Of a stretch of 64,000 nt of DNA, positions 1-64,000 are shown one piece after another. Position 1 is the stretch's first letter, and each line of letters begins with the position of its first letter. Source of the DNA: Stappia indica (GTDB lineage Bacteria; Pseudomonadota; Alphaproteobacteria; Rhizobiales; Stappiaceae); contig NZ_JAIVMG010000001.1 in the NCBI RefSeq assembly GCF_020177335.1, forward strand, positions 248,001 to 312,000, written 5' to 3'. A program made the position numbers and the translations under genes. The notes under the pieces are model-generated. The model was given only the letters and a program-made list of their open reading frames with translations. It was not told the DNA's origin and did not search any database.

Positions 1-144
1 AGTGCGGCGAGGGGCGAATCCCCTAAAAGTGCCGGCGGCGTCGCGCGGGTTGTTTTCCACAAGCGCGTGCGGCAGGATTGGGAGTTCCTGCGGCGAGAAA
101 CTGCCAATTGCCATGGAAACGTCATGAAGGTCGGTTTGAAGCGC

Positions 145-173
145 TTGACTTGTTCGGCCGGTCGCCGTACATC
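145..173 (+). promoter_or_regulatory. Sigma-70 type promoter of the tRNA-Asp pair
   Basis: A -35 box TTGACT (145-150) and a -10 box TACATC (168-173) are separated by 17 bases. The predicted start near 180 lies about 33 bases before the first tRNA-Asp. The first 144 bases of the window show no gene that I can recognise. Confidence 0.55.
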
Positions 174-212
174 ACCGCCACTCCCGGCGGCCAGTTGGTC
201 GCCCCGAGGTGA

Positions 213-289
213 GCGGGTGTAGCTCAGTTGGTTAGAGTGCCGGCCTGTCACGCCGGAGGTCGCGGGTTCGAGCCCCGTCACTCGCGCCA
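213..289 (+). tRNA. tRNA-Asp (GTC), first copy
   Basis: The cloverleaf is complete. The seven-base acceptor arm GCGGGTG pairs with CACTCGC (one G-U), the D arm reads AGCTCAGTTGGTTAGAGT, and the anticodon stem CCGGC/GCCGG closes a loop with anticodon GTC. The T arm holds GGTTCGAGCC, and the 3' CCA is encoded. The copy starting at 335 is identical, and both probably come from one transcript. Confidence 0.97.
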
Positions 290-334
290 CTCACCTGGAG
301 AAGGAGACCGGTCCGCGACATGCGGATGAGGCGA

Positions 335-411
335 GCGGGTGTAGCTCAGTTGGTTAGAGTGCCGGCCTGTCACGCCGGAGGTCGCGGGTTCGAGCCCCGT
401 CACTCGCGCCA
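335..411 (+). tRNA. tRNA-Asp (GTC), second identical copy
   Basis: This gene has the same sequence as the tRNA at 213-289, again with encoded CCA. The copies are 122 bases apart, and a few flanking bases are also repeated, which suggests a recent tandem duplication. It probably shares the promoter at 145-173 and the terminator at 456-488. Confidence 0.97.
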
Positions 412-455
412 CTCGCCGAACGGTCCCAAGACGTCTATCCTTACAGTTCGATGCG

Positions 456-488
456 AACAGGATGGCCCGCAAGGGCCTTTTCCTGTTT
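456..488 (+). terminator. Intrinsic terminator after the tRNA-Asp genes
   Basis: The inner stem GGCCC-GCAA-GGGCC (464-477) is extended by an outer stem AACAGGA/TCCTGTT (456-462 with 481-487). T-rich bases lie between and after the arms. It sits 44 bases behind the second tRNA-Asp and separates the tRNA unit from nuoA. Confidence 0.7.
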
Positions 489-813
489 CGCGTGCGGGTG
501 TTGCTGCCCGGTGAGTCCTTTCCGGTTCCGCTGCGGTGCGTGAACAGGGGGCGTGGTGTGTCCGCAGCGGGCCGCGCCGAAGCGGGGCGCTGCGACAACT
601 TGTTTTCGCAGTTGCGATATCGCGCGCGGGATTAGCACCTTGTTGGGCTTGCGTTGCCGGGAAGCGTGGGCTAAGCGTGCCCCCATGAGTTCGGCTGACG
701 CGCCGCAGTGACGCTCGCGCCGAATGATCGCCTGAAACAGGCTGGGCCGCGAGACGCGGGACGAACGGTCGCCGCGCGGCGGTTCGGGGCTTGGCGCAAG
801 GACAAGATGGACC
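489..813. other. Intergenic region upstream of nuoA
   Basis: These 325 bases hold no gene that I can support. The nuo operon promoter should lie here. A weak candidate is TTGCGT (649-654) and CTAAGC (671-676) with a 16-base spacer, but it is far from consensus and I do not rely on it. Confidence 0.4.
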
Positions 814-1179
814 ATGGAAGAGCTGCTGAGAGAGTATGTGCCGATCCTCGTTTTCCTCGGGGTGTCGCTGGTCATCGGCCTTGCACTCCTGATCTCGCCG
901 TTCATTCTCGCCTACAAGAATCCCGATTCGGAAAAGCTGTCCGCCTATGAGTGCGGGTTCAACGCCTTCGATGATGCGCGCATGAAGTTCGACATCCGCT
1001 TCTATCTGGTGTCGCTGCTGTTCATCATCTTCGATCTCGAAGTGGCCTTCCTGTTTCCCTGGGCGGTCGCGTTCGGTGATCTCGGCTGGTACGGCTTCTG
1101 GTCGATGATGGCGTTTCTCGGTGTGTTGACGATCGGCTTTATCTACGAATGGAAGAAGGGGGCGCTGGAATGGGACTGA
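814..1179 (+). CDS. nuoA: NADH-quinone oxidoreductase subunit A
   Basis: NuoA (121 residues, normal length) is a small membrane-arm subunit of complex I. It has three hydrophobic segments: one near the N-terminus (about residues 10-32) and two in the C-terminal half. The loop between helices 1 and 2 holds the conserved [12 protein letters not shown] stretch near the quinone site. It is the first gene of a 14-subunit nuo operon. Its end overlaps the start of nuoB by ten bases (ATGGGACTGA), which suggests translational coupling. Confidence 0.97.
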
Positions 1180-1748
1180 CATCGGGCGAGCCGCTCGTGG
1201 CCCAGGCTCCAAAGGGAATCATCGATCCGAACACCGGCAAGCCGGTTGGGGCGAATGATCCGTTCTTTCTGGAAATCAACGACGAGTTGGCCGACAAGGG
1301 CTTCGTCGTCACCGCGACCGACAATCTGATCCAGTGGGCCCGTACCGGCTCTCTGATGTGGATGACCTTCGGTCTGGCCTGCTGCGCCGTGGAAATGATG
1401 CAGATGTCGATGCCGCGTTACGACGCGGAGCGGTTCGGCTTTGCCCCGCGCGCCTCACCGCGCCAGTCCGATGTGATGATCGTTGCCGGTACGCTGACCA
1501 ACAAGATGGCTCCGGCGCTGCGCAAGGTCTATGACCAGATGCCAGAGCCGCGCTATGTCATCTCGATGGGCTCCTGCGCCAATGGCGGCGGATACTATCA
1601 CTATTCCTACTCGGTCGTGCGGGGCTGCGATCGGGTGGTGCCCGTGGACATCTATGTTCCGGGTTGCCCGCCGACGGCTGAGGCGCTGCTTTACGGCGTG
1701 CTGCTGTTGCAGAAGAAGATACGCAGAACCGGTACGATCGAGCGCTGA
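1170..1748 (+). CDS. nuoB: NADH-quinone oxidoreductase subunit B
   Basis: NuoB carries the terminal [4Fe-4S] cluster N2 that reduces quinone. The cluster ligands are visible as the tandem Cys71-Cys72 in [11 protein letters not shown], Cys136 in GSCANGGG and Cys166 in VPGCPPT. The ATG at 1170 is preferred over an in-frame ATG at 1149. It has an AGGGGG ribosome-binding site at a good distance, and the shorter start gives a normal length of 192 residues. It overlaps the end of nuoA. Confidence 0.97.
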
Positions 1749-1805
1749 TCGGCCGGCTTTCACGGAACGATCGCTGGACACCCTCCCGGCATACGGATCA
1801 CGGCT

Positions 1806-2405
1806 ATGGACGAAACGCTCGCTGAACTTGGTGATCACATTCAAGCAACCCTCGGAGACGCCATCGATGGCTACACGGTGGCCCACGGGGAACTGAACGT
1901 TGAGGCGCGCGCCTCCGAGATCGTCTCCGTGGTCCGGTTCCTGCGCGACGACGGGAGCTGCCAGTTCGTCAACCTGACGGATCTGTGCGGTGTGGACTAT
2001 CCGGCGCGCGAGAAGCGCTTCGAGGTGGTCTACCACTTCCTGTCGCCGAAGCAGAACCTCAGGATCCGGGTGAAGGTGCGCACGGATGAGGACACGCCGG
2101 TGCCCTCGATCGTCGATGTCTTTGCCGGGGCGGAGTGGTTCGAGCGCGAAACCTACGACATGTATGGCGTGCTGTTCTCCGGGCACCCCGATCTTCGGCG
2201 GATCCTGACCGATTACGGCTTCGACGGTTTCCCGCTGCGCAAGGACTTCCCGCTCACCGGTTATGTCGAAGTGCGCTACGACGACGAGAAGAAGCGGGTC
2301 GTCTATCAGCCGGTTCGCCTCACTCAGGAGTTCCGCGATTTCGATTTCATGTCGCCTTGGGAGGGTACGGATTACGTGCTGCCGGGCGACGAGAAGGCGA
2401 GCTGA
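1806..2405 (+). CDS. nuoC: NADH-quinone oxidoreductase subunit C
   Basis: NuoC (199 residues) is the 30-kDa peripheral-arm subunit that docks next to NuoD and NuoB. It is a separate gene here, not the NuoCD fusion of enterobacteria. The family signature is seen in [20 protein letters not shown], followed by the [13 protein letters not shown] segment. It follows nuoB by 57 bases. In place of nuoD, the next gene is an inserted GFA-family gene 12 bases away. Confidence 0.96.
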
Positions 2406-2417
2406 GGGGGCGAGGCT

Positions 2418-2852
2418 ATGGCTGACGAGAGGCTTCAGTGCGGTTGTCTGTGCGGTGCCGTTCGCTTTTCCGCGGAGCCGACAGCCCGTGAGATGGCTGT
2501 GTGCCACTGTTCGATGTGCCGGCGCTGGAGTGGCGGTGCCTTCATGGCGGTGGAATGCAAGGACGTGGAGTTCGAAGATCCGGCGGCGGTCGGTGTCTAT
2601 GGCTCCTCCGACTACGGCGAGCGCGTGTTCTGCAAGAACTGTGGCTCGTCGCTGATGTGGCGCATGCGCGACGGATCGCACATTTCCGTCGCGGCCCCGG
2701 CGTTCGACGATCCCGCGTCCTTCGCGTTCACGACCGAGATCTTCATCGACGAAAAGCCAGACGCCTATTCGTTTGCCAATTCGACCCAAAAACTGACTGG
2801 CGCAGAGGTGTTTGCTCTCTTCGCGCCCAACCAGGATCCTCAACATGGCTGA
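2418..2852 (+). CDS. GFA/CENP-V family zinc-binding protein inside the nuo operon
   Basis: This 144-residue protein has the GFA fold (glutathione-dependent formaldehyde-activating enzyme family). Zinc-ligand motifs are [10 protein letters not shown] (Cys8, 10, 12), [12 protein letters not shown] (Cys29, 31, 34) and FCKNCGS (Cys72, 75). The gene lies between nuoC and nuoD and overlaps the nuoD start by eight bases, so it is co-translated with complex I genes. The family name comes from a formaldehyde-binding enzyme, but most members have unknown substrates. A role in complex I assembly or thiol chemistry is only inference. Confidence 0.85.
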
Positions 2853-4029
2853 GGCTCAGGTCCGTAACTTCAATATCAACTTTGGCCCGCAGCACCCTGC
2901 GGCACATGGCGTTTTGCGTCTGGTGCTGGAGCTCGACGGCGAGGTTGTGACCCGTGTCGATCCGCATATCGGTCTGTTGCATCGCGGCACCGAGAAGCTG
3001 ATCGAGCACAAGACCTACCTGCAGGCGGTGCCCTATTTCGACCGGCTCGACTATGTCGCGCCGATGAACCAGGAACATGCCTTCGCGCTGGCGGTCGAGA
3101 AGCTGATCGGCGTCGAGGTGCCCAAGCGCGGGCAGTTGATCCGGGTGCTTTATTCCGAGATCGGCCGGCTCTTGTCGCATCTGCTCAACGTGACCACCCA
3201 GGCGCTCGATGTCGGTGCGCTGACGCCGCCGCTCTGGGGTTTCGAGCCGCGCGAAGAGTTGATGGTGTTCTATGAGCGGGCCTGCGGTGCGCGCATGCAT
3301 GCGGCCTTCGTGCGTCCGGGCGGCGTGCATCAGGACCTGCCGAATGACCTGCTCGACGACATCTGGGATTTCTGCGATCCGTTCCTCAAGACCCTTGATG
3401 ACATCGAGGGGCTGTTGACCGGCAACCGCATCTTCCAGCAGCGCAACGTCGATATCGGGGTTGTCTCGCTGGAAGACGCCTGGGCACGCGGGTTCTCCGG
3501 CGTGATGGTGCGCGGGTCCGGCGCGCCGTGGGATCTGCGCAAGTCGCAGCCCTACGAGTGCTATTCGGAGCTGGATTTCGACATCCCCATCGGCAAGAAC
3601 GGCGATTGCTACGACCGATACCTGATCCGCATGGACGAGATGCGCCAGTCGGTGCGGCTGATGAAGCAGTGCCTGGAGAAGCTGACGGTGGAGAAGGGGC
3701 CGGTGTCGTCGATGGACGGCAAGATCGTCCCGCCGAAGCGCGGCGAGATGAAACGGTCTATGGAAGCGTTGATCCATCACTTCAAGCTTTACACCGAAGG
3801 CTACCGGGTTCCGGAAGGCGAGGTGTATGCCGCCGTCGAGGCGCCCAAGGGCGAGTTTGGCGTCTATCTCGTTTCCGACGGAAGCAACAAGCCCTATCGC
3901 TGCAAGATCAAGGCGCCGGGTTACGCGCATCTGCAAGCGATGGATTTCCTGTGCCGCGGGCATATGCTGGCCGACGTGTCGGCGGTCCTCGGTTCCCTCG
4001 ATATCGTCTTTGGAGAGGTTGACCGGTAA
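2845..4029 (+). CDS. nuoD: NADH-quinone oxidoreductase subunit D
   Basis: NuoD (394 residues) is the 49-kDa subunit that forms the quinone-binding pocket with NuoB. It is related to the large subunit of NiFe hydrogenases. The N-terminal motif [15 protein letters not shown] and the following HRGTEKLIE are family hallmarks. The ATG at 2845 is chosen because AGGAT lies just upstream and the protein then begins as its relatives do. Its TAA stop shares a base with the nuoE start (TAATG). Confidence 0.97.
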
Positions 4030-5135
4030 TGGCCGTTCGTCGCCTTCACCCCGAGCAGCCCGAAAGCTTCGCCTTCACGGCGGACAATCTGGACTGGGCA
4101 CAGAAAGTGATCTCCCGCTACCCGGAAGGCCGCCACGCCTCCGCGGTGATTCCGCTGCTGTGGCGGGCGCAGGAGCAGCACGCAGGATGGTTGCCGGAGC
4201 CGGCGATCCGCTATGTGGCGGATATGCTGTCGATGCCGCATATCCGGGTGCTGGAGGTCGCGACCTTCTACACCATGTTCCAGCTCGCTCCGGTGGGCAA
4301 GAAGGCGCATATCCAGGTCTGCGGCACCACGCCCTGCCAGCTGCGCGGCGCGGAGGACCTGATCAAGGTCTGCAAGAGCAAGATCGCAGCCCATGCGCAT
4401 GAGCTGTCGGAAGATGGCGATTTCTCCTGGGAAGAGGTCGAGTGCCTCGGTGCCTGTGTCAACGCGCCGATGATCCAGATCTTCAAGGATACCTATGAGG
4501 ATCTGACGCCGGAGAGCTTGGAAGCGCTGATCGACGACATCGCCGCCGGGCGTGAGGTAACGCCGGGTCCGCAGAACGGGCGGCGGTTTTCCGCCCCCGA
4601 AGGTGGCGTGACGTCGCTTGAGGACATCAAGGACGACACCAAGGGCGGGGATCCCTGTCCGCATGTGGTGGCTGGCTCCGAGCCTGCGTCCCATGTCTTC
4701 GCCGGACCGTCGATCAATCACGGCGGCCATGATTACAACGGCGTTCCGGGTGTCTCCACGGCGAAGGCTGCGGCCCCCGCAGCGGCGAAGCCGGCTGCGC
4801 AGGCAAGTCTGGATCTGTCGCCGGCCGGTGACCAGCCCGAGCGCGAGCCGGAGCTTCTGGCCGCACCGCGCGGTGACGGCGCCGATGATCTGAAGCGGAT
4901 CAAGGGTGTCGGTCCGAAGATCGAGGAGCTCCTCAACGAGCTGGGCGTCTATCATTTCGATCAGATCGCCGGCTGGGACGCGGAAAACAAGGCCTGGGTC
5001 GACACGCGGCTGAGCTTCAAGGGCCGGATCGACCGCGAAGAGTGGGTCGAGCAGGCAAAGCTTCTTGCCAGCGGCGGCGAGACCGAATTCTCCAGGCGCG
5101 TCGACACGGGCGACGTGCCCTCGAGCAAGAGCTAA
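4029..5135 (+). CDS. nuoE: NADH-quinone oxidoreductase subunit E with C-terminal helix-hairpin-helix extension
   Basis: Residues 1-170 form the usual NuoE thioredoxin-like [2Fe-2S] domain (cluster N1a), with ligands Cys98, Cys103, Cys139 and Cys143. The protein then continues to 368 residues, about twice the length of the E. coli subunit. An Ala/Pro-rich linker (about 240-280) leads to a segment with [20 protein letters not shown] (288-307). This is the helix-hairpin-helix type motif seen in several small nucleic-acid-binding or scaffold proteins. Long NuoE forms occur in other Rhizobiales. The function of the extension is unknown. Confidence 0.95.
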
Positions 5136-5149
5136 GGGGAGGTCGAGGG

Positions 5150-6451
5150 ATGCTGACGGACCAGGACCGGATCTTTACCAACATCTACGGGCTGCACGAT
5201 TGGGGCCTTGAAGGCGCGCGCAAGCGCGGTCAGTGGGATGGCACCAAGGCGCTGCTCGAAAAGGGGCGCGACTGGATCATCGAGGAAATGAAGACCTCCG
5301 GCCTTCGCGGCCGTGGCGGGGCGGGCTTCCCGACCGGCCTGAAGTGGTCGTTCATGCCCAAGGAATCCGATGGCCGGCCAGCCTATCTGGTGGTCAACGC
5401 CGACGAATCCGAGCCGGGCACCTGCAAGGATCGCGAGATCCTGCGGCACGACCCGCACACGCTCGTCGAAGGCTGTCTTGTCGCCGGTTTCGCGATGGGA
5501 GCCATTGCCGCCTACATCTATGTGCGCGGTGAGTTCATCCGCGAGCGCGAGCGCCTGCAGGCGGCGATCGACCAGGCCTATGAGGCCGGGCTGATCGGCA
5601 AGAACAACAAGAACGGCTATGATTTCGACATTTATGTCCATCATGGCGCCGGCGCCTATATCTGCGGCGAGGAAACCGCGCTGCTGGAAAGCCTTGAGGG
5701 CAAGAAGGGCCAGCCGCGGCTGAAGCCGCCGTTCCCGGCGAATGTCGGCCTCTACGGTTGCCCGACCACGGTCAACAACGTGGAATCCATCGCGGTCGCG
5801 CCGACGATCCTGCGTCGCGGCGGTGCCTGGTTCGCCGGGCTCGGCAAGCCGGGCAACACCGGTACGAAGCTGTTCTGCGTGTCCGGCCATGTGAACACGC
5901 CCTGCACGGTGGAAGAGGAGATGGGTATCTCCTTCCGCGAGCTGATCGACAAGCATTGCGGCGGCATTCGCGGTGGCTGGGACAACCTGTTGGCAGTGAT
6001 CCCGGGCGGATCCTCCGTGCCGTGCGTGAGCGCCGAGAACATCATCGATTGCGGCATGGACTTCGACAGTCTGAAGGCGCAAGGCTCTGGCCTTGGCACC
6101 GCGGCGGTGATCGTGATGGATCGCTCCACGGACATCATCAAGGCGATTGCCCGGCTGTCCTACTTCTACAAGCATGAGAGCTGCGGCCAGTGCACCCCAT
6201 GCCGCGAGGGCACGGGCTGGATGTGGCGGGTGATGGAACGCATGGTCGAGGGCAATGCCTCCCGCGAGGAAATCGACATGCTGTTCGATGTCACCAAGCA
6301 GGTGGAAGGGCATACGATCTGTGCGCTTGGAGATGCGGCCGCATGGCCGATCCAGGGGTTGATCAAGAACTTCCGGCCGGTGATCGAAGCACGTATCGAC
6401 GAGTTCACGGCCAAGCGCCGGGCTCCGGCTTCGTCCATGGCGGCGGAGTAG
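5150..6451 (+). CDS. nuoF: NADH-quinone oxidoreductase subunit F
   Basis: NuoF (433 residues) binds NADH and FMN and holds cluster N3. Visible motifs are the glycine-rich [16 protein letters not shown] (NADH/FMN site), [13 protein letters not shown], and the cluster motif [11 protein letters not shown] near the C-terminus. The ATG at 5150 follows a GGGGAGG ribosome-binding site. An upstream in-frame start at 5042 would add a non-homologous tail inside nuoE and is rejected. Confidence 0.97.
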
Positions 6452-6535
6452 GGCCATGACGGGCAACCGGATCGCAATGACGGAATTTCCCGGCGCCGGA
6501 CGGGAACGGAATTCAAGCCGCGAGGGCAGCAACGC

Positions 6536-8602
6536 ATGACCAGGGTCATCTTCGTCGACGGTAAGGAAGTCGAGGTCCCGCCGGAGTACACGCTGTTGCA
6601 GGCGTGCGAGGCGGCTGGCGCCGAGGTGCCGCGTTTCTGTTTTCATGACCGGCTGTCGATCGCCGGCAACTGCCGCATGTGCCTGGTCGAGGTCAAGGGT
6701 GGGCCGCCGAAGCCGACGGCCTCTTGCGCCATGAACGTGCGCGACTTGCGTCCGGGCCCCAATGGCGAGGCGCCGGAAATCTTCACCAAGACGCCGATGG
6801 TCAAGAAGGCCCGCGAAGGCGTCATGGAGTTCCTGCTGATCAACCATCCGCTGGATTGCCCGATCTGCGATCAGGGCGGCGAGTGCGATCTTCAGGACCA
6901 GGCGATGGCCTATGGTGTCGATGCCTCGCGTTACGGCGAGAACAAGCGCGCGGTCGAGGACAAGTACATCGGGCCGCTGGTCAAGACGATCATGACCCGC
7001 TGCATCCACTGCACCCGCTGCGTGCGGTTCACGACCGAGGTGTGCGGCGTCGCCGACCTCGGCCTGATCGGCCGTGGTGAGGATGCGGAGATCACCTCCT
7101 ACCTGGAAAACGCGCTGTCCTCCGAAATGCAGGGCAATGTGGTGGACCTGTGCCCGGTTGGCGCGCTGACCCACAAGCCCTACGCCTTCAAGGCGCGGCC
7201 TTGGGAGCTGAAGAAGACCGAGACCATCGACGTGATGGATGCGCTCGGTTCCGCGATCCGGGTGGACACCCGTGGCCGCGAGGTGATGCGCGTTCTACCC
7301 CGGCTGAACGAGGCGGTGAACGAAGAGTGGATCTCCGACAAGACCCGCTACATCTGGGACGGTCTCAAGACCCAGCGGCTCGACCGGCCGTATGCCCGCG
7401 TCGACGGCAAGCTGACCCCGGTGAGCTGGGGCGAAGCGTTCGCGCGGATCGCGGAGAAGGTGAAGGCAACCAAGCCGGAGCGCATCGGCGCGCTGGTCGG
7501 TCAGCTCACCAGCGTTGAGGAGACCTTCGCGCTCAAGCAGTTGATGGAGGGTCTCGGGGTCAAGAATACCGACTGCCGCTATCCGAATTCGCCGCTTGAT
7601 CCCGCGCTCGGCCGGGCGAGCTACGTGTTCAACTCCACGGTCGCCGGGATCGAGGAGGCGGATGCGATCCTCCTGATCGGCACCAACCCGCGCAAGGAAG
7701 CGCCGGTGCTGAACGCCCGGATCCGCAAGCGTTATGCGATGGGTGGCGTGCATATCGGCGTGATCGGCGAAGAGGCCGATCTGACCTATCCTTATGCCTA
7801 CCTCGGCGCCGGTCCGGACAGCTTGGCCAAGCTTGCCGACCACATGCCGGCCAAGGCCGAACGGCCGATGGTAATCGTCGGTCAGGGCGCGTTGAACCGC
7901 GTCGATGGCGCTGCGGTGTTGGCGCTGGCGGCCAAGGTCGCCCAGGCGGTCGGCGCGGTGCGCGAGGACTGGAACGGCTTCAATATCCTGCACACGGAAG
8001 CGGCGCAGGTTGGCGCGCTCGATGTCGGCTTCGTGCCGGGCGAGGGCGGTCTGTCGACCGGTGCGATGCTGGAGCCGGGCGCGCTTGACGTCATGTTCCT
8101 GCTCGGCGTCGATGAGATCAATGTGCCGGACGGGGCCTTCGTGGTCTACCAGGGCACCCATGGCGATCGTGGGGCGCACCGCGCCGACGTGATCCTGCCC
8201 GGAGCGACCTACACCGAAAAGTCCGGCACCTGGGTGAACACCGAGGGGCGGGTGCAGCTCGGCGAACGAGCCGGCTTCCCGCCGGGCGAAGCGCGCGAGG
8301 ACTGGGCGATCCTGCGGGCGCTGTCGGCGCAGCTGGGCGCACAGCTTGGCTACGATTCGCTGGGCGAGTTGCGGGCGGCGCTCTATGCGGCCTATCCCGC
8401 CATGGCGGAGATCGACAGCATTCCGGCGGCCGGCCTTGAGGGGGTTGCCAATGCGGCGGCGCTTGGCGGGACGGCCGATGGCGCCGCATTCTGCAATGCA
8501 GTGGCCGATTTCTATCTGACCAATCCGATCGCGCGAGCCTCCGCGACGATGGCCGAATGTTCGGCCCTCGCCAAGGCCCGCACGGCAGAAGCCGCGGAGT
8601 AA
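6536..8602 (+). CDS. nuoG: NADH-quinone oxidoreductase subunit G
   Basis: NuoG (688 residues) is the large iron-sulfur subunit of the peripheral arm. The N-terminal [2Fe-2S] ferredoxin domain is followed by the His/Cys motif [20 protein letters not shown] (cluster N5) and by [10 protein letters not shown] with a later cysteine (cluster N4). A molybdopterin-oxidoreductase-like domain without a cofactor role fills the remainder. An 84-base spacer separates it from nuoF. Its ATG follows a GAGGGCAGC ribosome-binding region. Confidence 0.96.
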
Positions 8603-8614
8603 ACGGGGACAATC

Positions 8615-9664
8615 ATGGCGGACCTCTGGGCGGATTATCTTTTCCCCTTCGTCATCATGCTGGCACAGAGCGTTCTTCTGCTCGTCGTGCTCTTGGTGAT
8701 CGTGGCTTACATCCTTTACGCGGATCGCAAGATCTGGGCGGCGGTGCAGATCCGGCGCGGCCCGAACGTGGTCGGCCCCTGGGGGCTCTTGCAGTCCTTC
8801 GCCGACCTTCTGAAGTTCGTGCTGAAGGAGCCGGTGATCCCGGCCGGATCGAACAAGGCGCTGTTCCTGCTGGCGCCGCTGGTGACCGTGACGTTGGCGC
8901 TCGCCGGCTGGGCGGTGATCCCGGTGGCGGACGGCTGGGTGATCGCCGACATCAATGTCGGCATCCTGTTCATCCTGGCGATTTCCTCGCTTGGCGTTTA
9001 CGGCATCATCATCGGCGGTTGGGCATCCAACTCCAAGTACCCGTTCCTTTCGGCCCTGCGGTCGGCGGCGCAGATGGTCTCCTATGAGGTGTCCATCGGC
9101 TTCGTGATCGTTACGGTGCTGCTGTGTGCCGGGTCGCTCAATCTCAGCGAGATCGTGCGGGCTCAGGAAACCGGACTGGCATCGGCCATCGGCCTGCCGT
9201 TCCTGACCTTCCTGAACTGGTACTGGCTGCCGCTGTTCCCGATGTTCGTGATCTTCTTCATTTCGGCGCTGGCGGAAACCAACCGTCCTCCGTTCGATCT
9301 GGCGGAAGCGGAATCGGAGCTGGTTGCCGGCTTCATGGTCGAATACGGCTCGACCCCGTACATGATGTTCATGTTGGGCGAGTATGTGTCGATCGCGCTG
9401 ATGTGCTCGCTGACGACCATCCTGTTCATGGGTGGCTGGCTGCCGCCGGTGGATGTGGCACCGTTCACCTGGGTGCCGGGCATTGTCTGGTTCCTGCTGA
9501 AGTCGCTGCTGGTGTTCTTCATGTTCGCGATGGTCAAGGCGATGGTCCCGCGCTACCGCTACGACCAGCTGATGCGCCTGGGCTGGAAGGTGTTCCTGCC
9601 GCTGTCGCTGGCGATGGTGTTCGTCGTTGCCGCGGTGCTGATGGCGACCGGCTGGGCGCCCTGA
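8615..9664 (+). CDS. nuoH: NADH-quinone oxidoreductase subunit H
   Basis: NuoH (349 residues, about eight membrane helices) links the peripheral and membrane arms and lines the quinone chamber. Characteristic segments include the cytosolic loop after helix 1 with [20 protein letters not shown] and the [20 protein letters not shown] stretch. The gene starts 12 bases after nuoG. The next gene is a small membrane protein, not nuoI. Confidence 0.97.
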
Positions 9665-9689
9665 GGCAAGCGGAGACGCAGGAGCGAAC

Positions 9690-9926
9690 ATGTCGATTTC
9701 GATCGCCGGACTGATCGGCGCGGCCCTCGGGCTCTATATCGGGTGGATCGACTACAAGATCATGGTGGGTGTCCTCAGGGGCGCCGCCGAGAAAAACAGC
9801 CAGGGGGCGGGCCGCAAGGGATGGCTCGCCCGATATGAAGCGCCCTTGCGGTGGCTTTTGCTGGCACTCACGCTCATCGGGTTTCCGGTGATTGGTTATC
9901 TTGCGGCCCACTCGCTGGTGGGCTGA
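9690..9926 (+). CDS. Small two-helix membrane protein between nuoH and nuoI
   Basis: This 78-residue protein has two predicted membrane helices: one at the N-terminus (about residues 3-27, containing [11 protein letters not shown]) and one near the C-terminus (about 53-75). A basic loop with [11 protein letters not shown] lies between them. A ribosome-binding site (GGAG) precedes the ATG, and the gene lies between nuoH and nuoI on the same strand. I do not recognise a named family. By position it could be an accessory or assembly factor of complex I, which is inference. Confidence 0.75.
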
Positions 9927-9955
9927 GGGGACACGAAAGAACGAGGCTTGATGAT

Positions 9956-10444
9956 ATGGCACTGCAACAGGCTGCCAAATCGCTCTTTCTGAAGGAGTTC
10001 GTCTCCGCCTTCTTCCTGGCGATGCGGTACTTCTTCAAGCCGAAGCCGACGATCAACTACCCCTTCGAAAAGGGGCCGGTGTCGCCACGCTTCCGGGGTG
10101 AGCACGCGCTGCGGCGATATCCGAACGGTGAGGAACGCTGCATCGCCTGTAAACTGTGCGAGGCGATCTGCCCGGCACAGGCCATCACCATCGAAGCCGG
10201 CCCGCGCCGCAATGACGGAACGCGGCGTACGACCCGTTACGACATTGACATGGTCAAGTGCATCTACTGCGGCTTCTGTCAGGAAGCCTGCCCGGTGGAT
10301 GCCATCGTCGAAGGGCCGAACTTCGAATTCGCGACGGAAACGCGCGAAGAACTCTACTACGACAAGGAAAAGCTGCTCGCCAACGGAGACCGTTGGGAGC
10401 GGGAAATCGCAAACAATATCGCCATGGACGCGCCTTATCGCTAA
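9956..10444 (+). CDS. nuoI: NADH-quinone oxidoreductase subunit I
   Basis: NuoI (162 residues) is a ferredoxin-like subunit with two [4Fe-4S] clusters, N6a and N6b. The two binding motifs are [12 protein letters not shown] and [12 protein letters not shown]. The ATG at 9956 gives the standard N-terminus with an amphipathic helix. Longer in-frame starts run back into the preceding small gene and are not used. Confidence 0.97.
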
Positions 10445-10544
10445 GGCGCTGGGAGTGGACGTCGCATCGCCGCTGGTCTAAGACACAAGCCGTCCTGCTG
10501 GCGGCACGGCGCCACTCAACACGGTGACGGGGGCAATCCGAGAC

Positions 10545-11159
10545 ATGGTTCTGCAAGCCGTCTTTTTCTACCTCTTCGCGGCGATTGCCGTGGCATCCGC
10601 CTTCATGGTGATCGCTGCGCGCAATCCGGTGCATTCGGTGCTGTTTCTGATCCTCGCGTTCTTCAACGCGGCGGGACTGTTCATCCTGATTGGCGCGGAG
10701 TTCCTCGCCATGCTGCTCGTCGTCGTCTACGTCGGCGCGGTGATGGTGCTGTTCCTGTTCGTGGTGATGATGCTGGATGTGGACTTCGTCGAGCTGCGGC
10801 AGGGCTTCCTCCAGTATCTGCCGGTTGGCGCGTTGGTCGGCATCGTGCTTCTGGTGGAGCTGCTGCTCGGTCTTGGCGCCTGGGTGATTTCGCCCGATCT
10901 CGCCGGAACCTTGCCCGCGCCCGCGCCGGCTGCGGCGGATGTGTCGAATATCCGCGCGCTCGGCGAGCTGATTTACACCCGCTACATCCTGTTCTTCCAG
11001 ATGGCCGGCTTGGTGCTTCTGGTGGCGATGATCGGGTCGATCGTGCTGACGCTGCGGCACAAGCCTGGGGTCAAACGCCAGAATATCGCGACGCAGGTCG
11101 GCCGGACCCGCGAGGCGGCGGTCGAGGTGCGCAAGGTCGAGACGGGCAAGGGGATCTGA
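10545..11159 (+). CDS. nuoJ: NADH-quinone oxidoreductase subunit J
   Basis: NuoJ (204 residues) is a membrane subunit with five predicted helices. Recognisable parts are the N-terminal MVLQAVFFYLFAAIAVASA and the central VVYVGAVMVLFLFVVMMLDV. The ATG at 10545 is preferred to a GTG at 10524 because relatives begin at this methionine. A 183-base gap with a hairpin follows before nuoK. Confidence 0.95.
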   Translation: MVLQAVFFYLFAAIAVASAFMVIAARNPVHSVLFLILAFFNAAGLFILIGAEFLAMLLVVVYVGAVMVLFLFVVMMLDVDFVELRQGFLQYLPVGALVGIVLLVELLLGLGAWVISPDLAGTLPAPAPAAADVSNIRALGELIYTRYILFFQMAGLVLLVAMIGSIVLTLRHKPGVKRQNIATQVGRTREAAVEVRKVETGKGI

Positions 11160-11180
11160 CGGTTCCCGCCTGAGGTTACC

Positions 11181-11202
11181 GTGCCGGCGGCTGAGCCGGC
11201 AC
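11181..11202 (+). repeat. Hairpin in the nuoJ-nuoK gap
   Basis: GTGCCGGC and GCCGGCAC form a perfect eight-base stem around a six-base loop. No T-run follows, so it is unlikely to end transcription fully. GGGTCATC is repeated twice just downstream. It may stabilise or process the nuo mRNA. Confidence 0.5.
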
Positions 11203-11342
11203 GTTGAGGGTCATCAAGGGTCATCGGTCACCGCTTCCGGCAGGCCGGGACCTTCGTCGAGTTTGAAAGCAGTCGTCCGTTCGGGGCCCAGCCGGGTCGA
11301 TCGAACGGGGCTGGTCATGTTGGGGAGCATTGCGAGGCGCCC

Positions 11343-11651
11343 ATGGAAATCGGTCTGTCACACTACCTGTCGGTCGCCGCGATCTTGTTCACGATCGGAA
11401 TCTTCGGGATCTTCCTGAACCGGAAGAACGTGATCATCATCCTGATGTCGGTCGAGCTGTTGATGCTGGCGGTGAACATCAACCTGGTGGCCTTCTCCTC
11501 CTTCCTCGGCGATCTGGTCGGCCAGGTGTTCGCGTTGCTGGTCCTCACCGTGGCGGCTGCCGAAGCGGCGATCGGACTTGCCATTCTGGTCGTGTTCTAC
11601 CGCAACCGTGGTTCCATCGCGGTTGAAGACATCAACATGATGAAGGGCTGA
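11343..11651 (+). CDS. nuoK: NADH-quinone oxidoreductase subunit K
   Basis: NuoK (102 residues, MrpC-like) is a three-helix membrane subunit in the proton-pumping arm. The buried glutamates expected in helices 2 and 3 are present in [18 protein letters not shown] and [15 protein letters not shown]. It starts after the longest gap in the operon (183 bases) and ends seven bases before nuoL. Confidence 0.97.
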
Positions 11652-11658
11652 GGGCGCG

Positions 11659-13620
11659 ATGTACCAGGCTATCGTCTTTCTTCCGCTGATCGGCTTTCTG
11701 ATCGCGGGGCTGTTTGGCCGGGCCATCGGGGCCAAGGCCAGTGAATATGTGACCTCCGGGTTCCTGATCATCGCCGCCGTGCTGTCCTGGGTGGCCTTCC
11801 TCACCATCGGTTACGGCGATGGCGCCGTGGTGCGCGAAACCGTGTTCCGCTGGATGGAATCCGGACCGCTGAGCGTCGATTGGACCATTCGGGTCGACAC
11901 GCTTACGGCGGTGATGCTGGTGGTGGTCAACACCGTCTCGGCGCTGGTGCATGTCTATTCCATTGGCTACATGCATCACGATCCGGACCGGCCCCGGTTT
12001 TTCGCTTATCTGTCGCTGTTCACCTTCGCCATGCTGATGCTGGTGACGTCGGACAACCTGCTGCAGATGTTCTTCGGCTGGGAAGGCGTCGGCCTTGCCT
12101 CCTACCTGCTGATCGGCTTCTGGTACAAGAAGCCGTCCGCCAATGCGGCGGCGATGAAGGCCTTCGTCGTCAACCGTGTCGGTGACTTCGGCTTCCTGCT
12201 CGGCATCTTCGGCATTTTCTACCTGTTCACCTCCACCGACTACGACACGATCTTCGCCAACGCGAAGGGGTTCGTGGAAGCAGAACCGGCTGTGGTGTTG
12301 AACTTCCTCGGCTACGAACTGACCCAGCAGGGCGCACTCACCGCCATCTGTCTGCTGCTGTTCATGGGTGCCATGGGCAAGTCGGCGCAGTTCCTGCTGC
12401 ACACCTGGCTGCCGGACGCGATGGAAGGCCCGACGCCGGTCTCCGCGCTGATCCACGCGGCGACGATGGTCACCGCCGGCGTGTTCATGGTGGCGCGCAT
12501 GTCGCCGCTGTTCGAGCTGTCGCCGGATGCGCTGACCGTCGTCACCTTCTTCGGCGCGACCACGGCGTTCTTCGCCGCGACGGTCGGCCTGGTGCAGAAC
12601 GACATCAAGCGGGTGATCGCTTATTCGACCTGTTCGCAGCTCGGCTACATGTTCGTGGCGCTTGGCGTCGGGGCCTACTCGATCGCCGTCTTCCACCTGT
12701 TCACCCACGCCTTCTTCAAGGCGCTCTTGTTCCTCGGTGCCGGCTCGGTGATTCACGCCGTGTCCGACGAGCAGGACATGCGCAAGATGGGTGGCCTCAG
12801 GAAGCATATTCCGATCACCTACTGGATGATGATCATCGGCACGCTGGCGCTGACCGGTTTCCCGCTGACCGCCGGGTTCTTCTCCAAGGACGGCATCATC
12901 GAGGCCGCCTATGTGGGCCACAACGCCTTTGCCCATTATGGCTTCTGGCTGACGGTCGTGGCCGCCGCGCTGACGTCCTTCTACTCCTGGCGTCTGGCGT
13001 TCATGACCTTCCATGGCAAGCCGCGCGCCTCGGTGGACGTGATGAAGCACGTGCATGAAAGCCCGCTGGTGATGACCGTGCCGCTGATGATCCTGGCTGC
13101 GGGCGCTCTGTTCGCCGGTCTGATCTTCGCTGGAGTGTTCATGGGCGAGGGATATGAGGCCTTCTGGAAGGGGGCACTGTTCACCTCCGCTGAGAACCAC
13201 ATCCTCCATGCCATCCATGAAGTTCCGCTGTGGGTGAAGGCCTCGCCGTTCGTGATGATGCTTGGCGGTTTCATCGTGGCGTGGATCTTCTACATCCGCT
13301 CGCCGGACATTCCGCGGCGGCTGGCCGAGCGGCATGACGGGCTCTACCAGTTCCTGCTCAACAAGTGGTACTTCGACGAGCTGTATGACGCGATCTTCGT
13401 GCGGCCCGCCATGTGGATCGGCCGCCAGCTCTGGAAGAAGGGCGATGGCGCGATCATCGACGGGATGGGGCCGGACGGCGTTGCCGCCCGCGTGCAGAAT
13501 GTCACCAGCTGGGTTGTCCGTCTTCAGACCGGCTACCTTTATCACTATGCCTTTGCCATGCTGATCGGCGTTGCCGCGCTGGTCACCTGGTCCATGTTCT
13601 CCGTCGGGGGCGCTCACTGA
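11659..13620 (+). CDS. nuoL: NADH-quinone oxidoreductase subunit L
   Basis: NuoL (653 residues) is the distal antiporter-like pump of the membrane arm (MrpA/ND5 family). It has many membrane helices and a C-terminal lateral helix. Conserved pieces include [18 protein letters not shown], the [20 protein letters not shown] segment with key charged residues, and [16 protein letters not shown]. Its stop overlaps the nuoM start (ACTGATGAGC). Confidence 0.97.
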
Positions 13621-15131
13621 TGAGCAACTGGCCGCTTCTTTCCATCACCACCTTCCTGCCTCTGGTCGGTGTCTTCTTCATCCTGCTGGTTCGCGGCGAT
13701 GACGATGGCGCCAAGGACAACATGCGGCGGGTGGCCCTGATCACCACCGTCTTCACCTTCGCGATCTCGCTGTTCATCTGGGGCGGGTTCGACCCGCAGA
13801 ACCCGGGCTTCCAGTTCGAGGAAAGTGAAGCCTGGCTCGGCGGCAGCATCGGCTACCGCATGGGTGTCGATGGCATCTCCATGCTGTTCGTCATCCTCAC
13901 CACCTTCCTGATGCCCTTCTGCATCCTGGCGAGCTGGAACAGCATCCAGAACCGGGTGAAGGAATACATGATCGCCTTCCTCGTGCTGGAAACGCTGATG
14001 ATCGGCGTGTTCTGCGCGCTCGATCTGGTGATGTTCTATGTGTTCTTCGAGGCGGGCCTCATTCCGATGTTCCTGATCATCGGTGTGTGGGGTGGCAAGC
14101 GGCGGGTGTATGCCAGCTACAAGTTCTTCCTCTACACGCTGCTCGGATCGGTGCTGATGCTGATCGCGCTGATGGCGATGTACTGGGACGCCGGCACGAC
14201 GGATATTCCGACGCTGATGGCGCATAACTTCCCGGCCGGCATGCAGACCTGGCTGTGGCTGGCCTTCTTCGCCAGCTTCGCGGTGAAGATGCCGATGTGG
14301 CCGGTGCATACCTGGCTGCCGGATGCCCACGTGGAGGCGCCGACCGCCGGTTCGGTGATCCTGGCGGCGATCCTGCTGAAGATGGGTGGCTATGGCTTCC
14401 TGCGGTTCTCGCTGCCGATGTTCCCGCTGGCCAGCGACATGTTCGCCCCGTTCATCTTCACCCTTTCGGTCGTGGCCATCGTCTACACCTCGCTGGTGGC
14501 GCTGGCGCAGGAAGACATCAAGAAGCTGATCGCCTATTCCTCCGTCGCTCACATGGGCTACGTGACCATGGGCATCTTCACGATGACCGAGCAGGGGGTG
14601 CAGGGTGCGCTGTTTCAGATGCTGTCGCACGGCATCGTCTCCGGCGCGCTGTTCCTTTGCGTCGGCGTGATCTACGACCGGATGCACACCCGCGACATCT
14701 CCGCCTATGGCGGTCTGGTGAACCGGATGCCGTTCTACGCGGTCGCGTTCATGATCTTCACCATGGCGAATGTGGGCCTTCCGGGCACCAGCGGCTTTGT
14801 CGGCGAGTTCCTGACGCTGATGGGCGCGTTCCAGGTCAACACCTGGGTGGCGCTGATGGCCACGCTCGGGGTGATCTTCTCGGCCGCCTATGCCCTGTAC
14901 CTGTACAAGCGGGTGGTGTTCGGCGCGCTGGACAAGGAGAGCCTGAAGTCGATCATGGATCTCAGCGTCCGTGAGCGGGTGATCCTGGTGCCCTTGATCA
15001 TTCTCACCATCTTCTTCGGCTTCTACCCCGCGCCCGTGTTTGACGTCACGGCTGCATCGGTGGATGCCCTTCTCGCCAATTACCACGCCGCGCTCGAGGC
15101 GGCGCAACAGACCGCCATGTTGGCGCACTGA
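13620..15131 (+). CDS. nuoM: NADH-quinone oxidoreductase subunit M
   Basis: NuoM (503 residues) is the second antiporter-like proton pump (ND4 family). Signature stretches include [36 protein letters not shown] and [17 protein letters not shown]. The ATG at 13620 overlaps the nuoL stop codon by one base. An earlier in-frame start inside nuoL is rejected. Confidence 0.97.
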
Positions 15132-15157
15132 CGCTGCCGAGGACGAGAAAAGACGCC

Positions 15158-16612
15158 ATGCAAGCTTATACTCAACTCCCGGACCTGATGCCGGCACTGC
15201 CGGAGCTGCTTCTGGCGGCAGGTGCGCTGTTTCTCCTGATGCTCGGCGTGTTCGGCGAGCGGCGGATCACGCCCTATGTCACCGCGCTGGCGGTGGCGGT
15301 TCTTGCGGTGGCGGCGTTGCCGCTGCTGCTGCCGGTGGAGTTCGGCATCGTCAACGAGACGACCTTCGACGGCGCCTTCGTGCTGGACGGGTTCGCCCGC
15401 TACCTGAAGGTGCTGACGCTGATCGGCTCGGGCTTTGCCATCGCCATGTCGGTGGCCTATGCCCGGAATGCCAATTTCGAGCGCTTCGAATATCCGGTGC
15501 TGATCCTGCTGGCGACGCTCGGCATGCTGATGATGCTGTCGGCGAACGACATGATCACGCTGTACCTCGGGCTCGAACTGCAGTCGCTCGCCCTTTACGT
15601 GATCGCCGCGTTCAACCGGGACAGCACGCGCTCGACCGAGGCGGGCCTCAAGTACTTCGTGCTCGGTGCGGTCTCCTCCGGCATGCTGCTCTATGGCATG
15701 TCGCTGGTCTATGGCTTCACCGGTCAGACCGGGTTCGGCCCGATTGCCACGGCGCTGACCCATGAAGGCGGTGCTTCCATCGGTCTCGTGTTCGGCCTGG
15801 TGTTCATCCTCGCCGGTATTGCCTTCAAGATTTCCGCCGTGCCGTTCCACATGTGGGCGCCGGATGTCTATGAGGGTGCGCCGACGCCGGTGACCGCATT
15901 CTTCGCGGCCGCGCCGAAGATCGCCGCCATGGGCATGCTGGTGCGGATCGTGTTCGACGCCTTCGAGCCGGTGACCCGTGACTGGCAGCAGATCATCGTC
16001 TTCATCTCCATCGCGTCGATGGCGCTCGGTGCCTTCGCCGCGATCGGTCAGCGCAACATCAAGCGGCTGATGGCCTATTCCTCCATCGGTCACATGGGAT
16101 TTGCGCTGGTTGGCCTGGCTGCCGGGTCGCAGCAGGGTGTCGAAGGCGTCATGATTTACATGACCGCCTATCTGGCGATGACCCTTGGCGCGTTTGCCTG
16201 CATCCTGTCGATGCGGCGCAAGGAAGGCATGGTCGAGGACATCTCCGATCTGGCCGGCCTGTCGCGGACCAACCTGCCGATGGCTGTGCTGCTGGCTGTG
16301 ATCATGTTCTCGCTGGCCGGTATCCCGCCGTTCGTCGGCTTCTTCGCCAAGTTCTACGTGTTCCTGGCGGCGGTTGAGGCCGGGCTTTATCCGCTGGCTG
16401 TCATCGGTGTGCTGACCTCGGTGGTGGGCGCTTACTACTACCTGCGGATCATCAAGGTGATGTTCTTCGACGAGCCCGCACCGGCGTTCCTGCCGATGCC
16501 GGCGGAGCTGAAGTTCACCCTTGGGCTGTCGACAGCCTTCGTGCTGCTGTTCATCGTCTTCGCCGGGCCGGTGGTTGAACTGGCCGGCGCGGCCGCCGGG
16601 ACGCTGTTCTGA
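15158..16612 (+). CDS. nuoN: NADH-quinone oxidoreductase subunit N
   Basis: NuoN (484 residues) is the third antiporter-like pump (ND2 family) and the last subunit gene of the operon. Recognisable segments include [38 protein letters not shown] and [19 protein letters not shown]. It follows nuoM by 26 bases with a GAGG-type ribosome-binding site. The next reading frame, a biotin ligase, opens at its stop codon. Confidence 0.97.
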
Positions 16613-17427
16613 GCGCCCTGATTTTCGACGGGCGCGCGCATCCGGAGGCGGACGGCTTTCGGGTCGCCGCCTTTTCGGATGTCTCCTCGACCAACGCGGT
16701 GGCGCTTGAAGCCGCCGCAAATGGGGACGAGGGCAATCTCTGGATTGTTGCCCGGCGGCAGACCGCCGGGCGGGGACGCCGGGCGCGTGCCTGGGTGTCC
16801 GAACCGGGCAACCTTTACGCGTCGCTGTTGTTGATCGATCCGGCGCCACCGGAGCGGCTGGCGCAATTGCCGATCATCGCCGCGCTTGCGCTTGCTCATG
16901 CGGTGGACCATATGTGTTCCACCTATCATCTCGCTCAGCTCAAATGGCCTAATGATTTGCTCATCGGTGGGCGGAAGATTTCCGGTATTCTGATCGAGGC
17001 GTCGACCGGGCCTGACGGGCGCCGGGCGGTGGTTTGCGGTTTCGGGCTCAATCTTGCCCATCATCCGGACCTGCCCGGCTATCCAACGGCGGATCTCGCG
17101 GGGCTTGGCTATCCGGTCCTGCCGGAGACAGCTTACCGGGCGTTGAACCAGGCGATGGCGACCCAGCTTGAACGCTGGCGGCGTGAGCCATTTTCCGCCG
17201 TGCTGAATGACTGGCGCGCGCGGGCAACCGGTATCGGCCGCCCGATCCGGGTGCGGCTTTCCGACCGGGAGCTTGAAGGCGTGTTCGTCGGACTTGACGA
17301 CGAAGGCCGGCTGCTGCTGCGCGGCGAGGATGGTGCAAACCGAATTATTTCCGCGGGAGACGTTTTCTTCCCGCATCTTGAATCAGAGACGGGTCGCTGC
17401 GGCGGCCAGACAGGAGTTCCTTTATGA
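16609..17427 (+). CDS. birA: Biotin--[acetyl-CoA-carboxylase] ligase, non-standard start
   Basis: This enzyme activates biotin with ATP and attaches it to carboxylase carrier domains. The catalytic motif GRGRRARAW and [20 protein letters not shown] are clear, and a C-terminal SH3-like domain follows. There is no DNA-binding N-terminal domain, so it does not regulate transcription as E. coli BirA does. The substrate-binding SSTN motif lies upstream of the first GTG (16699), and no ATG, GTG or TTG exists in frame before it. Translation therefore probably begins at CTG 16609, CTG 16618 or ATT 16621. The first of these overlaps the nuoN stop (CTGA), and I chose it provisionally. Confidence 0.85.
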
Positions 17428-19091
17428 CGAGCGAGAAAGAGCTCGTGTTCGTCGCACTTGGCGGGCTTGGCGAGATCGGTATGAACATGGCCCTTTATGG
17501 CTATGGTCCCGAACATGATCGCCGCTGGCTGATGGTCGACTGTGGCGTGACCTTCGCCGGACCCGACCTGCCCGGTGTCGATGTGGTTGTGCCTGATACC
17601 AGCTTCATTGAAGAGCAGCGCGGGCGGCTGGAAGGCATTGTCATCACCCATGCCCATGAAGACCACTATGGCGCTCTGGTGCATCTGTGGCCCAGGCTGC
17701 AGGCGCCGCTGTACATGACGCCGTTCACCGCCGGGCTTCTGGCGGCCAAGCGCGAGAGTGAGCCGGGCGCGCCGGAGATGCCGGTGCATGTGGTGGAGCA
17801 GGGCGGGCGTATCGCGCTCGGTCCCTTCGAGGTGGAACTGGTGGCCATGTCCCATTCCATTCCCGAGCCTTGCGCCCTGGCAATCCGCACGCCGGCGGGT
17901 ACCGTGGTGCATTCCGGCGACTGGAAGATCGACCCGACGCCGGGCGTCGGCAAGCCGATCGACATCGACCGGCTGGCGGAGATCGGCCGGGAGGGGGTCA
18001 CCGCGCTGATCTGCGATTCCACCAATGCGGTGCGCGATGGCGTCAGCCCGAGCGAGGCGGATGTCGCCGCCGAGCTGGCCAATGTCATTCGCGGCGCCAA
18101 GCGCCGGGTGGCGATTGCCACTTTTGCTTCGAATGTGGCGCGGATTCGCTCCATCGCCCTGGCGGCGAAGGCCTGCGAGCGCGATGTGGTGGTGATGGGC
18201 CGCTCGATGCATCGGGTGATCGATGTGGCCGGAGAACTCGGCTATCTGGATGATCTCCCGGCCTTCCTGTCGGAAGACGCTTATGGCTACCTGCCACCGG
18301 AGAAGGTGGTGTTGCTGGTCACTGGCAGCCAGGGCGAGGAGCGGGCCGCGCTGGCGCGGATTGCGGCGGGCGATCATCGCAATGTCGCGCTGTCACGCGG
18401 CGATATGGTGGTGTTTTCCTCGCGCACGATCCCTGGCAACGAAAAGGCGGTGAATGCGATCATCAACAAGCTGGCCGAGGCCCGCGTGGAGATCGTCACC
18501 GACCGGGAGGCGCTGGTGCATGTGTCCGGGCACCCCCGTCGGGGCGAATTGACCCGGCTTTACGATCTGCTCCAGCCGCAGGCGCTGATCCCGGCGCATG
18601 GCGAAGCGATGCACCTGCGGGCGCAGCGCGATCTGGCGCGGGCTCATGGCATTGCCGATACGCTGATTGCCCGCAATGGTGACATCGTGCGGTTGGCTCC
18701 GGGTAAGCTGAAGCGGCTGGACGAGATCGCCTGCGGAATTCTGGTCAAGGATGGCCTGTTGCTGGGCGATCCGGAGGAAACCGGCGTCAATGAACGGCGG
18801 AAGCTGTCCTTTGCCGGATCGGTGGTGGTGTCGGTCGTGGTCGACGCCAAGGGCGCGCTGGTTGGCGAACCCCAGGTGGCGCTGTTCGGTCTGCCGGAGG
18901 TGGACGAAGAGGGCGATGACATGGAAGATATCGTCATCGACGAGGTGATCGACGCGCTGGAAAGCATTCCGAAGAACCGACGCAAGGATGACGGGCTGGT
19001 CGCGGAGGCGGCGCGCCGCGCGGCCCGGGCAGCCGTTCGCGAGTGCTGGGGCAAGAAGCCGTTGACGCAGGCGCTGGTGATGCGGGTCTAG
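17424..19091 (+). CDS. rnj: Ribonuclease J
   Basis: This 555-residue protein belongs to the metallo-beta-lactamase/beta-CASP family. It combines 5'-3' exonuclease and endonuclease activity in RNA turnover. The metal-binding motif THAHEDHYGA (His76, His78, Asp80, His81) and later histidines in HSIPEP and VVHSGDWKID are present. The beta-CASP part includes FSSRTIPGNE and HVSGHPRRGEL. The start overlaps the birA stop (ATGA), so the two genes are coupled. In alphaproteobacteria RNase J works beside RNase E in RNA maturation. Confidence 0.95.
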   Translation: MTSEKELVFVALGGLGEIGMNMALYGYGPEHDRRWLMVDCGVTFAGPDLPGVDVVVPDTSFIEEQRGRLEGIVITHAHEDHYGALVHLWPRLQAPLYMTPFTAGLLAAKRESEPGAPEMPVHVVEQGGRIALGPFEVELVAMSHSIPEPCALAIRTPAGTVVHSGDWKIDPTPGVGKPIDIDRLAEIGREGVTALICDSTNAVRDGVSPSEADVAAELANVIRGAKRRVAIATFASNVARIRSIALAAKACERDVVVMGRSMHRVIDVAGELGYLDDLPAFLSEDAYGYLPPEKVVLLVTGSQGEERAALARIAAGDHRNVALSRGDMVVFSSRTIPGNEKAVNAIINKLAEARVEIVTDREALVHVSGHPRRGELTRLYDLLQPQALIPAHGEAMHLRAQRDLARAHGIADTLIARNGDIVRLAPGKLKRLDEIACGILVKDGLLLGDPEETGVNERRKLSFAGSVVVSVVVDAKGALVGEPQVALFGLPEVDEEGDDMEDIVIDEVIDALESIPKNRRKDDGLVAEAARRAARAAVRECWGKKPLTQALVMRV

Positions 19092-19161
19092 CACATGCCG
19101 GGTGTGGCGGCCGGGTGCCCGGCTGCATGGCACCGGTGGGACGTGTTATTTGGCTGGGATG

Positions 19162-19192
19162 GGTTCCCGAAAACTGTGCGTTTTTGGGAACC
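19162..19192. repeat. Long hairpin between rnj and mce
   Basis: A 12-base-pair stem (one G-U pair) is formed by 19162-19173 and 19181-19192 around a seven-base loop. It ends about 80 bases before mce. No T-run follows on the plus strand. It could be a weak terminator, an mRNA stabiliser or an RNase J control element; none of these is shown. Confidence 0.55.
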
Positions 19193-19274
19193 TGTCTATG
19201 AATCAAAGAGGTATGGCTCTTTCCTGCGGACTGACCTTCGCTGAAGGAGCTGCTGGTAGCGGGAGACTTTGACG

Positions 19275-19679
19275 ATGATCGGACGCTTGAATCACGTTGC
19301 TATCGCGGTGCCGGATCTGGCGGCGGCCAGTGAGATGTATCGCGATACACTGGGCGCCCAGGTGTCGCCGCCGCAACGCGAGCCTGATCACGGGGTGACC
19401 GTGGTGTTCGTCGAGTTGCCCAACACCAAGATCGAGTTGTTGGAGCCGCTGGACGAAACCTCGCCGATCGCCACCTTCCTGGAGCGCAATCCCGCCGGCG
19501 GCATTCATCATATCTGCTATGAGGTGGAGGATATCTACGCCGCGCGCGATCAGCTGAAGGCAAAAGGAGCGCGTGTGCTCGGCTCCGGCGAGCCGAAGAT
19601 CGGCGCTCATGGCAAGCCGATCCTGTTTCTGCATCCGAAGGACTTCAACGGCACGCTCGTTGAACTCGAACAGGTCTGA
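19275..19679 (+). CDS. mce: Methylmalonyl-CoA epimerase
   Basis: This 134-residue VOC-superfamily enzyme converts the (R) and (S) forms of methylmalonyl-CoA, as needed for propionyl-CoA use. Metal ligands fit the family: His7 in LNHVAIAVPDL, a His in GGIHHICYEVED and a C-terminal Glu in NGTLVELEQ. The ATG at 19275 is used; a TTG six bases earlier is less likely. Confidence 0.93.
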   Translation: MIGRLNHVAIAVPDLAAASEMYRDTLGAQVSPPQREPDHGVTVVFVELPNTKIELLEPLDETSPIATFLERNPAGGIHHICYEVEDIYAARDQLKAKGARVLGSGEPKIGAHGKPILFLHPKDFNGTLVELEQV

Positions 19680-19735
19680 GTCGCCTGACAGCGCCCGCTG
19701 TCCTGAGTTGAGCAGACAGAAAGAGCGTTCCGCCC

Positions 19736-20002
19736 GTGTCCATTATCTCGTCGATTGCGATCTTTTTCATTCTCTGGTGGGTGATCCTTTTCATCGTCCT
19801 GCCCATTGGGGTGGTGACGCAGGAAGAGGAGGGGGCAGTGGTGCCTGGATCCGATCCGAGTGCGCCCAGCCGGCCGAACCTGATCAGGAAGGCGCTGCTG
19901 ACGACGGTTCTCGCCAGCGCCGTGTTCGCCGGCGTTTACTGGTTGTTGGTTCATTCCGGCCTGACACTCGACGACTTTCCGTTTCGCCCACCCAGCGGTT
20001 GA
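19736..20002 (+). CDS. DUF1467 family membrane protein
   Basis: This 88-residue protein has two membrane helices (about residues 5-27 and 52-72) and the conserved start of DUF1467: a hydrophobic segment with WWVILFIVLPIGVVTQEEEG. It begins with GTG. The family is common in alphaproteobacteria next to mce, and its function is unknown. In many relatives proS and lolC follow; here an accessory block follows instead. Confidence 0.85.
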   Translation: MSIISSIAIFFILWWVILFIVLPIGVVTQEEEGAVVPGSDPSAPSRPNLIRKALLTTVLASAVFAGVYWLLVHSGLTLDDFPFRPPSG

Positions 20003-20077
20003 TTCCGCGCGGGCAGGTCGCCGACTCGGGCGGCCAATGGTCAGGCCGAGCCAGGTCCCTGACGGTCGGGGCAACCG

Positions 20078-20443
20078 CTATTCGGTTGCTGCCGGCCATG
20101 TGGCAGCGGCCGGCGCGTCCGCGATGGCATTGACGCCAAGGGCGGCCGCTCCCAGTTCCGCTTGTACCTTGCGCACGATCGGGTCGACCGACGAAAACAG
20201 GCGACTGCCGGCGATGTAGAGCGCGTGTGCGCGGATCTGTCGCCGGGCGGCACTGTCGGCATAAGGAGCGAGCGTCGCGGCGAGATGCGCAGGATAGGTA
20301 TAGCGGACGCCGGCATAGTGGTCGGCATCTGGCTCAGGCCTCACGCCCTTGCGTCTCCAGATCTCGAAAAGGGCCGTACGGCTGAGGACAAGCGGGCCTT
20401 GTGCGACATCCGCGCGTGAACCGAGGATTGGTGAATAGGTCAT
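20078..20443 (-). CDS. Hypothetical protein
   Basis: This minus-strand frame encodes about 121 residues from the ATG at 20443 (MTYSPILGSRADV). A GGGGC stretch upstream may act as ribosome-binding site. The protein looks soluble and mostly helical, with alanine- and arginine-rich segments such as YADSAARRQIRAHALY. I recognise no domain. It opens a small block of genes that interrupts the usual gene order. Confidence 0.5.
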   Translation of the reverse strand: MTYSPILGSRADVAQGPLVLSRTALFEIWRRKGVRPEPDADHYAGVRYTYPAHLAATLAPYADSAARRQIRAHALYIAGSRLFSSVDPIVRKVQAELGAAALGVNAIADAPAAATWPAATE

Positions 20444-20519
20444 CCGAAGCCCCAAAGACAGTGGTGACGATTCCCTCAGGACGAATTTCCACCTGGGGTG
20501 CGGACCCAGTGGAATACTT

Positions 20520-20794
20520 GCCGTTCCGTCCGGTCGCGGACAAAGGGAGTACGGATTTAACTTGATTGCAAGTCGTCAATTTTTGTCGTTTTGGTTGTAT
20601 TTATCGCAATGCTAAGATGGTCGATTGAGTCGCTTTGGCTTCACTTGGGTGTCCTCCTCTGCGTTCTGATTTTTTATATACTTCAATTTGCGAGTTTCAT
20701 TTTTTCCTATTTTGTATTTCCTGCATCATTCAAGGTGTACATTCTTAAAATTTTAAGCATGTCTGTTTCTGCGCCGTAATTTTGGGGGTAGATC
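20520..20794. other. AT-rich region upstream of the acetyltransferase-like gene
   Basis: Base composition drops sharply here compared with the GC-rich surroundings, with runs such as TTTTTTATATA and TTCTTAAAATTTTAAGC. A short hydrophobic frame (20591-20779) lacks a ribosome-binding site and is not called. The stretch probably holds promoters for the divergent genes at 20443 (minus) and 20795 (plus) and may mark a transferred segment. Confidence 0.5.
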
Positions 20795-21508
20795 ATGCGA
20801 AAAGAACGAAATCCGATTGCTGATTTTCGCGCCTTTGCTCGGCTTGAGAGTTCCCTGAACAGTGCGGGGGTGCAGCCGGTACTTGGTCGTGATTTCAGGG
20901 AGCTGAATGCGCGGCTGATCGAGCAGAAACGACGCGCGCCGCAACAGTCCAAGGGGCCCCTTCTGGAGCATTTTTCGCCAGCGCTGAACACCTACTCCCC
21001 AAAGGAGGCGTTCTGGCTGACAGTCGACACTGCGGCCCACGAGATTGTCGGCGTCATCGCCGTGCGGCTGAATGACCTTGGAAGTCAGAGCCTTACCCAA
21101 CATCTGGAGGAATATTGGGGGCGATGCTATCGGGGCGTGGATGGCGGGCCGGTGCGAGTCAAGCCGCAGGAAGATCTGTTCTCCGATGAGATCTTCGGTC
21201 GGATCGCCTATATGGGCGAGTTGTTCGTTTCAACCGGTTGGCGCGGCAAGCACCTGTCGACCACCTTGTGCCGAATGGCTCAGGTTCTGGCGTTCAATCT
21301 ATTTGATCCAGACTATCTTTATAGCTGGATGCGTCCGCGCCACATTGAGGCCGGGTTGCACTCCCGCTGGGGCTTCAGTGAGGAGCACCGCCACGCGATC
21401 CTGTGGGAAAGCGGGCCCGTCGAGATTGATAATGATCTGGCCATAGTCGGTAATTCAGCACGGGCCGGAAGCAGGATGATCCGTTTAATTTCAGAAGGAT
21501 TTCTATAG
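20795..21508 (+). CDS. GNAT-like acetyltransferase-domain protein
   Basis: This 237-residue protein starts at an ATG preceded by GGGGG. The central part resembles the GNAT fold: a strand (EIVGVIAVRLND) is followed by MGELFVSTGWRGKHLSTTL, which fits the acetyl-CoA-binding motif A (R-G-K-x-L), and a helix. A later RPRHIEAGLHSRWGFSE matches the last part of the fold. No substrate can be named. Upstream DNA is AT-rich, and its 3' end overlaps a gene on the other strand by 134 bases. Confidence 0.65.
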   Translation: MRKERNPIADFRAFARLESSLNSAGVQPVLGRDFRELNARLIEQKRRAPQQSKGPLLEHFSPALNTYSPKEAFWLTVDTAAHEIVGVIAVRLNDLGSQSLTQHLEEYWGRCYRGVDGGPVRVKPQEDLFSDEIFGRIAYMGELFVSTGWRGKHLSTTLCRMAQVLAFNLFDPDYLYSWMRPRHIEAGLHSRWGFSEEHRHAILWESGPVEIDNDLAIVGNSARAGSRMIRLISEGFL

Positions 21509-21968
21509 GCGAGGTGCGGCAAACCAGTTGCCGGACACCGGCGCTGGTTCGCCAGGGCAAAAGCAGACGCTCGTAGCGGACCTGGATGGTTTGCCCCTGG
21601 GGCAAGGGCAGGTCGGCCGAAATCAGTTCGTACTGCGGCTCGCGATCGTCGATCACCGCATGATATCCACCGGAGACCAGCGCCCGGAACTCCGTATTGA
21701 TGCGGCCGCGCATATCCTCTTCGCCGGTGGCCCACTCGTTGCCGTAGATGTTGGTGGCAAGGGTATGGGTGCCGGAAAACAGAATCTGCGGGCTGTCGCC
21801 GGGAGCGGCTCGACAGGATAGCAGGAGGAGGTGTGACGAGAGTCCTAGCAACTCTCGATTGAATTTACCTTTGTTGTTCAGCCACATACGGTAAAGAGAG
21901 ACCGTAACGTCGTCGCTGTGGCCGCGTTCGAGCTGGGCCAGCGCGTAGGGCTGCACAAATCCATTCAA
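21375..21968 (-). CDS. PAS-like domain protein (hypothetical)
   Basis: This 197-residue protein has a central region (about residues 65-150) resembling the PAS_5-type fold of alphaproteobacteria. It includes a segment with LATNIYGNEWATGEEDM and the strand pair ending in YERLLLPWRT. The last 44 codons run antisense to the 3' end of the acetyltransferase-like gene. The start overlaps the stop of the upstream 81-residue gene (ATGA type), so the two are co-translated. A sensory or scaffold role is possible but unproven. Confidence 0.55.
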   Translation of the reverse strand: MNGFVQPYALAQLERGHSDDVTVSLYRMWLNNKGKFNRELLGLSSHLLLLSCRAAPGDSPQILFSGTHTLATNIYGNEWATGEEDMRGRINTEFRALVSGGYHAVIDDREPQYELISADLPLPQGQTIQVRYERLLLPWRTSAGVRQLVCRTSPIEILLKLNGSSCFRPVLNYRLWPDHYQSRRARFPTGSRGGAPH

Positions 21969-22210
21969 GCGGAGTCATTCTCCTGCAGACTGGCCTCGAC
22001 GATGGCCTTCCGGCACCCGTCAATCAGAACCTGTTTCTGATTCTCGGTCAAGTTCTCAAGGCTTGGATCGCCGAACTGCTGCTGGGCCACCATCTGAGCG
22101 AATATCATCAGATCGAAACGTCTGAGCTTTTGCATTAATTGGTCGAAGCGCCAATCGACGGACCAGCCCAAGTCGGACTGCTGGCCTTCATGCGGATCAC
22201 CGAAAATCAT
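21965..22210 (-). CDS. Small hypothetical protein upstream of the PAS-like gene
   Basis: The ATG at 22210 follows a strong ribosome-binding site (GGAGGG, seven bases upstream), giving 81 residues. A longer frame to 22309 lacks such a site. The protein appears helical and soluble, with VDWRFDQLMQKLRRFDLM and a C-terminal LTENQKQVLIDGCRKAIVEA. Its end overlaps the start of the PAS-like gene, so the pair forms an operon. I recognise no family. Confidence 0.6.
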   Translation of the reverse strand: MIFGDPHEGQQSDLGWSVDWRFDQLMQKLRRFDLMIFAQMVAQQQFGDPSLENLTENQKQVLIDGCRKAIVEASLQENDSA

Positions 22211-22629
22211 GCAATACCCTCCTGCCGATTTGGCAATGCCCAGTCCCCTGTCCGTGGCTGTCCCCAGATGGCTGGAGTGGGGGATGAGCGGATAAATCAA
22301 GAAATACAAATCAATTGTTCAAATTAGCGCAGTGCGCGTGATTTGAGCGTTATACCGCCTCAGGGTGGAAGAAACGGTGACGGGCAGTCGGAGGACCGAA
22401 GCGCTGGGGTTCGCGTTGCGGGAGCTTGGCAAGCAAGCCGGGTTTCCCCCTGGGTGCGCGTGCAGGTGGCCCGGCGCCTTCGGGGTGCTGCGCGCGCAGG
22501 CGATAAAGGAGGTTGGCTCGTCCGCGGAGTGTCGAAGATTGTCGCCAGACATGCGACAGCGCTTGTCAGCAGTGGCGGACATGGGTAAGGAACCCCAAGC
22601 GACACACCAGCAAAACGAAGAGGCACGCA
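22211..22629. other. Intergenic region with an inverted repeat
   Basis: These 419 bases separate the minus-strand accessory pair from pcm. They include a two-part inverted repeat at 22319-22346: TCAAAT with ATTTGA outside, GCGC with GCGC inside. This could be an operator or hairpin. No coding region is supported. Confidence 0.45.
22563..22591 (+). promoter_or_regulatory. Possible promoter of pcm
   Basis: TTGTCA (22563-22568) and TAAGGA (22586-22591) are 17 bases apart, 38 bases before the pcm start. The -35 box is good and the -10 box is weak. Confidence 0.3.
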
Positions 22630-23292
22630 ATGGGCGACTTCGATCAGGCCCGCACCCATATGGTGGACAATCAGCTGCGGACCAATGATGTCACGGACCT
22701 GCGGGTGCTCGATGCAATGGAGGCGATTCCGCGGGAGCGGTTCGTGCCCGCGTCGAAGCGCTGCATTGCCTATAGCGATCAGGATATCGCCGTTTCGGGC
22801 GAGGGCGCGACGCGCTACCTGATGAAGCCGCATGTCTTTGCCAAGATGGTGCAGCTGGCTGACATCTCCGAGAACGATGTTGTGCTGAGCGTGGGATGCG
22901 CCACCGGCTACAGCGTGGCCGTCCTGTCCCGTCTCGCCGGCTCCGTGGTCGGGCTGGAAGAGGATGCGCCGACGGCGGAGGCCGCTTCGGCGCTGCTGGT
23001 CGAACTGGGGATCGAAAACGCGGCGATCCTGGACGGAGCGCTTGCCACCGGTGGGGCCGCCGAGGGGCCCTATGATGTGATCCTTGTCGACGGTGCCGTG
23101 GAAGACCTGCCCGAGACGCTGACCGCTCAGTTGAAGGACGGCGGGCGGCTCGTCGTGATCGAGGGGCAGGGCGGCGCGGCCGTCGTCAAGCTTTACACCC
23201 GCTCGGGCGATGTGGTCTCGGGGCGGTTCGCGTTCAATGCCTCCGCTCATCTGCTTCCCGGCTTCGCGCGGCCGAAGGCTTTCGTTTTCTAA
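22630..23292 (+). CDS. pcm: Protein-L-isoaspartate O-methyltransferase family protein
   Basis: This 220-residue protein has the PIMT (isoaspartyl methyltransferase) fold, which uses S-adenosylmethionine to start repair of isomerised aspartates. The N-terminal MVDNQLRTNDV and AIPRERFVP fit the family. The SAM-binding motif I reads LSVGCATGYS in place of the usual GxGxGY, so true PIMT activity is uncertain. The ATG at 22630 follows GAGG. In related bacteria this gene also stands directly before tolC. Confidence 0.85.
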   Translation: MGDFDQARTHMVDNQLRTNDVTDLRVLDAMEAIPRERFVPASKRCIAYSDQDIAVSGEGATRYLMKPHVFAKMVQLADISENDVVLSVGCATGYSVAVLSRLAGSVVGLEEDAPTAEAASALLVELGIENAAILDGALATGGAAEGPYDVILVDGAVEDLPETLTAQLKDGGRLVVIEGQGGAAVVKLYTRSGDVVSGRFAFNASAHLLPGFARPKAFVF

Positions 23293-23353
23293 TAAAACCT
23301 TCGGCGAAGCTCATAGTGCCGCTGCAGGGACGAAGCGTGACCTGGTCTTTTCG

Positions 23354-23405
23354 CGTCCGGCGCCCGGCGATGGCCTCCATCGCTAGGCGCCGGACGTTTT
23401 AATTT
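23354..23405 (+). terminator. Strong intrinsic terminator after pcm
   Basis: A perfect 11-base outer stem (23354-23364 with 23386-23396) encloses a seven-base inner stem GCGATGG/CCATCGC. TTTTAATTT follows directly. Confidence 0.9.
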
Positions 23406-23733
23406 GCAGAAACGATACTCCAAGTGTTGCCTGAAGGACGCAGCTGCTCACCAATGTGACCGAAACGCGCCATTCGCAGGTTGTTTCGCTGCAACTTCAA
23501 GGTCACAGTAACGCCGGTGAAATTGTGTCCGAAGTGGGATTCTCATGTCTGCGGCGTGTCTTTGCGTGGGCAGGCGGTCAGGCTCGCAGGTGGATCCATA
23601 TGTTGTCATGCCTGTTTCCGGAGACTGGTCTCCGTGGTGCCGGGTAGGCGGAGACGGTTGGTCGAGGCGCTCGCCAGGCTGGCCGGGCGCGGAAGGCCTT
23701 CGCGTCGGACAAATTTGAACAGAGGTGCGCAAC
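23406..23733. other. tolC upstream region
   Basis: No gene is supported in these 328 bases. They should hold the tolC promoter. A near-perfect palindrome CGGAGAC-TG-GTCTCCG lies at 23619-23634, about 100 bases before tolC, and a further GGAGAC copy follows it. This could be a repressor site. Confidence 0.4.
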
Positions 23734-25104
23734 GTGAAGCTGTGTCATTCCTTGCTCGTCGGGGTCGCGCTGACGGCCGCCGCCCTTGCCCCTTCCGGGG
23801 CCGGTGCGCAATCGGTCGGGGAGGCGCTTGCGCAGGCTTACTCCGATAATCCGACGATCAATGCCGCGCGTGCCGCCCTGCGATCCGTTGACGAATCGGT
23901 GCCGCAAGCATTGTCCGGCTGGCGTCCGCAGATCTTTGGCCGCTTTGATGTCGGTGCTCAGTACAATCGGAATTCTCCCGGACGGGACTCTTACCGGAAC
24001 ACGGCAATTGCGGGTATTTCGGTCACTCAGGCGCTGTTTCGCGGATTTCGCACGGTCAACACGACTCGGCAGGCCGAAGCGGTGGTTCGGGCGGAGCGGG
24101 AAAGCCTGAGGGCGACCGAGCAAGCGGTGCTGTTCGACGCTGCAACCGCTTATATGGATGTGATCGGCAATACTGCGATTGTCTCCTTGCGACGCAGCAA
24201 CCTCAGCTTCCTGGCCGAGCAGGTGCGGGCTGCGAATGACCGGTTCGAGGTCGGCGAAGGGACGCGCACCGACGTGTCCCAGGCGCGGGCCCGCTACTCG
24301 GAAGCGCAGTCGGACCTCAACCTGGCCCTGGCCAACGTCAATACCAGCCGGGCTGTCTACCGGCAGGTCGTCGGCAGCGATCCGAAGAAGCTTTCCGCCC
24401 GGACCAATGTCTACGGCATGCTGCCCAAGTCGCTGGACAAGGCGATGGCCACGGGCGCGGCACAGCATCCGTCGATCCTGTCGGCGCAGCATCTGGTGGA
24501 TGCCGCGGTCTTCGGCGTGAAGACCGCCGAGGGCGAGCTTCTGCCGACAGTCACCCTTGAAGGTAACCTGCAGCGGCAGTGGAGCCCGCCGACCTCCTCG
24601 ACCCTCGACACGGTCGATTCGGCCAGCATCTTCGGTCGGGTGTCCATTCCGATCTATCAGGGCGGCGCGGTATCCTCGCAGGTCCGGCAGGCAAAGGAAG
24701 ACCTCGGCCAGACGCGCATCCAGGTGGATGTGGCCCGGGATCAGGTGCGCGCCAGCATTGTCTCCGCCTGGGGGCAGTATCAGGCGGCCGTGGCCTCGAT
24801 CGCGGCGGCACGGGACGCGGTCGCGGCCAACCAACTCGCCCTGGAGGGGGTGATCGAGGAGCAGCGGGTCGGTCAGCGGACGACGCTTGATGTCCTGAAT
24901 GCCCAGTTCGAACTGGTCAACAGCCGCGTCAGCCTGGTGACGGCACAGCGCAACCGGGCGGTGGCCGCCTTCGGATTGCTGTCGACCGTCGGGGCGCTGA
25001 CGGCTGATCGTCTCGGTCTCGCAGTTGCCCAGTATGATTCGACAGCGCATTACAAGAAGGTGCGCAACAGCTGGTACGGGCTGACGACACCGGACGGTCG
25101 GTAA
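23734..25104 (+). CDS. tolC: TolC family outer membrane efflux protein
   Basis: This 456-residue protein is a trimeric outer membrane channel for type I secretion and drug efflux. A signal peptide (KLCHSLLVGVALTAAALAPS, cleavage after GAGAQ) leads to two repeats of the OEP domain with long helices. Typical pieces are EALAQAYSDNPTINAARA and the second-repeat GQRTTLDVLNAQFELVNSR. The GTG at 23734 is preferred over one at 23725 because GAGG then sits at a proper distance. It has its own promoter region after the pcm terminator. Confidence 0.93.
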   Translation: MKLCHSLLVGVALTAAALAPSGAGAQSVGEALAQAYSDNPTINAARAALRSVDESVPQALSGWRPQIFGRFDVGAQYNRNSPGRDSYRNTAIAGISVTQALFRGFRTVNTTRQAEAVVRAERESLRATEQAVLFDAATAYMDVIGNTAIVSLRRSNLSFLAEQVRAANDRFEVGEGTRTDVSQARARYSEAQSDLNLALANVNTSRAVYRQVVGSDPKKLSARTNVYGMLPKSLDKAMATGAAQHPSILSAQHLVDAAVFGVKTAEGELLPTVTLEGNLQRQWSPPTSSTLDTVDSASIFGRVSIPIYQGGAVSSQVRQAKEDLGQTRIQVDVARDQVRASIVSAWGQYQAAVASIAAARDAVAANQLALEGVIEEQRVGQRTTLDVLNAQFELVNSRVSLVTAQRNRAVAAFGLLSTVGALTADRLGLAVAQYDSTAHYKKVRNSWYGLTTPDGR

Positions 25105-25138
25105 CCCCGGTTTCACGGGCGCACGGACGGAAATTCAA

Positions 25139-25177
25139 TCGGCCGGCGGTGCCTGAGGGGCGTCGCCGGTCGATTTG
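25139..25177 (+). terminator. Probable terminator after tolC
   Basis: A ten-base stem with one G-U pair (25139-25148 with 25164-25173) and a 15-base loop is followed by a short TTTG. It lies 35 bases after tolC. Confidence 0.45.
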
Positions 25178-25192
25178 TGAGATTTCCTGCCC

Positions 25193-25222
25193 TTGACAGC
25201 TTCGAATGGCGAGATTCGATAT
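25193..25222 (+). promoter_or_regulatory. Likely promoter of popZ
   Basis: A perfect TTGACA (25193-25198) is followed after 18 bases by CGATAT (25217-25222). A second -10-like TATATT lies at 25257-25262. Both are about 160-230 bases upstream of popZ, and the rest of the 25105-25424 gap shows no gene. Confidence 0.4.
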
Positions 25223-25424
25223 GGGTGCCGGCTTTCCGCTGCGTGCAGGAACGCGCTATATTGCTCAAAGGTGAGTCGGACGGTCGGTCGTGGGACCTTC
25301 CGGTTGATGCAAAACCGGTAGGGGTGGATCCGAACGGTCGCCGTACGATCTGGCGAGGCGCCGGCATCGCGCTGCCGATGATCGCGCTGCCGATGGATGT
25401 AACGTTAGGGATTTGGGGATCGTC

Positions 25425-26087
25425 ATGGCCAATGCCAATCAGGCGCAGGAGCCTTCAATGGAAGAGATTCTGGCCTCCATTCGCCGGATCATCTCCGATG
25501 AAGAAACGACGCCAGAAGGCGAGGCGGCCGGGGGCGAGGATGACATGGCGGCAGCGATGGCCGGGGACAGCACGGAAATGTCCCAGGACGATCTCGACAA
25601 GCTGTTCGATTCCGATGGGGATGCGGATATCGATGAGCCGGTCGCCGTGGCGGCGGAGGACGAGGCCGAGGACGATGTCCTTGAGCTGACCGAAGATCTC
25701 GCCGTCGAAGCGAGCGAGGAGATCGACGACTTCGATATGGTCGACGGCCTTGATGTGGAGGGCGATGCGGTTGGCGATGTCGCTTTTGTCGACGAGCCGG
25801 TCGAGGCGGCCACAGCGCCTGCGCCCGAAGCCGGGCCTGCGAAGACGGAAGCCCCGAAGATGAACGGGGCGGCGGATGAGTTGCTGTCGCCGGCGACCAA
25901 CGAGGCGGTCCACAACGCATTCAATAATCTGGCTGGAACCATCCTGACCAACAACGCCCGTACGCTTGAGGACCTGGTGAAGGACATGCTGCGCCCAATG
26001 CTGAAATCCTGGCTGGACGACAATCTGCCGCCGCTGGTGGAGCGGCTCGTACGCCAGGAAATCGAGCGCGTATCCAGGGGACGTTGA
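25425..26087 (+). CDS. popZ: Polar organising protein PopZ (DUF2497)
   Basis: PopZ (220 residues) self-assembles at the cell pole and anchors ParB-bound origins and signalling proteins in alphaproteobacteria. The conserved N-terminal helix SMEEILASIRRIISDE (11-26) is the partner-binding part. It is followed by a long, acidic, disordered linker (about 30-150) rich in Asp, Glu, Ala and Val. The C-terminal oligomerisation helices contain LEDLVKDMLRPMLKSWLDDN. The ATG at 25425 has GGGGAT upstream. The gene lies directly before valS, as in many relatives. Confidence 0.93.
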   Translation: MANANQAQEPSMEEILASIRRIISDEETTPEGEAAGGEDDMAAAMAGDSTEMSQDDLDKLFDSDGDADIDEPVAVAAEDEAEDDVLELTEDLAVEASEEIDDFDMVDGLDVEGDAVGDVAFVDEPVEAATAPAPEAGPAKTEAPKMNGAADELLSPATNEAVHNAFNNLAGTILTNNARTLEDLVKDMLRPMLKSWLDDNLPPLVERLVRQEIERVSRGR

Positions 26088-26118
26088 CCGGGCGGCCATC
26101 CCTTTCAGACCTACCGTG

Positions 26119-26148
26119 CGCCGCCCTTCCGGGCGGCGTTTTGCGTTT
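26119..26148 (+). terminator. Intrinsic terminator after popZ
   Basis: CGCCGCCC-TTCC-GGGCGGCG (26119-26138) is followed by TTTTGCGTTT. It separates popZ from valS, so valS probably has its own promoter in the following 100 bases. Confidence 0.85.
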
Positions 26149-26249
26149 CAGGGTCGGCGTGCGCCGCGGACGAGAATGCTGGTCCCGGTTGACTTGGCGT
26201 CGCCCCTCCGATTACCACCCTTGAGACACACACATCCTGAGAAAAATCC

Positions 26250-29096
<2,847 letters not shown>

Positions 29097-29133
29097 TTTC
29101 CTGAAAGCGCCGTTTTTCCGGTATTCAATCAAG

Positions 29134-29165
29134 ACCTTCCGGCCAGAATCATCTGGCCGGAAGGT
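29134..29165. repeat. Perfect 14-base inverted repeat after valS
   Basis: Arms 29134-29147 and 29152-29165 are exact complements around a four-base loop (ATCA). The repeat ends 15 bases before the next start codon, next to its ribosome-binding site. No T-run follows, so it may control stability or translation and need not be a terminator. Confidence 0.7.
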
Positions 29166-29180
29166 GAACGGGACAAGGAT

Positions 29181-29732
29181 ATGATGCGAATGCCGCGACC
29201 GCTTGCGAGGCGATCCCGCCCCCCCCGGTTTCTGATTGCCGGACTTTCGGCGCTGGCTGCTGTTGCTCTTCCTGTGCAGGGCGCGCGGGCGGAGAAGATC
29301 GAGAACCCGGTTGCGGTGTTCTCCGGCCTCGACAAGATCACCGGTCGGATCATCACGTTCGACGTCTATGTGGGGGAGACCGTGCAGTTCGGTGCGCTGC
29401 AGGTCACGCCGCGCCAGTGCAACACCCGGCCCCAGACCGAGACGCCGCAGACGACGGCCTTCGTCGAGGTGGACGAGATCACTCTGAGCAGCGAGGTGCG
29501 GCGGATCTTCACCGGCTGGATGTTCGCGGCCAGCCCGGGGCTCCATGCGGTTGAGCACGCCGTTTATGACGTCTGGCTCACCGACTGCAAGCAGACCTCC
29601 AATGTGGCGCCGCCGGAAGGTTACAGCGGTCCGCCGATTCAGGCGGGCGGGGATGCCAACGATCCGCTGGCCGGAACGGCCAAGCCGCTTGGCGACGGCG
29701 CGGTGACGCCCCGGCGCAAGCCGCCGCAATAA
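29181..29732 (+). CDS. DUF2155 family secreted protein
   Basis: This 183-residue protein has a basic signal peptide (residues 1-37, cleaved after GARA) and the DUF2155 domain. The domain includes the conserved LDKITGRIITFDVYVGE, the RQCNTRP segment and GWMFAASPGLHAVEHAVYD. Two conserved cysteines (CNTRP, DCKQT) could form a disulfide. The family is restricted mainly to alphaproteobacteria, and its function is not known to me. Its 3' end overlaps the opposing hydrolase gene by 94 bases. Confidence 0.9.
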   Translation: MMRMPRPLARRSRPPRFLIAGLSALAAVALPVQGARAEKIENPVAVFSGLDKITGRIITFDVYVGETVQFGALQVTPRQCNTRPQTETPQTTAFVEVDEITLSSEVRRIFTGWMFAASPGLHAVEHAVYDVWLTDCKQTSNVAPPEGYSGPPIQAGGDANDPLAGTAKPLGDGAVTPRRKPPQ

Positions 29733-30826
29733 CCACCGTCTTCTGAAGATGGCAGGAGCCCGGCTGCTTCAGGCCGCTGGCGCTCGCCTTCCCGGGTGAC
29801 GTCATTGATCCAGTCCGACAGGTATTGCAGCGCTCCAGGCGCATAAGCGCGGCGCCCGAGCGCGACGAAGGCGGCCTTCGTGAGCGCAGGCATCTGCGAT
29901 GGTAGCTGATAATTGAACAGCGAGGCGCGCAGCAGCCCGTGCGTTGCGCCTGGAAAGACGGTCACGCGGCTTTTCTGGTGCCCGGACTCGATGGCCTGCC
30001 GATAGAGGGCTGCGTTGGCGCGGGGATCCACATTGAGGTCTTCAGCGCCATACAGAGCCAGCAGCGGCAGCCGGATCTCACTGATATGAGCGGTCGCGTC
30101 GGCATCTCGGTTGCGGACAATGAAGGAGAAGCGCTCCGCAGACATGCCATCGGGCGGGGAGGTGCCCGCTTCCACGCTCTGCGACGAGAACAACAGGTCG
30201 TCCCGGGTCTGCCGCGCGGCCACTGTCGCGGCGATTTCGGCAGCGTCCAGGCCTTCCGCCTCCAGGCGACGGCTGGTGTAATACATGCCGTGCCGACGCC
30301 AGTTGATCGCTGCGCCGACCAGAACGACGAACGCGGCCTTGTCGCTGCGCCGGACGGCATCCGGGAGCACCCAGCCCGCTTGCGAAAAGCCGAGAAAGCC
30401 GATCGGGATCGATCCGGTCTCGGCGGCGACCGCTTCTAGGGCGGCCAGTGCTTCGTTGGCCCGATCCTCCATGGATTGATCGAGCCAGTTGCCAGAACTG
30501 TCTCCGATGCCCGGTTTGTCCCAGGAGTAGACGGCGATGTCAGCTTCCAGCAGGGCGTTCATCAGCGGCAGATAGCCGCCATCTGAAAAACGGTCCTGCG
30601 CGCCATCGCCATGCACGAGGATGGCGACCGTGGTGGCAGGCCGGCCCTTGGGCCGGACCAATGTCCCGGTAAGACGCGCCTGCGGCGTCGTGAAGTTCAA
30701 CTCCCGTTGATCATGATCGGCGAGGTCGAAATCGGACAGTCCCGGGAGTGCGACCAGGATTGTCACCAGCAGGACGGCGCCGAGAAGGAGGGCGGCGCAT
30801 AGGAATGGTTTGCGCAACCGGTTCAT
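29639..30826 (-). CDS. Alpha/beta hydrolase with N-terminal membrane anchor
   Basis: This 395-residue protein begins with a membrane helix or signal anchor (about residues 7-29). The hydrolase fold shows an oxyanion segment (VHGDGAQDRF) and the nucleophile elbow GFSQAG with Ser148. Likely catalytic partners are Asp263 (YGAEDLNVD) and His296 (PGATHGLL). The best comparison is with serine aminopeptidase/dienelactone-type hydrolases; the substrate is unknown. The last 31 codons lie antisense to the DUF2155 gene and look unlike the family, so the frame may recently have lost its original stop. Confidence 0.8.
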   Translation of the reverse strand: MNRLRKPFLCAALLLGAVLLVTILVALPGLSDFDLADHDQRELNFTTPQARLTGTLVRPKGRPATTVAILVHGDGAQDRFSDGGYLPLMNALLEADIAVYSWDKPGIGDSSGNWLDQSMEDRANEALAALEAVAAETGSIPIGFLGFSQAGWVLPDAVRRSDKAAFVVLVGAAINWRRHGMYYTSRRLEAEGLDAAEIAATVAARQTRDDLLFSSQSVEAGTSPPDGMSAERFSFIVRNRDADATAHISEIRLPLLALYGAEDLNVDPRANAALYRQAIESGHQKSRVTVFPGATHGLLRASLFNYQLPSQMPALTKAAFVALGRRAYAPGALQYLSDWINDVTREGERQRPEAAGLLPSSEDGGYCGGLRRGVTAPSPSGLAVPASGSLASPPA

Positions 30827-30829
30827 ACC

Positions 30830-31777
30830 CTAGCCGAGCCGGCGCTCCAGCCGGCCGGCCAGGTCCTGGATGAACTGGAAGGCGACCCGGCCGGAGCGGC
30901 TGCCGCGCGTGGTGGCCCATTCCAGCGCTTCTGCCCGCAAGGTGTCCTCAGCCACGCCCAGATCGAAGTGCGCGGCATAGGCCGTCACCATCGCCAGATA
31001 GTCGTCCTGGCTGCATTTGTGGAAGCCGAGCCACAGGCCGAAGCGGTCGGAGAGCGAAACCTTTTCCTCGACGGCCTCGCCCGGATTGATCGCGGTGGAG
31101 CGCTCGTTCTCGATCATGTCGCGTGGCAAAAGGTGGCGCCGGTTGGAGGTGGCGTAGAACAGGACGCTTTCCGGCCGACCTTCGATGCCGCCTTCCAGCG
31201 CCGCCTTCAGCGATTTGTAGGACGCATCGTCGCCGTCGAAGCTGAGATCGTCGCAGAAGATGATCGCCCGGTGCGGCGCGGCCTTCAGATGCTTCATCAG
31301 GGCCGGCAGGCTTTCGATGTCCTCGCGGTGGATCTCGATCAGCTTCAGCCGCTCCTCTGAGTCCCGGGCAGCGAATTGCGCGTTGACGGCCGCATGGGCG
31401 GCCTTGACCAGCGAGGATTTGCCCATGCCGCGCGCGCCCCACAGAAGCACGTTGTTGGCGGCGAATCCCTCGGCGAAGCGGCGGGTGTTTTCAAGGAGGA
31501 GATCGCGGGCCCGGTCGACGCCCTGAAGCAGGTCGATCTCGACCCGGTTGACCCGCTCCACCGGTTCCAGCTCTTCCGGTGAGGGGTGCCAGACGAAGGC
31601 ATCGGCCCTGGTGAAGTCCGGCGTGCGGGGGGCGGGGGGTACTGCGCGCCCCACGAGGTCGAGCAGCATGTCGAGGCGGGCGACGAGGTGCTTGAGTTCG
31701 GATGCCTGTTGCTGTGCGCTGTCCATGATGCCGTCGCGATGTTGCCATGTGGAAGGGAAAGACTGAGCAAGGGTCAT
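30830..31777 (-). CDS. DUF815 family AAA-type ATP-binding protein
   Basis: This protein of about 315 residues has a Walker A motif GARGMGKSS (114-122), a Walker B-like AIIFCDDLSFD and an arginine-rich sensor part (ATSNRRHLLPRDM). DUF815 proteins are AAA ATPases of unknown target, common in alphaproteobacteria beside yajC-secDF. The start is uncertain: ATG 31777 or ATG 31726. The first is favoured weakly by a GGA stretch upstream. The stop lies three bases before the hydrolase start, so the two genes form an operon. Confidence 0.85.
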   Translation of the reverse strand: MTLAQSFPSTWQHRDGIMDSAQQQASELKHLVARLDMLLDLVGRAVPPAPRTPDFTRADAFVWHPSPEELEPVERVNRVEIDLLQGVDRARDLLLENTRRFAEGFAANNVLLWGARGMGKSSLVKAAHAAVNAQFAARDSEERLKLIEIHREDIESLPALMKHLKAAPHRAIIFCDDLSFDGDDASYKSLKAALEGGIEGRPESVLFYATSNRRHLLPRDMIENERSTAINPGEAVEEKVSLSDRFGLWLGFHKCSQDDYLAMVTAYAAHFDLGVAEDTLRAEALEWATTRGSRSGRVAFQFIQDLAGRLERRLG

Positions 31778-31863
31778 GCCCGTGCTTCCGTGTCCTGTAG
31801 CACGTTCGCCGGCACGCTCGAAAGATGGCGCGGTTCGCCAGTGCGGATCCTGTCCGGTTCGTC

Positions 31864-31891
31864 TTGCAAACCCGTGTATGGCTTGTATAGT
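31864..31891 (+). promoter_or_regulatory. Promoter of yajC-secDF
   Basis: TTGCAA (31864-31869) and TATAGT (31886-31891) are 16 bases apart. The -10 box is near consensus. A start near 31898 leaves a leader of about 80 bases before yajC. Confidence 0.6.
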
Positions 31892-31978
31892 CCGCGCCAC
31901 TTGAGGTTCAGTTGCCGTGCCGGGTCCTGAACACGCGTTGTCGTGCGATTCCGACCCGCCGGCCGAGGAGAATTGAAG

Positions 31979-32314
31979 ATGCTGATTTCGCCTGCCTATG
32001 CGCAAGGTGTCGGTGGTGCCGGCACGCAGGAAATGCTGATGTCGATCCTGCCGTTCGTCCTGATCTTCGTGATCATGTATTTCCTGATCATCCGCCCGCA
32101 GCGTCAGCGCATGAAGCAGCACCAGGAAATGGTCGCCAATCTGCGCCGCGGCGACACGGTGGTGACGGCCGGTGGCCTGATCGGCAAGATCTCCAAGGTG
32201 GTCGACGAGACGGAAGTGCAGATCGAGGTCGCCGAGGGCATGAAGGTGCGCACGGTGCGCAGCATGATCCAGGAAGTCCGCTCCAAGACGGAGCCGGTCA
32301 AGGACAACGGCTGA
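31979..32314 (+). CDS. yajC: Preprotein translocase accessory subunit YajC
   Basis: YajC (111 residues) is a single-pass membrane partner of SecDF. The N-terminal helix (about residues 19-40, SILPFVLIFVIMYFLIIRPQ) ends in the conserved IIRPQRQRMKQHQEM, and a small cytoplasmic domain follows with LRRGDTVVTAGGLIGKI. The ATG at 31979 has a GAGGAG ribosome-binding site. It heads the yajC-secD-secF operon. Confidence 0.96.
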   Translation: MLISPAYAQGVGGAGTQEMLMSILPFVLIFVIMYFLIIRPQRQRMKQHQEMVANLRRGDTVVTAGGLIGKISKVVDETEVQIEVAEGMKVRTVRSMIQEVRSKTEPVKDNG

Positions 32315-32391
32315 CACGCCGCCACGGATAGACGCTCCCCGCCGCACGCCGCCACTCCGGGCGACGCGGGGAAACCAGAAACGGCCACGCC

Positions 32392-34002
32392 ATGCTCTAC
32401 TTTGCACGCTGGAAGATCAGCCTGATCGTCCTCGTCGTCCTCGCCGGGTTGGTGACGACCCTGCCGAACTTCTTCTCCTCGGACACGCTGAAGGCCTGGC
32501 CGGACTGGCTGCCCAAGCGTCAGGTCGTGCTTGGCCTCGATCTGCAGGGCGGGGCCTATCTGCTTTATGAGATCGACCGCAAGGACTACGTCGCCAAGCG
32601 GCTGAAGACGCTGGTCGGCGATATCCGGCAGACGCTGCGCGAGGATCCGCGCATTGGCTATACCGGTCTCGGCGTGCAGGGAAATGGCGCGCAGGTGCGT
32701 ATTCGCGACCTGGACCGGCTGGCCGAAGCGGAAAAGCGACTGGCGGAGTTGAAGAATCCGCTGGTTGCCAATCTCTTTGGCGGGCAGGCGGTCGATGAAT
32801 TCGACATGACCGTGTCGGAAGACGGGTTGGTCCGTTTCGCCTACTCCGAGCAGGGGCTGTCGCAGCGTATCAGCTCGATCGTTCAGCAGTCGATCGAGGT
32901 GATCCGGCTGCGTCTTGACGAATTCGGCACCACGGAGCCGAGCATCCAGCGGCAGGGCGAGGACCGCATCCTGGTGGAAGCGCCGGGTGAGGGCGATCCG
33001 CAGCGGCTGAAGGAACTGGTGGGCCAGACCGCGCAGTTGACCTTCCATATGGTCGATCAGTCGATGAGCCCGGAACAGGCGATGCAGTCGCGTCCGCCCG
33101 TCGGCTCTGTGGTGACGTATTCCGCCGACGATCCGCCGATTCCCTACCTGCTGGAAGAAGCTCCGCTTCTGTCCGGTGAGGATCTGGTGGATGCGCAGGT
33201 CTCCTTCGATCAGCGCACCAACGAACCGGTGGTGAACTTCCGCTTCAATACCTCCGGCGCGCGGACCTTCTCCGTGGTGACCCAGCGCAATGTCGGACGC
33301 CCGTTCGCCATCGTGCTCGACAATGAGGTGATTTCCGCTCCGGTGATCCGCGAGCCGATCACCGGCGGTTCGGGGCAGATCTCCGGCAGCTTCACGGTTG
33401 AAAGCGCCAATGACCTGGCGGTGCTCCTGCGCGCGGGCGCGCTGCCGGCCAAGCTGACGGTGATCGAGGAACGCTCCATCGGTCCGGGGCTCGGACAGGA
33501 TTCGGTCGATGCCGGCCGTATCGCCTCGCTGATCGGCGCGGCGCTGGTGATTGTCTTCATGATTCTGGCCTATGGCCGCTTCGGCGTGATTGCCGATCTG
33601 GCGCTTCTGGCCAACATCCTGATGATCTTCGGAGCCCTGACCACGCTTCAGGCGACGCTGACCTTGCCGGGCATTGCCGGTATCGTCCTGACCATCGGCA
33701 TGGCGGTGGACGCCAATGTGCTGATCTTCGAGCGTATTCGTGAGGAAGCGCGCGCCGGCCGTTCGGCCATCAGCGCGATCGACGCCGGGTATTCGCGGGC
33801 ATTGGGGACGATCCTGGATGCCAATATCACGACGCTGATCGCGGCTCTGATCCTGTTCCAGCTCGGGTCGGGACCGATCCGCGGCTTTGCGGTGACGCTG
33901 GCGATCGGTATCTTCACCACCGTGTTTTCCGCCTTTACCTTCTCGCGGCTTCTTGTCGCCCTTTGGGTGCGCTGGCAGCGCCCAAGCCGCTTGCCGATCT
34001 GA
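32392..34002 (+). CDS. secD: Protein translocase subunit SecD
   Basis: SecD (536 residues) uses the proton gradient to complete protein export through SecYEG. The N-terminal helix and the GLDLQGGAYLLYEID signature are followed by a large periplasmic P1 domain. Five C-terminal helices include GIAGIVLTIGMAVDANVLIF and FERIREEARAG, which are hallmarks of the SecD/SecF (RND) family. Confidence 0.97.
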   Translation: MLYFARWKISLIVLVVLAGLVTTLPNFFSSDTLKAWPDWLPKRQVVLGLDLQGGAYLLYEIDRKDYVAKRLKTLVGDIRQTLREDPRIGYTGLGVQGNGAQVRIRDLDRLAEAEKRLAELKNPLVANLFGGQAVDEFDMTVSEDGLVRFAYSEQGLSQRISSIVQQSIEVIRLRLDEFGTTEPSIQRQGEDRILVEAPGEGDPQRLKELVGQTAQLTFHMVDQSMSPEQAMQSRPPVGSVVTYSADDPPIPYLLEEAPLLSGEDLVDAQVSFDQRTNEPVVNFRFNTSGARTFSVVTQRNVGRPFAIVLDNEVISAPVIREPITGGSGQISGSFTVESANDLAVLLRAGALPAKLTVIEERSIGPGLGQDSVDAGRIASLIGAALVIVFMILAYGRFGVIADLALLANILMIFGALTTLQATLTLPGIAGIVLTIGMAVDANVLIFERIREEARAGRSAISAIDAGYSRALGTILDANITTLIAALILFQLGSGPIRGFAVTLAIGIFTTVFSAFTFSRLLVALWVRWQRPSRLPI

Positions 34003-34020
34003 CCGCCGGGGACCCAGGAC

Positions 34021-34980
34021 ATGCTACTCAGACTCATCCCGGACAACACCCAGATCCGCTTCATGCGGCTCAGGACCATCTCCTATCCGCTCACCATCGT
34101 GCTCATTCTGGCATCGATCGGTCTGTTCTTTTCCGTCGGGCTGAATTTCGGCATCGACTTCAAGGGCGGCACGGTCTTCGAGATGAAGACGATGGAATCG
34201 CCCGCCGATATCTCCGGCATCCGCACCCAGCTCGGCACGCTCGATCTGGGCGATGTGCAGGTGCAGCAGTTCGGTGCGCCGGATGAGGTGCTGGTGCGGG
34301 TGCAGCAGCCCGATGGCGGCGAACTGGCACAGCAGTCGGTGGTATCGCTGGTGCGCGAGGCCTTTGGCGAGAGCGTCGAATTCCGGCGGGTCGAGGTTGT
34401 CGGCCCGCGTGTGTCCGGCGAACTGGCCCAGGCCGGTACCATCGCGGTGGTCGCCTCGCTGCTGGTGATCCTGTTCTACATCTGGTTCCGCTTCGAGTGG
34501 CATTTCGCCATCGGCGCGATCATCACCACGGTGAACGACATCATCATCACCATCGGCCTGTTCGTGGTGCTGCAGCTTGAGTTCTCTCTGTCGAGTATCG
34601 CGGCGGTGCTGACCATCATCGGGTATTCGCTGAACGATACGGTGGTGGTCTATGACCGAATCCGCGAGAATCTCCGGCGTTACAAGAAAATGCCGCTGCC
34701 GGAGCTGCTCGACCGCTCGATCAACGAAATGCTGTCCCGGACCGTGATGACTTCGGTCACCACCTTGCTGGCGCTGCTGGCTCTCTACAGCTTTGGCGGC
34801 GAGGTGATTCGCTCCTTCACGCTGGCGATGATCTTCGGCGTGGTGATCGGCACCTATTCCTCGATCTTCCTGGCAGCGCCGATGCTGATCGTGCTCAAGC
34901 TGCGCCCGTCCGCCGTGACGGGACCGGACAGCGACGCCGGCGATGCGCCGGGCGAAGACAACAAGGCTGCCTCGGCCTGA
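34021..34980 (+). CDS. secF: Protein translocase subunit SecF
   Basis: SecF (319 residues) pairs with SecD. The first helix leads to the conserved NFGIDFKGGTVFEMK, and the C-terminal half holds five helices with SLNDTVVVYDRIRENLRRY. It starts 18 bases after secD. A short acidic tail (DSDAGDAPGEDN) ends the protein. Mth938- and NDUFAF6-like genes follow on the same strand. Confidence 0.97.
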   Translation: MLLRLIPDNTQIRFMRLRTISYPLTIVLILASIGLFFSVGLNFGIDFKGGTVFEMKTMESPADISGIRTQLGTLDLGDVQVQQFGAPDEVLVRVQQPDGGELAQQSVVSLVREAFGESVEFRRVEVVGPRVSGELAQAGTIAVVASLLVILFYIWFRFEWHFAIGAIITTVNDIIITIGLFVVLQLEFSLSSIAAVLTIIGYSLNDTVVVYDRIRENLRRYKKMPLPELLDRSINEMLSRTVMTSVTTLLALLALYSFGGEVIRSFTLAMIFGVVIGTYSSIFLAAPMLIVLKLRPSAVTGPDSDAGDAPGEDNKAASA

Positions 34981-35020
34981 GGATGGCGCGTCGCCGGAGA
35001 GGCGGCGCCGGGAGACAACG

Positions 35021-35419
35021 ATGGCAAAGCGCGGCGAAGGCATCGTGATCCGTGATGCCCATTTTCCGGGACGGGTTCCGATCGACGCCTATGGTGACGG
35101 CGGGTTCCGTTTCGCGGAAATGTCGCACCGCGGTTCGATCCTCTGCGTTCCAAGTGGGATCTACGGCTGGGATGCGCGGGCGGTCGCCGATATCGATGTC
35201 GCCGCGCTTGAGCGGGTGTTCCAGGAAGCAGGGGACATCGAGGTGCTGTTGGTGGGCACGGGTGAGACGCTGGTGCCGATCCCGGCGGATCTCAAGGCCG
35301 CGCTGCGGGACGCTGGTATTCGCTCCGATCCCATGTCCACCGGCGCGGCGGTGCGCACCTACAATGTTCTTCTGTCGGAGGATCGTGCCGTTGCCACGGT
35401 CCTGTTGGCCGTGGACTGA
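35021..35419 (+). CDS. Mth938-domain protein, NDUFAF3 homologue
   Basis: This 132-residue protein has the Mth938/DUF498 fold, with a start of the type YGDGGFRFAEMSHRGSILC and the central LLVGTGETLVPIPADLK. The human member NDUFAF3 helps assemble mitochondrial complex I, and bacterial relatives near secDF are known. The ATG at 35021 has a GGGAG ribosome-binding site. The next gene resembles NDUFAF6, another complex I assembly factor, which strengthens the functional link. Confidence 0.88.
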   Translation: MAKRGEGIVIRDAHFPGRVPIDAYGDGGFRFAEMSHRGSILCVPSGIYGWDARAVADIDVAALERVFQEAGDIEVLLVGTGETLVPIPADLKAALRDAGIRSDPMSTGAAVRTYNVLLSEDRAVATVLLAVD

Positions 35420-35446
35420 GGCGCGTGGAGCCCTAGGTGTCGTCCC

Positions 35447-36310
35447 ATGAGCGCTGAGCAATCCCCTGGCGACGAGCACTGTCTGGCGCTCGTGCGCCAG
35501 CATGACTTCGACCGATACCTGTCACTGCTCTTCGCTCCGGAAGCGGAGCGGGGCGGTCTGGCGGCGCTTTATGCCTTCAACATGGAGGTTGCGCGGGCGC
35601 GGGAGATCGTGTCCGATCCGATGCCCGGGGAAATCCGGCTGCAATGGTGGCGCGATGCCTTGCAGGCCCCCGCGGGCGGCGATGCCGACCAGCATCCGGT
35701 GGCTGGAGCCATCCGGCGCACCATCGAGACCTATCATCTGCCGCTTGAAGCGTTCCTCAACTTGATCGATGCACGCATCTTCGATCTTTACGACGATCCG
35801 ATGCCCTGTCTCGGCGATCTGGAAGGGTATGCCGGCGAGACGTCGTCAGCGCTGATCCAGCTTGCCGCGATTGTTCTTTCCAAGGGGACGGACCCTGATA
35901 CCGCTGAGATTTCCGGCCATGCGGGCGTCGCCTATGCGCTGACCGGCTTGATGCGTGCCTTGCCCTGGCATTCGGCGCGGCGGCAACTCTATCTGCCCGC
36001 CGATCTTCTCGATGCTCATGGGGTCGATCGGGAAACGGTGTTTCGTGGGGAGTGCACCCCGGCGCTGAAGGCGGCGTTGCGCGAGTTGGCCGGCATTGCC
36101 CATTCGCATCTTGCCAGAACCCGGGCACGGATTGACGGGTTGCCCGCGGCGGTGGTCCCGGCGTTTCTGCCGGTCTGCCTGGTCGAGCCGTTGCTGGAGC
36201 GGATGGCACATCAGGATTTCGATCTGTTCGCCAAACCTCCGGAGCTGTCACGTCTGCGCCGACAGTGGATATTGTGGCGGTCCTGGCGACGGGCGGGCAA
36301 GCGCGTCTGA
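35447..36310 (+). CDS. Squalene/phytoene synthase-like protein, NDUFAF6 type
   Basis: This 287-residue protein has the trans-prenyltransferase (squalene/phytoene synthase) helical fold. The Asp-rich substrate motifs of true synthases are missing; in the first position it reads YAFNMEVARAREIVSD. Several stretches follow the pattern I recall for mitochondrial NDUFAF6: DLEGYAGETSSALIQLA, ALPWHSARRQLYLPADLL, and the C-terminal MAHQDFDLF with WILWRSWRRA. It is therefore more likely a complex I assembly factor than a terpene enzyme. It lies 27 bases behind the NDUFAF3 homologue. Confidence 0.82.
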   Translation: MSAEQSPGDEHCLALVRQHDFDRYLSLLFAPEAERGGLAALYAFNMEVARAREIVSDPMPGEIRLQWWRDALQAPAGGDADQHPVAGAIRRTIETYHLPLEAFLNLIDARIFDLYDDPMPCLGDLEGYAGETSSALIQLAAIVLSKGTDPDTAEISGHAGVAYALTGLMRALPWHSARRQLYLPADLLDAHGVDRETVFRGECTPALKAALRELAGIAHSHLARTRARIDGLPAAVVPAFLPVCLVEPLLERMAHQDFDLFAKPPELSRLRRQWILWRSWRRAGKRV

Positions 36311-36419
36311 GCCTGCGCGCGCCTTCGCGTAAAAGGTGCCATCTGCGTAACCGGGTCTTCAACATTCCGCGCTATTGCTGAGTTTCCGAATGCGATTGGA
36401 GATATTGCGGGTGGTGGAC

Positions 36420-38384
36420 ATGAGGAAGCAGGGGCGATCGCTGGCTGCATCATTGGGTGGTATTCTGGCCGCTGGCTGGTTGGCGCTTGGTTTGGTCGCC
36501 TTCCCCGGGCCGCTTGTGTCTGGGGCTAGCGCTCAGCAAGAACCGGAGGTGGCGGTTCAGCCGATCGGACAGGTGGTGGGCGCGGCTGACGATTCGTCGC
36601 TGGAAGCGGCCGAGCCGGCTGGCACGGTCACCAAGATCGACATCCAAAGCTATCTGCGCGACTATCCGATCGTTCCGCCGGACACGTCTAGCCCGCGCGC
36701 CGCGCTTGGCAGCTATCTTGCGATCATGCGCGAGGCCTCGAGCATCTGGATGCGGGTGGCCAAAGACTTCCAGGAGAGCAAAGAGCCGCGGCTTTCCGAG
36801 GAACAGGAACGGGATCTCGCGCTTGTCCGGCTGCTGATCGCCAAGGCGTCCCAAATTTTCGACCTTGGCGATATTGCCGAGACCGCGCGCGAGAGCGCCA
36901 GCATCGAGATCGTTCTGCAGTTTCAGGAGATCCTCGACCGAATTCATCTGCCCAAGCTGAGCACGGTTCCGGGAGAGAGCGCGGGGTCGTTCGACTATCA
37001 CAAGAATCGCGATAGTTTGCCGGACCGTTGGACGATCCCCGGTACGGACATCGAATTCGCGGCGTCGGAGGGCAAGGGAAGCTATCTCGTCACGCGGGAA
37101 ACGGTGGACCGTATTGCTGACAATTACGAGTTGATCAAGCAGTTTCCCGCCCGCTCGGATACAGGCCTCGACCTCTACAAGTACTATATCTACACGCCGG
37201 GCAATCTCGTTGCGCCGCGCTGGTACGATCTGATCCTGGCCGGTCCGCCCTGGTTGCGCACGGAGTTCATGTCGCAGACTTACTGGCAGTGGATCGCGCT
37301 TGCGCTTCTGAGCGTGATGGCGGTCACGCTTCTGATGCTGGTCCATCGCTGGAACCGGTGGCGCGCGGTGCCGACCTCCGACTTCCGTCGCCAGATGCGC
37401 CGGCTTCAGTTCCCGCTTCTGTTCATGGGGACCTTGGCCTCGTTCCGCTATCTGGTCGAACAGGAAGTCAACATCACCGGGGCTCCGATGGTTGTGATCA
37501 GCACCGTGACCACGGTGCTGATGTGGACCACGATGGCCTGGCTGATTTACCAGACGATCGAGCTGATCGCGAGCTGGGTGATGAAGAACCCGGCGGTGTC
37601 AGCCGAAAGCCTGGATTCCAGTCTGCTGCGCACGGCGTTCCGCGCCTTCGGCTTTACGCTGTCAGTGGTCGTCATGGGCTATGGGGCAACGCGGATCGGC
37701 ATTCCGATCTATGGTGTTATCGCCGGTCTCGGTGTCGGTGGTCTGGCGGTGGCCCTTGCCGCCCAGCCGACCCTGGAGAACCTGATCGGCGGCATCATCC
37801 TCTACGCCGACCGCATGGTCCGGGTTGGCGAGTACTGCGAATTCGAGGGCATGTCCGGCACGGTCGAGGCCATCGGTATTCGCTCGACCCGGATCCGCGC
37901 GCTCGACCGCTCGCTGATCACGGTGTCGAATTCGGATCTGGCGAAGTTCAAGATCGTCAACATGAGCCGGCGCGACAGGTCGCTGTTCATGCACACGATT
38001 GGCCTGCGCTACGAGACCAGCCCGGAGGCAATGGAGCGGATCATCGAGCAGATCCGGGACTATATGGTGGAGCACCCGAAGGTATTGGATCAGGTGGTGC
38101 TGCGTGTCACCTTCGTGGCTTATGGCGACTATTCGCTGGATGTGAGCATCTACACCCTGATCGGGACCTCCGACCGCAATCAGTTCATGGCGATCCAGCA
38201 GGAGCTACTGTTCGAGGTTGGCCGCATCGTTCAGGCGAATGGTTCGGACTTTGCCTTCCCGTCCAATGTCACCTATCTGGGGCGTGATGGCGGCTTGCCG
38301 GAGATCGAGGTCAAGGACCAGGTCCAGCCGGCGGGCGGTGACCTGTCCCAGCAGCCGAAGGAGGCCGCCGCTCCGGTGGCTTGA
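36420..38384 (+). CDS. Large MscS-family mechanosensitive channel
   Basis: This protein of about 654 residues carries a signal peptide (MRKQGRSLAAS to GASAQ) and a periplasmic helical domain of about 250 residues. Several membrane helices follow, then the MscS core. The pore helix is rich in Gly/Ala (VIAGLGVGGLAVALAAQPTL), and the beta domain follows (GEYCEFEGMSGTVEAIGIRS). Such proteins release solutes on osmotic downshift. The ATG at 36420 is preferred because it directly begins a typical signal peptide; in-frame starts at 36375 and 36390 do not. Confidence 0.9.
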   Translation: MRKQGRSLAASLGGILAAGWLALGLVAFPGPLVSGASAQQEPEVAVQPIGQVVGAADDSSLEAAEPAGTVTKIDIQSYLRDYPIVPPDTSSPRAALGSYLAIMREASSIWMRVAKDFQESKEPRLSEEQERDLALVRLLIAKASQIFDLGDIAETARESASIEIVLQFQEILDRIHLPKLSTVPGESAGSFDYHKNRDSLPDRWTIPGTDIEFAASEGKGSYLVTRETVDRIADNYELIKQFPARSDTGLDLYKYYIYTPGNLVAPRWYDLILAGPPWLRTEFMSQTYWQWIALALLSVMAVTLLMLVHRWNRWRAVPTSDFRRQMRRLQFPLLFMGTLASFRYLVEQEVNITGAPMVVISTVTTVLMWTTMAWLIYQTIELIASWVMKNPAVSAESLDSSLLRTAFRAFGFTLSVVVMGYGATRIGIPIYGVIAGLGVGGLAVALAAQPTLENLIGGIILYADRMVRVGEYCEFEGMSGTVEAIGIRSTRIRALDRSLITVSNSDLAKFKIVNMSRRDRSLFMHTIGLRYETSPEAMERIIEQIRDYMVEHPKVLDQVVLRVTFVAYGDYSLDVSIYTLIGTSDRNQFMAIQQELLFEVGRIVQANGSDFAFPSNVTYLGRDGGLPEIEVKDQVQPAGGDLSQQPKEAAAPVA

Positions 38385-38413
38385 ACTCCGGTACCTCCGG
38401 CCCCTGAATGACA

Positions 38414-38450
38414 AAGCCCGCCGCGATTTGTACTCGCGGCGGGCTTTTTT
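38414..38450. terminator. Terminator between the convergent mscS-type gene and trmFO
   Basis: A 13-base perfect stem (38414-38426 with 38434-38446) is followed by TTTT on the plus strand. On the minus strand a shorter T-run follows, so it may serve both convergent genes. Confidence 0.9.
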
Positions 38451-38477
38451 CATGCGGTGTGCGGATGCGCGCGGTGC

Positions 38478-39893
38478 TTAGTCTGCTGTGGCTGGCGGCA
38501 CATGCGCTGTCATCCACTCGGCGAAATCGGCACGACCACGCCGGGTCAGCGCGGCTTTCTTGGCCTTGGATTTTTCCTTGCCCTTGTAGCGCCGGCCCTC
38601 GGCGTCGGCCTTCGGTGTCTCGATGGGCGGGAACAGGCCGAAGTTGACGTTCATCGGCTGGAACGAGCCCGGACCGGGTTCGTCGCGCAGGATATGCCCG
38701 CCGGTGATGTGACCGAGCAGCGCCCCCATGGCGCTGGTCGGCGGCGGCGGCGGCAGGGTGTGGCCGAGCCGCTCGCTGGCGGCGAACAGGCCGGTGAGGC
38801 AGCCGATGCTGGCCGATTCCACATAGCCTTCGCAGCCGGTGATCTGGCCGGCAAAGCGCAGGGCGGGACGTGCCTTCAGGCGCAAGGTGCCGTCGAGCAG
38901 CTTTGGCGAGTTGAGGAAGGTGTTGCGGTGCAGGCCGCCGAGGCGGGCGAACACCGCGTCTTCAAGGCCCGGGATCATGCGGAAGATCTCAAGCTGCGCC
39001 CCGTGCTTCAGCTTGGTCTGGAAGCCGACCATGTTGTAGAGCGTGCCAAGGGCGTTGTCCTGCCGGAGCTGGACCACCGCATAGGGCTTTTCGTCAGGCT
39101 TGTGGGCGTTGGTCAGGCCCATCGGCTTCATCGGGCCATGCCGTAGGGTTTCCCGGCCGCGTTCGGCCATCACCTCGATCGGCAGGCAACCATCGAAATA
39201 GGGGGTGTTGGTCTCCCACTCCTTGAAATCCGCCTTGGGGCCCTCAATCAGGGCATCGATGAAGGCATCGTATTGAGCCTTGTCCATCGGGCAGTTGATG
39301 TAGTCCTTGCCGGTGCCGCCTGGGCCGACCTTGTCGTAGCGCGATTGGAACCAGGCGGTGTCGAAGTCGATGGAATCGAAATGGATGATCGGCGCGATGG
39401 CATCGAAGAAGGCCAGGGCGTCCTCGCCCGTCGCCTGCAGCACCGCTTCCGAAAGCGCCGGCGAGGTCAGCGGGCCGGTGGCGATGATGACGCTGTCCCA
39501 GTCCTCCGGCGGCAGGGTGGTGATCTCTTCGCGCTCGATGGTGATCAGCGGGTGGGCGGCAAGGGTTGCGCTGACGGCTGCGGCAAACCCGTCCCGGTCG
39601 ACGGCGAGCGCCCCGCCGGCGGGCACCTGATGGTCGTCGGCGCAGGACATGATCAGCGATCCGGACCGGCGCAGCTCGTCATGCAGCAGCCCGACCGCGT
39701 TGTGATCGGCATCGTCGGAGCGGAAGGAGTTGGAGCAGACCAGCTCGGCCAGGTCCTCGGTCTTGTGCGCGGCCGTGCCCTTCACGGGGCGCATTTCGTG
39801 CAGCACCACCGGAATGCCGCGCCGGGCGAGTTGCCAGGCGGCTTCCGAACCGGCGAGCCCGCCGCCGATAACATGAACAGGCTGCATCGTCAT
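38478..39893 (-). CDS. trmFO: Methylenetetrahydrofolate--tRNA-(uracil-54-C5)-methyltransferase TrmFO
   Basis: TrmFO (471 residues) methylates U54 of tRNAs with methylenetetrahydrofolate and FADH2. The N-terminal FAD site [19 protein letters not shown] and the next [19 protein letters not shown] are diagnostic, and the C-terminal [10 protein letters not shown] is also typical. The ATG at 39893 has AGGAT upstream. An internal ATG two codons later is possible. Confidence 0.97.
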
Positions 39894-40061
39894 GAGATCC
39901 TTCGCTTTGCGCGGATGAGGGAAGGGGCCATCGCGGCGGTGGAGCGCGGTCGTGGTCTGCGCTCCGCCCTGCGCGTGGCGGTTCTGCGAGGGATGTAGCG
40001 CGTCGGCTGGTCAGAGGCAACGAAACAGGAGATAACACCTGAGGAATGATCGTGAGGAAGA

Positions 40062-40691
40062 ATGAGACATCAAGGACTGATCAGGGCAATGCCGGCGCTG
40101 GTGCTGAGCCTGTTTGTCGCCGCAGGGTGCAGCGGCCAGGTGAACGGGCACGCGGGCAGTTGGTACGCGGCGCATGATGGGGTGATGCCGCGCGGTGAAA
40201 GCCGGATTTATGTGTGCCATGCCTTCGGTTGCGCCCGGAAGACGCCGGTGCAGTTCACGGAAAAGGATCTGCGGACCCTGCGTGCCATCCTGGCCAGGGG
40301 CAAGGCATCGGCGCGGGAAGAACGCAAGGCCATCGCACGGGCGATTGCCTGGTCGGAAAAGCGCATCGGACCGGAGGTTGGGTCAAGCGCGGATGTCGGC
40401 GGCTATGATTTGTACAACGCCGGCGTGCCCGGGCAAATGGACTGTATCGACGAGGCCACCAACACCACCAGCGTCTTGCTCGTGGCTGCCCGCAATGGCT
40501 ATCTGCGCCATCATGAGGTGCGCGTGCCGGTGGCGCGCGGTTTCTTCCTCGATGGGCGCTATCCCCATGCCACGGCCGTCGTGGCGGAGCGTCCCGGCGG
40601 GGCTGCCTATGCGGTGGATTCCTGGCCAAAGGCCAATGGTGCGCCGCCGGTGATCATGCCTCTGGAGGCCTGGTTCGCGGCCCGGGGGTGA
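40062..40691 (+). CDS. Lipoprotein of unknown function with a possible Cys-His-Asp triad
   Basis: This 209-residue protein has a lipoprotein signal peptide with lipobox VAAGC (Cys23). The C-terminal half carries a pattern like transglutaminase/papain-type folds: Cys128 in GQMDCIDEATNT, His169 in RYPHATAVV and Asp186 in AYAVDSWP. I recognise no named family, so catalytic function is inference. A ribosome-binding site (GAGGAAG) precedes the ATG. The gene is divergent from trmFO. Confidence 0.8.
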   Translation: MRHQGLIRAMPALVLSLFVAAGCSGQVNGHAGSWYAAHDGVMPRGESRIYVCHAFGCARKTPVQFTEKDLRTLRAILARGKASAREERKAIARAIAWSEKRIGPEVGSSADVGGYDLYNAGVPGQMDCIDEATNTTSVLLVAARNGYLRHHEVRVPVARGFFLDGRYPHATAVVAERPGGAAYAVDSWPKANGAPPVIMPLEAWFAARG

Positions 40692-40825
40692 CCTCGCGCT
40701 TCCTTGACGGAGCAAGTTTCCCGCGAGAACCGTTTCCGCCACATCCGAAAACAAGAGGATGAGGGAGCGAAGTGAAGTTGTCCGAAGTTTTCAGTCGACT
40801 ATTTCTTTGATTTTCCGTCTTGCAA

Positions 40826-41021
40826 AGAAAAAAAGCAAGGCCAGAGGCCTTGCTTTTCAGGTTTCGCGTATCAAACCTTCAAACGTGCAGAGCAGATTTT
40901 GATCTGTTGCACGGGCTGCAGTCGTAACGACGCGCCTGAAGGCGCTTCCTCCCAAGACTCAGACCGCGATGTCCGATTATTTTGGCAAGGAAAGCCTTGC
41001 GGCTTTCTTGCTCTCTTATGG
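40826..41021 (-). ncRNA. Candidate structured small RNA, about 196 nt
   Basis: A transcript from the promoter at 41028-41056 would run leftwards to the terminator at 40828-40857. It contains several hairpins: GCAAGAAAGCC with GGCTTTCCTTGC, GCGCC-TTCA-GGCGC, a stem CGTGCA/TGCACG around CAGAT-CAAA-ATCTG, and AGGTTT/AAACCT. A 62-codon frame overlaps it but shows no recognisable protein and is probably fortuitous. It does not match the 6S, SRP, tmRNA or RNase P sequences I know, so it may be an undescribed RNA. Confidence 0.5.
40828..40857 (-). terminator. Rho-independent terminator of the minus-strand RNA
   Basis: The 12-base perfect stem (40831-40842 with 40846-40857) has a three-base loop. 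On the minus strand it is followed by seven T residues and then CTTT. On the plus strand the T-run is shorter (TTTTCAG), so the main user is a minus-strand transcript. Confidence 0.85.
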
Positions 41022-41027
41022 GACGGC

Positions 41028-41056
41028 ACATTAGCGCATCGTCGTGCTTTTGTCAC
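41028..41056 (-). promoter_or_regulatory. Promoter of the candidate RNA
   Basis: On the minus strand GTGACA (41051-41056) and TAATGT (41028-41033) are exactly 17 bases apart. The predicted start is near 41021. Confidence 0.45.
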
Positions 41057-41175
41057 CATTTTGTGCGGGTCGCGCTCATTTTTTTTGCGTGCTCCGCCAG
41101 GTTGTCAATCGTCCGCACCGGAGCTAATTGACGCACCGTCCATGCCCCTGTTGAAACAGTCATTTTTGGCCACCA

Positions 41176-41206
41176 TTGACCTTCCTGCGGCTGGAAGCCC
41201 TACATT
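41176..41206 (+). promoter_or_regulatory. CueR-type copper promoter of copA
   Basis: TTGACC (41176-41181) and TACATT (41201-41206) are 19 bases apart, the long spacer typical of MerR-family promoters. The spacer holds the copper dyad CCTTCC and GGAAG. This fits CueR, which untwists such promoters when Cu(I) is bound. The copA ATG lies 30 bases downstream. Confidence 0.85.
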
Positions 41207-41235
41207 GCTCGCATCGTGAAAAACGGAGCCTGGCG

Positions 41236-43581
41236 ATGGCGCATGAAGGTCAGGGCAACGGGGATGGGGTGCGCGATCCGGTCTGCGGCATGGTGGTCAT
41301 GCCAGGGCCGGAGACACCGAGTCTCGATCACGGCGGCGAGCGCCACTACTTCTGCAGTGCGTCCTGCCGCGACAGGTTCGCGGCGGCTCCGGATGACTAC
41401 ACGCGTGGAGACGGGCAGGAGGCGCCGGCGCCGGCGGGGACCAAATACACCTGCCCGATGCATCCGCAGATCATACGCGATGCGCCCGGCGCTTGCCCCA
41501 TTTGCGGCATGGCGCTGGAGCCGATGGGCGTTCCCGCAGCGGAGGAAGGGCCAAGCCCGGAGCTGATCGATTTCACCCGGCGGTTCTGGATCAGCGCGGC
41601 CTGTGCCTTGCCCCTCCTGGTGCTCGCGATGGCACCGATGTTCGGCCTGCCGCTCAGGGCGTGGATCGGCGAGGGCGTCAGCCTATGGGTGGAGTTCGCG
41701 CTGGCAACCCCGGTGGTTCTCTGGGCGGCCGCGCCGTTTTTCGTCCGGGCGGTGCAGTCGGTGGTCAATCGCAGCCCGAACATGTGGACGCTAATTGGCC
41801 TCGGGGTCGGGGCTGCCTATGGCTACAGTGTGGTGGCGATGCTGTTTCCCTTCGCCTTTCCGCCGTCCTTCCGGCTCGAAGGGGGGCATGTGCCGGTCTA
41901 TTTCGAGGCGGCGGCGGTGATTGTCGCGCTGGTGTTCCTCGGCCAGGTGATGGAGCTGCGCGCTCGCGAGCGCACCGGCTCGGCGATCCGCGCGCTGCTT
42001 GATCTGGCGCCGAAGACCGCGCGCCGCCTCCGGCCGGACGATCTGGAGGAGGAGATCCCCCTTGAGCTGGTGGTGGTCGGCGACCGGTTGCGCGTTCGAC
42101 CGGGGGAGGCAATCCCGGTCGATGGCGTGGTGCAGGAAGGGCGCTCGTCGGTCGACGAATCCATGCTGACTGGCGAACCTGTTCCGGTGGAAAAGATCGA
42201 GGGCGACGGGCTGACCGGCGGCACCTTGAACAAGAACGGAACCCTTGTGATGCGGGCCGAGCGGGTCGGGGTGGAGACCATGCTGTCGCAGATCGTAGAC
42301 ATGGTGGCAAAGGCCCAGCGCTCGCGCGCGCCCATTCAGGGGGTGGTCGACCGGGTCTCCGCGTGGTTCGTGCCCGCCGTGGTGCTCGTTGCGGCGATTG
42401 CCTTTGCCGTTTGGGCGCTGGTTGGTCCGGATCCGGCGATGATCTTCGCCATCGTGTCGGCGGTGTCGGTCCTGATCATCGCCTGTCCTTGCGCGCTGGG
42501 GCTGGCAACACCCATGTCGATCATGACGGCGACGGGACGTGGGGCGCAGGCTGGCGTCCTGATCAAGGATGCGGAAGCGCTTGAGCGCTTCTCCCAGGTG
42601 GACACGCTGATTGTCGACAAGACCGGAACCCTGACGGAAGGCAAGCCTCGACTGACCGATGTCGTTGCCATCGCCGGTGACAGGGACGCGGACGGGGACG
42701 GGCGCGGCGCCGAGAATGACCTTCTTGCGCTCGCTGCCAGCCTCGAACGAGGCTCGGAACATCCCCTGGCCGATGCCATTGTCGAAGGCGCGCGCGCACG
42801 GGACCTGCAGCTTCAGGCTGTTACTGAGTTCGACGCGGTCACCGGCAAGGGCGTGACCGGTGTGGTGGAGGGCCGGATGGCCGCGCTCGGAAATCAGGCA
42901 TTGATGACGCAGCTCGGCCTGTCCACCGCAAGCCTGGAGACGCTTGCCGATAGCTTGCGCGACGATGGCAAGACGGCGATGTTCGTGGCCGCCGAGGGGC
43001 AATTGCTTGGCCTCGTGGCGGTTGCCGATCCGATCAAGGAAACGACGGTAGAGGCGATCCGGCAGCTGCATGCGCTTGGCCTTGCCATCATCATGGCGAC
43101 CGGCGACAACGAGCGCACGGCCCGCGCGGTTGCAAACAGCCTTAAGATCGACGATGTGCGTGCCGGCGTTCTGCCAGAGGGCAAACAGGCACTGGTGGAG
43201 GAACTGCGGGCAGCCGGGCGCTCCGTTGCCATGGCCGGGGACGGGGTGAATGACGCCCCGGCATTGGCCAGTGCCGATGTCGGGATCGCGATGGGTACGG
43301 GCGCAGATGTCGCGGTGGAAAGCGCCGGACTGACCCTCGTCAAGGGTGACCTCAATGGCATTGTCCGCGCGCGCAAGCTGGCCCGCGCGACGCTCCGCAA
43401 CATCAGGCAAAACCTCTTTTTCGCCTTTGTCTACAACGCACTGGGCGTTCCGGTTGCTGCCGGTGTTCTCTATCCGGTGTTTGGCACCCTGTTGTCGCCG
43501 ATGATCGCCGCCGCGGCCATGAGCCTTTCCTCGGTCTCGGTGATCGCCAATGCGTTGCGGCTGCGCAATATCCGGTTGTGA
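41236..43581 (+). CDS. copA: Copper-exporting P-type ATPase (P1B) with YHS and heavy-metal-binding domains
   Basis: This 781-residue pump exports Cu(I) from the cytoplasm using ATP. In order it has a YHS domain (13-55, DPVCGMVV and [11 protein letters not shown]), a heavy-metal-binding domain (70-98, YTCPMHPQI and [10 protein letters not shown]), eight membrane helices, CPC (417-419) in helix 6, the phosphorylated Asp461 in DKTGT, and GDGVNDAP. Helix 7 (YNALGVP) and helix 8 ([10 protein letters not shown] type) fit Cu(I) specificity. There is no CxxC-type HMA domain. The ATG at 41236 follows the CueR-type promoter and a GGAG site. Confidence 0.95.
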
Positions 43582-43627
43582 GCGTGCGGCGGTGCGTGGT
43601 GAAAATGGGGGGCGCGAGGAGGCCGCG

Positions 43628-43948
43628 ATGAAAGCGATTTTTGGATGGATTGGCGTTTTACTGGCGTCGGTCGGTTCGGCCCGGGCTCAGGGCGCTGGCA
43701 GTCTTTGGGGGACGGGTGGGCACATGTGGGGCGATGGCCCGGGAATGGGAGGATGGGGAATGGGCCTCATGATGTTGTTTTGGATCCTTTTGATCGGGGT
43801 CGCCATCCTCGGGGGGATCTGGCTCGCCCGGCGCGGGATCGGAGAGCGTGCGCGCGGCGATGCGCAGGAGATCCTGCGCGAACGGCTTGCGCGCGGCGAG
43901 ATCGATGTCGCCGAGTACGAAGAGCGGCGCAAGACGCTGGAGAAATAG
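43628..43948 (+). CDS. SHOCT-domain membrane protein in the copper block
   Basis: This 106-residue protein has an N-terminal signal-like helix (residues 1-21) and a Gly/Met/Trp-rich loop (HMWGDGPGMGGWGMG) that could bind metal. A membrane helix follows (about 48-68), then a C-terminal SHOCT motif with LRERLARGEIDVAEYEERR. Such small proteins often accompany copper-resistance genes. It follows copA by 46 bases and is probably co-transcribed with it. Confidence 0.8.
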   Translation: MKAIFGWIGVLLASVGSARAQGAGSLWGTGGHMWGDGPGMGGWGMGLMMLFWILLIGVAILGGIWLARRGIGERARGDAQEILRERLARGEIDVAEYEERRKTLEK

Positions 43949-43967
43949 GCCGAATGACCCAAGGGGC

Positions 43968-43998
43968 TTGACCTTCCTCCTGCTGGAAGCCTCACCTT
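43968..43998 (+). promoter_or_regulatory. Second CueR-type copper promoter, before the multicopper oxidase
   Basis: TTGACC (43968-43973) and CACCTT (43993-43998) are again 19 bases apart. The spacer holds CCTTCC and GGAAG and is nearly the same as that before copA. The oxidase ATG is 66 bases downstream. Confidence 0.8.
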
Positions 43999-44064
43999 TC
44001 TGCCCCGGCGCTGGGGGACTCGGTGGCGGTGCCGCCCATGGCGGCCAAAGGCAGGTTTGAACGT

Positions 44065-45465
44065 ATGATGATTGGCAGGCGCCAGTTCCTCTCCCGTAGC
44101 GCGGCGATGGTCGCCGCAACCTCACTTGCGAGTTGGCACGGCGCCTTCGCGGCCGATGGCGTGCTGGAGTTGCGGGCGCGCCGGGCCGGCCAGAAGCTTC
44201 TTGGGCAGCGCGGTGCCGTCTCCCCGTTGTGGACGTACAATGGCCGCGCGCCGGGACCGGAAATCCGGCTGCGCAAGGGCGAGCGGGTGCGGGCCCGATT
44301 GATCAATGAGCTTGAAGAGCCAACGTCGATCCACTGGCATGGCATCCGCATCGCCAATGCAATGGATGGCGTGGCCGGATTGACCCAGGAAGCGGTGCTG
44401 CCGGGCGGCACCTTCGATTACGACTTTATCGTGCCCGATGCCGGAACCTATTGGTATCACGCCCATAACCGGAGCTGGAACCAGGTGGCGCGCGGGCTCT
44501 ACGGGGCGCTGATCGTCGACGAGCAAGGGCCGACGTTCCCCCCTGAGCAGAATCATGTCCTGCTCCTGGACGATTGGCGGGTCGATGACACGGGCGCGCT
44601 TGAGACGGCAAGTTTTGGGGCGTTGATGGATTGGAGCCACGGCGGACGGCTCGGCAATCTGCTCACCGTCAACGGCGCCATTCGCCCAGCGCTGTCCTTG
44701 GCGGCAAACCGACCGCATCGCTTGCGGCTGATCAACGCCGCGAACGCGCGGGTGCTGCAACTCGATCCGGCCAGCTTTGGCGCCAGGGTGCTCGCCTATG
44801 ACGGGCAGGCCCTGCCAGAGCCGGCGACGCTTGACTACGCGCCGTTCCTTCTGGGACCGGCCCAGCGCGTCGATCTGCTGGTCACGCCCGAAGCCGGTCA
44901 GGACTTCTCCTTGGACGAGCTGTCGCAGGGGCAGCCCTATCCGCTCGCCGATTTCCGGGTGACCGGGACCGCGGGCCAGAGCGCGCCGGCTCCCGTGCTT
45001 GCAGCCAACGATCTGCCGGAGCCGGACATGGGCGCCGCCCGCACCGTCATCCTCGATATGACCGGCGGGATGATGGGGCGGCTCGACGACATTGTCTATC
45101 GCGGCCGACAGCTGGAGGGGGAGGATCTTCGCCGCACCGGTCAGATGTGGGCGCTCAACGGTGTGGCCAATCTGGCGGACGAGCCGCTGTTCCGGGCACG
45201 GCGTGGCGAGACCATCCTGCTGGAGACGATCAACAACACCGCCTTCGTCCACGCGATGCATGTGCACGGGCATCATTTCCGGATCACCGAGCGGGTTGGC
45301 AGCACGGTGGACGAGGGGCGCCCGTGGCGGGACACCTTCCTGATCGGCCCGGGACAGACGACGCGGGTTGCCTTTGTCTGCGACAACCCGGGCAAATGGC
45401 TGCTGCATTGTCATATGCTGGAACACGCGGCGGCGGGGATGAACACGTGGTTCGACGTTGCCTGA
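44065..45465 (+). CDS. Multicopper oxidase, Tat-exported
   Basis: This 466-residue enzyme probably oxidises Cu(I) in the periplasm like CueO. A twin-arginine signal (IGRRQFLSRSAAM) starts the protein. The copper-ligand motifs are HWHG, YWYHAHN, the C-terminal HAMHVHGHHFRI and LLHCHMLEHAAAGM, giving a complete set for type 1, 2 and 3 coppers. The ATG at 44065 is preferred to an upstream GTG because it directly begins the Tat signal. Confidence 0.93.
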   Translation: MMIGRRQFLSRSAAMVAATSLASWHGAFAADGVLELRARRAGQKLLGQRGAVSPLWTYNGRAPGPEIRLRKGERVRARLINELEEPTSIHWHGIRIANAMDGVAGLTQEAVLPGGTFDYDFIVPDAGTYWYHAHNRSWNQVARGLYGALIVDEQGPTFPPEQNHVLLLDDWRVDDTGALETASFGALMDWSHGGRLGNLLTVNGAIRPALSLAANRPHRLRLINAANARVLQLDPASFGARVLAYDGQALPEPATLDYAPFLLGPAQRVDLLVTPEAGQDFSLDELSQGQPYPLADFRVTGTAGQSAPAPVLAANDLPEPDMGAARTVILDMTGGMMGRLDDIVYRGRQLEGEDLRRTGQMWALNGVANLADEPLFRARRGETILLETINNTAFVHAMHVHGHHFRITERVGSTVDEGRPWRDTFLIGPGQTTRVAFVCDNPGKWLLHCHMLEHAAAGMNTWFDVA

Positions 45466-45496
45466 CCTTCTTTTCAAACCCTGGTGGACCCGATCC

Positions 45497-45856
45497 ATGA
45501 GACCCTTTCTGGTGCTGCTGCTGAGTGCGGTTCTGCTGCTGGGTCATGCCCTGCCGGCGGCCGGTCCCATGGCGGCGTCAGAAGTGGCGGCCGGCCTGTT
45601 GGCGCAGGCGGCGAACATGGAGCAAGGCACGTCCGGCGAACATCAGGGCATGGACACCGCAGCGACAATGGGCTGCTGTGCGCTGGCGGATCTTGCCGGT
45701 GACACGGCGGCGGGACATTGCCTCGCCGATTGCCTCTTTATCCTGCCTCTGTCTGTGCTGAACCTTGAGCATGGGCCGGCGCGTGACATCTCCTTGGTCT
45801 TGCGCAAGGGCACTGCCTTCGCGCCGCCACTGACCTTGCGTCCTCCGATCTCCTGA
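45497..45856 (+). CDS. Small secreted Cys/His/Met protein in the copper block
   Basis: This 119-residue protein has a strong signal peptide (MRPFLVLLLSAVLLLGHALPAAG). It then shows possible metal ligands: MEQGTSGEHQGMD, a tandem cysteine in TMGCCALAD, and GHCLADCLF. It starts 31 bases after the oxidase and ends before the DUF411 gene. I recognise no family. A copper-binding or periplasmic copper-chaperone role is suggested by context only. Confidence 0.7.
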   Translation: MRPFLVLLLSAVLLLGHALPAAGPMAASEVAAGLLAQAANMEQGTSGEHQGMDTAATMGCCALADLAGDTAAGHCLADCLFILPLSVLNLEHGPARDISLVLRKGTAFAPPLTLRPPIS

Positions 45857-46039
45857 ATCGAACCCGCTTCCGCTTCGAAAGAGGTGGAAGGTTTCGTTCT
45901 TGAGGATTGGAGACCCAATGCGTCTTCCGTCTGTCTCTCTCGATACTGCCCGCCTTCGGCTGCGCGCTGGTGCATCTGACGATGCATCGCGTCAGGGGCG
46001 GCGCTTGCCACACTCCCAGGACCCGAAAGGTCATCTGTC

Positions 46040-46513
46040 ATGAAACTTTCCATTCACCTCTCCAGGCCGCTTCTGGCTCTTCTTGTCTCCGCTCCGCTTG
46101 TGGCGCTTGGCGTGCCAGCCGCTGATGCCGATGAAGCGGCGGCGATGACCGTCTACAAGACCCCCTGGTGCGGCTGCTGCGAGGTCTGGACCGACGCCAT
46201 GCGCGCTGCCGGCTACCAGGTTACCGTCAAGGATATGGAGGACCTGACGCCGATCAAGAAACAGGCCGGTGTCTCCTCCGACCTGGAAGGCTGCCACACT
46301 GCGGTGATGGGATCTTATGTGCTTGAGGGGCACGTGCCGCTCGAGGCGATCGACAAGCTCCGTGCGGAGAAGCCTCAAGTGAGGGGTATCGCTGTGCCGG
46401 GAATGCCGGCGGGCTCGCTCGGTATGGGGCAGGACCCCTCCGCCCGCTACACGGTCTATGCCTTCGGCGGCGCGGAAGACAAACCGGTCGCCTTCTATCA
46501 GGCTGGCGAGTAG
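46040..46513 (+). CDS. DUF411 family copper-associated protein
   Basis: This 157-residue protein has a signal peptide (to about residue 30) and the DUF411 domain. Its marker motif is YKTPWCGCCEVWTDAMRAAG, followed by a Cys/His pair in DLEGCHTAVMGSYVLEGHVP and a GMPAGSLGM segment. DUF411 proteins occur in metal-resistance loci and are thought to bind copper. A 183-base gap precedes it with no CueR-type site that I can support. Confidence 0.9.
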   Translation: MKLSIHLSRPLLALLVSAPLVALGVPAADADEAAAMTVYKTPWCGCCEVWTDAMRAAGYQVTVKDMEDLTPIKKQAGVSSDLEGCHTAVMGSYVLEGHVPLEAIDKLRAEKPQVRGIAVPGMPAGSLGMGQDPSARYTVYAFGGAEDKPVAFYQAGE

Positions 46514-46624
46514 CGCGCGAGGTCGGACAGGCGGGAGCCGGTGTGCGGTTCCCGTCTGTCGACACTGCAAAGAGGCGCGCCGGAAGCCCTGTGCCCCGGC
46601 GCACCTCAAGTCCTGAGCGGTGCG

Positions 46625-47077
46625 TTACAGCAGCGAGGAGGTGACGCAGCTGATCTGCTCTGCCGGGGGCTGCGGCGCGTTGACGTCATAGGGAAAGTCA
46701 TCCGAGGTGCACAAGGGCCGCTGGTAGATCTCGTAGCCCTGGCGCCGCAGGCAGCGTTTGACGTCACGCTCCCGGAGATCTTCGTTGATGTCGAAGCTGT
46801 AGCTTTGAGGGGGCGTGTATCCACCGCCGATGGTGTTGCAGCTCACTCCGAACCCTGTGTCATAACAATTGGTCGTGCCGGGGATGTAGTCGCCGCCAAC
46901 CGTCTCCGTTCCGATCACCTGGGGGATCTTGTTGATGCTCGCGATGCGGCACTGGTCGACCGCATCCTGACGCTGCTCGCGTGTCGAGCCTGTCTTGTGG
47001 ACCATGTCCACGGGACCGGAGGTGGTCTGGCAGGCGCTGAGAAGCAACGCCAAGGCAATCGGGTAGATGGAACGCAT
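46625..47077 (-). CDS. Small lipoprotein of unknown function
   Basis: This 150-residue protein starts at the ATG at 47077, with GGAG upstream. A lipoprotein signal ends in LLLSACQTT (Cys16). The mature part has several cysteines (DQCRIAS, TTNCYDTGFGVSCN, KRCLRRQGY, RPLCTSDD, ISCVTS), which suggests disulfide bonds. I recognise no family. It is divergent from the large TPR gene. Confidence 0.75.
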   Translation of the reverse strand: MRSIYPIALALLLSACQTTSGPVDMVHKTGSTREQRQDAVDQCRIASINKIPQVIGTETVGGDYIPGTTNCYDTGFGVSCNTIGGGYTPPQSYSFDINEDLRERDVKRCLRRQGYEIYQRPLCTSDDFPYDVNAPQPPAEQISCVTSSLL

Positions 47078-47273
47078 TGAGGGATCTCCGGAAAAGGCAC
47101 GGCAATCGACCACATCCACGCGCCGATAATCAAGACGCGCGTTTCCGGCCATTGTCGCTTCTTGCAGGTTTTCTAGCGTAACCTCAGCGATTTCTCCATA
47201 ATTTATAGCAACTTGACAGTGGATGCCGGCTCTGGGAAGAGTGGGAGCCTGAGATAACAGCCCCGGCGAGAAC

Positions 47274-50273
47274 GTGAACAAACAGGAAATAGAAGAAGGC
47301 GTCTCGCTGCGGCAGGCGCAGCTACTTGGGGCAAGCGTGGCGCATTTCCGTGCGCTGGTGGCGCGACATCCGGAGAATGTCAGCGCCCGATTGCACCTTT
47401 CCAGCTCACTGCGTCTCATCGGGGCCTATGAGGAAAGCCTGGCGCTGCTCGATGCCGTGCTCGAGGGAGACCCTGCCAACCGGGCGGCGCTGGTCGGTAA
47501 GGTCGACACTCTGGCGCACCGGCAGCAGTTTGCCGAGGCGCTGACTGTGCTGGACACAGCACAGGTCCTTTATCCGGATGAGCTTGACCTGCGTCTCAAG
47601 CAGGGCGTTGTACTGCGGCTGGCGCAGCGGCTGGAAGACAGCGTGGCGTATTTCCGGGATCTCGTCGCGCAGCATCCCGAGCATGTCGATGCTCGGTTGC
47701 AGCTCGCATTATCTCTGCGTCTCGTCGGCGCTTATGATGAAAGCTTGGCGTTGGTCGATGCGGTCCTTGCGGCGGACCCGCGCAATCGAGCGGCGCTGGT
47801 TGCCAGGATCGACACGCTGGCACACCGACAGCAGGTCACCGAGGCGCTGGAGAACCTGCACGAAGCACAGGTTCGTCATCCGGGCGGTCTCGATCTGGAG
47901 GTCAGGCAGGGCGTGCTGTTTCGACAGGCTCAGCAGCTCGATGCAAGTGTGGCGCATTTGCGGAGGCTGGCGGCGCAACATCCCGAGCATGTCGACGCTC
48001 GGTTGCAGCTCGCAACATCCTTGCGTTTTGTCGGTGCGCATGAGGAAAGCCTGGCGCTGTTCGACGCCGTACTTGAGATGGAGCCCCGACACCGGGGGGC
48101 GCTGATCGGCAAGGTCGATACGCTTGCGCACCGGCAGCAGTTTGCCGAGGCGCTGGACGCATTGGGCGCGGTACAGGCGCTTTTCCCCGATCATCTCGAC
48201 CTGAAGGTCAAGCAAGGCAACTTGCTGCGTCAAGCGCAGCGGTTGGATGAAAGCGTGGCGCATTTGCGAGCGTTTGTTGCGCTGCATCCAAAGCATGTCG
48301 ACGCCTCCTTGCAGCTTGCGATCTCCCTGTCTCTCGCAGGGGCGCATGATGAAAGCCTGGCGATGTTGAATGCCATGCTCGCGGCGATGCCCGGACATCG
48401 AACGGCCTTGGTACACTTGGCAAACCTTCACCTGTCCGACAACGAGCCGGAAAAGGCGCTGGCAACGAACACCCTGGCAGCAGGGCGTTTCCCCGGGGAT
48501 ATCCAACTGGCGCAACAGAGGGTGGGGATACTCGCCCGGATGAGCGACCAGGAAGATGTGGTCGAGCAATTGCAGATATTGTTTCGTCAGGCGCCCCAAT
48601 CCGCCGTTGTTGCTCGAGGGCTGATTGATAGGTTGGTTCGGGACTGGCGCTACGACGACGCCATGGAGGTTTTCAGGCGCTTTGTCGACACACCGGTTCT
48701 CGACAACAACGGCCGTCAGCAACAGATCCTTCTGTGCCTGCAGTATGGAGAACTGTCCAGAGCGCTCGACCTTTCCAGAAGGTGGATGGACGCTTATCCG
48801 GACAGCTTTGATGCCAAACTTTCTTTTTTTACGGTTTGCTGCGAACTCCCCAAGGCTCCGGTCGATCTTTCGACGCTGGAGGGGGAGTTGCTCCGCCGAT
48901 GCAAGGGATCAAGCGCGCTGGCAATCGCCCGTGCCCTGAGGCGGCAATACGAACTCGATTTCGGAGGCGTGACGGCGGTGCTTGTGGGGTTCTTGCGGGA
49001 GAACCGGAGCGCCGTCGACGTGTTGAGCTATCTTTTTCAGTTTCTTCTCGGGATCGACAAGCTTGATAGCTGCCTTGATCTGCTGCGCGGCTTCCCCGAA
49101 CTACGGGCGCCCCATGTTTTTGACCTGGCGAACAAGCTTCTCATGGAAGGCCGGCGCGTTGAGGCCGATGCCCTATTGCCAAGGCTCGAAGACGCCGTCG
49201 AAGCGGCGTCTGCAGCTCACGAAAGGGTTCAGCTTCTGCGGCGGATGTGCGCCCTGCAGATCCTGCGCAATGATGGTCCCGCGCTCAACAAAGCCGTGGA
49301 GACGGCGTTGTCCCTCAAGAACCTGGGGGGAGCGAACAGGCATTACTTCACCTGCATCAAGCATGGGCTTCTCGGTCGCAACGATGGCGACGGCGTACCC
49401 GAGACGGTGTCCTTGGTCCCAAGCGGGCTCTCGTTGAAAGCGCTCGTGCAGGGGAAGGGCTATCGGGCGATGTCGATCAAGCCGGAGGCCCTCGCCATTG
49501 CACGACAAATCTCGGCTCCATCCGACGGCTTGTATGAAGACTGGCTGAAGCGGGCGTTGAAGGGAGCTACCGTCCGGCATACGGTTGCCCACTGCTACGC
49601 GGAACGTCCGGAAAAACTCGATGACCTTGAGGGGCTGGTTGATTTTCCTGACAGTGCGGTTCTGGAGCGATATGCAGGCCGATCCGAGCCATTTCTGGTG
49701 ACGGGCACGCATCAGGGCGCGAATGCCGTCGTATGGCGCCTTCTGCAATCGTTTCCGAACCTGCGCGTGGTCGCAGTCCACAAGCAGTTGCGGCGCGATC
49801 ATCCCACCGCAAGAGCCGCCTTGCCGTTGGGCCCCGATCCGGCGTCGACGCGCGCGTTGATCAACGCTCTGCGCGCGGGAGCTCCGGTTGCCGCCGCCCT
49901 GGACCAAGTTTTTCTAAGCGGTTGGAGCACGGGTGAGAACGCGCACCTGGTCAATACCGTCGAGCTTCAGCTTTTTGATTTCCCGCCGCTGCGGGTCCCC
50001 AACTTGCTTCCCAAGCTTGCCTGGAAAATGAATCTGCCAAGCTATTGGGTGCAATCCTATCTCGACAGGGGGCGGGTCCGGATCGAACTGGTCCGGCTGC
50101 CGGACGCTGACTATGCGATCGATCGGGAAGCCTGGATCGGCCAGTGGGTCGCAGCGTATGGAAAGCAGGTGGAAGCGGTGTTGCGATCCACTCCGGAAAA
50201 TCTCTGCATTGAGGCAGGGCTTATCAGGGAAATCGCTCGAACCTGCGGAACCAGGCGTCTGGCAGCGAGATGA
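47274..50273 (+). CDS. TPR-repeat protein with C-terminal LpxL-like acyltransferase fold
   Basis: This protein has 999 residues. Residues 12-385 form four copies of a 102-residue unit, each built of TPR helices, and further helical repeats run to about 700. The C-terminal part (about 770-985) resembles LpxL/HtrB acyltransferases: FLVTGTHQGANAVVWRLLQ, VAAALDQVFLSGWS, then FPPLRVPNLLPKLAWKMNLP. The usual HX4D/E catalytic pair is not intact (His is followed by QGANA), so activity may be altered. The start is a GTG with a weak ribosome-binding site. Together with the next three genes it looks like part of a biosynthetic cluster. The domain call is made by eye. Confidence 0.72.
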   Translation: MNKQEIEEGVSLRQAQLLGASVAHFRALVARHPENVSARLHLSSSLRLIGAYEESLALLDAVLEGDPANRAALVGKVDTLAHRQQFAEALTVLDTAQVLYPDELDLRLKQGVVLRLAQRLEDSVAYFRDLVAQHPEHVDARLQLALSLRLVGAYDESLALVDAVLAADPRNRAALVARIDTLAHRQQVTEALENLHEAQVRHPGGLDLEVRQGVLFRQAQQLDASVAHLRRLAAQHPEHVDARLQLATSLRFVGAHEESLALFDAVLEMEPRHRGALIGKVDTLAHRQQFAEALDALGAVQALFPDHLDLKVKQGNLLRQAQRLDESVAHLRAFVALHPKHVDASLQLAISLSLAGAHDESLAMLNAMLAAMPGHRTALVHLANLHLSDNEPEKALATNTLAAGRFPGDIQLAQQRVGILARMSDQEDVVEQLQILFRQAPQSAVVARGLIDRLVRDWRYDDAMEVFRRFVDTPVLDNNGRQQQILLCLQYGELSRALDLSRRWMDAYPDSFDAKLSFFTVCCELPKAPVDLSTLEGELLRRCKGSSALAIARALRRQYELDFGGVTAVLVGFLRENRSAVDVLSYLFQFLLGIDKLDSCLDLLRGFPELRAPHVFDLANKLLMEGRRVEADALLPRLEDAVEAASAAHERVQLLRRMCALQILRNDGPALNKAVETALSLKNLGGANRHYFTCIKHGLLGRNDGDGVPETVSLVPSGLSLKALVQGKGYRAMSIKPEALAIARQISAPSDGLYEDWLKRALKGATVRHTVAHCYAERPEKLDDLEGLVDFPDSAVLERYAGRSEPFLVTGTHQGANAVVWRLLQSFPNLRVVAVHKQLRRDHPTARAALPLGPDPASTRALINALRAGAPVAAALDQVFLSGWSTGENAHLVNTVELQLFDFPPLRVPNLLPKLAWKMNLPSYWVQSYLDRGRVRIELVRLPDADYAIDREAWIGQWVAAYGKQVEAVLRSTPENLCIEAGLIREIARTCGTRRLAAR
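47307..48428 (+). repeat. Tandem 306-base coding repeat (TPR units)
   Basis: The period is exactly 306 bases (102 codons). Copies begin at 47307, 47613, 47919 and 48225; the last is partial. Corresponding protein landmarks are HPENVSARL, HPEHVDARL (twice) and HPKHVDASL. Copies 2 and 3 are especially alike in DNA around 47673 and 47979, which suggests recent duplication or gene conversion. Confidence 0.85.
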
Positions 50274-50381
50274 TTGTCATTGCCAAGATGAGCGAAATTT
50301 CCGGGGCGGGGGGCGGCGCGCTTCCTCCTCAGCGTTTTAATGGTATCAGAGAGGCGCGGGACTGAGAGTGCCGAAACGTCA

Positions 50382-50417
50382 TGCACAATCTACGGATGAT
50401 TTATTGTGCAATTGCAC
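50382..50417. promoter_or_regulatory. Candidate operator upstream of the radical SAM gene
   Basis: A perfect 12-base palindrome GTGCAATTGCAC lies at 50406-50417. TGCACAAT (50382-50389) and ATTGTGCA (50403-50410) form a second inverted pair around it. A further hairpin-like ATGTGCC-GA-GGCACAT is at 50458-50473. The clustered half-sites suggest a cluster-specific regulator, which is not encoded in the window as far as I can see. Confidence 0.5.
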
Positions 50418-50508
50418 CCTTCAATGTGTGCTGCGAAACTGATCTGTGAAAACGCTGATGTGCCGAGGCACATGGGCCGACGACACACCACCCTTGGGGC
50501 GTCCATAA

Positions 50509-51696
50509 GTGACCCACGAACAGCCAGACGACACACGCCGCGAGCGTGATGCTCTCGGGACGCCGCGCAGGGCTGCGGACCGCACCCGCCGCGCCGCGAG
50601 CGTGGATACGACGGCGGCTCAGGCGCGATATATCCAGGGACGAATCCGGGAGATTCTCCACGATTTTCCGGGGTTGGAGCAGCGCTATGGGGGAGCCCGG
50701 CGCATTATCCGCGCATTCCGCCGTCCGAGTTTTTACGAGGTCAGCCAGAGATGCAATCTCTGGTGCGAGGGTTGCTATTATTTTGAGGATGCCGCTCGCA
50801 AATCCGCCAGCGCGGAGATGACCGAGACGGCGTGGAGCGCGTTCTTCGCAGGCGAACGCGAACGCGGCGTGTCGATGGCCTATCTGGTCGGAGCGGAGCC
50901 GGCGCTTTATCCGGAGCGGCTGAAAGCCGCCTCACGCAACATCCGCTACGGAAAGATCGGCACGAACGGAACGATCCGTATCCCGGATGAGGTCCGGTTT
51001 CGCATTGGCGTTTCCGTCTGGGGTAACGAAACCGACGATGCGGTGCTGCGCGGTGGATCGGTGTTGCGCAAGGCAATGCGGAACTATGCAGGCGATCCGC
51101 GTGCCATCATGCTGTTCACCCTGTCTCCGTGGAATCTGCAAGACATGGACGAAGTCGTTCAGGCGAGCGAGGACCATGACCTGAAGCTCACCTTCTCGAT
51201 GTTCTCGCCGACGAAAACCTATCTGGAGAAGCTTGACCAGGGCGCTCCGGCGGATTCGAGTTATTTCCGTCTCGGGCCGACCCGGGCGCGGCCGGTATTT
51301 TCCGATGACGACCTGAAGAAGACCTCGGAGTCGATCCGCCGGGCGATGCAGCGCTTTCCCGACACCGTGCTGTTCTCGGAAGAGTATTGCGACCTGATCA
51401 CCAAGCCGGGCCCGCTCTATGAGATGAATCCGGAGAGCGGTCTTGCCGAAAACTGCGGCTCGCGCATTCGCGAGCCTTTGCGGTATTTCGATGCCTCCGG
51501 CACGGCCAAGCAGGTGAAATGCTGCACCCCAGATGTGGACTGTACCCATTGCCGCCTTTACAGCGGCGGCTGGTCGACGCTCTTTCGGCCGACGGAAAAA
51601 CATCTGGCCGGCGCGTCCTCCTTTGAGGGGTGGTTGCGCATGATCGAGACCGTTGGCCGGATCTTCCTCTTTCCCTACCCATTTGAGGCCGGTTGA
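50509..51696 (+). CDS. Radical SAM enzyme
   Basis: This 395-residue protein holds the [4Fe-4S] motif CNLWCEGC (Cys82, 86, 89) that splits S-adenosylmethionine into a radical. VGAEPAL fits the SAM-binding GxEP motif. A C-terminal group of cysteines (Cys316, Cys338-339, Cys345, Cys348 in KCCTPDVDCTHC) may bind an extra iron-sulfur cluster, as in SPASM-type enzymes. The start is a GTG after GGGG. Its stop overlaps the start of the P450 gene (TGATG), so both act together. The substrate is unknown. Confidence 0.85.
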   Translation: MTHEQPDDTRRERDALGTPRRAADRTRRAASVDTTAAQARYIQGRIREILHDFPGLEQRYGGARRIIRAFRRPSFYEVSQRCNLWCEGCYYFEDAARKSASAEMTETAWSAFFAGERERGVSMAYLVGAEPALYPERLKAASRNIRYGKIGTNGTIRIPDEVRFRIGVSVWGNETDDAVLRGGSVLRKAMRNYAGDPRAIMLFTLSPWNLQDMDEVVQASEDHDLKLTFSMFSPTKTYLEKLDQGAPADSSYFRLGPTRARPVFSDDDLKKTSESIRRAMQRFPDTVLFSEEYCDLITKPGPLYEMNPESGLAENCGSRIREPLRYFDASGTAKQVKCCTPDVDCTHCRLYSGGWSTLFRPTEKHLAGASSFEGWLRMIETVGRIFLFPYPFEAG

Positions 51697-53000
51697 TGAT
51701 CCATGTGCCGAAGCTCGCGCTGAACGGAACCAGGGCCAGCCTTGGTTCGCCGATCAGGGCATGTCGGTCCCCAGAGACGAACTGGCCCGCGGAAATCCTG
51801 GATGAGCCGATTTGCGTCGGCGAGAAGGCGGGCAGGACCGTGGTGTTGTTGGCGGCGCCAGAGGAAATCAAGCGGGTGATCGTCGAAAGGGAAGCGGAGT
51901 TTCCCAAGTGGCTGCCGATCTACCGCCATTCCGCCGCCCGGGAAACGGGTACGGGAACGATCTTCGCCGCCAATGATGAGGACTGGCTGCCGATCCGCCG
52001 GGCGATCAATCCCCTGTTCCATAGCAGCCGTTGGGCGCTGCTGGTCGAGGTCGCACGGCATGTGACTTCGCAGGCCAGCGCCAGCCTCCCGGTCGACGAT
52101 ATCGAGCGTTTCTTCACGGCGATTTCGGTCGATGTGGTCTACCGGACCCTTGTCGGCGATGGCGCGGAGGGGACAGCTGCGTACGATCTGCCGGGGATGG
52201 CGGAGGGGTTGGTGCGGATGCAGCACGCCGGCGACCTGCGCGGAGCGATGCGGCACATCCATGATCTGGCGGTCGCCTGTGAAGCCCGCGGCCCGGGACC
52301 GGAGGCTATCGCTGGGGTGGATCTGGCCGGTAAGGCTCCGGCGCGACCGCGGCCGCTGGAGGAGCCTTACCTGCACGACAACCGGCTTGCGCTGCTTTAT
52401 GCCGGACAGGAAACCACGGCGCTGACCATGAGTTGGTGTTTCTGGATCCTGGGGCAGGATCCTGAGTTGCAATCCCGTCTTCGGCATGAAGTCCGCGAGG
52501 CGGTGACCGAGGCGGGAGGCCTTTCGACGGATGCCATCACGAAAATGAAGATGTTGTTTGCGGTGTTCCGAGAGACGATGCGGCTGTTGTCGCCGTCTGC
52601 GGCCACCGTTCGTACGGCAGCGCAGGAGACGGAACTATGCGGCCAGCAGGTGCCGCGAGACAGCGTGATTGTCATTCCGATCTACGCGGTCCATCGCCAC
52701 AGGAGCTTGTGGGACGATCCGGACAACTTCGACGCCGAGCGATTCCTCCGGCCCTTGAAGCATCCCATGGCCTTCCTGCCCTTTGCTGCGGGGCGGCATA
52801 CCTGCGTCGCGGCGCGCAGTGTCATGTACGAGATGGCGACGGTGCTGGCGGTGTTGCTCGACCGGTTCGCCTGGACAACCTCGGAGGCCGACCGTATGGG
52901 ACTGACCAGCAAGCTGGTGCTCTCGCCCACGGCGGACATGAAGGTCGAGTTGAGCGCGTTGACACCCCGCTTCAGCCAGGTGGCGGGCGCTACAGGATAA
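51696..53000 (+). CDS. Cytochrome P450
   Basis: This 434-residue monooxygenase is complete: the I-helix motif AGQETT (236-241), ExxR in RETMR (Glu293 and Arg296), and the heme loop FAAGRHTC with the ligand Cys370. It has no membrane anchor, as is usual for bacterial P450s, so it needs a ferredoxin partner from elsewhere. It is translationally coupled to the radical SAM gene. Its stop overlaps the convergent carbamoyltransferase gene by 11 bases. Confidence 0.93.
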   Translation: MIHVPKLALNGTRASLGSPIRACRSPETNWPAEILDEPICVGEKAGRTVVLLAAPEEIKRVIVEREAEFPKWLPIYRHSAARETGTGTIFAANDEDWLPIRRAINPLFHSSRWALLVEVARHVTSQASASLPVDDIERFFTAISVDVVYRTLVGDGAEGTAAYDLPGMAEGLVRMQHAGDLRGAMRHIHDLAVACEARGPGPEAIAGVDLAGKAPARPRPLEEPYLHDNRLALLYAGQETTALTMSWCFWILGQDPELQSRLRHEVREAVTEAGGLSTDAITKMKMLFAVFRETMRLLSPSAATVRTAAQETELCGQQVPRDSVIVIPIYAVHRHRSLWDDPDNFDAERFLRPLKHPMAFLPFAAGRHTCVAARSVMYEMATVLAVLLDRFAWTTSEADRMGLTSKLVLSPTADMKVELSALTPRFSQVAGATG

Positions 53001-54873
53001 GCTCCCACGGCAGAACCTGTTTCTTCGCCATGTGCCGCGCATGGCGGCGCAGACGTTCCGCGTCAGCCTTGTCGCGGATGTCGAGCGTCTGGAAGGCCGG
53101 GAGAAATCGGTGCATGGCCAGCGCCATTCGGTCGAGGTCATGCGGGTTCTCTTCCCGGTCCAGGCACTCGTCTCGCGAGGCATCGTGGCGGAACAGCGCC
53201 GCATGCCGTCGTTCGGGGAGGGGGCTTGCATCCTCCGTCGCATCCGCTGGCACCTCATGGCGCCAGCCATCGACATAGACCACGCCCACGCCGCGACGCC
53301 GGGCAAAGGCAAGAGCCTCGTCCAGCGTGTTGATGATGGGCTCGCCCTTGTCGTTGAGTGACGTGTTGCAGAGCATCGGCACGCCGGTCCGCCGATAAAA
53401 CGCGGTGAGCACGCCGCAGAGCTGCGGCGCCTCGTCGCGCGATAGTGTCTGGATGCGCGCGGACCGGTCGAGATGCGCAACTGCGGGGACCTGCGCGGCT
53501 CGTTCGGGGCGAAGGGTGAAAGTCCGCAGCATGTAGGGTGAGTGATCGGCCTTCTCGAACCATGCATCGACATGCTCGTCGAGAATGACGGGTGCGACCG
53601 GTCGCCACCACTGTCGCCGCTTGATCTCGTTCAGCCGGTCCTTTGCTGCCGGATTTCGCGGATCTGCCAGAAGGCTCCTGTGGCCAAGGGCGCGAGGTCC
53701 CATCTCGGCGCCGCCCTCGATCCAGACAATGGGGCCGACCATCAAGTCATCCAGGACCGAATCGAGGTCGGCCGGCTCGGTCCGGGGGAGAGCGGCGGCA
53801 CGTGCGCCCATGCCTGCCGGTCCGCCCTTGAAGTGGAACTGCTGCATCGTCTTGAGAAAATAGAGCAATCCGTAGCCCAGCGAGATCCCGCTGTCGTTGA
53901 CCGCTGGAGGCGCCTGGAAGTGGGCAAAACCGAAGTGCTGCATGACATGGGAATTGGCGCGGCAATTGAGGGCAAATCCGCCGCTCATGGCAAGGGTGGT
54001 GGCGGCGGGATCCAGCCCTTCGGCGCGGATGATCGCCTGCAGCGTGTCGCAGACTTGCCGGATGGACAATGCCTGGACGGTCTTGGCCAGAATGGAAATC
54101 CGATTTTCCGCTTCGCTGAAGCGCGGATCGAAGCCTGTATGGCAGGTCCCGCGATCCTCTGCGGTCAGGGCGAAAACCTCGTCGTGGAGCTGGCGCACCC
54201 AGTCGAACGCGGTCTTGAAGTCTCTCATCGTCAGGACGGAAGGCGGCGGCGAGGGAGGGGCGACAAGATCCACGGTCGTGGCACTGCCCAGCGCCATCAA
54301 CGACCCTTCTTCCAAACCGGTCAGCGCTCGCATCGCCGACCAGAACGGGCCGGGCGAGGAGATCGGAAACAGCCTTGTCTTGCCTTGGCGGACCACCGCG
54401 CCGGCATAGATCGGGTCTTCCAGCCCGGGCCTGGTCAGGACCGCATCCGGGCCGCCGTCCATCGCCAGGCCGATCATGTCGCCGCCGAAATAGCGGTCTG
54501 TGTCAAATAGCAGCGCTCCGAAGAGATGCGCCGCCGTATGGGGATTGAAGCCATCCTGGCACAACAGGCGGTCGTCTTGCGTGGACAGGCCAGGGGTGCC
54601 GATGATGGCCGAGAGCTGATCCCGCTGAATGCCGGCCTCAAGCAGCAGGACGTCAATGAGGGCAAGCGCCTGCGCCCGGTCGGCGAAAGAGGCGGAATGG
54701 TGCTTGCGCCCCGAGTAGCGTTCGAACTCCCAGTATCTGAGGAGCTCGACATGTGCCCCCTGTTTTCGCCAGAGGGCCATGTTCTGATCGTGGCGGACAG
54801 GAATGCTGCGGGTCAGGCAGAGCCGGTCGATATGCGCATAAACGGAAAGGTAGAGGCCGTCTTCGCAATCCAT
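52990..54873 (-). CDS. NodU/CmcH/TobZ-type carbamoyltransferase
   Basis: This protein of 627 residues transfers a carbamoyl group from carbamoyl phosphate, through carbamoyl-AMP, to a hydroxyl group. The N-terminal Kae1-like part has FNPHTAAHLFGALLFD and IGLAMDGGPDAVL. The middle has LAMSGGFALNCRANSHV, and the C-terminal domain has EMGPRALGHRSLLADPRN with RRQWWRPVAP. The ATG at 54873 has AGGAG and AAGG upstream. The gene converges on the P450 gene. Enzymes of this type decorate antibiotics and Nod factors. Confidence 0.9.
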   Translation of the reverse strand: MDCEDGLYLSVYAHIDRLCLTRSIPVRHDQNMALWRKQGAHVELLRYWEFERYSGRKHHSASFADRAQALALIDVLLLEAGIQRDQLSAIIGTPGLSTQDDRLLCQDGFNPHTAAHLFGALLFDTDRYFGGDMIGLAMDGGPDAVLTRPGLEDPIYAGAVVRQGKTRLFPISSPGPFWSAMRALTGLEEGSLMALGSATTVDLVAPPSPPPSVLTMRDFKTAFDWVRQLHDEVFALTAEDRGTCHTGFDPRFSEAENRISILAKTVQALSIRQVCDTLQAIIRAEGLDPAATTLAMSGGFALNCRANSHVMQHFGFAHFQAPPAVNDSGISLGYGLLYFLKTMQQFHFKGGPAGMGARAAALPRTEPADLDSVLDDLMVGPIVWIEGGAEMGPRALGHRSLLADPRNPAAKDRLNEIKRRQWWRPVAPVILDEHVDAWFEKADHSPYMLRTFTLRPERAAQVPAVAHLDRSARIQTLSRDEAPQLCGVLTAFYRRTGVPMLCNTSLNDKGEPIINTLDEALAFARRRGVGVVYVDGWRHEVPADATEDASPLPERRHAALFRHDASRDECLDREENPHDLDRMALAMHRFLPAFQTLDIRDKADAERLRRHARHMAKKQVLPWELIL

Positions 54874-54940
54874 GACAGCCTTGCTCCTGGTCCGGTCGGC
54901 GTCGACCGGGCTGAGGGAGGGAACGGGCGAGGGTTGCGCT

Positions 54941-54969
54941 TTTGTGTGTTCGATCGCAGGCGTTGTCAA
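54941..54969 (-). promoter_or_regulatory. Possible promoter of the carbamoyltransferase gene
   Basis: On the minus strand a perfect TTGACA (54964-54969) is followed after 17 bases by CACAAA (54941-54946). The -10 box is weak. Confidence 0.35.
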
Positions 54970-55032
54970 TATGAGCGACAACGCGGGAGGTGCGAGCCAA
55001 GCCGCCAGAACCGCAGGCGGACAACGGGGGGA

Positions 55033-55122
55033 TGGCGGAAGAGGTGGGATTCGAACCCACGAGACGGTTACCCGCCTGCCGGTTTTCAAGACCGGTGCCT
55101 TCAACCACTCGGCCACTCTTCC
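55033..55122 (-). tRNA. tRNA-Ser (TGA)
   Basis: The 90-base gene has the long variable arm of class II tRNAs. The acceptor stem GGAAGAG/CTCTTCC, the anticodon loop CTTGAAA with anticodon TGA, the T arm GGTTCGAATCC and the encoded CCA are all present. Confidence 0.97.
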
Positions 55123-55134
55123 GCAACGGCCTCT

Positions 55135-55163
55135 CGTTTCGGCGGAATGGGTCTTTTTGTCAA
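55135..55163 (-). promoter_or_regulatory. Possible promoter of tRNA-Ser
   Basis: TTGACA (55158-55163 on the minus strand) is followed after 17 bases by GAAACG (55135-55140). The -35 box is perfect, the -10 box weak, and the tRNA begins 12 bases later. Confidence 0.4.
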
Positions 55164-55255
55164 GGCGCTTGCGCGGGAAAGTCGCAGGTTTCTGGCGCTA
55201 TCATTCACCGAAGGTGACGCTTTCCCTGGAGAGGCGGTGTTCGAATTGCGAACAG

Positions 55256-55306
55256 AAAAACCGCCGATCCGGAAGGTCGAGGCAGGGACGACCGGATCGG
55301 CGGTTT
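55256..55306 (-). terminator. Terminator hairpin of the candidate small RNA
   Basis: CCGCCGATCCGG (55261-55272) pairs with CCGGATCGGCGG (55292-55303), and three A-T pairs extend the stem. TTTTT follows on the minus strand. On the plus strand only TTTG follows. Confidence 0.8.
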
Positions 55307-55349
55307 GCGCCGGTTGGTCCGGCGTTGGGGCGCAGGGGCTTGCGCCACG
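55256..55349 (-). ncRNA. Candidate CRP-controlled small RNA, about 94 nt
   Basis: The minus-strand transcript predicted from the promoter at 55356-55398 would form three successive hairpins: GGCGCA/TGCGCC (55329-55346), CGCCGG/CCGGCG (55308-55324), and a terminator stem of 15 base pairs (55258-55272 with 55292-55306) followed by five T residues. No protein frame is convincing here. The layout (promoter with activator site, hairpins, terminator) is that of a trans-acting small RNA. Confidence 0.5.
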
Positions 55350-55355
55350 TCTTTT

Positions 55356-55398
55356 GTTGTAGAGGGTGCGGTGGTCTTCGGATGTGATCCGCATCACA
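55356..55398 (-). promoter_or_regulatory. CRP-type activator site with matching -10 box
   Basis: TGTGA-N6-TCACA (55383-55398) matches the CRP/FNR-family CRP consensus exactly in both half-sites. On the minus strand TACAAC (55356-55361) could be the -10 box. A start near 55349 would place the site centre at about -41.5, the class II arrangement. The site is symmetric and could also act on rlpA at a distance. Confidence 0.5.
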
Positions 55399-55732
55399 GT
55401 GTGACGATCTGTTGGAGGAGACGGGGCAAGGCGTTGCCCACGGCGCTCGGCCCGCGAGGGTGTGGAAACTGAGGCAATTTTGCATCACCCTGTGGAAAAA
55501 CGGCAATCCAGACGTGCGCGGCACCTCGACGCCGGCTTCACCCTAAAGTAAGACCTGTACCCGTATTTTATCTTGCGATGCGCCGTTGGGGGGCGGCATC
55601 GGTCGATCGAATGCAGGAGTCCAACCGGTTGGTTTCCCGGCGGTTTCGCGCGCCTGAATGTGTGTGTTGCGCCGGCAAACGAGAGATGCGCCGAAAAGGT
55701 GCGCGGCCGGTTCAGGTATCGAGTAGGGCAGC
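55399..55732. other. rlpA upstream region
   Basis: No gene is supported in these 334 bases. The segment should contain the rlpA promoter, but I see no clear -35/-10 pair. AGGGTG and CACCCT around 55457-55492 could form a loose hairpin. Confidence 0.35.
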
Positions 55733-56815
55733 ATGATCAAGAGCGGCAAGACCCGGATGCCCGTTGGCAACACCAGCGGCGTCACCTTTCCCCAAAATCG
55801 CCAGAGCACCGTCGCGGTGCTGGCGGTCTCGGCGCTGTGTCTGGCGCTGGCAGGCTGCGGTACGACGTCCTCGGGCGACAAAAAAGTCAAGTTCAGCGAG
55901 AAGAAATACGGAGTTCCGGCCAGTCCCAAGGTGGTGGCCGAGGGTAAGGCCGTGCCTAAGGGCGGTGGCCGCTACATGGTCGGCAAGCCCTACAAGGTGG
56001 CCGGCAAATGGTACAAGCCGAAGGCCAATCCGGACTACAAGGCCGTCGGTCTGGCGTCTTGGTACGGGCCGACCTTTCATGGCCGGATGACCGCCAACGG
56101 CGAAATCTTCGACCGCAATGCGCTGACCGCCGCGCACACCACCATGCCCTTGCCGTCCTATGCCCGGGTGACCAATCTGAAGAACGGGCGCTCGCTGATC
56201 GTTCGCGTCAACGATCGTGGTCCGTTTCACGGCAATCGCAAGATCGATTTGTCCGAGCGGGCGGCGACCATGCTTGACTACAAGTCGAATGGCGTTGCCA
56301 AGGTCAAGATCGAATATCTGGGCAAGGCCCGGATGGATGGCCGCGACCACAAGTATCTGATGGCCTCCTATCAGGGGCCGGGTGCCAGCCAGCCGGGTGG
56401 CACGATGCCGGGGACCATGTTGGCGATGGCCGAGCCCAAGACCGCACCGGCCTTGCCGGCGGCGCTTGCCGGTCCGGCTCCGGTACCACCTGTGCGGCCC
56501 TATGAAGCGGTGCTTGCCGCGAGGGTTGCCTTTGGTCGCACCGTTACCGCCGCCTTCGATCCGGCGGTGGCCTACGAGACGACGAGCCAGAGTGTGACGG
56601 TCGCGTCCGCTGGCGATCTGGCCATTCCCAGTGCCGGTACGTTGATGCCGGCCGGGGCAGGGCAGGCCCTGCCGGAGGTTGCACCGCGCACATTCGTGCC
56701 GGGCTCGGCAGTGTCGTCCTTCCGGGCCGCGCCGCGCATCGCTGGTGCCTATGAGGCGGTCATGAGTGTCGGTGGCGGCGCACCGCTGAAGCTGGTTGCG
56801 CTTCAGGATCGCTGA
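55733..56815 (+). CDS. rlpA: RlpA-family septal lytic transglycosylase lipoprotein
   Basis: This 360-residue protein has a lipoprotein signal with lipobox LAGC (Cys42). It carries the double-psi beta-barrel domain of RlpA, with ASWYGPTFHGRMTANGEIFD (catalytic Glu in NGE) and VNDRGPF (catalytic Asp). RlpA cleaves peptidoglycan glycan strands lacking stem peptides. The long Ala/Pro-rich C-terminal part shows no SPOR domain, unlike many relatives. The N-terminus before the signal is long; an ATG at 55757 is a possible alternative start. Confidence 0.92.
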   Translation: MIKSGKTRMPVGNTSGVTFPQNRQSTVAVLAVSALCLALAGCGTTSSGDKKVKFSEKKYGVPASPKVVAEGKAVPKGGGRYMVGKPYKVAGKWYKPKANPDYKAVGLASWYGPTFHGRMTANGEIFDRNALTAAHTTMPLPSYARVTNLKNGRSLIVRVNDRGPFHGNRKIDLSERAATMLDYKSNGVAKVKIEYLGKARMDGRDHKYLMASYQGPGASQPGGTMPGTMLAMAEPKTAPALPAALAGPAPVPPVRPYEAVLAARVAFGRTVTAAFDPAVAYETTSQSVTVASAGDLAIPSAGTLMPAGAGQALPEVAPRTFVPGSAVSSFRAAPRIAGAYEAVMSVGGGAPLKLVALQDR

Positions 56816-57033
56816 GCGCCTCATTGCCTCGGTGAACTCGGACGGTTGCGGATGCGAAAATCATTACGGTTTTCGCATTCGGCCATTCGCGGTCCGCTTT
56901 CTCGAACTCGGATCATGTCAGAGATCGCCGGTGGTGCCCGAGCGAGGGCCCGGCTATTGTCGCCGGACAAGGCTTGCCCGCGAATCCTGCATTCGTGTCC
57001 CTTGCGAGCGAGCGATCCGGTAGGAGAGGTTGA

Positions 57034-58218
57034 ATGCTGCCGCGCATCTTGAAGACCGCGATGGCGTTATCGCTTGCCATTTCTCTTATGCTTGATCCAA
57101 GCGGGCTCGCTTCGTCCGGCGCGGCATTCGCGGCCGATAAGGTGACGTCTTCCTATCTGGTCGATGCCAGCACCGGCACTCTGCTTTCCAGTGAGGCTGC
57201 GGAGGTGCCCTTTGCGCCTGGCGACAGTGCCAAGCTGATGACCGCAGCCGTCGTTTTCGAGGCGCTTTCTCGCGGCGAGGTGACGCCGGAGACCCCCCTT
57301 CCGATCAGCGAACATGCCTGGCGCGACGGCGGTGCGCCGGCGCGCGGACCGACCATGTTTGCCAGGCTGGGCAGCGAGGTGCCCGTCGCCGATCTCTTGC
57401 GCGGCCTCATCATTCAGAATGCCAATGACGCAGCCATCGCCTTGGCCGAGGGACTGGCCGGAGACGAGGCACGATTCGCCGCCCGCATGAATGCGCTTGC
57501 CAAGGAGATCGGCATGACGCGCACACGCTTTGCCAATCCGGCGGGGTTCGATGCGCGGGAGGCGGTGACCACCAGTCGCGACCTTGCCCTTCTGGCCGGG
57601 TACATCCTTACCCGGCACGGGGATTGGTATCCGCTCTATGGAGCGGAAGAGTTCACCTGGAACGGGATTTATCAGCGCAATCGCAATCCGTTGATCGGTG
57701 AGATTCGAGGGCTGGACGGGTTTACGGCCGGCTATTCCGAGCGTTCGGGATACAATGGGGTCGGATCGGCGCTGCGCGGCGAGGGGCGGTTCATCGGGGT
57801 GGTGGCAGGCCATGCTTCGGCCGAGGCGCGCACGAATGCGCTTGCCCGGCTTTTCGAGAGCGTGGACAAGGACTTCGAAACAGTGGATCTCTACGCGGCC
57901 GGCGATACCGTCACCGAGGCGCGGGTGTTCGGCGGCGTGGCTCCAGCGGTGGCGCTGAAAACGGTCGAGCCCGTTCGCGTGCTGCTGCCGCGGGGCGACC
58001 GGCGCGCCTTTCGGCTGCGAGTGGTCTATAAAGGGCCGCTGAAGGCCCCAGTCCGTGAGGGGCAAAGCATTGGCGAGCTGCGCCTTCTGCATGAAGGAGA
58101 GGTGCGCTTTCGGGCACCGCTCGTCACCGCCGGCAATGTGGCGCAGGGTAGCGTCAGCGACCGGGCCATGGACGCGATCCGGGAAACCCTCTTTGGCTGG
58201 TGGCTCGACAAGGGATGA
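57034..58218 (+). CDS. D-alanyl-D-alanine carboxypeptidase homologue, catalytic motifs lost
   Basis: The 394-residue protein aligns by eye over its whole length with DacA/PBP5-type enzymes. It has a signal peptide ending in AFAAD, the peptidase domain and a C-terminal PBP5 domain (about 290-370). All three active-site motifs are changed. SxxK is replaced by Asp64-Ser-Ala-Lys67, SxN by Asn129-Ala-Asn131, and KTG by Thr231-Ala-Gly233. It is therefore probably a pseudoenzyme that binds peptidoglycan or partners. The frame is intact and has a strong AGGAGAGG ribosome-binding site. It sits between rlpA and tmk. Confidence 0.9.
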   Translation: MLPRILKTAMALSLAISLMLDPSGLASSGAAFAADKVTSSYLVDASTGTLLSSEAAEVPFAPGDSAKLMTAAVVFEALSRGEVTPETPLPISEHAWRDGGAPARGPTMFARLGSEVPVADLLRGLIIQNANDAAIALAEGLAGDEARFAARMNALAKEIGMTRTRFANPAGFDAREAVTTSRDLALLAGYILTRHGDWYPLYGAEEFTWNGIYQRNRNPLIGEIRGLDGFTAGYSERSGYNGVGSALRGEGRFIGVVAGHASAEARTNALARLFESVDKDFETVDLYAAGDTVTEARVFGGVAPAVALKTVEPVRVLLPRGDRRAFRLRVVYKGPLKAPVREGQSIGELRLLHEGEVRFRAPLVTAGNVAQGSVSDRAMDAIRETLFGWWLDKG

Positions 58219-58222
58219 TGCA

Positions 58223-58939
58223 ATGACTGCGGGAAACGTGCCGGCCGAAGGCCGTTTCATCACCTTCGAAGGGGGGGAGGGCGCGGGAAAATCCACCCAG
58301 ATCGCGCGTCTGGCCGGCTTTCTACAGGCGGCTGGTATCCCGGTCGAGGTGACGCGGGAGCCCGGCGGCTCGCCGGCCGCGGAGACCATCCGCCGTCTCT
58401 TGCTCACCGGCAAGGTCCGCGCGCTCGGGCCGCAGATGGAAGCGGCGATGTTCGCCGCCGCCCGCGCCGACCACATGGACGAACGGATATTGCCTGCGCT
58501 TGCGGCCGGACATTGGGTGTTGTGCGACCGTTTTTCCGATTCAACCCGGGTCTACCAGGGGGAGGCGGGCGTGGACCTGGCGTTCCTCGATCAGTTGGAA
58601 GCGCTGGCGATCATGGGGCGCCGTCCGGATCTGACGGTGCTGATCGATGTGCCGCCGGAGGTGGGGCTGGCGCGGGTGCGCTCGCGCAAGACGGCGGAAC
58701 AGACCGGCGACCCGGATCGGTTCGAGGCCGAGGAAACCGCCGTTCATGCCCGGCGCCGGGCGCTGTTTCTCGATCTAGCCAAGGCGCAACACGACCGATT
58801 TATCGTCGTCGATGGGGCGCTACCCGCCGAGGCCGTGGCGCGCGAAATTCGCGAGGGGGTCGAGCATCGCTTCGCCGATGATCTCCGGCGGCGGGCGCAT
58901 GATGCTGCGACCGGGGCGCCGGCACAAAAACAGGATTGA
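58223..58939 (+). CDS. tmk: Thymidylate kinase
   Basis: Tmk (238 residues) phosphorylates dTMP to dTDP. The P-loop FEGGEGAGKST (15-25), the DRFSDST motif (DRY/H type) and the lid region RKTAEQTGDPDRFE are present. The ATG at 58223 is five bases after the preceding stop, with AGGGAT upstream. The gene is followed directly by holB, a common pairing. Confidence 0.96.
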   Translation: MTAGNVPAEGRFITFEGGEGAGKSTQIARLAGFLQAAGIPVEVTREPGGSPAAETIRRLLLTGKVRALGPQMEAAMFAAARADHMDERILPALAAGHWVLCDRFSDSTRVYQGEAGVDLAFLDQLEALAIMGRRPDLTVLIDVPPEVGLARVRSRKTAEQTGDPDRFEAEETAVHARRRALFLDLAKAQHDRFIVVDGALPAEAVAREIREGVEHRFADDLRRRAHDAATGAPAQKQD

Positions 58940-58943
58940 TTCC

Positions 58944-60017
58944 ATGGCTTTGGCCCCCATTCTTGATGCGCATGAGACGGAGCCGGACGCAATCGACGGC
59001 GTTCCGCTGCCGCGCGAGGCCTCGTTTCTGGTGGGGCATGGCCACGCGGAGGCGGAGTTGCTGGAGGCTTATCGCTCCGAGCGGATGCACCATGCCTGGA
59101 TTCTGGCTGGCCCGAAGGGAATCGGCAAGGCGACACTGGCGTTTCGTTTCGCCAAATTCGTCTTCGCCAATCCCGACCGGCATGCGGCGACGGCCTTGGG
59201 CGCCACGGATCTTGCGCTGTCGCCCGATCATCCGGACGCGCGCAAGGTGGTCGCCGGGGCGCATCCGGGGCTGTTGCATCTGCGCCGCCCTTACGATGCC
59301 AAGCGCAAGTCCAAGGACAAGTTCAAGCAGGATCTGACCGTCGACGAGATTCGCCGAACGGTGCCGTTCTTTGGCGGTACCGCGTCTGGCGGTGTCTGGC
59401 GCATCTGCATTGTCGATGCGGCCGATGACATGAACGCCAATGCGGCGAACGCTCTGCTGAAGGTGCTGGAGGAGCCGCCGCGTCAATCTCTGTTCCTGGT
59501 GCTGGCGCATGCGCCGGGGCGGCTGCTTCCGACCATCCGCTCCCGCTGCCGGAGCCTGCATCTGCGCCCGCTGAGCGAACCGCAGATCGCCGAAGGGTTG
59601 CAGCGGCTCGGCGTGAGCGGGACCGATGAGGACGAGACCCGGCGCGCGGCGGCGCTGGCGGAAGGGAGCCTGCGCAAGGCGATCCAGCTTGCCGGCAGCG
59701 GCGCGCTGGATCTGGCCGACCGGTTCCGCCAACTGGCGCAGGCCTTGCCTCGGCCAGAGATCGCCCGGTTGCACAGTTTCGCCGACGCGGTTGCTGCCAA
59801 CGGCGCTGAGGATGCCTGGCAGTTGTTCCGCTCGCTCGTCGATGAGTATCTGCACCAGTCGATGCAGGGTGGAGCAGGCGTGCCGCTGGACCGCCTTGTC
59901 AGGGTGAGCGAGGTATGGGAAAAAGCCTCCCGCGCCGCGCGCGAAGCCGATGCCTTCAATCTCGACCGTAAGCAGGTTGTCTTGAATGTTTTTCGCGATC
60001 TGGCGGAAATCCATTAG
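58944..60017 (+). CDS. holB: DNA polymerase III subunit delta prime
   Basis: HolB (357 residues) is part of the clamp loader. The N-terminal AAA-type fold has HHAWILAGPKGIGKATLAFR (P-loop) and the helix-rich NANAANALLKVLEEPP motif, followed by SRCRSLHLRPL (the SRC motif). A C-terminal collar domain follows. The start at 58944 has AGGAT upstream and lies four bases behind tmk. Confidence 0.95.
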   Translation: MALAPILDAHETEPDAIDGVPLPREASFLVGHGHAEAELLEAYRSERMHHAWILAGPKGIGKATLAFRFAKFVFANPDRHAATALGATDLALSPDHPDARKVVAGAHPGLLHLRRPYDAKRKSKDKFKQDLTVDEIRRTVPFFGGTASGGVWRICIVDAADDMNANAANALLKVLEEPPRQSLFLVLAHAPGRLLPTIRSRCRSLHLRPLSEPQIAEGLQRLGVSGTDEDETRRAAALAEGSLRKAIQLAGSGALDLADRFRQLAQALPRPEIARLHSFADAVAANGAEDAWQLFRSLVDEYLHQSMQGGAGVPLDRLVRVSEVWEKASRAAREADAFNLDRKQVVLNVFRDLAEIH

Positions 60018-60213
60018 GTCGCGACCGGAACCGGTTTTGCCGCAAGGCCATGTGGAGACAAACGTTTCGGCGACGATTGCCGTTGCCGACAGGACATGAC
60101 AGATGATTTCCCGCCGGATCGCTTGCCATCCGGCCTTTCCCTTCCGAAGCGCGAACGAGCACAACCGTTCGCGCCACCCAATGACAGCGAACCGCCGGAT
60201 CCGAACCTTGGCC

Positions 60214-61782
60214 ATGACCGACCGCCCGCCCTTCTTCATCACGACCGCGATTTCCTACCCCAATGGCGTGCCGCATATCGGCCATGCCTATGAGGCTATC
60301 GCGACCGATACCATCGCCCGGTTTCACCGGCTCGATGGGCGTGATGTGTTCTTCCTGACCGGAACGGACGAGCACGGCCAGAAGATGCTTCAGACCGCAC
60401 GGGCGGCGGATATGCCAGTTGAGGAACTGGCGGAGCGCAACGCCGGGCGTTTCCGCGACATGGTCGCGGCTCTGGGCTGTTCCAACAACGATTTCATTCG
60501 CACCAGCGAACCGCGCCATCATGCCGCCTGTCAGGAGATCTGGCGGCGGATGGACGCCAATGGCGACATCTACAAGGACAGCTACTCCGGCTGGTACTCG
60601 GTGCGGGACGAGGCCTATTACCAGGAAAGCGAAACGGAGCTGCGCGCCGACGGGGTGCGCTACGGCCCGCAAGGCAGCCCGGTCGAGTGGGTCGAGGAGG
60701 AAAGCTATTTCTTCCGCCTGTCCGCCTACCAGGACCGGCTCCTGGAGCTCTACGAGAATAGCCCGGAATTCATCGGTCCGGATGAGCGGCGCAACGAGGT
60801 GATGAGCTTCGTCAAGGGCGGGCTCAAGGATCTGTCGGTGTCGCGCACCACCTTCGACTGGGGCGTGCGGGTGCCGGGCGATGAGCGGCATGTGATGTAT
60901 GTGTGGGTCGATGCGCTGACCAACTACATCACGGCGCTCGGCTTCCCGGATGAGAACGCCGAGAACTGGCGCTACTGGCCGGCCAACCTGCATGTGATCG
61001 GCAAGGACATCGTCCGCTTCCATGCGGTCTACTGGCCCGCGTTCCTGATGTCCGCTGGCATCGAATTGCCGAAGCGGGTGTTCGCTCATGGCTTCCTGTT
61101 CAACCGCGGCGAGAAGATGTCGAAGTCGGTCGGCAACGTGATCGATCCGTTCGCGCTGGTGTCGCACTATGGCCTTGATCAGGTGCGCTATTTCTTCCTG
61201 CGCGAGGTGCCGTTCGGCCAGGATGGCAACTACAGCCATGAGGCGATCGTCAACCGGATCAACGCGGATCTGGCCAACGACCTTGGCAATCTGGCGCAGC
61301 GCTCGCTGTCGATGATCGGCAAGAACTGTCAGGGCGCGCTGCCGACGCCAGGTGCCTTCAGCGAGGCGGATACGGAGATCCTTGCCCAGGCCGATGCGAT
61401 GCTGGAGGCCTGCCGCACGGCGATGGACCGTCAGGCGATCCATCAGGCCCTGTCGACCGTCTGGGCGGTTGTGGCCGACGCCAACCGCTATTTCGCCGGA
61501 CAGGAGCCCTGGGCGCTGAAAAAGACCGATCCGGAGCGGATGGGGACGGTGCTTTATGTGACGGCGGAAGTCATCCGCCAGGTGGCGATCCTCGCCCAGC
61601 CGGTGATGCCGGAAAGCGCCGGCCGTCTGCTGGATCTCCTGAGCGTGCCGGTGGATGCGCGGACGTTTGACCGGCTCGGCCCGGCGGGGCGGCTGGCTGG
61701 TGGGACCGAGCTGCCCAAGCCGGCGGGCGTCTTCCCCCGCTATGTGGAGGCGGAAGCGGAAACGGATGGTGGGAAAGCGTGA
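60214..61782 (+). CDS. metG: Methionine--tRNA ligase
   Basis: MetRS (522 residues) charges initiator and elongator tRNA-Met. HIGH (21-24), GTDEHGQK and KMSKS (301-305) are intact. The protein lacks the C-terminal EMAP-like dimerisation domain of E. coli MetRS. The ATG at 60214 gives the standard N-terminus; upstream in-frame starts at 60103 and 60181 add non-homologous residues. The stop overlaps the tatD start (TGATG). Confidence 0.97.
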
Positions 61783-62570
61783 TGCTGGTCGACAGTCATT
61801 GCCATCTCGACTTCGCCGATTTCGACGCGGAGCGTGACGAGATCGTCGCCCGGGCAAATGCCGCCGGGGTTGGCGTCATGGTGACGATTTCCACCCGGGT
61901 CGCCAAGTTCGATCAGGTGAAGGCCATCGCCGACCGTTACCCTTGCGTCTATTGTTCGGTGGGCACCCATCCGCACAGCGCCGGCGAGGAGATGGACGTG
62001 ACCACGGCCGATCTCGTCCGCCTTGCCGCCGATGACAAGGTGGTGGCCATCGGCGAAGCCGGGCTCGACTATTTCTACGACAAGGCGCCGCGCGAAGCGC
62101 AGGCGACCAGCTTGCGCCGTCACATCGCCGCCGCCCGGGAAACCGGCCTGCCGCTGGTGATCCATTCGCGCGATGCGGACGAGGACATGGCGGCAATCCT
62201 GCGCGAGGAAATGGGGAAGGGGGCCTTCCCGGCCCTGCTGCATTGCTTCTCCTCCGGGCGGGAGCTGGCGCTGACGGGGATCGAGCTGGGGCTTTACGTC
62301 TCCTTCTCCGGGATCCTGACGTTCAAGCGCTCGGAAGACTTGCGGGCAATCGCCGCGGAACTTCCGGCGGATCGCTTGCTGGTGGAAACGGACGCGCCGT
62401 ATCTTGCGCCGCAGCCCTGGCGCGGAAAGCGCAACGAGCCGGCCTATGTGGCGCATACCAACAAGGTGCTGGCGGAGGCCCGCGGTGTCGACGAGGCGGA
62501 GATGGCCCGTCAGACCACCGAGAATTTCTTCCGGCTGTTTTCCAAGGTGCCGAAGGTGGAGCAGGCATGA
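61782..62570 (+). CDS. tatD: TatD-family metal-dependent hydrolase
   Basis: This 262-residue protein is a TIM-barrel phosphoesterase of the TatD/YcfH type, with 3'-5' DNase activity in studied members. Motifs are DSHCHLDF at the start, the Glu in IGEAGLDYFYD, the central PLVIHSRDADED, HCFSSG, and ETDAPYLAPQPWRGKRNEP at the end. It overlaps metG by one base, and its stop overlaps the next gene (ATGA). The metG-tatD-MBL order is common. Confidence 0.95.
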   Translation: MLVDSHCHLDFADFDAERDEIVARANAAGVGVMVTISTRVAKFDQVKAIADRYPCVYCSVGTHPHSAGEEMDVTTADLVRLAADDKVVAIGEAGLDYFYDKAPREAQATSLRRHIAAARETGLPLVIHSRDADEDMAAILREEMGKGAFPALLHCFSSGRELALTGIELGLYVSFSGILTFKRSEDLRAIAAELPADRLLVETDAPYLAPQPWRGKRNEPAYVAHTNKVLAEARGVDEAEMARQTTENFFRLFSKVPKVEQA

Positions 62571-63412
62571 CGACAGGCAATTCCTCCGGCGAGACCCTGC
62601 ATTTCACCATTCTGGGCTGCGGCTCGTCGGCGGGCGTGCCGCGTGTCGGCAATATCTGGGGCGCCTGCGACCCGAACGAGCCGCGCAATCGGCGCAAGCG
62701 CTGCGCGCTGCTGGTGCGGCGCATCGGTCCGGAAGGAGAAACCACCGTCCTGGTCGATGCCGGGCCGGACCTGCGTCAGCAGCTTCTCGATGCGGCGGTG
62801 ACCGATCTCGATGCGGTGCTGTTGACCCATGCCCATGCGGATCATCTGCATGGCGTCGATGATGTGCGGCCGCTGGCGATCACCCATCGCAAGCGCATTC
62901 CGGTCTATATGGATGCGTTGACCTCCGAGAGGGCGAACGCGCTTTTCGGCTACGGGTTTCGCACGCCGGAAGGCTCCAGCTATCCGCCGATCCTGAGCGA
63001 GCACCGGATTGTCGCCGGGCGCGAACAGGTCATCGACGGGGCGGGCGGTCCGATCCGCTTCACCCCGTTCGAGGTGGAACACGGCGATATCCCCGCGCTC
63101 GGGTTTCGCTTTGAGAACGTCGCTTATCTGCCTGATGTAAAAGACATTCCGACTGCCGCGATGGACGGGGTTTCCGGGCTCGATGTCTGGATCATCGATG
63201 CCTTGCGGCGCAGCCCGCATCCGAGCCATTTCTCGCTCGACGATGCGCTGGGGTGGATTGCTCGGATGGGACCGAAGCGGGCCATTCTCACCAACATGCA
63301 TGTGGATCTGGACTACCGCACGCTGGAGCGTGAACTGCCGCCAGGTGTGGAGCCCGGCTATGACGGGATGCGGTTCGAAGTCCCGGCGATGGCGCGGGCG
63401 ACCGCTGGCTGA
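62567..63412 (+). CDS. MBL-fold metallohydrolase (PhnP-like)
   Basis: This 281-residue enzyme has the metal site THAHADHLHGVDD of metallo-beta-lactamase-fold hydrolases and a start LGCGSSAGVPRVG, which is close to PhnP-type cyclic phosphodiesterases. A further His is in FEVEHGDIPALGFR. The substrate is unknown. It is coupled to tatD upstream and to recX downstream (TGATG). Confidence 0.9.
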   Translation: MTTGNSSGETLHFTILGCGSSAGVPRVGNIWGACDPNEPRNRRKRCALLVRRIGPEGETTVLVDAGPDLRQQLLDAAVTDLDAVLLTHAHADHLHGVDDVRPLAITHRKRIPVYMDALTSERANALFGYGFRTPEGSSYPPILSEHRIVAGREQVIDGAGGPIRFTPFEVEHGDIPALGFRFENVAYLPDVKDIPTAAMDGVSGLDVWIIDALRRSPHPSHFSLDDALGWIARMGPKRAILTNMHVDLDYRTLERELPPGVEPGYDGMRFEVPAMARATAG

Positions 63413-64000
63413 TGGCGCGCAAACCGGTCCCGCCGAGCGAGGATCGGCTGATGCGTTCGGCGCTGGCGTATCTGGATCGCTACGGCTCCAGCGAAGCCAA
63501 TCTGCGCCAGGTGCTGGTGCGCAAGCTGCGCCGTCTGGCCATGCAGCTTGGAACCGATCCGTCCGATTATATGCCGTTGATCGATCCGGTGGTGGCGCGT
63601 TGCGTTCGCGCCGGGTTGATCGACGACAAGGCCTATGCCGAGGCGCGGATCGCCAGCGAGCGCCGCAAGGGCCGGTCCGCGCGGCGGATCGGCATGGGGC
63701 TTGCGGCCAAGGGCGTCGATGCGGATCTGATCGAGCGGCTGATGCACGACGAGCGCTCCGGTGATGATCTCTCGGCGGCCTGTATCGCCGCGCGCAAGAA
63801 GCGCATCGGACCGTGGCGCCGGAGCGATGCGGATTTCGCCATTCGCCAAAAGGAAATCGCCGCGCTGTGCCGTGCCGGATTTTCCGTAGGCCTGTCGCGC
63901 CGGGTCATCGAGGCGCCGAGCATTGCATCGCTGATGGAAGACGTGGAGGACGCCAGCGACGTCGGCACCGGCTTTGGCGGGTGGATGGCGGCCGGCGACG
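63412..64000 (+). CDS. recX: Regulatory protein RecX (partial, runs off the window)
   Basis: The frame starts at the ATG at 63412, overlapping the preceding stop, and stays open for 196 codons to the end of the window. It shows the helical repeats of RecX, which modulates RecA filaments. Typical parts are LAYLDRYGSSEANLRQVLVR, RAGLIDDKAYAEARIASERR and KGRSARRIGMGLAAKGVDA. The C-terminus is missing only because the window ends. Confidence 0.85.
   Translation, partial: MARKPVPPSEDRLMRSALAYLDRYGSSEANLRQVLVRKLRRLAMQLGTDPSDYMPLIDPVVARCVRAGLIDDKAYAEARIASERRKGRSARRIGMGLAAKGVDADLIERLMHDERSGDDLSAACIAARKKRIGPWRRSDADFAIRQKEIAALCRAGFSVGLSRRVIEAPSIASLMEDVEDASDVGTGFGGWMAAGD

Follow-up and report, generated by a model that had tools for sequence, protein, structure and literature searches.

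A four-gene locus beside tRNA-Ser in Stappia indica

We examined the window, meaning the whole 64,000-nucleotide stretch of Stappia indica DNA that was analyzed, and its ORF list confirms four ORFs at 47274-54873. AT (47274..50273, + strand) starts with GTG and encodes 999 aa, with an N-terminal TPR region followed by a C-terminal LPLAT (LpxL/PatA/VexE-type) acyltransferase. Downstream lie RS (50509..51696, + strand), a radical SAM enzyme of 395 aa, and P450 (51693..53000, + strand), which is listed with 435 aa and likely starts at the ATG at 51696, so that it overlaps the RS stop by 1 nt (TGATG). CT (52990..54873, - strand) encodes a NodU/TobZ-type O-carbamoyltransferase of 627 aa and converges with P450, the two genes overlapping by 11 bp. 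All four genes that an earlier note had read here, a TPR protein with an LpxL-like C-terminus, a radical SAM enzyme with extra cysteines, a coupled P450 and a convergent NodU/CmcH-type carbamoyltransferase, are present, and Stappia taiwanensis carries the same four in unchanged order. In a profile search, none of the four proteins reaches the cut-off of any NCBIfam model.

A tRNA-Ser(TGA) gene (55033..55122, - strand) marks the border of the backbone common to other genomes of the genus, while its opposite, cluster-facing side differs among the other examined genomes of the genus. These variable flanks suggest a genomic island at tRNA-Ser. No second copy of the tRNA-Ser 3' end occurs in the window with up to 3 mismatches allowed, and a blastn-short search of the window for such a copy gives nothing of note. 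A tRNA-Glu prediction at 50876-50955, on the opposite strand within RS, was rejected as a false call.

Features of the four proteins

Pfam places the N-terminus of AT in TPR families. Its C-terminus has profile matches in PDB to LpxM (5kn7/5knk) and PatA, and the predicted fold of this region matches the same two proteins (E 4e-8 and 7e-8 for LpxM). The putative catalytic pair, His813 and Asp877 (49710..49904, + strand), is 64 residues apart; the His is invariant and the acid of the classical HX4D/E motif is missing. Aligning the window protein with those of 17 of the 18 AT loci (L081 is broken and was left out), we find the His in 18/18, an acidic residue (D/E) at H+5 in 0/18 and one at +63 to +73 in 18/18. 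As none of the 18 has the HX4D/E acid, we reject a canonical LpxL/LpxM identity for AT and call it VexE-like; the LpxL-like C-terminus of the earlier note stands as an LPLAT/LpxL-type fold. VexE is reported to have TPR and LPLAT domains and an H466/D532 catalytic layout, and to act as an ACP-dependent UDP-GlcNAc C-6 hydroxyacyltransferase (PMC9597891). Like this Vi antigen enzyme, AT combines a TPR domain with a C-terminal LPLAT in which the HX4 acid is missing, and its His-to-Asp spacing of 64 residues compares with 66 in VexE. The NCBIfam VexE model aligns over AT 914-989 (9e-9) and over 287-637 of the homologue in L009 (1e-17); against NF011721, the VexE model, AT scores 34 of 1200 bits, far under the cut-off, and its partner genes, RS, P450 and CT, are unlike those of VexE. 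AT may work like VexE at most, and we do not call it a VexE. No tandem DNA repeat indicative of recent TPR duplication is found.

RS matches no Pfam family at E 0.01, and PF04055 is not reported for the window protein. We call it a radical SAM enzyme because of its CX3CX2C motif, weak NCBIfam hits, a SkfB profile match and a predicted fold that includes a partial TIM barrel. The motif (C82, C86 and C89; 50752..50775, + strand) is invariant in 33/33 rows of an alignment comprising the window, 28 of 29 close loci (L027 omitted) and 4 of 51 distant ones. The extra cysteines noted earlier prove real: C316, C338, C345 and C348 (51454..51552, + strand) are all kept in the 29/29 close rows (window and 28 loci) and likely form a putative auxiliary Fe-S cluster site. 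Among the distant rows, C338, C345 and C348 are kept in 4/4 and C316 in 0/4. With regard to the SPASM/twitch family, whose pattern has C-terminal auxiliary-cluster cysteines, RS has four C-terminal cysteines invariant in the 29 close rows, but no NCBIfam SPASM model exceeds its cut-off. A radical SAM barrel with a C-terminal extension is common to RS, the RiPP maturases SkfB and SuiB, BlsE, viperin and DesII. These fold matches are loose (query-normalized TM at most 0.47 among the matches shown), SkfB and SuiB outrank DesII, BlsE and the viperins, and SkfB alone gives a convincing sequence match (4e-10). RS is rare, occurring in 3/61 genomes and, at E 1e-40, in 3/385 alphaproteobacterial genomes, with the window's own counted in both, and no RS match was found in phage records.

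P450 matches PF00067 (6e-50), and both the heme-thiolate Cys and ExxR are kept in 24/24 aligned P450s. Its best NCBIfam match is the RiPP P450 ApyO, far under the cut-off. Among 21 genomes from the genus and order of the window, P450 genes are sparse: 17 are positive, none with more than 6 matches. The acid-alcohol pair of the I-helix is variable, for example AGHDN in six loci of the MBOAT type described below. CT matches PF16861 (3e-54) and passes the Pfam cut-offs for Carbam_trans_C and Carbam_trans_N, the latter barely (25.0 bits against a cut-off of 24, along a short stretch). It also matches TobZ structures (E about 3e-33), and its segments GPRALG and NTSLN occur in 9/9 CTs and DG(G/A)PD in 7/9. 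Relative to the TobZ/NodU/GdmN O-carbamoyltransferases, the match takes in the C-terminal domain and, in part, the N-terminal one; against the NodU model NF041651, CT reaches 152 of 1000 bits, under the cut-off.

The enzyme set recurs in rearranged form

A genome scan for RS kept 80 of 111 loci; neighbor counts use the closer 29, and the other 51 were handled separately. The 29 loci come from other genomes, and their RS proteins are 37-93% identical to that of the window. They are not all independent, as they include two near-identical Nioella loci, a pair from a single Magnetococcales assembly, two of Pseudovibrio exalbescens, and S. taiwanensis from the window's own genus. P450 lies near RS in 23/29 loci and CT in 8/29; they are absent in 6/29 and 21/29, respectively, with some contigs short. 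An acyltransferase-type partner is found in 28/29, the 29th being cut by a contig end. This partner is a TPR-LPLAT protein in 18 loci and an MBOAT plus SGNH-like pair in 8 (the SGNH-like protein stays under Pfam cut-offs); the remaining 2 have a TPR protein whose C-terminus is unclassified. LPLAT and MBOAT never share a locus. A methyltransferase, F6, occurs in 4/29 loci and never together with CT. The gene order is CT-AT-RS-P450 in Pseudovibrio and RS-P450-CT-AT in Leisingera, Amphritea and Oceanobacter. Because these orders differ, the linkage is more than a single segment inherited unchanged. RS distances track P450 distances (r=0.85, n=24; 0/5000 permutations as high), a correlation that may partly reflect common descent. 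The scatter that would speak against the proposed cluster is absent from this gene-neighborhood check: the four-family combination recurs linked to RS, although CT is optional. No known pathway emerged as a match either; the earlier note knew of no described pathway with this combination, and our searches of the open-licence literature turned up no account of this gene set. The four genes are a real recurring enzyme set, rearranged in distantly related bacteria.

The two TPR partners with unclassified C-termini (L030 and L033) match the whole-protein AT profile and not the LPLAT-only profile; they were rejected as AT and counted apart. In L106, a later locus outside the 29, RS overlaps a TPR protein that the LPLAT-only profile does not match either, and the 11 kb fetched there contain no P450, LPLAT or CT profile match. 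All three C-termini look like alpha/beta hydrolases, with a nucleophile-elbow-like motif seen by eye, and those of L106 and L030 are 26% identical over 164 residues (2e-5); Pfam gives no hydrolase match in them.

A carrier-bearing sister cluster and distant RS homologues

AT homologues occur outside RS clusters in 5/41 genomes, four of which belong to the window's genus and have a carbamoyltransferase match within 3 kb. Three examined regions of other Stappia-family genomes hold a sister cluster that combines AT and CT with a carrier, an AMP ligase, a P450-type protein and a B12 radical SAM enzyme (assigned by Pfam on L097 and L098, with the P450 match in L098 only, and otherwise by BLAST). 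RS is absent from all three by BLAST. Their B12 radical SAM enzyme shares 45-48% identity with a B12 radical SAM enzyme encoded next to RS in four Brevundimonas loci. Among the 3983 ORFs of the window and the 29 RS loci, the best carrier-profile match has E 0.23, compared with 1e-23 to 1e-34 for five control carriers. Therefore, any carrier-bound substrate, like the acyl donor, must be supplied from outside these loci. The earlier reading that no core gene is visible holds for RS loci and perhaps not for the wider family, since the sister cluster has a carrier protein.

Distant RS homologues (22-33% identity) adjoin ACP, TauD and NRPS genes in Methylomagnum, a PaaI thioesterase gene in Burkholderia and a MaoC gene in Alteromonas. 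The Desulfobacterota homologues lie among FASII-like genes, with a carrier present, and the one B12 radical SAM enzyme tested in these loci passes the ladderane-type model TIGR04072. The radical SAM enzymes of ladderane or polyunsaturated-hydrocarbon (PUHC) type FASII clusters, mostly from Desulfobacterota, are about 30% identical to RS and have CX3CX2C and the C-terminal CX6CX2C in common with it, whereas C316 is replaced in 4 aligned rows. They form a separate, fully supported branch of the RS tree (34 rows, made up of the window, all 29 close loci and 4 distant ones from the set of 51). Their clusters have a carrier and FASII-like genes beside the radical SAM gene, in contrast to the 29 close loci and the window, which have no carrier; conversely, the 51 distant loci give no P450, AT or CT match (BLAST, 1e-5). 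A 2009 paper left the radical SAM reactions in ladderane-type lipid clusters unassigned (PMC2649909).

A proposed pathway and its alternatives

We put at about 0.5 the probability that the four genes form one dedicated pathway, which turns a small precursor into an oxidized, carbamoylated and acylated product. RS would open it by a radical reaction whose substrate is either a small polar molecule or an acyl or aminoacyl group in thioester linkage, and the coupled P450 would then add or alter a hydroxyl. CT would cap a hydroxyl as a carbamate; four other loci have a methyltransferase in its place. AT would transfer a fatty acyl chain to a hydroxyl or amine, with acyl-ACP as the probable donor by analogy with VexE, to give a lipid-like product. 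Replacement of AT by the MBOAT/SGNH-like pair in eight relatives fits acyl transfer as a step that is always filled. P450 and CT are each missing from part of the loci; therefore, either different loci make different products or the four enzymes do not all act jointly.

More tentatively, RS might found a new class of natural-product pathway that lacks an NRPS, PKS, terpene or ribosomal core. In it, RS, sharing its chemistry with the radical SAM enzymes of ladderane-type clusters, and an oxygenase would make a reactive or rearranged block, which an interchangeable acyl-transfer module (TPR-LPLAT, MBOAT/SGNH or TPR-hydrolase) would turn into a lipid. Clusters that lack a recognized core gene may escape rule-based genome mining, and the RS-oxygenase-acyltransferase unit offers a handle for mining such products. 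Since different acyltransferase types stand in for one another beside a single radical SAM enzyme, what the acyl step does can be tested directly.

Two other substrates are somewhat less probable still, and about equally so. One is a sugar or nucleotide sugar modified for a surface glycolipid or capsule, which AT acylates, CT and methyltransferases decorate at hydroxyls, and RS alters in a DesII- or viperin-like manner. The TPR-LPLAT architecture that AT shares with VexE, which is reported to act on UDP-GlcNAc (PMC9597891), points this way, as do the DesII, BlsE and viperin fold matches of RS and a Capsule_synth gene adjoining the Marinobacterium cluster (L008). However, the capsule gene is found in that one locus only, the RS fold matches are loose and rank SkfB and SuiB higher, and the annotated recurrent neighbor families, among many unannotated neighbors, include no glycosyltransferase or sugar-nucleotide enzyme. 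The other is an amino acid or acyl group bound to a carrier supplied in trans and released by AT or its substitutes. Carrier-free RS loci, in a search whose controls worked, and RS-free sister regions argue against it, although the AMP ligase and carrier of the sister cluster, its B12 radical SAM enzyme resembling that of Brevundimonas, the TIGR04072 match in Desulfobacterota and the thioester- and FASII-related neighbors of distant RS homologues are consistent with it.

We consider it improbable that RS and P450 act on a ribosomal peptide whose precursor is lasso-type or unrecognized. SkfB and SuiB are the nearest RS structures, ApyO is the best, if sub-threshold, NCBIfam match of P450, and a P450-MBOAT-SGNH-RS group directly follows lasso-type genes in two Brevundimonas loci (L021 and L023); yet lasso-type families occur in just these 2/29 loci, and in L012, L014, L017 and L018 the genes abut or overlap, with no space between them for a precursor gene. 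It is very improbable indeed that the four are mere neighbors in a variable tRNA-Ser-linked region, with no joint pathway. The differing cluster-facing side of tRNA-Ser and the rarity of RS would fit such chance proximity, but the same families stand together, in differing orders, in distant taxa.

Conserved linkage of the four genes

The earlier note described four neighbouring genes as a possible undescribed biosynthetic cluster, and ORF listing together with translations confirmed that all four are open. A TPR protein with a C-terminal acyltransferase region (AT; 47274-50273, plus strand) is followed by a radical SAM enzyme (RS; 50509-51696, plus strand), a cytochrome P450 (51693-53000, plus strand), and a NodU/TobZ-type O-carbamoyltransferase (CT; 52990-54873, minus strand). 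Coordinates and sequence give a one-base overlap of RS with the P450 gene and an 11-bp overlap of the convergent P450 and CT genes. The nearest named match, Stappia taiwanensis, has the four genes in identical order (RS 93%, P450 94%, CT 85%, and AT 67% identical). ARAGORN reports a tRNA-Glu inside the RS gene (50876-50955, minus strand), which is probably a false call. Elsewhere in the same genome, four more carbamoyltransferase matches lie within about 33 kb (G000:C5:224477-257768).

Using a three-row RS alignment, we scanned a genome collection described as holding 84,980 species, which yielded 111 related stretches, 80 of them kept. A closer group of 29 loci (best-segment identity 37-93%) comes from Alphaproteobacteria, Oceanospirillaceae and another gammaproteobacterium, and Magnetococcales; these loci are not fully independent, as they include two from Nioella, a pair of Magnetococcales loci from a single assembly, two from P. 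exalbescens, and one from S. taiwanensis. Profile searches of all ORFs in the 29 loci show that the four families are not scattered: P450 is present in 23 (absent from L019, L022, L026, L030, L032, and L033), AT with its TPR and LPLAT parts in 18 (one of them, in L081, broken or cut), and CT in eight, with a methyltransferase family, F6, in four. Among 21 genomes from the genus and order of the window, none has more than six P450 matches and four have none, so the presence of P450 near RS in 23 loci is not due to chance. Gene order varies: Stappia has AT-RS-P450-CT, with CT convergent; Pseudovibrio has CT-AT-RS-P450; Leisingera, Amphritea, and Oceanobacter share RS-P450-CT-AT; and Brevundimonas has P450-MBOAT-SGNH-RS.

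Acyl transfer, by an LPLAT, an MBOAT/SGNH-like pair, or an unclassified TPR protein, is the nearly constant partner of RS, followed by the oxygenase, with carbamoyl and methyl transfer being optional. The MBOAT and SGNH-like pair occurs in eight loci (L020, L021, L023, L024, L025, L028, L029, and L031); MBOAT exceeds the Pfam cut-off in the one member scanned, and SGNH/AlgX is found below the cut-off only. Two loci, L030 and L033, have a TPR protein with another C-terminus, and the sole locus of the 29 lacking an acyltransferase-type partner, L027, starts 400 bases before RS. LPLAT and MBOAT co-occur in none of the 29 loci, nor do CT and F6. RS also overlaps a TPR protein in L106, found later by a separate route (385 alphaproteobacterial genomes, three positive including the window's own), where P450, LPLAT, and CT have no match within the 11 kb fetched.

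The TPR or TPR-like proteins that overlap RS lie at L030:11070-12956, L033:11124-12515, and L106:9033-10532. Judged by motif, their C-termini look like alpha/beta hydrolases; L030 and L106 have TPR matches in Pfam, and no hydrolase domain is recognised. The RS-P450 cluster occurs twice, in diverged form, in the Magnetococcales assembly JADFWU01 (L013 and L081); a methyltransferase lies upstream of each copy, and the acyltransferase reading frame of L081 is broken. In two Brevundimonas loci, lasso-peptide-type genes lie directly upstream of P450-MBOAT-SGNH-RS (L021:50-6083 and L023:195-5728); both include a PqqD-like chaperone, and the cyclase and B2 protein were tested in L021. Three tandem proteins of the phage tail collar family (PF07484) are present in L012, L017, L027, and L029, at 8 kb from RS in L029 and followed by GNAT and DUF6916 families in the other three (Pfam on L017 only).

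A radical SAM family without assigned function

The CX3CX2C motif of RS is invariant in all 33 aligned rows. The extra cysteines claimed for RS are borne out by the alignment: C316, C338, C345, and C348 are kept in all 29 close rows (the window and 28 loci), and the latter three also in all four distant rows. The predicted RS model (pLDDT 84.8) loosely matches SkfB, SuiB, BlsE, viperin, MoaA, and DesII (query-normalised TM at most 0.47), and no NCBIfam model reaches its cut-off. RS represents a radical SAM family to which the searched libraries assign no function.

The 51 other loci (L034-L080 and L082-L085) are mostly from Desulfobacterota, with RS about 30% identical and a second RS-like ORF in 44; P450, AT, and CT have no BLAST match there at 1e-5. 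Their neighbours are ACP-like, ketosynthase-like, FabG-like, thioesterase-like, and exporter-like, named by reading the sequences except for the control carriers, and the loci are FASII-like clusters. The one B12 radical SAM enzyme tested among them scores 377 bits against TIGR04072, the model for ladderane-type lipid biosynthesis (cut-off 360), which suggests that these clusters are of the kind discussed in PMC2649909. More distant homologues (22-33% identity) lie on plasmids, with ACP, TauD, RS, and NRPS in Methylomagnum; phenylacetic acid catabolic protein, RS, PaaI thioesterase, and cupin in Burkholderia stagnalis; and phenylacetic acid catabolic protein, RS, and MaoC in Alteromonas. Together, the distant loci and the plasmid homologues show the wider RS family in the neighbourhood of oxygenases and of thioester or lipid enzymes.

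Active-site features of the partner enzymes

The N-terminal part of AT is TPR. A profile of 18 AT C-terminal regions matches LpxM (2e-5; E127A mutant 6e-6) and PatA (3e-4) among solved structures, as does the predicted AT model (pLDDT 79.5; LpxM 4e-8 and 7e-8, and PatA). The proposed LpxL-like C-terminus stands as to profile and predicted fold, but the acid of the classical HX4D/E motif is absent in all 18 sequences. The histidine is kept in all 18, with an acidic residue 63-73 residues downstream (16 Asp, 2 Glu). According to PMC9597891, VexE, the acyltransferase of Vi antigen, is likewise a TPR plus LPLAT protein in which Tyr replaces the HX4 acid and H466 and D532 are required, and it acylates UDP-GlcNAc at C-6 in an ACP-dependent manner. 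Because AT shares this TPR-LPLAT arrangement, the missing HX4 acid, and the histidine with a distal acidic residue, its architecture and putative active site resemble those of VexE as reported there.

The heme cysteine and ExxR of P450 are kept in all 24 aligned homologues, and the acid-alcohol pair of the I-helix is not fixed, the segment reading AGQETT in the window and AGHDN in six loci of the MBOAT type. CT matches TobZ structures (3e-33); its GPRALG and NTSLN segments are found in all nine aligned sequences and DG(G/A)PD in seven, the exceptions being L029 and L031.

A sister cluster and the proposed pathway

Matches to the AT profile occur in seven of 41 genomes. Besides the window's genome and S. 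taiwanensis (G013), these are four of the same genus (G002, G004, G009, and G012) and one from another genus in the family (G017). In G002, G004, G009, and G012, AT has a carbamoyltransferase match no more than 3 kb away. The three of five sister regions that we fetched (L097, L098, and L099) all contain CT and AT matches and no BLAST match to RS. By Pfam, L097 and L098 contain a PP-binding carrier, an AMP-binding enzyme, and a B12 radical SAM enzyme, and a 728-aa protein of L098, with homologues in L097 and L099, is a P450 match in which two heme-type segments are visible by eye. The B12 radical SAM enzyme shares 45-48% identity with one that neighbours RS in four loci of Brevundimonas; since this enzyme, AT, and CT are common to both, the RS and sister clusters share parts. 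No known pathway matched the sister cluster in this analysis. Its carrier suggests that these enzymes could act on a carrier-bound substrate. A carrier profile that recovered five positive controls at 1e-23 to 1e-34 detected no carrier in the window or the 29 RS loci, the best E for their 3983 ORFs being 0.23.

In the pathway that we propose, RS and P450 would modify a small or acyl substrate, after which a hydroxyl would be capped by CT and an acyl group transferred from ACP by AT; the substrate may be a sugar, an amino acid, or a fatty acyl group. We found nothing relevant to this enzyme combination in the open-licence literature, in agreement with the earlier note: known enzyme classes are joined here in a combination found undescribed among open-licence papers, with a radical SAM family without assigned function at the centre.

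Possible mobility and the tRNA-Ser border

Counting the window's own, three of 61 genomes contain RS. The RS tree is discordant with taxonomy: two genera of Stappiaceae, Stappia and Pseudovibrio, fall into different clades, and members of the Oceanospirillaceae occupy two places among other taxa, one of these joins having modest support (93/84). RS and P450 distances correlate (r=0.85, n=24; 0 of 5000 permutations as high), which fits, as expected, genes moving together; shared descent also contributes.

Downstream of CT lies a tRNA-Ser(TGA) (55033-55122), and the gene beyond it is, as we take it from its sequence, RlpA-like. The tRNA is upstream of the RlpA-like gene in all seven regions of about 10 kb that we fetched (seven of 13 other genomes of the genus), and the four genes have no BLAST match beyond the tRNA in these regions. 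The tRNA-Ser(TGA) by the RlpA-like gene is a border, past which gene content differs in the seven genomes examined. A search of the window revealed no attachment-site repeat. One of the seven regions, L091, has a weak match (34%) to a metal-ATPase-like ORF of the window (41176-43581).
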